A stretch of DNA of 36,900 bases from Adlercreutzia sp. ZJ473 (lineage in GTDB: Bacteria > Actinomycetota > Coriobacteriia > Coriobacteriales > Eggerthellaceae). A program made the position numbers and the translations under genes. The stretch covers positions 1-36,900 of the forward strand of contig NZ_JAAVTO010000025.1 in assembly GCF_013185065.1 (NCBI RefSeq), in the 5' to 3' direction. Below the pieces are notes generated by a model that was not told the DNA's origin, ran no database searches, and saw nothing but the letters and a program-made list of their open reading frames with translations. This document shows, one piece after another, positions 1 to 36,900 of this stretch; positions within the stretch are counted from its first letter, which is position 1; every line of letters begins with the position of its first letter.

Positions 1-516
1 CCCCTCGGGACGCGCCTCGCGGGGAGCCCGCTCGCGCACCGCGCCCTGCGGCCGGGGCTGCGAACGGCGGGTGCGGCGCGCCTCGCCCGCGCCGACCGGG
101 GTCGCGCAGTACGGGCACACCGTCCACGTAGGCTCGAGCGCATGCCCGCAGTGCATGCAGAGGTTCTTGAGCTGAGCGTGGCAGTTCGGGCAGAGCACGT
201 AGTCGGCCTCGACGGGGTACCCGCAGGCGGCGCACTCGCCGTACTTCATGAGCTGCCGCTGCTTGAGGGCCACCTCAAGCTCCTGCTCGTCGCGGTCGAT
301 GCGCAGCATCGGGGGGCGGAGCAGGCAGTACGCGATCACGCCGACGATGGGGATGAGCGCCACGACCGCCCAGACGTACCACGTGGTGCCGCGCAGGTAG
401 GCGTCGCGCACCACCCACACGATGGAAAGCACGTACAAGATGACCAGCAGCACGATCACGACCGTGAACGCGGTCTGCATCTGCGGCGTCCACAGCTGCG
501 AGAGCAACTCGCTCAT
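1..516 (-). CDS. Membrane-anchored double zinc-ribbon protein (3' end outside window)
   Basis: The reading frame is open from an ATG at 516 to the left edge, 172 codons, so the C-terminus is missing. The ATG follows a purine-rich ribosome site (AAGAGGT) at a short distance. Two hydrophobic segments (about residues 16-36 and 46-66) are joined by WVVRDAYLRG and followed by YCLLRPP, the look of the PLDc_N (phospholipase D N-terminal, cardiolipin-synthase-like) membrane module. After a charged helix come eight cysteines in four CxxC pairs (95/98, 109/112, 120/123, 134/137), a double zinc ribbon. The rest, after about residue 145, is Arg/Pro-rich and probably disordered. No catalytic HKD motif is visible, so this is not a phospholipase. 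A membrane-tethered metal-binding or protein-interaction role is inference only. It has its own extended -10 promoter and lies downstream of valS. Confidence 0.8.
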   Translation of the reverse strand, partial: MSELLSQLWTPQMQTAFTVVIVLLVILYVLSIVWVVRDAYLRGTTWYVWAVVALIPIVGVIAYCLLRPPMLRIDRDEQELEVALKQRQLMKYGECAACGYPVEADYVLCPNCHAQLKNLCMHCGHALEPTWTVCPYCATPVGAGEARRTRRSQPRPQGAVRERAPREARPEG

Positions 517-620
517 GATGACCTCTTCTTCCCTGTTTTCCCTCGCCGCCCCATGCGCGCTGCCGACACGAGCGCAGGAAGCTGCGCATGCGGCGGCGTC
601 GCGCGGCGACGCAAGCTCAC

Positions 621-629
621 ATTATAGCA
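621..629 (-). promoter_or_regulatory. Extended -10 promoter for the zinc-ribbon gene
   Basis: On the minus strand the sequence reads TGCTATAAT: a perfect TATAAT at 626-621 with an upstream TG one base away, the extended -10 form. No good -35 is seen. The start codon at 516 is about 100 bases downstream. Confidence 0.55.
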
Positions 630-651
630 AAACTGCCCGCATCTGCCCCGG

Positions 652-3333
652 TTAGCCCAGCTCGGCGATCTGCTCCGCCAGGCGCGCAAGCTTGTCGCTC
701 AGCTCGGCGAGCTTGGCGCGGTCCTTCTCGATGATCTCGGGGGCCGCCTTCGCCAGGAAGCCCGGGTTCGAGAGCTTCTTCTCGAGCTTGGCCGCGTCCT
801 TGGAGAGCTTGCCCTGCTCGCGCGTCATGCGGGCGCGCTCCGCCTCGAAGTCGACGTGGCCGGCGAGGCAGGTGTACACCTCGAGGCCCGCGCCGAGCGC
901 CACGGAGGACTCCGCGGGCTTCGCCACGTCCTCGCCCACCTCGAGCGAGCTCACGTTCGCGAGCGAGGTCACGAGCGCCGCCTGCGCCTCGAGCAGCGCC
1001 GCGTCGTCCGCCGACGCCTTCACCGCCACGTCGAGCGCCACCTTCGGCGAGATCCCGTAGCGCGAGCGCGCCGAGCGGATGGAGCCCACCACCTCGCACA
1101 CCATGGCGATGGCGCGCTCGGCCTGCGGGTCGCGGTAGCGCACGAGCTTCTCGGCGTCAGGCCACTCCGCGCCGATCAGAAGCTCGCCCTCGGCGCGTCC
1201 CGGCATTTGGCCGAACAGCTCCTCGGTCACGAACGGCATGATGGGGTGCAGAAGGCGCAGCACCTGGTCGAGCACGTAGACGAGGTTGCGCTGGCAGGCC
1301 AGGCGGTCGGCCGGGTCAGCCGACGCGCCGAGGCGCGCCTTCGAGAACTCGATGTACCAGTCGCAGAACTCGTTCCAGACGAAGCCGTAGAGGGCGCGCG
1401 TGAGCTCGCCGAACTCATACGCGTCGAACGCCGCGTCCACGTCGGCCACGAGCGCCGCCAGACGCGAGAAGATCCACTGGTCGGCGGGCGTGGCGAGCTC
1501 GGGCTCGCCCGGCTCAAAGCCGTCGAGGTGCATGAGCACGAAGCGCGCGGCGTTGCGGATCTTGTTCGCGAAGTTGCGCGAGCTCTCGATCTTCTGGTAG
1601 TCGAAGCGCATGGCCTGCGCGCCCGTGACCTGCAGAAGCAGCCCGAAGCGCATACCGTCGGCGCCGTAGTCCTCCATGAGCTTCACCGGGTCCACGCCGT
1701 TGCCGCGGCTCTTGCTCATGGGCTTGCCGTCGGCGCCCATGACCGTCGGGTGGATGATGACGTCCTTGAAGGGGATCTCGCCCGTGCAGTACATGGACGA
1801 CATCACCATGCGCGCCACCCACAGGCCCATGATGTCGCGCGCGGTGGAGAGCACCTGCGTCGGGTAGTGCGCGGCCAGCTCGGGCGCGTCCATGCCCGCG
1901 TCGGCCCAGCCCTGCGTGGCGAAGGGCCACAGCTGGCTCGAGAACCACGTGTCGAGCACGTCCTCGTCCTGGCGAACCTCAGCACCGCACTCGGGGCAGG
2001 CGTCCACGCCGTCGACGCGCGCGTCCTGCCAGCCGCAGGCGTCGCAGTAGTACATGGGGATCTGGTGGCCCCACCACAGCTGGCGCGAGATGCACCAGTC
2101 CTTGAGGTTGGCCAGCCAGTCGAGGTAGACCTGCTTCCAGCGCTCGGGGTGGAACGTGACCTGGCCGTTCTCCACCACCTCGGCGGCGCGCCTCTTCAGG
2201 CCGTCAACGGCCACGAACCACTGCTCCGACAGCCACGGCTCGAGCGTGTTGTGGCAGCGGTAGCAGTGCATGACGGAGTGGTCGTGGTCCTCCACGTGGT
2301 CGAGCAGGCCGAGCTCGTCGAACGCGGCCACCACGGCCTCGCGCGCCTCGTCGCGGCTCATGCCGGAGAACTTCCCGAAGCCCTCCACCACGTGCGCCGT
2401 CTCGTCGAAGATGTTGATCTTGGGCAGGCCCGCGCGCTCGCCCATGGCGAAGTCGTTGGGGTCGTGCGCCGGCGTGACCTTCACGCAGCCCGTGCCGAAG
2501 GAGGCGTCCACGTAGAAGTCGGCGAACACGGGGATCTCGCGGTCCACGAGCGGCAGGCGCACCTTCGCGCCCGATGCCACGAGGCCCTTGTAGCGCTCGT
2601 CGGAGGGGTTCACCGCCACGCCCGTGTCGCCGAGCATGGTCTCGGGGCGCGTGGTGGCCACCACGATGTGCTCGACGCCGTCGACGGGCTCCACGAGCGG
2701 GTAGCGCAGATGCCACAGGTGCCCGGCCTCGTCCTCGTACTCGGCCTCGTCGTCGGCGATGGCCGTGGTGCAGTGCGGGCACCAGTTCACGATGCGCTTG
2801 CCGCGGTACACGATGCCGTCATGGTACCAGTCGCAGAACACCTGGCGCACGGCGCGCGAGAACTCAGGGCTCATGGTGAACTGCTCGTCGGCGTAGTCGC
2901 ACGAGCATCCCATGGCGGCGATCTGGCTCACGATGCGCCCGCCGTAGTCGCGGCGCCACTCCTGGCACGCCTCGATGAACGCCTCGCGCCCGATCTCGCG
3001 GCGGTTGATGCCCTGCTCGGCGAGGTGCTTGTCCACCTTGGTCTGCGTGGCGATGCCCGCGTGGTCGGTGCCGAGGATCCAGCGCGTCTGGTAGCCGCGC
3101 ATGCGCGCGCGGCGGATGCAGGCGTCCTGGATGGTGTCGTTGAGGGCATGGCCCATGTGCAGCACGCCCGTGACGTTCGGCGGCGGGATGACGATGGTGT
3201 ACGAGTCGTCCTTGTGCGCGCCGAAGCCCGGCGTGCGCTGGAAGTACCCCGCGTCGCGCCACGCCTCGAACAGCGGCCGCTCGTGCGCCGCGAAATCGTA
3301 GTCGATCTTCTTCTCCTGCGTGTTGTCTGCCAT
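652..3333 (-). CDS. valS: Valyl-tRNA synthetase
   Basis: Class I aminoacyl-tRNA synthetase that charges tRNA-Val in the cytoplasm; 893 residues, a normal size. The HIGH-type motif is HMGH (residues 59-62, within PPNVTGVLHMGHALN) and the KMSKS motif is KPMSKS (about 537-542). A large editing (CP1) insertion lies between them with the CxxC zinc-finger-like pairs typical of the family. After the anticodon-binding domain the last 65 residues form the basic/acidic coiled-coil arm characteristic of ValRS. The ATG at 3333 was chosen because GAGAAGAAGG lies just upstream and the protein then starts MADNTQEKK; an earlier in-frame start at 3354 adds only a poor basic leader. The gene starts 82 bases after the clpX stop on the same strand and has no clear promoter, so it may be read from the clpX transcript. 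Confidence 0.97.
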   Translation of the reverse strand: MADNTQEKKIDYDFAAHERPLFEAWRDAGYFQRTPGFGAHKDDSYTIVIPPPNVTGVLHMGHALNDTIQDACIRRARMRGYQTRWILGTDHAGIATQTKVDKHLAEQGINRREIGREAFIEACQEWRRDYGGRIVSQIAAMGCSCDYADEQFTMSPEFSRAVRQVFCDWYHDGIVYRGKRIVNWCPHCTTAIADDEAEYEDEAGHLWHLRYPLVEPVDGVEHIVVATTRPETMLGDTGVAVNPSDERYKGLVASGAKVRLPLVDREIPVFADFYVDASFGTGCVKVTPAHDPNDFAMGERAGLPKINIFDETAHVVEGFGKFSGMSRDEAREAVVAAFDELGLLDHVEDHDHSVMHCYRCHNTLEPWLSEQWFVAVDGLKRRAAEVVENGQVTFHPERWKQVYLDWLANLKDWCISRQLWWGHQIPMYYCDACGWQDARVDGVDACPECGAEVRQDEDVLDTWFSSQLWPFATQGWADAGMDAPELAAHYPTQVLSTARDIMGLWVARMVMSSMYCTGEIPFKDVIIHPTVMGADGKPMSKSRGNGVDPVKLMEDYGADGMRFGLLLQVTGAQAMRFDYQKIESSRNFANKIRNAARFVLMHLDGFEPGEPELATPADQWIFSRLAALVADVDAAFDAYEFGELTRALYGFVWNEFCDWYIEFSKARLGASADPADRLACQRNLVYVLDQVLRLLHPIMPFVTEELFGQMPGRAEGELLIGAEWPDAEKLVRYRDPQAERAIAMVCEVVGSIRSARSRYGISPKVALDVAVKASADDAALLEAQAALVTSLANVSSLEVGEDVAKPAESSVALGAGLEVYTCLAGHVDFEAERARMTREQGKLSKDAAKLEKKLSNPGFLAKAAPEIIEKDRAKLAELSDKLARLAEQIAELG

Positions 3334-3415
3334 GTGCCTTCTTCTCCGTGTCACTCTTGCCTACCATGCGCCGCGGTCAGGCGGCCGCCGGCGCCCTTGC
3401 GCGAACGCCGCTCCC

Positions 3416-4819
<1,404 letters not shown>

Positions 4820-4849
4820 GTGATCGGTTTCCGCTCGTTGACGTGGGCG

Positions 4850-5467
4850 TTAGGCGCCGTGGTGGGTGATGGTCTGGTCGACCAGGCCGTAGGCCTGCGC
4901 CTCTTCGGCGGTGAGCCAGTTGTCGCGCTCGCAGTCGACGTGCACCTGCTCCTGGGGCTTGCCGCAGTGCTTCGCGATGATGCCCTCGAGGCGGTCGCGC
5001 GTCTTCTTGATCTCGTCGGCCATGATCTGGATGTCGCTCTGCTGCGTGTGGCCGTCGCCGGTGCCGCCCATGGGCTGGTGCATCATGACCTGCGCGTTCG
5101 GCAGGATGAAGCGCTTCCCGGGCGCGCCGCCGGCGAGCAGCGGCACCGCCATGGAGGCCGCCATGCCCAGGCAGATGGTGGACACGTCGCACTTGACGAA
5201 CTGCATGGTGTCGTAGATGGCCAGGCCCGCCGACACGCTGCCGCCCGGCGAGTTGATGTAGAGCGAGATGTCCTTCTCGGGGTCGGCGCTCTCGAGGTGC
5301 AGAAGCTGGGCTACCACCGAGTTGGCCACGTGGTCGTCGATGGGCTCGCCCAGAAAGATGATGCGGTCGTTGAGCAGGCGCGAGTAGATGTCGTAGCTGC
5401 GCTCGCCGCGCGGCGACTGCTCGATGACGTAGGGAATGAGCGCGTTGCTCACTCGTTCGATGCCCAT
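4850..5467 (-). CDS. clpP: ATP-dependent Clp protease proteolytic subunit ClpP
   Basis: Serine protease subunit that forms the tetradecameric chamber used with ClpX. 205 residues, normal length. The catalytic triad is visible: Ser105 in GMAASMA, His130 in MMHQP and the first Asp of DCERD (Asp178). The oxyanion-hole stretch SPGGSV is at 73-78. The start ATG at 5467 is preceded by GTGAGGAACC. Only one clpP copy lies in this window. The 264-base gap from tig includes a possible tig terminator and a 21-bp palindrome in the clpP leader, so clpP-clpX may have its own promoter. Confidence 0.98.
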
Positions 5468-5503
5468 GGTTCCTCACTTTCGTACGCTTTAGGCCCGCCC
5501 GCT

Positions 5504-5524
5504 GCTGCGCGCGACGCGCGCAGC
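5504..5524. repeat. Perfect 10-bp palindrome in the clpP leader
   Basis: GCTGCGCGCG, one central base, then CGCGCGCAGC. It sits about 37 bases upstream of the clpP start and could be an RNA hairpin or a repressor site. GC alternation makes chance palindromes more likely here. Confidence 0.35.
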
Positions 5525-5651
5525 GCGCATGGCTCGATGCACGATGGCGCGGAGCGGCGCAGGTCAGACGGCAGGCCCCTCAACAGTTCACCTGACATAG
5601 TGATGGAGCGGGCGCGCATGCGCAAGACGCGAACAGGAAACGAACACAGCA

Positions 5652-5691
5652 GAAGGCCGTCTAGGGCAGGTGAGCGCCCCAGGCGGCCTTC
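5652..5691 (-). terminator. Probable terminator or attenuator after tig
   Basis: GAAGGCCG pairs with CGGCCTTC, with an inner GGGC/GCCC helix, about 40 bases after the tig stop. On the minus strand it is followed by TTC-containing, moderately T-rich DNA rather than a clean T run, so termination may be partial and allow readthrough into clpP. Confidence 0.5.
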
Positions 5692-5731
5692 GTGGCATCA
5701 GGCGTCAGACGCAGGCGCGACGGCGCCGCGG

Positions 5732-7153
5732 CTACTCGGCGTCGGCAGCCTCGGCGGCCTCGGCAGGAGCGTCGGCGGCCTCCTCCTTCTTCGCCTTCTT
5801 CTTCGCGGCCTTCTTGGCCTTCTTCTCGGCCTGGGCCTGGGCGGCGTAGTCGACCTCGGTCACCTGCGCGGTGTCCATGACGTCGGCCATGGCCTTCGCG
5901 CGCACGATGCCCTCGCGGATGAGGTAGAGGCGGCCCGTCTCGCGCCACTCCTTCTCGACCTGCGCGGGGTTGTCGAGCCCGGCCTTCGCGAACTCGGCGG
6001 TGACGTCTGCGTCGGTGGCCTCGATGCCCTTGGCGCGCGCCCACGCGTCGAGCGCGAGCTGCTGCTTGGCCTCGTCAGCGGCCTGCAGCTTCACGTCGGC
6101 CTTGAACTGCTCGGCGTTCATGCCCTGCTGGGCCAGGTAGGCGTCGAAGCTCACGTTCTGGCGCTGCAGCTGGGTGAAGAAGTCCTGCAGCAGGTTGGCC
6201 TCGGCCTCCTCGGCCAGCGCCTCGGGCACCTCGCCCTCGAAGCGCTTGATGAGCTCGCTCACGCAGGCGCTCTCCTTCATGCGCGGCATGAGGTCGGCCT
6301 TCTGCGCCTCGATGGACTCGCTCACGCGCGCCTTGAGGTCGGCGGCGTCCTCGAAGCCCATGGTGTCGCGGGCCCACTCGTCAGTCAGCTCGGGGACGAC
6401 CTTCTTCTTGACCACGTTCATGGTCACCTCGAAGCTCACCGTCTTGCCGGCCTGGGCGGACAGCAGAACCGACGCCTCGTCCTCGGCGACCTCGAGCGAG
6501 AACTCCTTGGACTGGCCCTTCTTCATGCCCATGATCTCGGCGTCGAACGCCTCGGAGAGCATGCCGGTGGCCGGGCCGTACAGGCGCGACTCCGTGCTGA
6601 TGGCGGCGATGTCGGCGCCCTCGGCGTCGGTGGCCTTGATGGCCAGGTCGGCGTAGTTCTCGGGCTTCATCTTGGTGGCGGCGGAGGCGTCCTCGTAGGT
6701 GACGTAGTGCTCGCGCAGGGCGGTGACCTGCTCCTCGAGCTCGGCGTCGGACACGCCCGCCACGGGCAGCTCGATGGACACCGGCTCATAGGAGGTGAGC
6801 TCGACCTCGGGCTTCACCGACAGCGTGAAGTCGAAGGTGAAGGGCTTGCCCGCTTCCACCATGCCGGCGTCGCCGAACTCGGGCGAGCCGACCGGGAAGA
6901 GCTTCTCGGACTCGACGACCTGCGGGTACGCCTTGTTGATGACGTCCTCGGTCACCGTCGCCATGACGGCCTCGGCGCCGAGCGCGTTGTCGATGACCGG
7001 GCGCGGGGCGCGGCCCTTGCGGAAGCCCGGGAAGTTGTACTTCTGGGCGAAGTCTCGGTAGGTCTTCTTGACGGCCGCGTCAACGTCCTTGGCCTCGACG
7101 GTGACGGTCACCTTGATCTTGTTGTCCTCCAGGGCCTCTACTGTAATGTCCAC
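5732..7153 (-). CDS. tig: Trigger factor
   Basis: Ribosome-bound chaperone and peptidyl-prolyl isomerase acting on nascent chains. 473 residues, somewhat long. The ribosome-docking signature is FPGFRKGRAP (about 41-50). A central FKBP-type domain is followed by the C-terminal helical chaperone region. The C-terminus is an Ala/Lys/Glu-rich tail rather than the usual short end. The start is a GTG at 7153, reading VDITVEALEDNKIKV, with GGAGG seven bases upstream; the frame remains open far upstream but nothing there resembles the family. The order tig-clpP-clpX is the common bacterial arrangement. Confidence 0.96.
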   Translation of the reverse strand: MDITVEALEDNKIKVTVTVEAKDVDAAVKKTYRDFAQKYNFPGFRKGRAPRPVIDNALGAEAVMATVTEDVINKAYPQVVESEKLFPVGSPEFGDAGMVEAGKPFTFDFTLSVKPEVELTSYEPVSIELPVAGVSDAELEEQVTALREHYVTYEDASAATKMKPENYADLAIKATDAEGADIAAISTESRLYGPATGMLSEAFDAEIMGMKKGQSKEFSLEVAEDEASVLLSAQAGKTVSFEVTMNVVKKKVVPELTDEWARDTMGFEDAADLKARVSESIEAQKADLMPRMKESACVSELIKRFEGEVPEALAEEAEANLLQDFFTQLQRQNVSFDAYLAQQGMNAEQFKADVKLQAADEAKQQLALDAWARAKGIEATDADVTAEFAKAGLDNPAQVEKEWRETGRLYLIREGIVRAKAMADVMDTAQVTEVDYAAQAQAEKKAKKAAKKKAKKEEAADAPAEAAEAADAE

Positions 7154-7270
7154 GTATATCCTCCATCGTTTACCGTTTCTGGCGCGAATGAGCGCCATGC
7201 GCTTGCCGAGGCGCCTCGTACGCGCGCGCCGCGCATGCCAGGCGAGCGCTCGGAAGCACACCAGCTCGTG

Positions 7271-7279
7271 ATTATCGCA
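7271..7279 (-). promoter_or_regulatory. Extended -10 promoter for tig
   Basis: Minus strand TGCGATAAT: GATAAT at 7276-7271 with a TG one base upstream. It would give a leader of about 110 bases before the GTG start of tig. No strong -35 is visible. Confidence 0.4.
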
Positions 7280-7329
7280 CATATGGCGGCTCGGTGCCAT
7301 AACCTCGTCGCCCGCGTCCACAAGGTTTC

Positions 7330-7338
7330 TGCTATCAT
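7330..7338 (+). promoter_or_regulatory. Extended -10 promoter for tRNA-Leu
   Basis: TGCTATCAT (TATCAT at 7333-7338 with TG one base upstream). It lies about 130 bases before the tRNA. It is part of the 317-base gap 7154-7470, which otherwise holds the divergent tig promoter and a 26-bp tandem duplication. Confidence 0.45.
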
Positions 7339-7411
7339 ATACAGGCTGTCGGACGCGCAGAGGCGCTCCGGCGGCGCAGGCCGGGACGTTTCGCGCCTCG
7401 GTCCTCCGCGT

Positions 7412-7463
7412 CGGAGGCGCTCGCGCTCCGGGATTGCCGGAGGCGCTCGTGCCCCGGGATTGC
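7412..7463 (+). repeat. 26-bp tandem duplication upstream of tRNA-Leu
   Basis: Two adjacent 26-bp copies, 7412-7437 and 7438-7463, beginning CGGAGGCGCTCG and ending CGGGATTGC, differ at two positions. The second ends seven bases before the mature tRNA 5' end. Confidence 0.75.
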
Positions 7464-7470
7464 GCGCCGT

Positions 7471-7555
7471 GCGGGCGTGGCGGAATTGGCAGACGCGCCA
7501 GATTTAGGTTCTGGTGGGGAAACCCGTGAAGGTTCAAGTCCTTTCGCCCGCACCA
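7471..7555 (+). tRNA. tRNA-Leu (anticodon UAG)
   Basis: An 85-base class II tRNA with encoded CCA. Acceptor arms GCGGGCG and CGCCCGC pair perfectly, discriminator A, then CCA at 7553-7555. The anticodon stem CCAGA/TCTGG encloses TTTAGGT, giving anticodon TAG (reads CUA). A long variable arm and the T-loop GGTTCAAGTCC are visible. Confidence 0.97.
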
Positions 7556-7570
7556 TCCTTTTCTTCTTCG

Positions 7571-7703
7571 CAGCTGGCTTGGCCGCATTCGGCCCTCCGC
7601 AGCTGCCTGGCTGCGCCACGCTCCCCTTCTCCGCAGCTGACCGTCCACGCCGCACGCCCCTTCCGCAGCTGGCCGTCCACGCCGCACGCCCCTCCCGCAG
7701 CTG
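7571..7703 (+). repeat. CAGCTG-bearing tandem repeat array between tRNA-Leu and sstT
   Basis: The 345-base gap 7556-7900 has no gene. The hexamer palindrome CAGCTG, mostly within CCGCAGCTG, occurs five times at 7571, 7600, 7634, 7666 and 7698 (spacings 29, 34, 32 and 32). The last full units, 7631-7662 and 7663-7694, are near-identical 32-mers; the others are degraded. The rest of the gap holds the sstT promoter. Role unknown; possibly slippage-derived. Confidence 0.65.
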
Positions 7704-7774
7704 ACCCGATTGAGGGCCTTCGCGCGCCTTCGCCCGCCTTTGTCGGCTTGCTGTATGTTCACACTTTCTCCATA

Positions 7775-7783
7775 TGGTATGAT
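7775..7783 (+). promoter_or_regulatory. Extended -10 promoter for sstT
   Basis: TGGTATGAT: TATGAT at 7778-7783 with TG one base upstream. This is the AT-richest patch in the gap. Leader to the sstT start is about 110 bases. Confidence 0.5.
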
Positions 7784-7900
7784 ACCCGCCATTGCACAAG
7801 CTGCGACGCGCCTGAGCGCGCCCTTTTCGCCAAGTCCGGCCCCCCGGTTTTGGCAAAGACGGCGCAGGCGCGCGCGAGGGAGAGAAGGGAGACGACGGTT

Positions 7901-9208
7901 ATGGCCGTCAAAGACATAGCAAAGAAGTACAGCGAGGTCAGCCTGATCAAGCGCATCATCGTCGGCCTGGTCATCGGCGTGGTCCTCGCGCTGGCCGTTC
8001 CCCCCGCGATGGCGGGAGCCTCCGGCGCCGGCCTGGCCGCGCTGGAGGGCGTCGACACGTTCATCACGCTTCTCGGCACCCTGTTCGTGTCGGCCTTGAA
8101 GGCCGTGGCGCCGATCCTGGTGTTCTTCCTCGTCATCAGCGCGCTGGCCAACGCCAAGACGGCGGGCTCCATGAAGATGGTGCTGCTGCTCTACGTCGCC
8201 AGCACGCTCATCGCCGCCGTCGTGGCGGTCGTGGCCACCATGGTCTTCCCCATCGAGATCACGCTGGCAGTCGACCCGAACGTGGAGCAGTCCTCGCCTG
8301 ACGACGTGGGCGTCGTGCTCACCACGCTGCTCACCAACGTGGTGGCCAACCCCGTCGACTCGCTGGCCAACGCCAACTTCCTCGGCATCCTCGCCTGGGC
8401 CGTCATGCTCGGCATCGCCCTGCGCGCCGCCAGCCAGAACGTGAAGGACGTGTTCTCGGCCGTGTCTGACGCGGTGTCGAAGGTGGTGCGCTGGGTGATC
8501 AACCTGGCCCCGTTCGGCATCCTCGGCCTCGTGTACACGAGCGTGTCCACCAACGGCCTGGACATCTTCGTCGAGTACGGCCAGCTCATCCTGCTGCTCG
8601 TGGGCTGCATGCTCTTCATCGCGCTGGTCACGAACCCGCTCCTGGTGTTCTCCTGCACGAGGAAGAACCCCTACCCGCTCGTGCTGCGCTGCCTGAAGGA
8701 CTCCGGCATCACGGCGTTCTTCACCCGCAGCTCCGCCGCGAACATCCCGGTGAACATGGAGCTGTGCCGCAAGCTGGGGCTCGACAAGGACAACTACTCC
8801 GTCTCCATCCCGCTCGGCGCCACCATCAACATGGCGGGCGCGGCGGTCACCATCACCGTGATGTCCATGGTCGCGGCGCATACGCTCGGCATCGCCGTCC
8901 ACCCGGTGACCGGCGTCATCCTCTCCGTGCTCGCCGCCGTGAGCGCGTGCGGCGCGTCGGGCGTCGCGGGCGGGTCGCTGCTGCTCATCCCGCTGGCTTG
9001 CTCCCTGCTCGGCGTCGACCCCGACGTGTCCATGCAGGTGGTCGCCATCGGCTTCATCATCGGCGTGATCCAAGACTCCTGCGAGACGGCGCTGAACTCC
9101 TCGTCTGACGTGCTGTTCACCGCCACGGCCGAGTACCGCGACCAGCTGCGCGCCGGCAACGAGGTGCACCTCGGCAAAGACGCCCCCGAAGCCGCGCAGG
9201 CCGCGTAG
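7901..9208 (+). CDS. sstT: Serine/threonine:sodium symporter SstT
   Basis: Inner-membrane transporter of the dicarboxylate/amino acid:cation symporter family, predicted to import serine and threonine with Na+. 435 residues, normal for SstT. Family features: the serine-rich re-entrant motif FFTRSSAANIPVN, then SIPLGATINMAGAA, and the late ACGASGVAGGSLLLIP loop, with about eight hydrophobic segments starting at residue 17. The ATG at 7901 follows GAGAAGGGAG. Upstream in-frame codons run through the tRNA and are not coding. Monocistronic, with its own promoter and a strong terminator downstream. Substrate assignment rests on closeness to SstT rather than GltP-type members. Confidence 0.92.
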   Translation: MAVKDIAKKYSEVSLIKRIIVGLVIGVVLALAVPPAMAGASGAGLAALEGVDTFITLLGTLFVSALKAVAPILVFFLVISALANAKTAGSMKMVLLLYVASTLIAAVVAVVATMVFPIEITLAVDPNVEQSSPDDVGVVLTTLLTNVVANPVDSLANANFLGILAWAVMLGIALRAASQNVKDVFSAVSDAVSKVVRWVINLAPFGILGLVYTSVSTNGLDIFVEYGQLILLLVGCMLFIALVTNPLLVFSCTRKNPYPLVLRCLKDSGITAFFTRSSAANIPVNMELCRKLGLDKDNYSVSIPLGATINMAGAAVTITVMSMVAAHTLGIAVHPVTGVILSVLAAVSACGASGVAGGSLLLIPLACSLLGVDPDVSMQVVAIGFIIGVIQDSCETALNSSSDVLFTATAEYRDQLRAGNEVHLGKDAPEAAQAA

Positions 9209-9296
9209 AAAGAACGGGGTTCGGGAAGGGGCTGCAGCAGAAGGCAGCAGAAGCCCTGTGCAGCCGTTTCGAGCCGCTGCACATTGGAATGAAACG

Positions 9297-9352
9297 CAAG
9301 AGGCCCGCCGCATGTTGTGGCGGGCCTCTTGCATGTTGTGGCGGGCCTCTTG
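9297..9352. terminator. Bidirectional terminator with a duplicated right arm
   Basis: CAAGAGGCCCGCC (9297-9309) pairs perfectly over 13 bp with GGCGGGCCTCTTG (9319-9331). A second identical right arm follows because the 21 bases 9311-9331 are repeated exactly at 9332-9352. The left arm can therefore pair with either copy. The element lies between the convergent ends of sstT and rsmJ and can serve both. Confidence 0.85.
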
Positions 9353-9367
9353 TTGAGGGGGCTTCTG

Positions 9368-10048
9368 CTACTGCCCCCTCCCATCACGCGGCAGGACGAT
9401 GCAGTCGTAGCGGACGGTCTTGCCGGTGATCGCGTAGGCGGGCTTGACGCCGGCCAGATGGGGGCCGCGCACGGGGCGCTTCACGATGACCTTGCGCGGG
9501 CGCGCGGCGATGGCGGCATGCAGGAGCGCCTCCTCCACGTCGCACGGGCACTCGAGGTGCTGGAAGAGCTGCATCTTCTTCTTGCTCGCCGCGCTCTTGC
9601 GCCGCGCGGGGAACATGGGGTCGAGCAGGATGAGGTCAGGCGGCGCGTCCAGGCGCGGCAGCACCTCGAGGCTGTCGCCCTCGACGAGCTCCATGCGCGC
9701 GATGGCGGGCGCGAGCCGCGGGTTCTCCTGCCCGCGGCGCAGCGCGTCGCGCAAGAGGGCCGCCACCTGGGGGTTGCGCTCGACGAGGCGCACCGAGAAG
9801 CCCGCGGCGGCGAGCAGGAGCGCGTCCTCGCCGAGGCCCGCCGTGGCGTCGACGGCCACGGGATCGGGCCCGAGGCTTCGGGGCTTCGCCGCCTTGACGA
9901 GCAGCTCGCGCCCCAGGTTCGCGGGGCGGATGCGGTTGAGCAGGCGCGTGAAGTCGCCGCGCAGCACCAGGTCGCCCTCGACGAGGGAGAGCCCCCGCTC
10001 GTCTTCGACCAGCTTCGCGTTGCCCTCGACCAGCTCCAAATCGCTCAC
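9368..10048 (-). CDS. rsmJ: 16S rRNA (guanine-1516-N2)-methyltransferase RsmJ
   Basis: SAM-dependent methyltransferase of the RsmJ (YhiQ) family, which in E. coli makes m2G1516 in 16S rRNA. The SAM-binding motif DATAGLGEDA begins at about residue 67, followed by LVERNPQVAALL (motif II). The family signature LDPMFPARRKSA starts near residue 142. About 226 residues, against 250 in E. coli. I chose a GTG start at 10048 because AGGGAAGGG sits immediately upstream; a TTG at 10150 or a GTG at 10066 are alternatives that only extend a poorly conserved N-terminus. It lies downstream of two YhgE genes on the same strand. Confidence 0.87.
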   Translation of the reverse strand: MSDLELVEGNAKLVEDERGLSLVEGDLVLRGDFTRLLNRIRPANLGRELLVKAAKPRSLGPDPVAVDATAGLGEDALLLAAAGFSVRLVERNPQVAALLRDALRRGQENPRLAPAIARMELVEGDSLEVLPRLDAPPDLILLDPMFPARRKSAASKKKMQLFQHLECPCDVEEALLHAAIAARPRKVIVKRPVRGPHLAGVKPAYAITGKTVRYDCIVLPRDGRGQ

Positions 10049-10174
10049 CTGCCCTTCCCTGCTCACAGCGGCGCGCGCCGCCCTCGCGACAGCGCCGCCC
10101 TCGCGACAGTGCGCCACCTGCGCTTTGGCGCGACGGCCGCCGCCCGCCAAAGCCGGACGCGCAGCGTCGCGCCC

Positions 10175-12361
10175 CTACTTCACCAGCTTGGAGTCCTCGA
10201 CCTTCTCAATATACCACCCCATGAACGCCGCGAGCGGCTTGCGCAGCACGAGCCCGATGAACGCCGCGGGCACGAGGAACAGCATGAGCTCGCCGAGCTG
10301 CACCCAGTAGTCGTTGCCGTAGGTGCCGAACATCGCCGCGCGCATGGCGCCCACCACGTGCGTCGCCGGGAGGAACCCGCTCAGCGCCTGCACGAACCCG
10401 GGCAGGATCTGCAGCGGGAACGACCCGCCGCAGCCCGTCACCTGGATGATGAGCAGCAGCACCGCCATGGCCTTGCCGAGGTTGGCGAACGCCGACACGA
10501 GCGCGTAGACGATCGCGGTGAACACGAGCCCCGCCACCCAGAAGCACAGCAGGTAGAGCCACGGATGCGCCACCTGCACCTGCAGGAAGAACAGGTTGCC
10601 CAAGCCCAGAAGCGTGCTCTGCAGAAGCGAGATGAACGCCATCACGCCGAAGCGGCCCAAGAGCAGCTCGCGCGGCTTCGGGTTTGCGAGGTTGGCCTGC
10701 GCGCGCGGCGACACCGTGGGCTTCACCACCACGAGGATGAGCAGCGCGCCGATGAACAGGGCCAACGTGGCGTAGAGCGGCGACATGGCCGAGCCGAAGT
10801 TCTCGGAGGGGAACACGGCCACGCGCTCGACGCCCACCGGCGCCGCGAGCGCCCGGGAGAGTCCCTGCACGTCGGAGCCGAGGACCGCGCGCAGCGCCTC
10901 GACGTCGCCCGACGCCAGCGCCGCGTCGATGGCGTCGGCCATGCCGCGCAGCCTGCCCGCCAGATCGCCGAGGTCCGCCGCGGTGGCATCGAGCTTGCCC
11001 GCGCCGTCGCTGATCGCATCCGCCACCGACCCGGCCGAGCCCGCCAGGCTCGCGTCGATGGCGTCGAGCCTGCCCTTGCCGTCCTCCACGTACCCCGAAA
11101 ACGCCGTCGCGTCGGCGGCCAGGTCGTCTAGGACGGGGATGAGCTTGTCGTCGAAGGCGCGCTTCACGTCGGCGACCTTCTGCTCGGCAGACGCCGCGAG
11201 CGCCTTCACCTCGTCGCGCTCGGCCTGCACGTCGGCGTTGCCCGCCTCGAGCTTGTCCGCCGCGCTCGCGAGGCGCGCGCTCATGTCCTCGAGCAGCTCG
11301 GCCGTCGCGCGCGTCATGGCGGCGAGCCCCTGAAGCGCGCTCGCCTGGTCGGCGGGCACCACGCCGACGAGCGCCTCGAGCTCCGAAGCCGCCTTCCGGT
11401 AGAGCGCCGCCTGGTCGGCCACGGCGCCCGCCTGGGCGCGCAGGCGCTCGGCACCTGCGGCCGACTCGCTCGCCGCCGCGTCGAACAGCGCGTCTATCTG
11501 CGCCGACACCTCGCCGAAGCTCGACGCGGACGCGTCGAGCGCGTCCGAGAGCCGCTTCACCGACGCCTTGAGCGCCTCGACGAGGCTCGTCACCGACGCC
11601 GTGTCCTGCGGCAGCGACGCGGCCATGCCCTCGGCCTCGGCGCGCGCGGACGCCACCAGGTCAGACGAGCTCTGCACGAGCTCGCCCGACGTCGACGCCA
11701 GCTTCCCGTAGAGCAGCAGCACGCGCGCGGCCTCGTCCATCTGCGAGGCCATCGCGCGCATGTGACCCGAGAGCTCGCCGATGCGCCCGCCGAGGTCGGC
11801 GTCGTCCGCGTAGGCGGCGAACGCCTCGGCGATGCCGAGCGCAAGCTCGGAGAGCGTCTCGGCGAACACTTCGTTCACCTGGTATGACACCGAGTCGGCT
11901 CCCTTGTCGGTGACCTTCGGCGCAATGGCGTTCTTCTTCTCGTTGGCGTAGTAGACGATCTTGGCGTGCTGCGCGTCGGCCGCGTAGAACGTGAGCATGT
12001 CGCGGCTGAAGCTCGCGGGGATGACCACGGCCGCGTAGTAGCGGCCCGACCGCGCGCCGTCGACGGCGTCGGCCTCCGAGGTGAAGACCCAGTCGATCTC
12101 GTCGTTGGCGCGCAGCGCGCTCACCACCTGCTCGCCCACGTTCACGCGCAAAGGCACCAGGTCGCTCTCGTAGCCCTCGTCGACGTTGGCCACGGCCACC
12201 TTGAGGTTGCCCGTGTTGCCGAACACGTCCCAGCACGCGATCACGTTGTACCAGGTGAAGATCGACGGCATGACCACGAGCCCCACCACGATGATGATGC
12301 TCACCACGTTCGCGAACAGCCGCTTCATATCGCTTCTGAACAGCGTCCAGACGTTACGCAC
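10175..12361 (-). CDS. YhgE/Pip-family membrane protein (second of pair)
   Basis: Large membrane protein with the YhgE/phage-infection-protein architecture: one N-terminal membrane span (about residues 18-38) followed by the family motif PSIFTWYNVIACWDVFGN, a long extracytoplasmic Ala/Glu/Asp-rich coiled-coil region (about 190-500), and an ABC-2-like C-terminal block of about five spans. 728 residues. Exact function is unknown; relatives include the lactococcal phage receptor Pip and YueB-type surface proteins. The GTG start at 12361 overlaps the stop of the preceding yhgE paralogue and has GAGGGG upstream, indicating translational coupling. The in-frame upstream extension to 12472 is only basic residues inside the neighbouring gene. 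Confidence 0.88.
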   Translation of the reverse strand: MRNVWTLFRSDMKRLFANVVSIIIVVGLVVMPSIFTWYNVIACWDVFGNTGNLKVAVANVDEGYESDLVPLRVNVGEQVVSALRANDEIDWVFTSEADAVDGARSGRYYAAVVIPASFSRDMLTFYAADAQHAKIVYYANEKKNAIAPKVTDKGADSVSYQVNEVFAETLSELALGIAEAFAAYADDADLGGRIGELSGHMRAMASQMDEAARVLLLYGKLASTSGELVQSSSDLVASARAEAEGMAASLPQDTASVTSLVEALKASVKRLSDALDASASSFGEVSAQIDALFDAAASESAAGAERLRAQAGAVADQAALYRKAASELEALVGVVPADQASALQGLAAMTRATAELLEDMSARLASAADKLEAGNADVQAERDEVKALAASAEQKVADVKRAFDDKLIPVLDDLAADATAFSGYVEDGKGRLDAIDASLAGSAGSVADAISDGAGKLDATAADLGDLAGRLRGMADAIDAALASGDVEALRAVLGSDVQGLSRALAAPVGVERVAVFPSENFGSAMSPLYATLALFIGALLILVVVKPTVSPRAQANLANPKPRELLLGRFGVMAFISLLQSTLLGLGNLFFLQVQVAHPWLYLLCFWVAGLVFTAIVYALVSAFANLGKAMAVLLLIIQVTGCGGSFPLQILPGFVQALSGFLPATHVVGAMRAAMFGTYGNDYWVQLGELMLFLVPAAFIGLVLRKPLAAFMGWYIEKVEDSKLVK

Positions 12362-15068
12362 GCCCCTCACCGCCCTTCGCCCCCGCGGCGTCCGCGCCTG
12401 CGCCTTCGCCTGGCTCCGCCGCCGCATCCGCTGGCGCGGCCTGCACAACGCTCGCCGCGTCCGCTGACGCATCCCGCACGACGCCCGCGGCGTCCGCGTC
12501 TGCTTCCTCCCCCGGGCGCTGCATGCGGTTGCGCGACGAGTAGAGCCCGAGCAGGCTCTCCTCGCTCATGTCCTCGAGGCTCATCTGCCGCTCGAAGCTG
12601 TAGCGCATGCTCTCCACCACCACCAGGAACACGAGCAGCGCCGCCAGCGACACGAGGCACGCCGTGAGCAGCACCACCTTCTCCGTCGGCGTGAGCGCGA
12701 ACACGAGCATGAGCGTCACCGGGATGGCGACGCCCGCCGCCACCGAACCGCGGGTGAGGCGCGGGTACCAGCGCATGAAGCTCGCGTAGCGCCGCGTGAT
12801 CTCGCGGCGGTACTCCTCCTTGTCAGACAGCGCGCGGACGAGCTGCGAGAAGCGGTAGGGGCGCACGGGGACCTCCACGTCCTCGCCGTTGAAGATGCCG
12901 CTCTGCCTGACCTGGCGCGCCACCATGTGGTTCACGTTCGCCAGAAGCGGGCGGAACACGAGCCCGAGCGCCATGAACGCCGCGAAGTAGAGCAGGAGCA
13001 TGCCCACGTCATGCGCGTACTGGCCGCCGTAGAAGCCGCAGATGGACTCGCGCATGGCGCCGATGCCGTAGGTGAAGGGGAGCAGCGGGTAGACGGCCTG
13101 GAAGAAGGCCGAGGTCATCTCGACGGGGTACAGGCCCGTCGCGCCCGGGATCTGGGCGAACACCAAGACGATGCAGATGCCCTTGCCGATGTGCTGCAGG
13201 GTGACCGACAGCGCGTAGATGATGCTCAGGTACGCGAGCGACGCCACCGCCGCCGCCAGGAAGAGCGCCGGCGGGCTTTCCGCCTGGACGCCGAGCGCCA
13301 GCACGCCCGCGCAGCAGATGACCGCCTGCAGCATGGCAAGCACGGCGAACAGCGCGAAGCGGCTCAGGTAGCGCTGCGCGAGGGTGAAGTTGCGGATGCC
13401 CTCGGAGTCGACCTCCTGCCGCATGATGACCAGCAGCATGAACGCGCCGATCCAGAACGTCAAGTTCATGAACAGGGGCGCCATGGCCGAGCCGTAGGCG
13501 TTGAGCGGGTAGAGCTGCACGGTCTCCACCTCGGTCGGCGCGCCCATGAAGCTGGCGATCTTGCCCGCGTCGAGACCGTCCTCGCCGAGGATCTCGCTGA
13601 GCGCGTCGGCGCTGCCGAGCGCCGTCACGTCGGTGCGCACGAGGCCGAGCCCCGCCTCGAGGTCCCCGAGCAGGCCGTCGGTGGCGCCCACGGCCTCGCG
13701 CGCGCTCTCAAGCGTGGACGTGAGCTGGCCGAGCACAAGCCCGATCTGGTCTGTGACCACCCGCTCGCCTGAGAGCGCTCCCTCCAGCGAGGCCGTCGCG
13801 GCGGCGAGGCGCGAAAGGCCCGCGCTGACCTGGGGGATGGTCGAGGTGAAGAGCGCGTTCGCGTACGCGTCGGCGCTGGCCACGGCGTCCTGCACGGCCG
13901 CGTCGAAGGATGCTGCCGCGTCCGCGACGGCCTGGGAGGCGCCCTCGGCGTCAGCGCTCAGCGCCTCGAGGTCAGCCACGAGCGCGCGGGCGCGGGCGTT
14001 GTCCTCGTCGAGGCGGTCAGCCAAGGACGTGAGCGCGGCCTTCCCTTCGGCGTCCTTGCCGTCATCGGGCAGCGCGTCGGCAAGCGCGCGCACGTGGCGG
14101 GCGAGCGCCTCGCCCTCGCCCACCACCGCGTTCGCCTGCGCAAGCGCCACGCCCACGCTCGCCGACGCGCCCTCCGCGCTGCTGGTCATGTCCCCCATCG
14201 CCTTGCTCGCCTGCGCCGACAGGCTCGACATCGCCGCAAGGCCCTCGCCCACCGCGGGCAGCGCGTCGGCCGAGAAGCCCGAGAGCGCGTCCTGCATCTG
14301 CGCAGCCTGGGCCGACATCCGAGCGAGCGCCGTGGCGGCCAGGTCCATCTCGGCGCGCACGTCGGCGAGCACGCCGCGCGCGTCCTCCGCCCGCGCGAGC
14401 GCGGCGTCGGTGGCGCCTGACACCCCGGCAAGCGTCTCGCGCGCCCCGCCGATCACCGAAACGGCCTCGCCGAGCTTGCCGAGCGCCTGCGCGCGCGACT
14501 CGTCAACCGCCGCGCGCGACTCGCCGGCCGCGGCGTCAAGCGCCTCGACTGCCGCGTCGGTCACGGTCGAGACGAACGCGGAGTTGATGGTCTCGTCAAG
14601 CGTGGTGGCGCCCGTGTCGGTGATCTTGGGCGCCACGGGCCCGAGCTTCTCGTTCACGTAGTAGAGGAGGTTCGGCTGGGTGAAGTCCCCCGTGGTGAGG
14701 GTGAGCAGGTTGGCGGTGAAGTCCTCGGGGATCACGAACACCGCGTAGCTCGCCCCCGACTCAAGCTCCGCCATCGCCGTGTCGCGGTCGACGAACGCCC
14801 AGTCCAGCTGGTCGTTCTCGCGCAGCTTCTCGACGATCATGTCGCCGACGCGCACTTGCCCGGTCAGCTCGCTCGAGCCTCCGGCGTCCTCGTTCACCAC
14901 GTCGACGCGCAGCTGGCTCGTGTTGTCGTAGGGGTTCCAGAAGCCGACGACGTTGTACCACGTGTACACCGACGGCAAGACGAGGAGGGCCATCACCACC
15001 ACGAGGGCCGCCGGCGCTTTGACCAGGCGCACGATGTCGCGCCCGAGCACTCGCAACACGTTCCCCAT
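12354..15068 (-). CDS. YhgE/Pip-family membrane protein (first of pair, with C-terminal extension)
   Basis: 904 residues. N-terminal span (about 17-37), then the YhgE motif LPSVYTWYNVVGFWNPYDN, a long low-complexity coiled-coil ectodomain, and an ABC-2-type C-terminal block. Unlike the downstream paralogue it carries about 200 extra C-terminal residues: a basic cytoplasmic segment, two more predicted spans near VTLMLVFAL and LAALLVFLVVV, and an Ala/Asp-rich tail. The ATG at 15068 follows GGGAGAAAGGA. It heads the operon with the second yhgE and probably rsmJ. Expression may be controlled at the palindrome overlapping its -35 box. The pair may form a heteromer (inference); substrate unknown. 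Confidence 0.87.
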   Translation of the reverse strand: MGNVLRVLGRDIVRLVKAPAALVVVMALLVLPSVYTWYNVVGFWNPYDNTSQLRVDVVNEDAGGSSELTGQVRVGDMIVEKLRENDQLDWAFVDRDTAMAELESGASYAVFVIPEDFTANLLTLTTGDFTQPNLLYYVNEKLGPVAPKITDTGATTLDETINSAFVSTVTDAAVEALDAAAGESRAAVDESRAQALGKLGEAVSVIGGARETLAGVSGATDAALARAEDARGVLADVRAEMDLAATALARMSAQAAQMQDALSGFSADALPAVGEGLAAMSSLSAQASKAMGDMTSSAEGASASVGVALAQANAVVGEGEALARHVRALADALPDDGKDAEGKAALTSLADRLDEDNARARALVADLEALSADAEGASQAVADAAASFDAAVQDAVASADAYANALFTSTIPQVSAGLSRLAAATASLEGALSGERVVTDQIGLVLGQLTSTLESAREAVGATDGLLGDLEAGLGLVRTDVTALGSADALSEILGEDGLDAGKIASFMGAPTEVETVQLYPLNAYGSAMAPLFMNLTFWIGAFMLLVIMRQEVDSEGIRNFTLAQRYLSRFALFAVLAMLQAVICCAGVLALGVQAESPPALFLAAAVASLAYLSIIYALSVTLQHIGKGICIVLVFAQIPGATGLYPVEMTSAFFQAVYPLLPFTYGIGAMRESICGFYGGQYAHDVGMLLLYFAAFMALGLVFRPLLANVNHMVARQVRQSGIFNGEDVEVPVRPYRFSQLVRALSDKEEYRREITRRYASFMRWYPRLTRGSVAAGVAIPVTLMLVFALTPTEKVVLLTACLVSLAALLVFLVVVESMRYSFERQMSLEDMSEESLLGLYSSRNRMQRPGEEADADAAGVVRDASADAASVVQAAPADAAAEPGEGAGADAAGAKGGEGRA

Positions 15069-15113
15069 GCGCAACGGTCCTTTCTCCCCAACTGTTGAAT
15101 TACTTATCGCGCT

Positions 15114-15143
15114 ATTGTATGCCATTTCGGGTTGACGCGTCAC
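15114..15143 (-). promoter_or_regulatory. yhgE operon promoter with palindromic operator
   Basis: -10 TACAAT (15119-15114), 18-bp spacer, -35 GTGACG (15143-15138). A perfect 10-bp palindrome TGACGCGTCA at 15133-15142 covers most of the -35 element, a typical repressor position. Confidence 0.45.
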
Positions 15144-15160
15144 GTTCGTTATCGTTTCGT

Positions 15161-15320
15161 GCGCTTTGGCCACATACGCGCGCAGCCGTTCGCGCCATCG
15201 CGCCTTTGGCCGCATACGTGCGCAGCCGTTCGCGCCATCGCACCTTTGGTCACATGCGTGCGCATCCGTTTGCGCCATCGCGCTTTTGGCCTCATGCGTG
15301 CGCAGCTTCCCCGCATCTTC
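15161..15320. repeat. 40-bp tandem repeat, about 3.5 copies, upstream of yhgE
   Basis: Units at 15161, 15201, 15241 and 15281 share the layout CTTTTGGC or CTTTGGCC, CATACGTG, CGCAGCCGTT, CGCGCCATCG. The first three align over all 40 bp with a few changes and the fourth decays after 25 bp. The 561-base stretch 15069-15629 has no believable gene and holds this array, the yhgE promoter, the inverted-repeat cluster at 15380-15533 and the tRNA-Asn terminator. Confidence 0.8.
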
Positions 15321-15379
15321 GGCTTCGCGAGCCCCTAGCACCGACAAAGCCCTCTTTTCATCCATGGCTCTGGGAAGCT

Positions 15380-15533
15380 GGATGGAAAACGCCCGTTATC
15401 GGCGATTCGAGCCCCGAAATTCACCGACAACGGCGCTTCTGCATCCACTTTTCCCGAGAAATCGCCGATAACGGGCATGTTTCATCCAGAATCACCTGAG
15501 GGGTGGATGGGAAAGCGCCGTTGTCGGCGGATT
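15380..15533. repeat. Cluster of four related 29-bp hairpin repeats in both orientations
   Basis: Four copies of a motif beginning GGATG and ending CGGCG(A/G)ATT: plus orientation at 15380-15408 and 15505-15533, minus orientation at 15418-15446 and 15459-15487. The core is GCCCGTTATCGGCG in two copies and GCGCCGTTGTCGGC in the other two; CCG-TTRT-CGG can form a small hairpin. The arrangement resembles a REP/BIME-type palindromic cluster. Confidence 0.75.
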
Positions 15534-15593
15534 GCCACCAGGGGCGGGAACTTGGGAGGGCCTCAACCGGAACTTGCACTCGACAGCAAGAAA

Positions 15594-15617
15594 TCAGCGC
15601 CCGAAAACGGGCGCTGA
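15594..15617 (-). terminator. Terminator of tRNA-Asn
   Basis: TCAGCGCCCG and CGGGCGCTGA form a perfect 10-bp stem with a TTTT loop; on the minus strand it is followed by TTTCTTG. It lies 13 bases past the tRNA 3' end. Confidence 0.85.
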
Positions 15618-15629
15618 CCTGGAGTTTTA

Positions 15630-15704
15630 TGGCTCCCCGGGTAGGATTCGAACCTACAACCCTCCGGTTAACAGCCGGATGCTCTGCCGTTGAGCTACCG
15701 AGGA
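15630..15704 (-). tRNA. tRNA-Asn (anticodon GUU)
   Basis: A 75-base tRNA with encoded CCA (15632-15630). Acceptor TCCTCGG/CCGGGGA pairs with one G-T. The anticodon stem TCCGG/CCGGA encloses CTGTTAA, giving GTT. The T-loop TTCGAAT is present. Confidence 0.97.
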
Positions 15705-15746
15705 ATGTAGCTGCTGGAACGCTCATGTCCCAACGCGCAAGAAAGA

Positions 15747-15774
15747 ATTATACCGAAACGCGCGCGCTGCGCAA
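15747..15774 (-). promoter_or_regulatory. Promoter of tRNA-Asn
   Basis: -35 TTGCGC (15774-15769), 16-bp spacer, perfect -10 TATAAT (15752-15747), about 40 bases before the tRNA. Confidence 0.7.
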
Positions 15775-15886
15775 GACCCTATTTTCCCCTTTCGGTGAAA
15801 AAATCTCCATGTCGAAAGGCCGCGCGAAGCTTCGCCCGAGCTTCTCATGCCCAGCACGCACAGGCGCTGCGATCACTTCGAGGAGC

Positions 15887-15931
15887 TGCCTGCAGGACTT
15901 CACAGCGAATCTCGCAGAAACCCTGCAGGCA
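15887..15931 (-). terminator. Stem-loop after rlmKL
   Basis: TGCCTGCAGG pairs with CCTGCAGGCA (10 bp) around a 25-base loop, about ten bases past the rlmKL stop. There is no T run, so it may be a 3'-end-protecting hairpin rather than an intrinsic terminator. Confidence 0.4.
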
Positions 15932-15940
15932 AAGGCGCGC

Positions 15941-18316
15941 TTAGGCGCGGCGCACCAGGTAGCACTGGTGGATGCGCGGGTTGCGCTCGAAGTCGTGCGG
16001 TATGGTGTCGGCCGTCATGTCCTCGATCTCGACGCCGTAGCGCTCGAGCTGCTCGCGATCGGGCTTGAAGGTGCGCAGGTTGCACGAGAACACCGCGGCG
16101 CCCCCGCGTGCGAGCAGGCGCGACACGCCGATGAGCAGCTCCACGTGGTCGCGCTGCACGTCCCACGTGCGCTTCCCCATGGCCTTCGAGTTCGAGAACG
16201 TGGGCGGGTCCACGAAGATGAGGTCGAACTCCTCGCGCGCCCGCCGCGCCGCGTGGATCCACTCCATCACGTCGGCGCGCACGAAGGCGTGCTCGCGCCC
16301 CGAGAACCCGTTGAGCTCCATGTTGCGGCGCGCCCAGTCGAGGTAGGTCTGCGAGAGGTCCACCGTGGTCGTCTCAGCCGCGCCGCCCGCCGCCGCGTGC
16401 ACCGTCGCCGTGCCCGTGTAGGCGAACAGGTTCAAGAAGCGCGCGCCGCGGGCCTCCTCGCCCACCATGCCGCGCGTGACGCGGTGGTCGAGGAAGATCC
16501 CCGTGTCAAGGTATCCCCCCAGGTCGATCTCAAGCGTGAGGCCCGCCTCCTCGGTGTAGGCCACGTACGAGCGGCGATGCGCGCCCTGGTACTGCGAGCC
16601 GCCCTTCGAGCGCGTGCGCACCTTCGAGAACACGTGGTCGGGGCGCACGTCGAGCACCACCGGCACCACGGCGAGCACGTCGTCGAAGCGGCGGCGGGCC
16701 ACCTCGGCGTCAACCGAGGAGGGCGCCTGGTACTCTGCCACGTGCACGTAGGTCTTGCCCGCCGAGGCGCCCGCGCCCTCGTACACGTCGATGGCCGCGT
16801 TGTAGTCGGGCAGGTCGGCGTCATAGAGGCGGTAGCACGAGATCCCCTCGCGTCGCGCCCACTTGCGCCGCTCGCGCGCCACCTTGCGCAGGCGGGCGGC
16901 GAACTGGGCGGCCTGCTCGTCGTTCACCTCCACCACGTGGTCGGCCCCGCCGTGGGCGTCGGGCAGCGTGATGCTCGCGAGCGCGCGCGGCGGCTGGTCG
17001 AACACCTCGAGCGTGCCCTCGATGCGCCCCGCACCCGTGACCTGGGCGCACGTCGGCTCCACGCCGAAGCGTCCCGCGAAGCCGCGCGTGCCCACCGCAG
17101 CGAACACCGAGCCTGCCGGCGCCCCCTTGGCAGCCGCCATGAAGGCCGCCTCCTCCGCGACGGCGCGGGCGTCGCCCTCGTCGCGGTCGATCGGCGCGGC
17201 GTTCACCACGAGCAGCGCCGGGGCGGCAGGCGCCGACGTCCCTTCGGCAGCCCCGTCAGGCAGCGCCACATCGGTCCCCTTGCCGCCTACCACGTCCGCG
17301 CGGCAGCGGCTCACCACGTCCGCGAGGCGGCGCTCCACCGCAGCCGCGTCGTCGAGCGAGGCGGCCTCCACGCTCGCCACGGCGCGCAGCCCCGCGTTGC
17401 GCAGGTGGGCGCGCGCCCTCGAGATAGCCGGCGAGGACGTCGAGAGCCCCACCACGCGCACGTGCGCGGGGTCGGGGATGCCGAGCGGGCCCTCGGAGCT
17501 CGAGTTGGCCAGCAGCCGCTCCAGGCCGCGCTCGAGGCGCTCGTCAGCGCGCGCGAGCTCGTCGTTCCACGCGTCGTCGTCATGCCGCGCCCAGCCGTAG
17601 AAGCCCCAGCGCTCGCGCAGGAGCCCCGGCGCCGCGTCGGCGGCCATGCCCGCCGCCTCGCACACCGCGAACCCCGCGTCGCACGCCGGGTCGAGCACGC
17701 CCCAGCCCTCCGCGAGGCGCGCGGGCGCGCCCGCCGCCACGAGCATCCCCGCCGCACGCGCGCAGGCGAGCGGCGCATCCTCCCCGTCGCGCCCGTCGAA
17801 GTACGTGCGGTGGTAGAGCGACTCGCCCGCCAGGTCGACCGAGATCGTGGCGCGGCGGTCGCGCACGCGCACGTCCACGAGCAGGTCGGCATCATGCGGG
17901 CTCACGTTCGGCCGCTCGCCGGTCCGCGCGCGCAGGCGGTCGCACAGGGCGTCCTTCACCTTGAGCGCCGTGAACTGGGTGTTGCGCAGCTCGGCGTTCG
18001 TGCCGAAGGCGCGCACGGCCACGCTCGCGCCCGGCGCCAGCACGTCCTCCCACGGCAGGTCGTAGACACCCGCATACAGAAGCTCGGCGTCGCCCGCGTT
18101 CACGCGGCCCACCACCGCCGTCACGCGCGAGGCCACGCGCGACCACAGGCACACGCGCTCGGCGTCGATCGGGCGCCCGAGGAAGGCCGCGCCGCCCTTG
18201 AGCGGGCGGATGCTGCGCACGCGCAGCGCTCTCAGCTCGCAGGCCAAGGCCGCCTCGAAGCCCGCCAGGCAGCTGGCGAAGAACTCGATTTTGTTGTCGC
18301 GATCGCGGACCGTCAT
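15941..18316 (-). CDS. rlmL: RlmKL-type 23S rRNA methyltransferase; RlmL half degenerate
   Basis: Fusion protein that in E. coli makes m2G2445 (N-terminal RlmL) and m7G2069 (C-terminal RlmK) in 23S rRNA. 791 residues against 702. The N-terminal THUMP-like region is followed by an RlmL domain recognisable by MAADAAPGLLRERWGFYGW. However, its SAM-loop is DPACDAGFAV instead of DPMCGSGT and the catalytic NPPY is NAAP (about 372-375). The RlmK half is intact: LNLFAYTGTATVHAA, then VDPPTFSNSKAM. Between the halves is the conserved linker ISCYRLYDADLPDYN. The ATG at 18316 follows GGGGAG; a GTG at 18328 is less likely. The m7G activity is expected; the m2G activity is doubtful. Confidence 0.9.
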   Translation of the reverse strand: MTVRDRDNKIEFFASCLAGFEAALACELRALRVRSIRPLKGGAAFLGRPIDAERVCLWSRVASRVTAVVGRVNAGDAELLYAGVYDLPWEDVLAPGASVAVRAFGTNAELRNTQFTALKVKDALCDRLRARTGERPNVSPHDADLLVDVRVRDRRATISVDLAGESLYHRTYFDGRDGEDAPLACARAAGMLVAAGAPARLAEGWGVLDPACDAGFAVCEAAGMAADAAPGLLRERWGFYGWARHDDDAWNDELARADERLERGLERLLANSSSEGPLGIPDPAHVRVVGLSTSSPAISRARAHLRNAGLRAVASVEAASLDDAAAVERRLADVVSRCRADVVGGKGTDVALPDGAAEGTSAPAAPALLVVNAAPIDRDEGDARAVAEEAAFMAAAKGAPAGSVFAAVGTRGFAGRFGVEPTCAQVTGAGRIEGTLEVFDQPPRALASITLPDAHGGADHVVEVNDEQAAQFAARLRKVARERRKWARREGISCYRLYDADLPDYNAAIDVYEGAGASAGKTYVHVAEYQAPSSVDAEVARRRFDDVLAVVPVVLDVRPDHVFSKVRTRSKGGSQYQGAHRRSYVAYTEEAGLTLEIDLGGYLDTGIFLDHRVTRGMVGEEARGARFLNLFAYTGTATVHAAAGGAAETTTVDLSQTYLDWARRNMELNGFSGREHAFVRADVMEWIHAARRAREEFDLIFVDPPTFSNSKAMGKRTWDVQRDHVELLIGVSRLLARGGAAVFSCNLRTFKPDREQLERYGVEIEDMTADTIPHDFERNPRIHQCYLVRRA

Positions 18317-18387
18317 GCGTCTCCCCACCTCGTGTCGTATGCCTTGCAGCGACCCCCCGCGAGGAGGGGTTGCAAAGCCGCCCTCAC

Positions 18388-18459
18388 AGGCAAGGACCCC
18401 GCCCCTGCCGCCCAGCTCGCGGGTCTCCCCGTCGGGCAGCGAGGACGAGGTCCTTGCCT
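18388..18459. repeat. Inverted repeat between rpoD and rlmKL
   Basis: AGGCAAGGACC (18388-18398) and GGTCCTTGCCT (18449-18459) are perfect 11-bp arms around a 50-base GC-rich loop. It may form a large stem-loop in the rpoD 3' region. Confidence 0.6.
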
Positions 18460-18471
18460 TGCCGAAGCGCC

Positions 18472-18488
18472 AAAAGCCGTTCTCGGCT
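18472..18488 (-). terminator. Possible short terminator of rpoD
   Basis: On the minus strand AGCCG-AGAA-CGGCT is followed by TTT, about 12 bases past the rpoD stop. The stem is only 5 bp. Confidence 0.4.
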
Positions 18489-18500
18489 GATTCTGGCGCG

Positions 18501-19730
18501 CTAGTCCTCCAGATAGTCCTTCAGCTTCGAAGAGCGCGAGGGATGGCGCAGCTTCGCGAGCGTCTTGCTCTCGATCTGACGGATGCGCTCGCGCGTCACG
18601 CCGAACTCGCGCCCGACTTCCTCGAGCGTGCGCGGATGCCCGTCCTCGAGCCCGAAGCGCAGGGAGATCACCTTGCGCTCGCGCTCGGCCAAGCCGTCGA
18701 GCACCTTGCCGAGCTGCTCCTGAAGCATGGAGAAGGACGCGGCGTCAGGCGGCACCACGGCGGCGTCGTCCTCGATGAAGTCGCCGAGCTGGGAGTCCTC
18801 CTCCTCGCCGATGGGCGTCTCCAGGCTGACGGGCTCCTGCGAGATCTTCTGGATCTCGCGCACGCGCTCGGCGGGAAGCCCCATCTCCTTGCCGATCTCC
18901 TCGGGGGTTGGCTCGCGCCCGAGCTCCTGCAGGAGCTGGCGCTGGATGCGCACGAGCTTGTTGATCGTCTCGACCATGTGCACGGGGATGCGGATGGTGC
19001 GCGCCTGGTCGGCGATGGCGCGCGTGATGGCCTGGCGGATCCACCACGTGGCGTACGTGGAGAACTTGAAGCCCTTCGTGTAGTCGAACTTCTCGACCGC
19101 GCGGATGAGGCCCAGGTTGCCCTCCTGGATCAGGTCCAGGAACAGCATGCCGCGGCCCACGTAGCGCTTGGCGATGGAGACCACCAGGCGCAGGTTCGCC
19201 TCGATGAGCTGCTGCTTCGCGTCAAGGCCCACCTGCTCGATGCGCGAGAGGCGGCGCTTCTCGCGGCGGTCGAGCTCGACGCCCTCGTCCTCGGCGCGCT
19301 CAAGCTCCTCGGTGGCGGCCACGCCGGCCTCGATCTTCATGGCAAGGTCGATCTCCTCGGCCGCGGTGAGCAGCGGGACCTTGCCGATCTCCTTCAGGTA
19401 CATGCGCACCGGGTCGCCCGTGAGCATGGTGACGTTGGCATCGGCCGTGCGCTTGCGCACCCTCGACTTCGCGCGCGCGCTCACCTTCGGCAGCGCCGGC
19501 GCGTCCATGGTGGCCTTGAGCTCCTCCTCGGGAATGCCCTCGAGCAGGTCCTCCTCAGATTCAACTCCCACTTCGAGCTTGTCGTCGGCAAGGCTGTCGG
19601 CATGGCTCTCGATCGCCTCGGTTGCGGGAGGCTCGATGTCCGCAACGTCCTCGTCCTCGATGACTTCCTCGACGACGTCTTCGGCGACCTTGGTTTCTTG
19701 CGTAGATTTCTTCGATGAGGCCTTTGCCAC
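18501..19730 (-). CDS. rpoD: RNA polymerase primary sigma factor (sigma-70/RpoD)
   Basis: Housekeeping sigma factor that directs RNA polymerase to -35/-10 promoters. 409 residues; the large non-conserved region of E. coli RpoD is absent and an acidic N-terminus (about 1-75) replaces a clear region 1.1. Region 1.2 starts at [11 protein letters not shown] (106-116). Region 2 includes [17 protein letters not shown] and [12 protein letters not shown]. Region 3.0 keeps His251 and Glu254 in [13 protein letters not shown], equivalent to residues that read the extended -10 TG. Region 4 helix-turn-helix is [20 protein letters not shown]. The start is GTG at 19730 with AAGGAAG upstream. This fits the many extended -10 promoters seen in the window. 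Confidence 0.97.
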
Positions 19731-19907
19731 GCGATCTTCCTTTCTATGAAGGGCGCCCTATGGGCATAGCTTCGCCATTATGGGCGCAAAGATTCAGCAA
19801 ATTAGGATACACCTCCCAGCGCCCAAGTTCAAGGCCCATCCCGCGTGCGGTAAGAAACAGACGCCGTCCAAGCATCCAGATGCTCAGCCAGATCGACCGC
19901 TTCGCGG

Positions 19908-19913
19908 TATAAT
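19908..19913 (+). promoter_or_regulatory. -10 element of the DUF3791/DUF3990 cassette
   Basis: Perfect TATAAT about 54 bases upstream of the first start codon; no convincing -35. The 236-base gap 19731-19966 also must hold the divergent rpoD promoter, for which CATAAT at 19782-19777 (minus) is only a weak candidate. Confidence 0.5.
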
Positions 19914-19966
19914 GCTCGCTAGGTTTCCACGTCATGCCAGAGCGAAGCCGAAGGGAGGCGATATCC

Positions 19967-20179
19967 GTGCTCGACGAGGTGCTCTTCATGCAAGCTCGCC
20001 TTTTCCGCATGTTCCGCGAGCAATGCCAGCTATCGCCCTCGCAAGCGAACGAGATCTTTGAGCAGCAGGGCATCTGGCGCTTCATAGAGGAATGCTACGA
20101 TTACCTCCACCTCGAAGGTGACGAGGCCGTGCTCTCCGACATCTTCCGCAAGCTCTCCGCGCAAGGAGTGGCGCTATGA
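19967..20179 (+). CDS. DUF3791-like small protein, first gene of three-gene cassette
   Basis: 70 residues starting at GTG 19967, chosen because GGGAGG lies eight bases upstream; an in-frame ATG at 19934 has no such site. All-helical and acidic, with the layout of DUF3791 proteins: an N-terminal helix, LSPSQANEIFEQQGIWRFIEE, then CYDYLHLEGDEAVLSDI and a C-terminal helix. DUF3791 genes commonly sit just upstream of DUF3990 genes. Its stop overlaps the next start by four bases (ATGA), so the two are translationally coupled. By position and size it could be an antitoxin or immunity partner; this is inference. Confidence 0.8.
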   Translation: MLDEVLFMQARLFRMFREQCQLSPSQANEIFEQQGIWRFIEECYDYLHLEGDEAVLSDIFRKLSAQGVAL

Positions 20180-20751
20180 GGCTCTCAGACGGCATGATCC
20201 TCTACCACGGAAGCTACGCGCCCGTGCGTCACGTTGATCTCTCAAGATGCGCGACCGGCAAGGACTTCGGCCGCGGCTTTTACCTGACCTCAGACGAGCT
20301 GCAAGCCCGTCGGTTCATTCGGACCTCGCTGCGAAAGGCGCAAGGGCTGGGCACGGCGCCGCGCGAGCAAGGCTTCGGGTTCGTGTCCTCCTTTCAATTC
20401 AAGAAACCTGACAGCCCCTTATTCGTACGCCAGTTCCCCGAAGCTGATGCCTCATGGCTTTGGTTCGTCGCTTCTAACAGGCGGGCAGCCCTCGCCGAAG
20501 CGCTTGCTGGCAAGCTGGACCCCTCGCTCGACAGCGCAGACGTGATCATCGGCAAAGTCGCGAACGACGCCACCAATCCCGTAATCACCACGTACCTGAA
20601 CGGCCTATACGGTCCGATCGACGAACCCGGCTCATCCGAGATCGCCATCAAGCTCCTGCTCCCGAGCCAACTCAAAGACCAGTACTGCTTCCGCACGGAG
20701 CGTGCCGTCAAATGCCTTGAGCCCCTTGAGGTGACCCGCTTTGAAGCCTGA
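20176..20751 (+). CDS. DUF3990 protein, possible ADP-ribosyltransferase-fold toxin
   Basis: 191 residues. DUF3990 features in order: ILYHGSYAPV (7-16), TGKDFGRGFYLTSD (27-40), SWLWFVASNR (93-102), DVIIGKVANDATNPVITTY (122-140) and QYCFRTERAVKCL (169-181). The HG next to the first strand, the GxGFYLTxD strand and a late Q/F/TE motif look like the HYE-type layout of ADP-ribosyltransferases (inference from motif order). It sits between two small acidic proteins with overlapping starts, as in a toxin-antitoxin or abortive-infection unit. Base composition is less GC-extreme than the flanking rpoD. Target unknown. Confidence 0.82.
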   Translation: MRLSDGMILYHGSYAPVRHVDLSRCATGKDFGRGFYLTSDELQARRFIRTSLRKAQGLGTAPREQGFGFVSSFQFKKPDSPLFVRQFPEADASWLWFVASNRRAALAEALAGKLDPSLDSADVIIGKVANDATNPVITTYLNGLYGPIDEPGSSEIAIKLLLPSQLKDQYCFRTERAVKCLEPLEVTRFEA

Positions 20752-20947
20752 CATCATGGCGCAGTGCGCCGACCTCATCTTCGCAGATGCCGTGCAAGAC
20801 CTCGCCCGAGGCACGGGCAAGCCCCTTGAGGAGGTGCGAGCCGCCGCCCTTCTATCCCCCGCCTACGAAGTGCTCTACGACTTTGACACAGGTCTCTGGC
20901 AGGAGGGCCCCGACTTCTTCGCATCGCTGATCGACCTCGATGCGTAG
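20741..20947 (+). CDS. Small acidic protein, third gene of the DUF3990 cassette
   Basis: 68 residues beginning at TTG 20741, which has GAGGTGA six bases upstream inside the DUF3990 gene; an ATG at 20756 lacks a ribosome site. It overlaps the DUF3990 stop by 11 bases. It starts with a helix MAQCADLIFADAVQDLA and has a conserved-looking tail AYEVLYDFDTGLWQEGPDF. I know no named function. Tight overlap with the DUF3990 gene suggests it acts with it. Confidence 0.72.
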   Translation: MKPDIMAQCADLIFADAVQDLARGTGKPLEEVRAAALLSPAYEVLYDFDTGLWQEGPDFFASLIDLDA

Positions 20948-21190
20948 GATCCGAGCCAAAAGGTCTCTTCGGCACCCTTTCGAAGGATCCAGCTCTGGGC
21001 GTAGCGTGTTCGCGCGGTCATCTCACTTGCGACTAGGTCCTTCGGCTCCGCGCCCTGCGGACGCTCCGCTCAAGATGGCAGAGGATGGCCCCTGGAAGAC
21101 CGGAGCGAGAGAGACGCACCCGAGCCTTTCGGCTGCCTGGCAACGCGGCGCAGCGGGCAACAGGGGACCGCGTGCAGAATTTCGGCGTGA
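20948..21190. other. Intergenic stretch without a recognisable gene
   Basis: First part of the 451-base gap between the DUF3990 cassette and the next gene. A 132-codon open frame crosses it but has no ribosome site and no protein-like composition. No clear terminator is seen. The second half of the gap is the inverted-repeat element listed separately. Confidence 0.5.
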
Positions 21191-21369
21191 TTTTGGCAGA
21201 AATCTTCAGATGTTTGTCTCCTTCGTGTCCTCAAACGGGCCTTTGCAGCGACAGTGCATCCTTCATCAAAACTCGACCTGGGGTTTTGTCGGCCCCAGAG
21301 CGCATGAGCCGATAAAATGGCAGTTGCTGGGAGCTTGAGAGGGCAAACATCTGAAGATTTCTGGCAAAA
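21191..21369. repeat. 179-bp element with 26-bp terminal inverted repeats
   Basis: The left arm 21191-21216 starts TTTTGGCAGAAATCTTCAG and ends ATGTTTG. The right arm 21344-21369 is its reverse complement with one mismatch (25 of 26). The 127-base interior has a smaller CTGGGG/CCCCAG helix. No target-site duplication was recognised. Could be a MITE-like element, a REP-type structure or a long RNA hairpin. Confidence 0.75.
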
Positions 21370-21398
21370 CGACCCGTGAAAAATGCAAGGAGCTTCCT

Positions 21399-21623
21399 AT
21401 GAGCAAGAAAAGGCAGATGACCCCCTCGCAGAAGGCGGCGGCGCGCTGGGACGAGGACGAGCGCCCCGCGTCGGGAAGCTCGAAGAGGGCGAAAGGCGCC
21501 CAGCCCACGCCGTCTGACAACGCCTCGCCGTTCAGCCTGCAGAACGTGGTGATCCCGCTCATCCTCATGGGCGCCGCCACCGCCTTCGGATTCCTCATGC
21601 TGGGGAGGCAAGGCTTGCTCTAG
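21399..21623 (+). CDS. Small single-span membrane protein, unknown function
   Basis: 74 residues from ATG 21399, with a good AAGGAG six bases upstream. The first 45 residues are hydrophilic and basic (MSKKRQMTPSQKAAARW), followed by one hydrophobic helix (about 49-68, VVIPLILMGAATAFGFLML) close to the C-terminus. This is a tail-anchored layout, with the N-terminus probably cytoplasmic. No family recognised. The neighbouring MFS gene converges on it. Confidence 0.7.
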   Translation: MSKKRQMTPSQKAAARWDEDERPASGSSKRAKGAQPTPSDNASPFSLQNVVIPLILMGAATAFGFLMLGRQGLL

Positions 21624-21725
21624 CGAGGCGCGGGGACGCAGGAGACGCGTCATGCGAGCCGGCCGTGCGACCCAGAGCGCCCAAGAAAGACGTCCGCACT
21701 CCTTCCCGCCCGGCTTGCCGTTGGG

Positions 21726-22913
21726 CTATCGGATCAGGCGGTAGTAGATCGTCGTCGCGAATGCGATGAGCGCGCAGGCCACGTACATCGCCTCGTAGCC
21801 GCAGCCTAACACCAGAAACCCCAGGACGAACGGCCCGAGCCCGCACCCTGCGTCGCACAGGATGAAGAACGTGGACACCGTGAGCGAGGTGCTCGAGCTC
21901 GTCGAGATCTTCACGGCGGCAGCCTGCCCTACGGACATGCACGTTCCGAATCCGGTGGCCATGAACACGCCGCACGCCAAAAGCGAGAGGGGGTCTCGCG
22001 CAAACGCAACCAAGATCAAGCCGGCCCCCATCGAGGCGATCGACGGATAGAGGATGACATCTTCCCCGTACCGGTCCATCAGCTTGCCCGTCACCGGCCG
22101 GATCAGCAGCAGCACCGCCGCATAGACCAAAAACACGAACGGAGCGAAGAGCCCCAAGCCAAGCTCATCGGCATAGCTTTCAACGAACGCATTTATCGAT
22201 GAGTACGCGAACGCGATGAGAAACATGAAGAACGAGAACTTCACCGTGGAGGAGTCTACGATCGGAGCCTTCCTTGCGCGGATCGAAGCGATCGACCTCC
22301 CCTTTGCAGCCGCCGGCTCGCGATACGTCCGCAGCAGAACCAGCGAGAGCGCCGACAGCACGAGGCAGATCGAGAAGAGGACGCTGTAGTCTATTCCAAC
22401 TACGATCAAGACCGACATCAGGGGGCCTATGCCGATCCCCAGCGTATTCGACAGCATGAAGTAGCCTGTGCCCTCACCGAGGCGCCCGGCAGGAAGCCCG
22501 TCTATCGCCAGCGCAGGCACGACCGTGTTGGCAACCCCGAAAGCCACGCCATGCAAGAGACGCACGGCCAGAAGGAACGATATCCCCACGAACTCCATGA
22601 AGTAGAGGGCCACCGCCACGGTCTGCAACGCGAGAAAAGCCAAGCCGATCTGCCTCAGCGAGAACCTGCATTCCAATCGAACGCACACCACGCGCCCCGC
22701 TATGCCCCCGACGAGGAAGACAGATGCGGTGAGGCCGGCAAGCGCGGGGTCCACGCCGTACAGGGTTGCTGCGTGAAGGGCCATGGTCGTCATGAGGAGG
22801 AAGTAGATGACCACGAGAGACAGGTTGCATGCAAACAGTCTGACGAAGCCGGACGTGAAGATGGAGCTGCTCTTTACGCGCCCGTTTGCGTACCCGTTTG
22901 CGTGCCCGTCCAT
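21726..22913 (-). CDS. Major facilitator superfamily transporter
   Basis: 395 residues, 12 predicted spans in two six-helix halves separated by a basic loop (about 200-225, including GRSIASIRARKAP). The inter-helix 2-3 region contains GGIAGRVVCVRLECRF, a variant of MFS motif A, and the second half has RPVTGKLMDRYGED, a clear motif A copy. Substrate is unknown; drug or metabolite efflux is the usual role for MFS genes beside TetR regulators. The ATG at 22913 has GAAGGGG upstream. It lies 177 bases downstream of a TetR-like gene on the same strand, with a strong palindrome between them. Confidence 0.88.
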   Translation of the reverse strand: MDGHANGYANGRVKSSSIFTSGFVRLFACNLSLVVIYFLLMTTMALHAATLYGVDPALAGLTASVFLVGGIAGRVVCVRLECRFSLRQIGLAFLALQTVAVALYFMEFVGISFLLAVRLLHGVAFGVANTVVPALAIDGLPAGRLGEGTGYFMLSNTLGIGIGPLMSVLIVVGIDYSVLFSICLVLSALSLVLLRTYREPAAAKGRSIASIRARKAPIVDSSTVKFSFFMFLIAFAYSSINAFVESYADELGLGLFAPFVFLVYAAVLLLIRPVTGKLMDRYGEDVILYPSIASMGAGLILVAFARDPLSLLACGVFMATGFGTCMSVGQAAAVKISTSSSTSLTVSTFFILCDAGCGLGPFVLGFLVLGCGYEAMYVACALIAFATTIYYRLIR

Positions 22914-23029
22914 GTGCTTTCCCCTTCAGAAGAGGCTTGACCCAAGCTGCGAGGAGCGCCGAGAGCAACCGGGCGCATTCTCGCTCGTTTTGCACAGCCT
23001 AGCAAACCGGAGGCGGCGAAGCGAAAAGT

Positions 23030-23056
23030 CTGGACGATAGGCGCCCTATCGTCCAG
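23030..23056. promoter_or_regulatory. 27-bp palindrome between the TetR-like gene and the MFS gene
   Basis: CTGGACGATAGG, three central bases, CCTATCGTCCAG: perfect 12-bp arms. TTTTT lies nearby on the plus side and ACTTTTC on the minus side, so it could be an intrinsic terminator for the regulator gene. Its length and symmetry also fit a TetR operator for the MFS gene. Confidence 0.7.
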
Positions 23057-23090
23057 CGAGTTTTTCGAGCGCAGGCGATCTGATCCGTCC

Positions 23091-23729
23091 TCATGAGCTC
23101 GTGCGATATAGCGAATCCCTGATCAGCTCGATGTATGCCTCGTAGACGTCGTGGAAGTGGCTGTAGAACGTCGACCTGCTGACGGACGCAGCCTTTGCGA
23201 CCTCGTTGACTGACACCTGGTCGAGTGGCTTTTCCGCGAGCACGCTGCCCAGGGCAAGCTTGATCGACGTCTTGGTGTCAGCGTCTTCATTGACCGCAGC
23301 CCTGCCCTCCCCGCCCGGTTCCTGCGCGGCGAAGAGGCGAAGCCCCGAGATCGCGCTGAACGCCCTGAGGACTTCCATCTCGTCCCTTTCCTGCGGCTGC
23401 TCGAACCACCATCGTATGGTTCGCGCGAAAGAGCCTGCGAGGTGCTGGGCGTAGAGGGAGTCTATCCTGCTCGGAAGCGCCCTCATACCGCGGCTTATGC
23501 GACAGGCGAAGAAAACGCCCGATTCCCTCTCGAAGGCATCCCAGAAAGCGCGATCCGACCCCTTCGCCCGCTCGAGGATGATGGCGCGCGACTCGTTCAA
23601 GTTGCGAATCACTTGGAGAAGGCGCGTGGCAAAGTCGGTCGTCGCGATGGGCTTTCCATCGGCTCCCCTTGGCCGAAACAGGTCCTTGCAAAGGTCCTGC
23701 AACTGGGCTGAGCGATCATTCGAAGGCAT
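23091..23729 (-). CDS. TetR-like regulator with C-terminal helix-turn-helix
   Basis: 212 residues from ATG 23729, chosen because AAAGGA lies seven bases upstream; earlier in-frame starts (23789 ATG, 23822 TTG) have weak sites. The domain order is reversed. Residues about 35-130 look like a TetR ligand-binding/dimerisation domain: LLQVIRNLNESRAIILERA, then QHLAGSFARTIRWWFEQP. The TetR DNA-binding helix-turn-helix comes last (about 152-206): VNEVAKAASVSRSTFYSHF. No helix-turn-helix is found before residue 35 or in the upstream frame. It probably regulates the downstream MFS gene. Either a circular permutation or a remnant of a fused TetR pair. Confidence 0.82.
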   Translation of the reverse strand: MPSNDRSAQLQDLCKDLFRPRGADGKPIATTDFATRLLQVIRNLNESRAIILERAKGSDRAFWDAFERESGVFFACRISRGMRALPSRIDSLYAQHLAGSFARTIRWWFEQPQERDEMEVLRAFSAISGLRLFAAQEPGGEGRAAVNEDADTKTSIKLALGSVLAEKPLDQVSVNEVAKAASVSRSTFYSHFHDVYEAYIELIRDSLYRTSS

Positions 23730-23846
23730 TCTCGTCCTTTGCTCGCGTTTCAAAGAGGAATCGTTGGCGATTTCCCCCTCGTCATCCATTCTACTCTTGC
23801 CTGACGACGGCGGAAGCGTCAAGCGGGGCGAGCCTTTGCCCTGCCC

Positions 23847-26309
23847 TCAGAGCAGGTCGTGGCAGTCGACGTCGACCGCCACGTTCACCTCGCGGTCGGC
23901 CTTGCGGGCGCGGAACAGGCGCGTGAGCACGGAGGCGAGGTCGTCCTCGCGCGGGCACTTCACCACCACGTGCCAGCGGTAGGTGCCGCGCAGCTTCGAC
24001 AGCACGCAGGGGCTGGCGGGCAGCACCTGCCAGCGCTCCCCCGCCACGTTGAACACGAGCTTCGCCAGCTCGGCGTGCAGCTCCTCGGCCACGCGCCTGA
24101 CCGCGGCCTCGTCTTTGCCCCACATGAGCACGTTGGCCATGCGCACGTAGGGCGGGTACCCCAGCACGCGCCGCTTCGGCAGCTCGGCGCGCAGGAAGAG
24201 CGCGCGGTCGTACGTGGCCGCGGCGCGGATGGCGACCGAGGACGCCTCGTAGGTCTGCACGAGCACGCGCCCGGGCAGATCCGCCCGGCCCGCGCGGCCC
24301 GCCACCTGCTCGATGAGGGCGAACGTGCGCTCGCCCGCGCGGTAGTCGGGCAGGTGCAGCTGCGTGTCGGCGTTGATCACGCCCACGAGCGTCACGTCGT
24401 CGAAGTCGAGCCCCTTCGCGATCATCTGCGTGCCGAGGAGCACCGCCGCGCCCGCGCCCGCGAACTGGTCGAGCAGGCGCTGGTGCGCGCCCTTCGCGCG
24501 CGTGGTGTCGGCGTCCATGCGGATGACGGGCACGCCCGGCCCCACGCCCGGCGCGTCGTCGAGCAGCGCGCGCAGCTCGGCCTCCACGCGCTGCGTGCCC
24601 GCGCCGAACTTCTTGAGGTACGGGCTTTGGCACGCGGGGCACGTGGGCGGCGCGGGCGCGGCGTAGCCGCAGTGGTGGCACACGAGCTTCGCGCCCTGCT
24701 CGTGGTACGTGAGCGACGTCGCGCAGTTCGGGCACTCGGGCACGAACCCGCAGTCGCGGCACAGCAGGAACTTCGCGAACCCGCGCTGGTTCAGCAGAAG
24801 CACCGCCTTGCGGCCCGCGCGCAGCTCGTCTGCGAGCGCCTGGGCGAGGCGGCGCGAGAACATGGAGCGCGAGCCGGAGTGGAACTCGGCCGCCATGTCG
24901 ATCACCTCGACGGCGGGAAGCGGGCGCCCGTTCGCGCGCGCGGGAAGCGACACCTGCGTCCAGCGCTCGTCGGTGGCCGCCGCGTGCAGCGCCTCGATGG
25001 AGGGCGTGGCCGAGCCGAGCACGAGCGCGCCGCCCGAGCGCCGCACCATCCACGCCGCCACGTCGCGCGCCACGTAGCGCGGGGCGCTGTCCTGCTTGTA
25101 GGAGCCCTCGTGCTCCTCGTCGATCACGATGAGCCCCACGTCGGCCAGCGGCGTGAACAGCGCGCTGCGGGCGCCCACCACCACGCGCGCCTGGCCGCTT
25201 CGGATGAAGTCCCACTGGTCGAAGCGCTCGCCCTGGCTCATGCGCGAGTGCATGACGGCCACGGCGTCGCCGAAGCGCCCGCGGAAGCGCGCCACCGTCT
25301 GCGGCGTGAGCGAGATCTCGGGCACGAGCACGATGGCGTTGCGCCCCTCAAGCAGCACCGCCTCGATGGCCTGCAGGTACACCTCGGTCTTGCCCGAGCC
25401 CGTCACGCCGTCGACGAGCACCACCTCGCCGCGGGCTGCCGCGCGCGCGTCCTCGACGGCCCGCAGCGCCGACGCCTGCCCCTCGGTGAGATGCGGCTTC
25501 GCCGACGGCGCGAAGCCGGGCTGGGCGGGTCCGGCTGCGGCGGGTCCACCTACGGCGCCCGCGCGGCCGGCGGACGCCCTGTCAGCGCCCGCGAAGCCGC
25601 GCATGCGGCGGCGGCGCTCGACGCGCACGACGCCCTTCTCCTCGAGCGCGCGCACGGCCGCGGACACGCTGCCGAACTCGAGGGAGAGCTCGGCCATGCG
25701 CACGTCGCCGCGGCGCACGGCCTCGATGACCTGCGCCTGCTTGACGGCGTTCCTGCGCGGGACGAAGCCCTCGGCAGCCGGGCCGAGCGTCACCCAGCGG
25801 TCGTCGACCTCGCCGACCGTCGGCTGCTCGAGCCGCCAGCTCCCGTCGCGCCCGTGCACGAGGCGCGGCACGCCGCCAGGCGGCGTGAACAGGCGCACGC
25901 ACGCCGAGAGCGGCGCCACGTAGCGCGCGGCCAGAAACTGCGCGCAGGCCGCGCCCTCCTCGTCGAAGAAGGGGGCGGTGAGCACGCGCTCGATCGGCTT
26001 GAGCTTGGCGGCGCGGTCGCGCGCGAAGCCCGCCTGGGGGCTGGGCGCCTCGTACTGGGCGCCGAACCCGAAGTGCGCCTCGAAGGGCGCCTGCGCGGCG
26101 GATGCGGGAGGCGCGCCGCCTGCGGCATGCGCGGCAGCCTCCTCGGATTCGCGCACGCCGACCACGAACCCCACCGCGCGGCGCCGCCCGAACGGCACGA
26201 GGACCGCGCAGCCCACCTCGACGTCTCCCGACGCCTCGGTGACCGCGTAGGTGTAGGGCGCGTCAAGCGCCTGCGTGGGAATGTCCAGGATGACCGAAGC
26301 GAGTTTCAT
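23847..26309 (-). CDS. priA: Primosomal protein N' (replication restart helicase PriA)
   Basis: Superfamily 2 DNA helicase that recognises stalled forks and starts replisome reloading. 820 residues, longer than the 732 of E. coli because of Ala/Gly-rich insertions. The N-terminal DNA-binding domain begins ASVILDIPTQALDAPYTY. Walker A is GVTGSGKT (301-308), the DEEH box is near 397, and the zinc-binding cysteines are CRDCGFVPECPNC plus CHHCGY and CPAC. Late motifs include GTQMIAKGLDF and QVAGRAGR. The ATG at 26309 has no ribosome site but lies eight bases from a TATACT, suggesting a nearly leaderless mRNA. The hybrid kinase gene ends 54 bases upstream. Confidence 0.96.
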   Translation of the reverse strand: MKLASVILDIPTQALDAPYTYAVTEASGDVEVGCAVLVPFGRRRAVGFVVGVRESEEAAAHAAGGAPPASAAQAPFEAHFGFGAQYEAPSPQAGFARDRAAKLKPIERVLTAPFFDEEGAACAQFLAARYVAPLSACVRLFTPPGGVPRLVHGRDGSWRLEQPTVGEVDDRWVTLGPAAEGFVPRRNAVKQAQVIEAVRRGDVRMAELSLEFGSVSAAVRALEEKGVVRVERRRRMRGFAGADRASAGRAGAVGGPAAAGPAQPGFAPSAKPHLTEGQASALRAVEDARAAARGEVVLVDGVTGSGKTEVYLQAIEAVLLEGRNAIVLVPEISLTPQTVARFRGRFGDAVAVMHSRMSQGERFDQWDFIRSGQARVVVGARSALFTPLADVGLIVIDEEHEGSYKQDSAPRYVARDVAAWMVRRSGGALVLGSATPSIEALHAAATDERWTQVSLPARANGRPLPAVEVIDMAAEFHSGSRSMFSRRLAQALADELRAGRKAVLLLNQRGFAKFLLCRDCGFVPECPNCATSLTYHEQGAKLVCHHCGYAAPAPPTCPACQSPYLKKFGAGTQRVEAELRALLDDAPGVGPGVPVIRMDADTTRAKGAHQRLLDQFAGAGAAVLLGTQMIAKGLDFDDVTLVGVINADTQLHLPDYRAGERTFALIEQVAGRAGRADLPGRVLVQTYEASSVAIRAAATYDRALFLRAELPKRRVLGYPPYVRMANVLMWGKDEAAVRRVAEELHAELAKLVFNVAGERWQVLPASPCVLSKLRGTYRWHVVVKCPREDDLASVLTRLFRARKADREVNVAVDVDCHDLL

Positions 26310-26317
26310 GGCACAAG

Positions 26318-26326
26318 AGTATAGCA
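26318..26326 (-). promoter_or_regulatory. Extended -10 promoter adjacent to the priA start
   Basis: Minus strand TGCTATACT, with only eight bases between the -10 element and the ATG of priA. Transcription would start at or within a base or two of the start codon. Confidence 0.55.
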
Positions 26327-26363
26327 CCCGGGCACCCCGGCGAAGGGGCGCGCGAAGCCGGGG

Positions 26364-28595
26364 CTAGGAGCTTCTCGGGACACATGCGAGCTTGGCGAGC
26401 AGGGTCTTGACGTCGATGGGCTTGGCGACGAAGTCATCCATGCCGCTGGCGGCGGCGCGGTCCTGGTCCTCCTTGAAGGTGCTCGCCGTGCAGGCGATGA
26501 TCCGCACGGTGCGCGCGTCGGGGCGGTCGAGCGCGCGGATGGCGCGCGCGGCCTCGTAGCCGTCCATCACCGGCATGTGCGCGTCCATGAGGATCACGTC
26601 GATGCCGCCTGCGTCCGACGCGCCGAAGGCGGCCACGGCCTCCTCGCCGTTTGCGGCCACGCGCACGGCCATGCCCTCCTCCTCGAGGATGCTCACGAGG
26701 ATCTCGGCGTTGAGCTCGTTGTCCTCCGCCACGAGCACCGAGAGCGCCCGCCCCGGCGCGCAAGCCTGCTCGGAAGCGGCCGCGTCGGCGCCAGCGTCGG
26801 CAGCCGCGCCCACCGCGGCGGCTGCGCCCGAGCCCGCGCCCACGACGCCGCCCTCCGCGCCCACGACGCCGTCACCCTCCGCAGCGCCGCCCTCTTCCGC
26901 AGCGCCCTCCGCGCCCGCGGGCGCGACCTCGAGCGGGAGCACCACCTCGAAGCGGCTTCCCCGCCCCAGCTCGCTCTCCACCAGGATGTCGCCGCCCATC
27001 TGCTGGGCCAGAAGGTAGCTGATCGACATGCCGAGCCCCGTGCCCCTCTGCCCCTCGGCAGAGCTCGTCGCCTCCTGGGAGAACGCGTCGAAGATGTGCG
27101 CGATGAACTCGCGGCTCATGCCGCAGCCCGTGTCAGCCACCACGAAGCGCGTGGTGACCGCGTGGCCCGCGGGCGCGTCCTGCGTGACCGAGAACGAGAC
27201 CACGCCGCCTGCGGGCGTGAACTTCGCCGCGTTCGAGATGATGTTCATCATGATCTGCTTGATGCGCACGGCGTCGCCCACGAGGCGCGGGCACGCCACG
27301 TCGCGCGCGCACTCGAACAGGATCCCGCGGCCCTCGACGTTCTCGCGCTGCATCGCGCAGAGCGCGTCGACGAGCTCGTGCAGGTCGAACGCGTCGACCG
27401 ACAGCTCGACCTTGCCCGCCTGCAGCTTCGACATGTCCAGGATGTCGTTCACGAGCGCGAGCAGGTAGCGCGCCGTGCTGCCCATCTTCGCCACGTACTC
27501 GGCCATCTGCGCGCGGTCGTCCAGGTGCCGCTCCATCAGGTGGTTCAGCCCGATGATGCCGTTCAGGGGCGTGCGGATCTCGTGGCTCATGCTCGAGAGG
27601 AAGTCGGCGCGCGCCTCGGCGCGGGCGTTCGCCTCCACGCTGCGGTGCAGATAGCGGAACAGAAGCGCCGCCATGACGCCGAGCGCGCACACCACCACGA
27701 CGAGCATGACCATGGTCATGGTGACGAACCTGCTCGCCCGCTCGTCGAACACGCTCTTGGGGACCGCCATCCCGAACGTCCAGCTCGTTCCCTCGATCGG
27801 CGCGAACGACAGCATGAGGTGCTCGCCCGTGGGCATCAGGCACGACGTGGCGAACGTCTCGCGCGCGCCCGCGCGTGCGAGCACCGCGGCCGCGTCCATG
27901 CCGTCGTCGAACTGCGCCCCGTCCATGACCTCGTAGAACGTCGAGCCGTCACCGCGCCCCAGGATGCGGCGCGCGTTCACCACGTAGAAGCCGTCCTCGC
28001 CGATGACGCTGCTGTAGCCGCGCCCGCCGAAGCTCTCGATGCGCATCTGGTTGCGCACGTCGCTGATGTCGCACACGCCGAGGAGCGCCGCGAAGCGCAC
28101 GCCCTCGGCCGCGACGTCCTCGAGCTTGATGCCGTAGAGCAGCGCCTCGTCCTCGGCCCGAAGCACGCCGTCGCTCCCGTTGAGGCGCATGACGTAGCGG
28201 CTCGACCCTGCGGGGAAGAAGTCCTCGTAGTCGTGCTCGCTCGGGTCGAGCACGCGCCCCGCGTTCGTGTAGAGGCGTCCCGCCTCGTCGAGGAGGAGCA
28301 CCTCGTTGAACGCCTCGGACGCGGCGCTCTCCACGCGCAGGTAGTCCTGCAGGTCGGCGATGGCGTCATATCCGTGCAGCTCGAAGCGGTTCTCCATGTC
28401 CTCGAGGCGGTCGAGCGAGATCTCGATGGACGCCTCGATCGACTCCACGTCATGCTGGGACACCTCGCTCATGCTGAGGAGCATGTTGTCGGCGACCACG
28501 CGGTTGAGCTGGGTGACGTACGCGCCGATGGCGACGACGGCCAAGGCGAGCGCGAGGAGGATGGCGGCGATGTGTCTGAGCTTCGAGCTTCCCAT
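26364..28595 (-). CDS. Hybrid sensor histidine kinase with extracellular CACHE-like domain
   Basis: Membrane sensor kinase, 743 residues. Spans at about 8-28 and 291-313 flank an extracellular region with PAS/CACHE-like character (DYEDFFPAGSSRYV; GFYVVNARRILGRG). The dimerisation/phosphoacceptor motif is SMSHEIRTPLNGI with His338. The ATPase domain has NIISNAAKFTP (N box), DTGCGMS (G1) and GTGLGMSI (G2). An Ala/Gly/Glu low-complexity linker (about 560-615) leads to a receiver domain with VAEDNELN, phosphoacceptor Asp671 in MDAHMPVMDG and the late Lys in VAKPID. No separate response regulator, phosphotransfer protein or output domain is nearby. Ligand unknown. It has its own promoter at 28631-28659. 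Confidence 0.93.
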   Translation of the reverse strand: MGSSKLRHIAAILLALALAVVAIGAYVTQLNRVVADNMLLSMSEVSQHDVESIEASIEISLDRLEDMENRFELHGYDAIADLQDYLRVESAASEAFNEVLLLDEAGRLYTNAGRVLDPSEHDYEDFFPAGSSRYVMRLNGSDGVLRAEDEALLYGIKLEDVAAEGVRFAALLGVCDISDVRNQMRIESFGGRGYSSVIGEDGFYVVNARRILGRGDGSTFYEVMDGAQFDDGMDAAAVLARAGARETFATSCLMPTGEHLMLSFAPIEGTSWTFGMAVPKSVFDERASRFVTMTMVMLVVVVCALGVMAALLFRYLHRSVEANARAEARADFLSSMSHEIRTPLNGIIGLNHLMERHLDDRAQMAEYVAKMGSTARYLLALVNDILDMSKLQAGKVELSVDAFDLHELVDALCAMQRENVEGRGILFECARDVACPRLVGDAVRIKQIMMNIISNAAKFTPAGGVVSFSVTQDAPAGHAVTTRFVVADTGCGMSREFIAHIFDAFSQEATSSAEGQRGTGLGMSISYLLAQQMGGDILVESELGRGSRFEVVLPLEVAPAGAEGAAEEGGAAEGDGVVGAEGGVVGAGSGAAAAVGAAADAGADAAASEQACAPGRALSVLVAEDNELNAEILVSILEEEGMAVRVAANGEEAVAAFGASDAGGIDVILMDAHMPVMDGYEAARAIRALDRPDARTVRIIACTASTFKEDQDRAAASGMDDFVAKPIDVKTLLAKLACVPRSS

Positions 28596-28600
28596 AAACC

Positions 28601-28626
28601 TTACCGAAAAGATCAGCTTTACCGAA
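28601..28626 (-). repeat. Direct repeat TTCGGTAA in the kinase leader
   Basis: TTCGGTAA occurs at 28626-28619 and 28608-28601, 18 bp apart, directly after the expected transcription start of the kinase gene. It may be a regulator site; the evidence is only the repeat. Confidence 0.4.
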
Positions 28627-28630
28627 GCCC

Positions 28631-28659
28631 ATTATAACCGCAGGAGAGCGCCGTGAAAA
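28631..28659 (-). promoter_or_regulatory. Promoter of the hybrid kinase gene
   Basis: -35 TTTTCA (28659-28654), 17-bp spacer, perfect -10 TATAAT (28636-28631). The -35 box overlaps the T-rich tail of the metK terminator. Confidence 0.65.
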
Positions 28660-28663
28660 GAAA

Positions 28664-28688
28664 GCGGGGCGGCCTCGAGCCGCCCCGC
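28664..28688 (-). terminator. Terminator of metK
   Basis: GCGGGGCGGC and GCCGCCCCGC form a perfect 10-bp stem with a 5-base loop, followed on the minus strand by TTTCTTTTC. Confidence 0.9.
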
Positions 28689-28789
28689 CAGGGACAACAA
28701 CGCGAGCAGCGAAGGGCAGGCCGGCGGCGAAGGCAGCACGGACGGCGCGGGCGCAGAGCCTCGCGCCGGCGCGCCGCAGCACGCCGCGC

Positions 28790-30052
<1,263 letters not shown>

Positions 30053-30064
30053 GAGGTATTCCTC
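30053..30064 (-). promoter_or_regulatory. Hairpin covering the metK ribosome binding site
   Basis: GAGG-AATA-CCTC directly before the ATG pairs part of the AGGAGG Shine-Dalgarno with the bases next to the start codon. It may be the expression platform of the upstream riboswitch. Confidence 0.5.
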
Positions 30065-30075
30065 CTTCATCGATG

Positions 30076-30168
30076 CTGGCCGGACCACCTTGGCAGGCGC
30101 CAGGTTGGTGTCGGGATCACCAAGCCAACTCTCTCCCCCGACTCTGGATAAACGGATATGCGGCCCGC
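30076..30168 (-). promoter_or_regulatory. Probable SAM riboswitch (SAM-I/IV type) of metK
   Basis: The leader has S-box-like landmarks in order: ATCCAGAG, GGGGGAGAGA, TTGGTG-loop-CACCAACC, and AAGGTGGTCC. The loop sequence CCCGA can pair with an upstream TCGGG, a pseudoknot. GGCCG/CGGCC at the two ends can close the outer helix, and ACCTGGC/GCCAAGGT forms an inner helix. Only about 25 bases separate it from the start codon, with no terminator, so control is probably translational. The subclass is uncertain. Confidence 0.68.
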
Positions 30169-30192
30169 GCAACCGCGCAAGGCCAAGCAGAC

Positions 30193-30220
30193 AGTATACG
30201 CGAACACGTGCCTTGCGCAA
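30193..30220 (-). promoter_or_regulatory. Promoter of metK
   Basis: -35 TTGCGC (30220-30215), 16-bp spacer, -10 TATACT (30198-30193). Transcription would begin just upstream of the riboswitch. The same -35 and spacing occur at tRNA-Asn. Confidence 0.6.
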
Positions 30221-30287
30221 GGACTATTGCGGAATAAGGCGCATCGAGCCTGCCGGCGAAGCGCGGCGCGGAAAGCAGCGCATAGTG

Positions 30288-30296
30288 TGGTTTAAT
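30288..30296 (+). promoter_or_regulatory. Extended -10 promoter for the TetR gene at 30325
   Basis: TGGTTTAAT: TTTAAT at 30291-30296 with TG one base upstream, about 30 bases before the start codon. Confidence 0.5.
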
Positions 30297-30324
30297 GGAC
30301 AGATAGCAAGAAAAGAGGAGTCAC

Positions 30325-30948
30325 ATGGCACTGACAAGCACCAACCTGGAAGCCGCGCCGCCGCAGAAGGTCGACCGGCGCATCATCAAGACGCGGAAGG
30401 CCATCCGCCAGGCGTTCCTGAAGCTGCTCTCCGAGAAGGGGCTCGGCAAGATCACCGTGAGCGCGCTCGCCCGCGAGGCCGACATCGACCGCAAGACGTT
30501 CTACCTCCACTTCTCCTCCATCGACGACCTCATCGAGCAGGAGGCCAACGTGCTCGTGGAGAAGGTGGCGCGCGCGCTTTCGCGGCCCGCCGCCGCGGAC
30601 GCGGGCGACGCGCCGTCGCTCAGCATGAAGCGCGTGCTCGTGGAGCTCGCGGCGGTGGTCGAGGAGGACGCCGTGCTCTACCAGCACGTGATCTCGTCGC
30701 TGTCCATCGACCAGATGGTCGAGGCGCTCAAGGAGCCCGTCCGCAAGGCCGTGCTCGCCAACGCCGCCGACCGCGACGCCATCGACGAGCAGGGGCTCGA
30801 CTACCTGCTGCGCTTCTACATCGCGGGCACGCTGTCGGTGTTCGTCCACTGGTTCACGGGCGACCGCAGCCGCCCCATCGAGCAGGTGGTCGACATCGTG
30901 GACCAGGCCACCCGAAGCCACGGCATCGAGACGATATCGAGGTTCTAG
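30325..30948 (+). CDS. TetR/AcrR family transcriptional regulator
   Basis: 207 residues with the usual domain order. N-terminal helix-turn-helix about 20-66: ITVSALAREADIDRKTFYLHF. The C-terminal part (about 75-207) is a TetR ligand-binding domain of the small-molecule-sensing type, ending YIAGTLSVFVHWFTGDRS. ATG 30325 follows AAAGAGGAG. It is divergent from metK and lies 150 bases upstream of the ATP-grasp gene on the same strand, so it could control itself and that operon. Ligand unknown. Confidence 0.92.
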   Translation: MALTSTNLEAAPPQKVDRRIIKTRKAIRQAFLKLLSEKGLGKITVSALAREADIDRKTFYLHFSSIDDLIEQEANVLVEKVARALSRPAAADAGDAPSLSMKRVLVELAAVVEEDAVLYQHVISSLSIDQMVEALKEPVRKAVLANAADRDAIDEQGLDYLLRFYIAGTLSVFVHWFTGDRSRPIEQVVDIVDQATRSHGIETISRF

Positions 30949-31098
30949 CGCCCCGGCGCGGGGCAAAAGGGGCATCAGCAGGGACGTCGTCCCGAAAGGC
31001 TGCGCGCCCGTTGCCCCGCCGTTGCCCCTGCGTGCTACACTTCACGTTACGCCCTTTCCCCAACGCGGGCCCGCGCGCCCGAGACAAGCGAGCGACCT

Positions 31099-32490
31099 AT
31101 GACGAAGAACGCCGACCACACCCGCGAGTACTTCCAGATCATCGACGAGCTCGACGGCGACGTGCCCAGCCGCCGCGCCGCGCACGCCTACATGCGAGGC
31201 TCCACGGCCATCGTGCACCACCGCGTGGTGGACTGCTCGTTCGTACCGCGGCTGTTCAACCAGCAGACCTACGACGCCATGAAGGGCACCGCCGAGACGG
31301 CGCACCGCATCCTGTGCAAGGTGATGCAGCGCTACCTGGACGACCCGGGCTACCGCCGCGTGTTCGACTTCGACGAGCGCCTCGAGGAGCTCATCCTGCT
31401 GCCGCGCGGCTACGACTCCCTGCTGCCCTTCGCGCGCGTCGACACCTTCCTCGACGAGGACGACTACCGCGTCAAGTTCTGCGAGTTCAACGGCGACGGC
31501 TCCTCGGGCATGAACGAGAACCGCGAGATCACGAACTCCGTGCGCGACACGGCCGCCTTCCGCGCCTTCGCCGACCGCCACAGCGTGCGCGGCTGCGACC
31601 TCTTCGAGCCGTGGGTCGAGGCGTTTCTGCGCATCTACGCCACCTACGAGCACCGCGTGGAGAAGCCGCGCGTGGCCATCTGCGACTACCTGGAGAACGG
31701 CGTGGTCGACGAGTTCTACCTGTTCGCGGACTTGTTCGCCGACCACGGCGTCGAGTGCGCGGTGGCCGACGTGCGCGAGCTGACCTTCGACGGCGAGGTG
31801 CTGCGCGACGCAGGCGGCGCGCGCGTCGACGCCATCTGGCGCCGGTGCGTCACCAACGACGTGATCGACCACTGGGACGAGTCCCAGGCCCTCATCGACG
31901 CCGTGCGCGCCGAGAAGGTGGCGCTCATCGGCAGCTTCGCGGGGCACATCGTGCACGACAAGCAGATCTTCGAGGTGCTGTTCAAGCCCGAGACCTGCGC
32001 GTTCCTCACCGCCGACGAGATCAGCTTCATCGAGCAGACCGTGCCTTTGACGGCGTTCCTCTCCGATGACGCGGTGAACGTCGCGCAGATCCGCGCCAAC
32101 AAGGAGGAGTGGATCATCAAGCCGTCCGACCACTACGGCGCCGACCACGTGTACGCAGGCTGCGAGGTGTCGCAGTCGGAATGGGAGCGCCTGGTCGACG
32201 AGTTCGCGAACGCGCGCGCGGGCTACCCCTTCATCGTGCAGCGCTACATCCGCCCCTTCAAGACCGAGACGCTGCCGCCCGACGCGCGCATCGAGGAGGC
32301 GCCCGACGCCGACGTGCGCCGCGAGCCCGCGCTCTACAACAACCTCAACGGCCTGTACCTCTACGACGGCGTCTTCACGGGCGTGTTCAGCCGCCTCGGG
32401 CCGCTGCCCACCATCTCGAAGGAGAACCAGGGCATGACCGCGGCCACCATCTGGGTCGACGTTGACATGGAAGGCGGCGTGGAGCTGTAG
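31099..32490 (+). CDS. ATP-grasp enzyme resembling glutathionylspermidine synthase
   Basis: 463 residues, soluble. ATP-grasp landmarks: VKFCEFNGDGSSGMNENRE (about 125-143, the metal/carboxylate-binding stretch found in glutathionylspermidine-synthase-like proteins), EEWIIKPSDHYGADHVYAG (about 336-354, lysine for nucleotide binding) and PFIVQRYIRPF (about 377-387). ATP-grasp enzymes join a carboxylate to an amine or thiol through an acyl phosphate; the substrates here are not apparent. The amidase domain of true glutathionylspermidine synthases is missing. It is the first gene of a tight operon: the next ATG abuts its stop. The ribosome site is weak. Confidence 0.75.
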   Translation: MTKNADHTREYFQIIDELDGDVPSRRAAHAYMRGSTAIVHHRVVDCSFVPRLFNQQTYDAMKGTAETAHRILCKVMQRYLDDPGYRRVFDFDERLEELILLPRGYDSLLPFARVDTFLDEDDYRVKFCEFNGDGSSGMNENREITNSVRDTAAFRAFADRHSVRGCDLFEPWVEAFLRIYATYEHRVEKPRVAICDYLENGVVDEFYLFADLFADHGVECAVADVRELTFDGEVLRDAGGARVDAIWRRCVTNDVIDHWDESQALIDAVRAEKVALIGSFAGHIVHDKQIFEVLFKPETCAFLTADEISFIEQTVPLTAFLSDDAVNVAQIRANKEEWIIKPSDHYGADHVYAGCEVSQSEWERLVDEFANARAGYPFIVQRYIRPFKTETLPPDARIEEAPDADVRREPALYNNLNGLYLYDGVFTGVFSRLGPLPTISKENQGMTAATIWVDVDMEGGVEL

Positions 32491-33309
32491 ATGAGCAAGG
32501 GAACCCAGCAGACCATCCTGAGCGTCGTCTGCGCCGTCGCGCTCGCGCTCACCTTCTTCGCCAGCGGCCTCGTGACGTGCTGCCTGCCGATCACCACGCA
32601 GGTGCTCGCCGGCGCCACCTGCGCCCACGACGTCTCGCCCTTCACGCAGGACGAGCTCATCCGCGCCGCGGAGGCCACGCGCAGCTACACGGTCGACGAG
32701 CATGACGAGGAGGCCCTCTACGCCGCGCTCTGGGAGATAAACGAGCGGGCCGCCGCCGAGGGCCGCGCGCTCGCCGGCGCGCCCGACCTCGCCGCCGCGC
32801 GTGGCGGGGCTGACGCAGGCGCGCGCCCGGACGTCGAGGCGATCAAGGGCGCCTTCGCGGGGGCGTCGGAGTCCTACGTGCTTCCTGCAGGCGCCGTGGC
32901 CCACCTCGACGACGTGAGCGACGTGATCGCGCGCTTCACGCCCGCGCTGCTCGGCATCGCCGTGCTCGCCGCGTTTTGCCTGATGGCGACCTTGCGCCTG
33001 TACGGCGCGCGCCCGGTCGGCCGCGCGCTCACGTGGGCGGGCGCGGGCACGCTCGCGGCGCTCCTGCTGCTCGGCCTCTGGGCGCTCATCGGCTTCGACG
33101 GCTTCTTCGCCGCCTTCCACGGCCTCTTCTTCGCCGACGGCACCTGGACGTTCCCCTCCGACTCGCTGCTCATCTGCATGTACCCCACCGCATTTTGGAT
33201 GGGGATGGGCGGCGTGTGGCTTGCCACCTCATGTGCGTTATCTATACTGTCACTTGCCCTTGGGCTTCACATGCTCAAGCGCCGCGACCCGAAAACCGAC
33301 GAGAGATAG
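32491..33309 (+). CDS. DUF1461 (TIGR01906) membrane protein, Lit-like
   Basis: 272 residues with four predicted spans (about 8-30, 151-171, 183-202, 241-261) and an extracytoplasmic domain between spans 1 and 2. The family signature is clear: VAHLDDV (His138) and FHGLFFADGTWTFPSDSL (His210) followed by LICMYPTAFW. DUF1461 includes Lit, the lipoprotein intramolecular transacylase of low-GC Gram-positives that makes lyso-form lipoproteins. Whether this homologue has that activity is inference. The ATG follows the preceding stop with no gap, and gltX starts 12 bases after this gene. Confidence 0.85.
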   Translation: MSKGTQQTILSVVCAVALALTFFASGLVTCCLPITTQVLAGATCAHDVSPFTQDELIRAAEATRSYTVDEHDEEALYAALWEINERAAAEGRALAGAPDLAAARGGADAGARPDVEAIKGAFAGASESYVLPAGAVAHLDDVSDVIARFTPALLGIAVLAAFCLMATLRLYGARPVGRALTWAGAGTLAALLLLGLWALIGFDGFFAAFHGLFFADGTWTFPSDSLLICMYPTAFWMGMGGVWLATSCALSILSLALGLHMLKRRDPKTDER

Positions 33310-33321
33310 AAAGCATCACCC

Positions 33322-34932
33322 ATGACCAACAAACCCGTGCGCGTGCGATTCGCGCCCTCCCCCACCGGCAAGCTCCACATCGGCGGAGCCCGCACCGCAA
33401 TCTACAACTGGGCGTTCGCCCGCGCGACGGGCGGCACCTTCGTGCTGCGCATCGAGGACACCGACCCCGAGCGCTCCACCGAGGAGAACACGCAGATCAT
33501 CCTGCGCGCCCTGCGCTGGCTCGGCCTCGACTGGGACGAGGGCCCCGAGGTGGGCGGAAGCGCCGGCCCCTACTTCCAGATGCAGCGCATGGACACCTAC
33601 GCCGCGGCGCTCGAGCGCCTGCGCGAGCGCGGGGCGGCCTACGCGTGCTTCTGCACGAAGGACGAGCTCGACGCCAAGCGCGCGAAGGCGGAGGCCGAGC
33701 AGGGCGGCTACGCCGGCTACGACGGCACGTGCCGCGACCTGCCCGCCGACGAGGTGGAGGCGCGCATCGCCGCCGGCGAGCCGCACGTGTGGCGCCTGCG
33801 CGTGCCGAAGGACCACGGCCCCATCGAGTTCGACGACGCGGTGTACGGGCACATGGCCTTCCCCGCCGAGGTGATGGACGACATGATCCTCGTGCGCACC
33901 GACGGCAGCCCCACCTACAACTTCGCCGTGGTGTGCGACGACGCCAACATGGGCATCACGCACGTCATCCGCGGCGACGACCACCTGTCCAACACCCCGC
34001 GCCAGATCCTCATCTACGAGGCGCTCGGCTACGACGTGCCCACCTTCGCGCACCTGTCCATGATCCTCGGCGCCGACGGCAAGAAGCTCTCGAAGCGCCA
34101 CGGCGCCACCAACGTGGAGGAGTACCGCGACCGCGGCTACCTGCCCGACGCGCTCGTGAACTTCCTCGCGCTTCTGGGCTGGTCGCTTGACGGGGAGACC
34201 ACCATCATCGACCGCGCGACGCTCTGCCGCGAGTTCTCCCTGGACCGCATCACGAAGAAGGACGCCGTGTTCGACGAGACGAAGCTCGACTGGATGAACG
34301 GCGTGTACATCCGCGAGATGGACGTCGACGCGTGGACGGCCTCCGCCCGGCCGTGGCTCGCGGCGGCGCGCGCGGACGGCGAGGGCGTGCCCGCCGGCGT
34401 GACCGTGGCGCCCACCCCCGCCAAGGACGAGCTCGCCGCCGCGGCGCGCGAGACGCACGTGCCCGGCGAGGGCGTCTCGCCTGAGGTGTGGGAGGCGGCG
34501 CTGGCGGCGACCGACGAGGCGCCCGAGATCGCGCGCGGCGCCTACCCGCTCGTGATCGAGCGTTTGAGCCGCCTGAACGAGATCCCCGCGAAGCTGGCGT
34601 TTCTGTTCTGGGGTCCCAACGTCATGCTCGACGAGAAGTCGCTCAACAAGGTGCTGAGGAAGGAGGGCGCGCGCGCCGACGAGGCGCTCGCCGCCTGCCG
34701 CGCCGTGCTCGCCGACGAGGACAACGCCTGGGATGCCGAGTCGCTCCAGGAGAAGTGCCGCGCACGGGGCGAGGAACTCGAGATCAAGCCGAAGAACCTG
34801 TTCCAGCCTCTGCGCGTGGCCGTCTGCGGCAACATGGTGTCGCCGCCCCTGTTCGAGAGCATCGTGCTCATGGACCGCGCCGACGTGCTCGCCCGCATCG
34901 ACGGCGTGGCGGACGCGGCCTTCGGGGAGTAG
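33322..34932 (+). CDS. gltX: Glutamyl-tRNA synthetase
   Basis: Class I synthetase charging tRNA-Glu (and possibly tRNA-Gln if the organism uses the amidotransferase route). 536 residues, longer than the usual 470-490. HIGH-type motif HIGG (19-22, within APSPTGKLHIGGAR); KMSKS-type motif KKLSKRHG (254-261). CFCTKDEL with a later YDGTCRDL supplies cysteines where many GluRS bind zinc. RIEDTDPERS and the C-terminal anticodon-binding helical domain are present. An Ala/Glu-rich stretch near residues 340-385 accounts for much of the extra length. The ATG lies 12 bases after the Lit-like gene. Confidence 0.97.
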   Translation: MTNKPVRVRFAPSPTGKLHIGGARTAIYNWAFARATGGTFVLRIEDTDPERSTEENTQIILRALRWLGLDWDEGPEVGGSAGPYFQMQRMDTYAAALERLRERGAAYACFCTKDELDAKRAKAEAEQGGYAGYDGTCRDLPADEVEARIAAGEPHVWRLRVPKDHGPIEFDDAVYGHMAFPAEVMDDMILVRTDGSPTYNFAVVCDDANMGITHVIRGDDHLSNTPRQILIYEALGYDVPTFAHLSMILGADGKKLSKRHGATNVEEYRDRGYLPDALVNFLALLGWSLDGETTIIDRATLCREFSLDRITKKDAVFDETKLDWMNGVYIREMDVDAWTASARPWLAAARADGEGVPAGVTVAPTPAKDELAAAARETHVPGEGVSPEVWEAALAATDEAPEIARGAYPLVIERLSRLNEIPAKLAFLFWGPNVMLDEKSLNKVLRKEGARADEALAACRAVLADEDNAWDAESLQEKCRARGEELEIKPKNLFQPLRVAVCGNMVSPPLFESIVLMDRADVLARIDGVADAAFGE

Positions 34933-34939
34933 GTGCGCC

Positions 34940-35344
34940 ATGATCGACGAGAACGCGACGCTCGAGGAGCTCACCGCGTTTTTCAGCGGCGACAAGTTCG
35001 CCACCGAGGCGGCGGGCTGCCGCATCGTGGAGGCGCGCCGCGGGCACGCCGTGTGCGAGATGGAGCTGGTGCAGGGCGTGCACTTCAACGCCATGGGCGG
35101 CGTCATGGGCGGCGCCATCTTCACGCTCGCCGACTTCGCGCTGGCCGTGGCCTGCAACGTCGGGGAGGCGCCCACGGTGTCCGTGAGCAACACGATCGAG
35201 TTCTTGAGCGGTGCCAAGGGCACGAAGCTCATCGCCACGTGCGACGCTGACAAGTCGGGCCGCCGCCTGGGCTTCTACACCGTGGAGGTCGTCGACGACA
35301 CCGGTCGCAAGGTGGCGAAGATGTGCGCCACCTGCGCCCGCTGA
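34940..35344 (+). CDS. PaaI-type hotdog thioesterase
   Basis: 134 residues with the hotdog-fold thioesterase signature HFNAMGGVMGGAIFTLADFA, in which the Asn/Gly/Asp positions match PaaI/YdiI-type acyl-CoA thioesterases. A late strand SVSNTIEFLSGAKG also matches. It should hydrolyse an acyl-CoA or aryl-CoA in the cytoplasm; substrate not evident. ATG 34940 lies seven bases after the gltX stop with an AGG upstream; the frame is open to 34733 but that DNA codes for gltX in another frame. Confidence 0.88.
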   Translation: MIDENATLEELTAFFSGDKFATEAAGCRIVEARRGHAVCEMELVQGVHFNAMGGVMGGAIFTLADFALAVACNVGEAPTVSVSNTIEFLSGAKGTKLIATCDADKSGRRLGFYTVEVVDDTGRKVAKMCATCAR

Positions 35345-35346
35345 CG

Positions 35347-35418
35347 CGCGAGGACCCCGACGAGACGGCAACGCGAGGATCCCAAGACGGCAACGCGAGC
35401 ATCCCGACGAGACAGCAA
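35347..35418 (+). repeat. Three tandem copies of a 22-25-bp repeat
   Basis: Copies at 35347-35371, 35372-35393 and 35394-35418 begin CGCGAGGA or CGCGAGCA and end GACGGCAA or GACAGCAA; the middle copy lacks three bases. They lie right after the thioesterase stop. Confidence 0.75.
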
Positions 35419-35431
35419 GCTGACATCACGC

Positions 35432-35466
35432 GGCGCGCCTGCGGCACATGCCGTCGCAGGCGCGCC
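35432..35466 (+). terminator. Strong hairpin between the thioesterase gene and yhbY
   Basis: GGCGCGCCTGCG and CGCAGGCGCGCC form a perfect 12-bp stem with an 11-base loop. It is followed by the direct repeat CCTTCGAGAAACG twice, not by a T run. It may attenuate readthrough into yhbY or be a processing site. Confidence 0.5.
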
Positions 35467-35503
35467 CTTCGAGAAACGTCCTTCGAGAAACGAGGAACCC
35501 ACC

Positions 35504-35809
35504 ATGGCAGAGCCCCTCACCGGCAAGCAGATCCGACAGCTTCGCAGCATGGCGAACACGCTGAAGGCCACCCTCATCATCGGCAAGGAGGGCGTGGGCG
35601 CAGGCACGGCCAAGCAGGCGTCCGAGGCCCTCGAGGCCCACGAACTCATCAAGTGCAGCGTGCTCGACGCGGCCTGCGCTGACACGCGCGACGTCGCCAA
35701 CGACCTGGCCGAGCGCGTCGACGCCAACGTGGTGCAGGTAATCGGGCACAAGTTCGTCCTCTACCGCGCGTCCTCCCGCGATGACGTCGAGCGGATCGAG
35801 CTGGTCTAG
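35504..35809 (+). CDS. yhbY: YhbY/CRM-domain RNA-binding protein
   Basis: 101 residues, one complete CRM domain as in YhbY, which associates with pre-50S ribosomal subunits. Landmarks: LTGKQIRQLRSMANTLKATL, the GxxG-type loop in IGKEGVGAG, then HELIKCSVLD and IGHKFVLYR at the end. ATG 35504 has GAGGAA upstream. It is the last gene of the plus-strand run and is followed by a very strong terminator. Confidence 0.93.
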   Translation: MAEPLTGKQIRQLRSMANTLKATLIIGKEGVGAGTAKQASEALEAHELIKCSVLDAACADTRDVANDLAERVDANVVQVIGHKFVLYRASSRDDVERIELV

Positions 35810-35835
35810 CAGCCGCAGATGCGCTTAGAGCTCAA

Positions 35836-35872
35836 GGCATGCGGCCCCAGGCAGTACCTGGGGCCGCATGCC
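35836..35872. terminator. Strong bidirectional terminator
   Basis: GGCATGCGGCCCCAGG and CCTGGGGCCGCATGCC form a perfect 16-bp stem with a CAGTA loop, followed by TTTT on the plus strand and TTGA on the minus strand. It separates the convergent yhbY and PIN genes. Confidence 0.92.
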
Positions 35873-35886
35873 TTTTGCGCGCATTC

Positions 35887-36333
35887 TCAGAACGGCACCA
35901 TCTCGTACTCGAGGCACGTTGGCTGGTAGAGATCAACGAACTCTTGCGGGGTCAAGACAGCTACAGGGGACTTCTTGAAGTCCGCCTTGTTGCGCGTGAC
36001 GATGACGTCAACCCCGTTTCGATACGCAGCCCATGCGTTGAGGTCATCCTCGAAGTCACCTGAGCAATGCTGGCAGGCAGTCCGGCAATCCACCCCCGTC
36101 ACATCAAGCACGTCAATATAGTCGAGGAGCTTCTCGAAGATGCTCATGGTTTCCTTGCGGCTGACGATCTTTCGAGCCGGCAGCAAGTAGACGAACGTCT
36201 GGGCGGACAGAGCCGTCATGCAGACGTCGAACCCCAGAAACGTCGCCACGTCAAACGCCCGATACGAATACTCGAAATCATCGGAGTCGTTCCACAAGTC
36301 AACGAGCACGTTGGTATCGAGCATGACCTTCAT
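35887..36333 (-). CDS. PIN-domain toxin (PIN_3 type)
   Basis: 148 residues, predicted ribonuclease. Acidic active-site residues: Asp6 in MLDTNVLVD, the DFEDDL stretch (93-98) and Asp118 in IVTRNKADF. The position where VapC has a conserved Glu reads ALSAQTFVYLL, which fits the PIN_3 subgroup rather than classical VapC. It ends with TPQEFVDLY, common in this group. The ATG overlaps the antitoxin stop (ATGA), so the two are translationally coupled. It should cut RNA when free of its antitoxin. Confidence 0.87.
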   Translation of the reverse strand: MKVMLDTNVLVDLWNDSDDFEYSYRAFDVATFLGFDVCMTALSAQTFVYLLPARKIVSRKETMSIFEKLLDYIDVLDVTGVDCRTACQHCSGDFEDDLNAWAAYRNGVDVIVTRNKADFKKSPVAVLTPQEFVDLYQPTCLEYEMVPF

Positions 36334-36647
36334 TCGCGCACCCCCTCGAAGCAGTACTTCTCGTCAAGATGCTTTCGGTACAGCTCACGTGGATCCTCGT
36401 ATTCCCCCTCTCGATCGGGAAGGAGGCGAATGGTGCCCACCAGCTCGCGCAGCAGGAGGCGTTTCCTCTCCCACTCGTCTCCTTCTTGCCCGACCATCCA
36501 CTCGGGCACCTTCTGCTCGCGGTCGGCGTACTCGTAGAGCTTGCGCACAGCCGTGGTGGTCGAGATGCCGTGCCGCGCGAACACCTGGTTGCCCCGCTCC
36601 TTGAGCGCCTCGTCGATCCGCACATTCAACGTCGCGGTTGCCGCCAT
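36330..36647 (-). CDS. RelB/DinJ-type antitoxin
   Basis: 105 residues. The N-terminus ATLNVRIDEALKERGNQVF, followed by HGISTTTAVRKLYEYA, is the ribbon-helix-helix DNA-binding and dimerisation module of RelB/DinJ antitoxins. The C-terminal half, rich in Glu/Arg, would wrap the toxin. ATG 36647 has GAAGGGAG upstream. It probably represses its own promoter through the TTACGTAA palindrome in the spacer. Confidence 0.86.
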   Translation of the reverse strand: MAATATLNVRIDEALKERGNQVFARHGISTTTAVRKLYEYADREQKVPEWMVGQEGDEWERKRLLLRELVGTIRLLPDREGEYEDPRELYRKHLDEKYCFEGVRE

Positions 36648-36685
36648 GGCAGCTCCCTTCTCTCCGCGTGCCTCTGATGCCGTGG

Positions 36686-36714
36686 ACTATACGCTCCTAC
36701 ATTACGTAAAGCAA
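36686..36714 (-). promoter_or_regulatory. Promoter and operator of the RelB-PIN operon
   Basis: -35 TTGCTT (36714-36709), 17-bp spacer, -10 TATAGT (36691-36686). The perfect 8-bp palindrome TTACGTAA (36702-36709) sits against the -35 box, a fitting site for antitoxin autorepression. Confidence 0.65.
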
Positions 36715-36764
36715 TACCGGAGAGCGAAAGGGGTTGTGTTCTTTTTTCGCCGCCGCCCGCGCAC

Positions 36765-36899
36765 CTACTCCCCGCGCTGCGCGCGCTTTGCGCGCTTCTC
36801 GGCCAGGCGCTCCTTGGCCGCCACGCCGCGCTCCACGGCACGCGCCTTGCGGGCCGTCCGGGCGCTCGCCGCGCGCGCCTCGCGCGGATGCGGCAGCGC
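36765..36899 (-). CDS. C-terminal end of an unidentified basic protein (5' part outside window)
   Basis: One frame stays open from the right edge to a TAG at 36765, giving 44 residues very rich in Ala, Arg, Lys and Glu (VERGVAAKERLAEKRAKRAQ at the end). This looks like a charged helical tail, as found on many nucleic-acid-binding proteins in high-GC bacteria. Too little is present to name it, and GC-rich DNA can stay open by chance. Confidence 0.4.
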   Translation of the reverse strand, partial: ALPHPREARAASARTARKARAVERGVAAKERLAEKRAKRAQRGE

Positions 36900-36900
36900 C

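Follow-up and report, generated by a model that had tools for sequence, protein, structure and literature searches.

Few families of bacterial regulators are as common as TetR. The domain order of these proteins, with the helix-turn-helix (HTH) first, is regarded as invariable, since helix alpha4 joins the ligand domain to the HTH. A 36,900-nucleotide stretch of DNA (hereafter the window) from the gut bacterium Adlercreutzia sp. ZJ473, whose 2.63-Mb assembly comprises 119 contigs, carries on its minus strand, at 23091–23729, a gene for which the opposite order had been proposed. The original prediction placed a ligand-binding-like region ahead of a C-terminal HTH and saw in this either a circular permutation or the residue of a TetR-TetR fusion. 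The locus raises the questions of whether the order is truly reversed, how such a protein arose and whether it works as a regulator.

The gene encodes a protein of 212 residues, from an ATG at 23729 to a stop codon at 23091–23093, while an alternative TTG start at 23822 gives a reading of 243 residues. The ATG is the likely start, since the GC content at third codon positions (GC3) is coding-like from there onward (0.76 in the ligand part and 0.82 in the HTH) and weaker (0.65) in the 31 codons of the in-frame upstream extension; furthermore, a Shine-Dalgarno-like AAAGGA lies 5 bases upstream of it. As had been claimed, no HTH is encoded upstream of 23729, where the priA stop codon ends the same frame.

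A single TetR_N domain was identified by Pfam at residues 163–192 (E 2.2e-7, 31 bits against a cut-off of 24; residues 194–223 in the 243-residue reading). In sequence, the N-terminal 143 residues match residues 57–170 of the TetR protein 3KKC from Streptococcus agalactiae, that is, its ligand domain (E 3.6e-4), and 3KKC is the sole solved structure matched by these residues at E up to 1. When the window protein and its relatives are combined into a profile, two stretches match 3KKC, and the better one sets profile positions 155–198 on chain residues 12–55. The AlphaFold2 monomer model, of middling confidence (pLDDT 74, pTM 0.58), contains ten helices; its residues 1–133 align to TetR ligand domains with Z about 9 over 121–129 residues, a value that is not strong by itself for helical proteins, and its residues 146–212 align to TetR HTH domains. 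Since Foldseek alone gave no match to the model at E < 0.001, the fold was assigned from these second-look alignments together with the sequence match to 3KKC, and the claim as a whole is carried by that match and by the relatives described below.

The protein can thus be divided into an N-terminal TetR ligand and dimerisation domain beginning inside helix alpha4 (residues 1–133; 23331–23729, minus strand), a linker (residues 134–150; 23280–23330, minus strand) of low model confidence (pLDDT below 50 at 134–146), and a C-terminal TetR HTH with its own alpha4 (residues 151–212; 23094–23279, minus strand). The model keeps the dimerisation helices (87–110 and 117–128) and shows four C-terminal helices (148–166, 174–180, 185–191 and 195–211), and the recognition-helix motif SRSTFYSHF is intact. 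Both domains of an ordinary TetR such as 3KKC are therefore recognisable in sequence and model; however, ordinary TetRs have the HTH and then an all-helical ligand domain, whereas here the ligand domain comes first and none follows the alpha4 of the HTH. These results confirm a genuine TetR ligand domain first and a TetR HTH last, and they run against the N-terminal part folding into something unrelated to TetR. The TetR encoded at 30325 of the window has the normal order, in agreement with the contrast originally drawn between the two.

Three relatives from the Eggerthellaceae bear on the origin of this arrangement. They are double TetRs of 384–419 residues with the chain HTH1-LBD1-HTH2-LBD2, where LBD denotes the ligand domain. 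One is from Ellagibacter isourolithinifaciens (L009/L109, 385 residues) and one from a metagenome assembly (L010/L110, 419 residues), both with two TetR_N domains where the window protein has one; the third, also from a metagenome assembly (L043/L108), is 86–87% identical to L009 in both halves. The window protein aligns end to end with all three over their central LBD1-linker-HTH2 region, hence across a domain junction, and its linker coincides in position with the one between LBD1 and HTH2. Its ten modelled helices follow the order from alpha4 to the alpha4 of HTH2 in the model of L010, which is weak (pLDDT 62.5, pTM 0.39) and was used for helix order alone. The ligand domain is 31% identical to LBD1 of L009 and, measured against shuffled sequences, reaches Z values of 16–31 with LBD1, whereas those with LBD2 are about 0; the HTH gives alignment scores of 106–121 with HTH2 against 75–81 with HTH1.

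In a profile search of 396 Coriobacteriia genomes, only the three double TetRs and the window protein match both domains. The species-level genome contigs yielded no match to the window protein itself and, with the profile, the three double TetRs and nothing else; viral contigs gave no match, and a wider sample from the phylum brought nothing more. The search for homologues with this domain order, suggested at the outset, gave three proteins collinear with LBD1-HTH2 and, in the genomes sampled, no second short form. Judged by eye, the genes of L009, L043 and L010 adjoin open reading frames (ORFs) of AEC-type and/or EamA-like transporters and no major facilitator superfamily (MFS) gene, so that the neighbour of the short form differs from those of its relatives.

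Sequence comparison assigns the first and second half of each double TetR to distinct TetR lineages. A single TetR (L045) is matched by the first halves at 41–46% over about 182 residues, while first and second halves of the same proteins match each other mainly over the HTH. Because the ligand domain of the window protein matches LBD1, its HTH scores higher with HTH2 than with HTH1 and these belong to different lineages, end loss from a double TetR is favoured over permutation of one TetR. If one ordinary TetR had been duplicated and had then lost its ends, the result would be a true circular permutation with the same final domain order, and HTH-LBD-HTH-LBD proteins would be the expected intermediates. 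However, the halves of these intermediates are of different descent and the window ligand domain is unlike LBD2, which makes this course extremely improbable; the derivation of both domains from one ancestral TetR unit, as expected of a permutant, was accordingly rejected. Of the two origins first suggested, the residue of a TetR-TetR fusion is sustained by collinearity with the centre of three full fusions, whereas circular permutation fits the domain order only. Very probably, the gene is the central part of a double TetR, left after HTH1 was lost from the 5' end and LBD2 from the 3' end. The comparisons directly show homology, collinearity and which domains are present in what order; the direction from long to short form is inferred from parsimony.

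Several single TetRs match the window HTH at 47–51% identity, better than the HTH2 domains of the double TetRs do. This would suit an independent fusion, in which a TetR ligand domain was joined to an HTH from an unrelated TetR without descent from the double TetRs of the relatives. We nevertheless regard such a fusion as unlikely: the best matches of the ligand domain are the LBD1 domains of the double TetRs, the domain order and linker position are those of the double TetRs, exactly this junction is present in three species of the family, and, of the single TetRs whose HTH matches best, the placeable ones (L084, L085/L063 and L046) align with HTH2-LBD2 of L009, its second half. The case for end loss from a double TetR therefore stands, and an independent fusion keeps a small probability.

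The two ends of the gene give some indication of what was lost. The window protein reads MPSNDR and then directly SAQLQDLCKDLF, and L010 reads MARNVDR, then about 49 residues of HTH1, then DALLDELCRDLF. The pattern suggests that HTH1 was deleted in frame and the original start retained, although six residues are too few for proof. At the other end, the C-terminus falls about where LBD2 would begin. Searches for HTH1 or LBD2 remnants in the flanks of the gene returned chance-level matches alone, and the rest of the assembly contains no pieces closely resembling the HTH1 or LBD2 of the relatives, just ordinary TetR genes. In a single fragmented assembly, one might suspect that an error of assembly or sequencing had joined parts of a gene. 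Yet neither breakpoint resembles a collapsed repeat, the junctions are not repeats within the gene, no close HTH1 or LBD2 match exists elsewhere in the assembly, the reading frame is clean, and the surrounding variable segment is bordered on either side by synteny with the sister species G002; an artefact is accordingly very improbable. The same genome also encodes another apparently short TetR, an 83-residue ORF with little beyond a TetR-like HTH (G000:C31, L006:1438–1689(+)), and, on G000:C45, convergent TetR genes (L002:1501–2091(+) and 2368–3105(-)), one with a TetR_C_8 domain.

The gene lies in a variable segment of lower GC content (19851–23848) that carries it together with an MFS gene and that, except for 47 bp, has no match at this place in G002; both flanks are 92–94% identical to G002 and the right edge is the priA stop. 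The MFS transporter (21726–22913, minus strand; Pfam MFS_1, E 3e-37), whose ATG is preceded by GAAGGGG, is the next gene downstream and codirectional, and is a candidate target. Around the homologues of this gene on contig C32 of the same genome and in G031, inspection by eye of the ORFs up to about 1.5 kb away shows no TetR, so that these homologues do not reveal the parent locus. The segment also encodes, next to the TetR-MFS pair, a DUF3990 protein (20176–20751, plus strand; E 8e-33). Between the TetR and MFS genes, the palindrome already marked as a possible binding site (23030–23056; CTGGACGATAGG-CGC-CCTATCGTCCAG) is real: 27 bp long, with perfect 12-bp arms around a 3-bp centre, it occurs once in the genome and has no second copy there even with up to three mismatches allowed. 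A symmetric dimer might use it as an operator; T-rich stretches follow it on both strands and it scores as a terminator, so that this second role is just as likely. Elsewhere in the window, the longest short-loop hairpin is an inverted repeat at 35834–35874 with perfect 18-bp arms and a 5-bp loop (AAGGCATGCGGCCCCAGG ... CCTGGGGCCGCATGCCTT).

How might such a protein work? Two copies would pair through the LBD1 helices to form the four-helix bundle of TetR, which would leave the two C-terminal HTHs tethered to it. Such a dimer may then bind a palindromic site, perhaps 23030–23056, and repress the downstream MFS gene until a ligand in LBD1 releases it from the DNA. The intact frame, the Shine-Dalgarno-like site, the coding GC3, the intact SRSTFYSHF motif, the retained dimerisation helices, the codirectional MFS gene and the unique palindrome are all in line with function, and we consider the chances evenly balanced that the protein is at present a DNA-binding regulator. 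End-loss origin taken together with a predicted LBD1 dimer that regulates the adjacent MFS gene has, in our estimation, slightly better than even prospects.

The mycobacterial Mce3R is a double TetR of two distinct halves (PDB 9B7Y) that folds as a single-chain asymmetric TetR; its M1 half alone failed to bind DNA, both HTHs being needed (PMC11667970). L009, L043 and L010 are of this kind, sharing with it the chain HTH1-LBD1-HTH2-LBD2 of two distinct TetR units, while the window protein corresponds to the middle of such a chain, with a single LBD followed by a single HTH, the reverse of the usual order. It cannot fold as Mce3R does and must therefore dimerise to present two HTHs, or be inactive. 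Engineered single-chain TetR likewise joins two TetR units in one chain; there they are complete, as in L009, L043 and L010, and unlike the window protein it is not cut to a reversed half.

The main rival to a working regulator is a decaying remnant, in which a double TetR lost both ends and left a pseudogene whose frame is not yet broken. The gene lacks one HTH and one LBD, is the sole one of its kind in the genomes sampled and sits in a variable segment, and the behaviour of M1 alone suggests that a half-protein may not work (PMC11667970). Against decay speak the open frame with its ribosome-binding motif and coding GC3 in both domains, the lack of a frameshift at about 70% protein divergence, an HTH above the Pfam cut-off and the adjoining transporter gene and palindrome, although each of these is silent on the date of truncation. 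As the double TetRs are only about 30% identical to the window protein, too distant for a selection test or for dating the loss, decay remains a serious rival, to which we give an appreciable but clearly less than even likelihood. The full reading, that of a natural, working TetR-family repressor with its ligand domain first and its HTH last, derived from a double TetR by end loss, falls in our judgment a little short of an even chance.

While double TetRs are a known kind of protein, no published description of a TetR with a C-terminal HTH was found in the open-access literature. If the reversed form works, signalling is possible without a direct alpha4 link between ligand domain and HTH, and double TetRs are a possible route to new domain orders, a route that is directly testable, as the double TetR relatives provide the intermediate state. 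A fusion intermediate would then have given rise to a new regulator whose domains have changed places.
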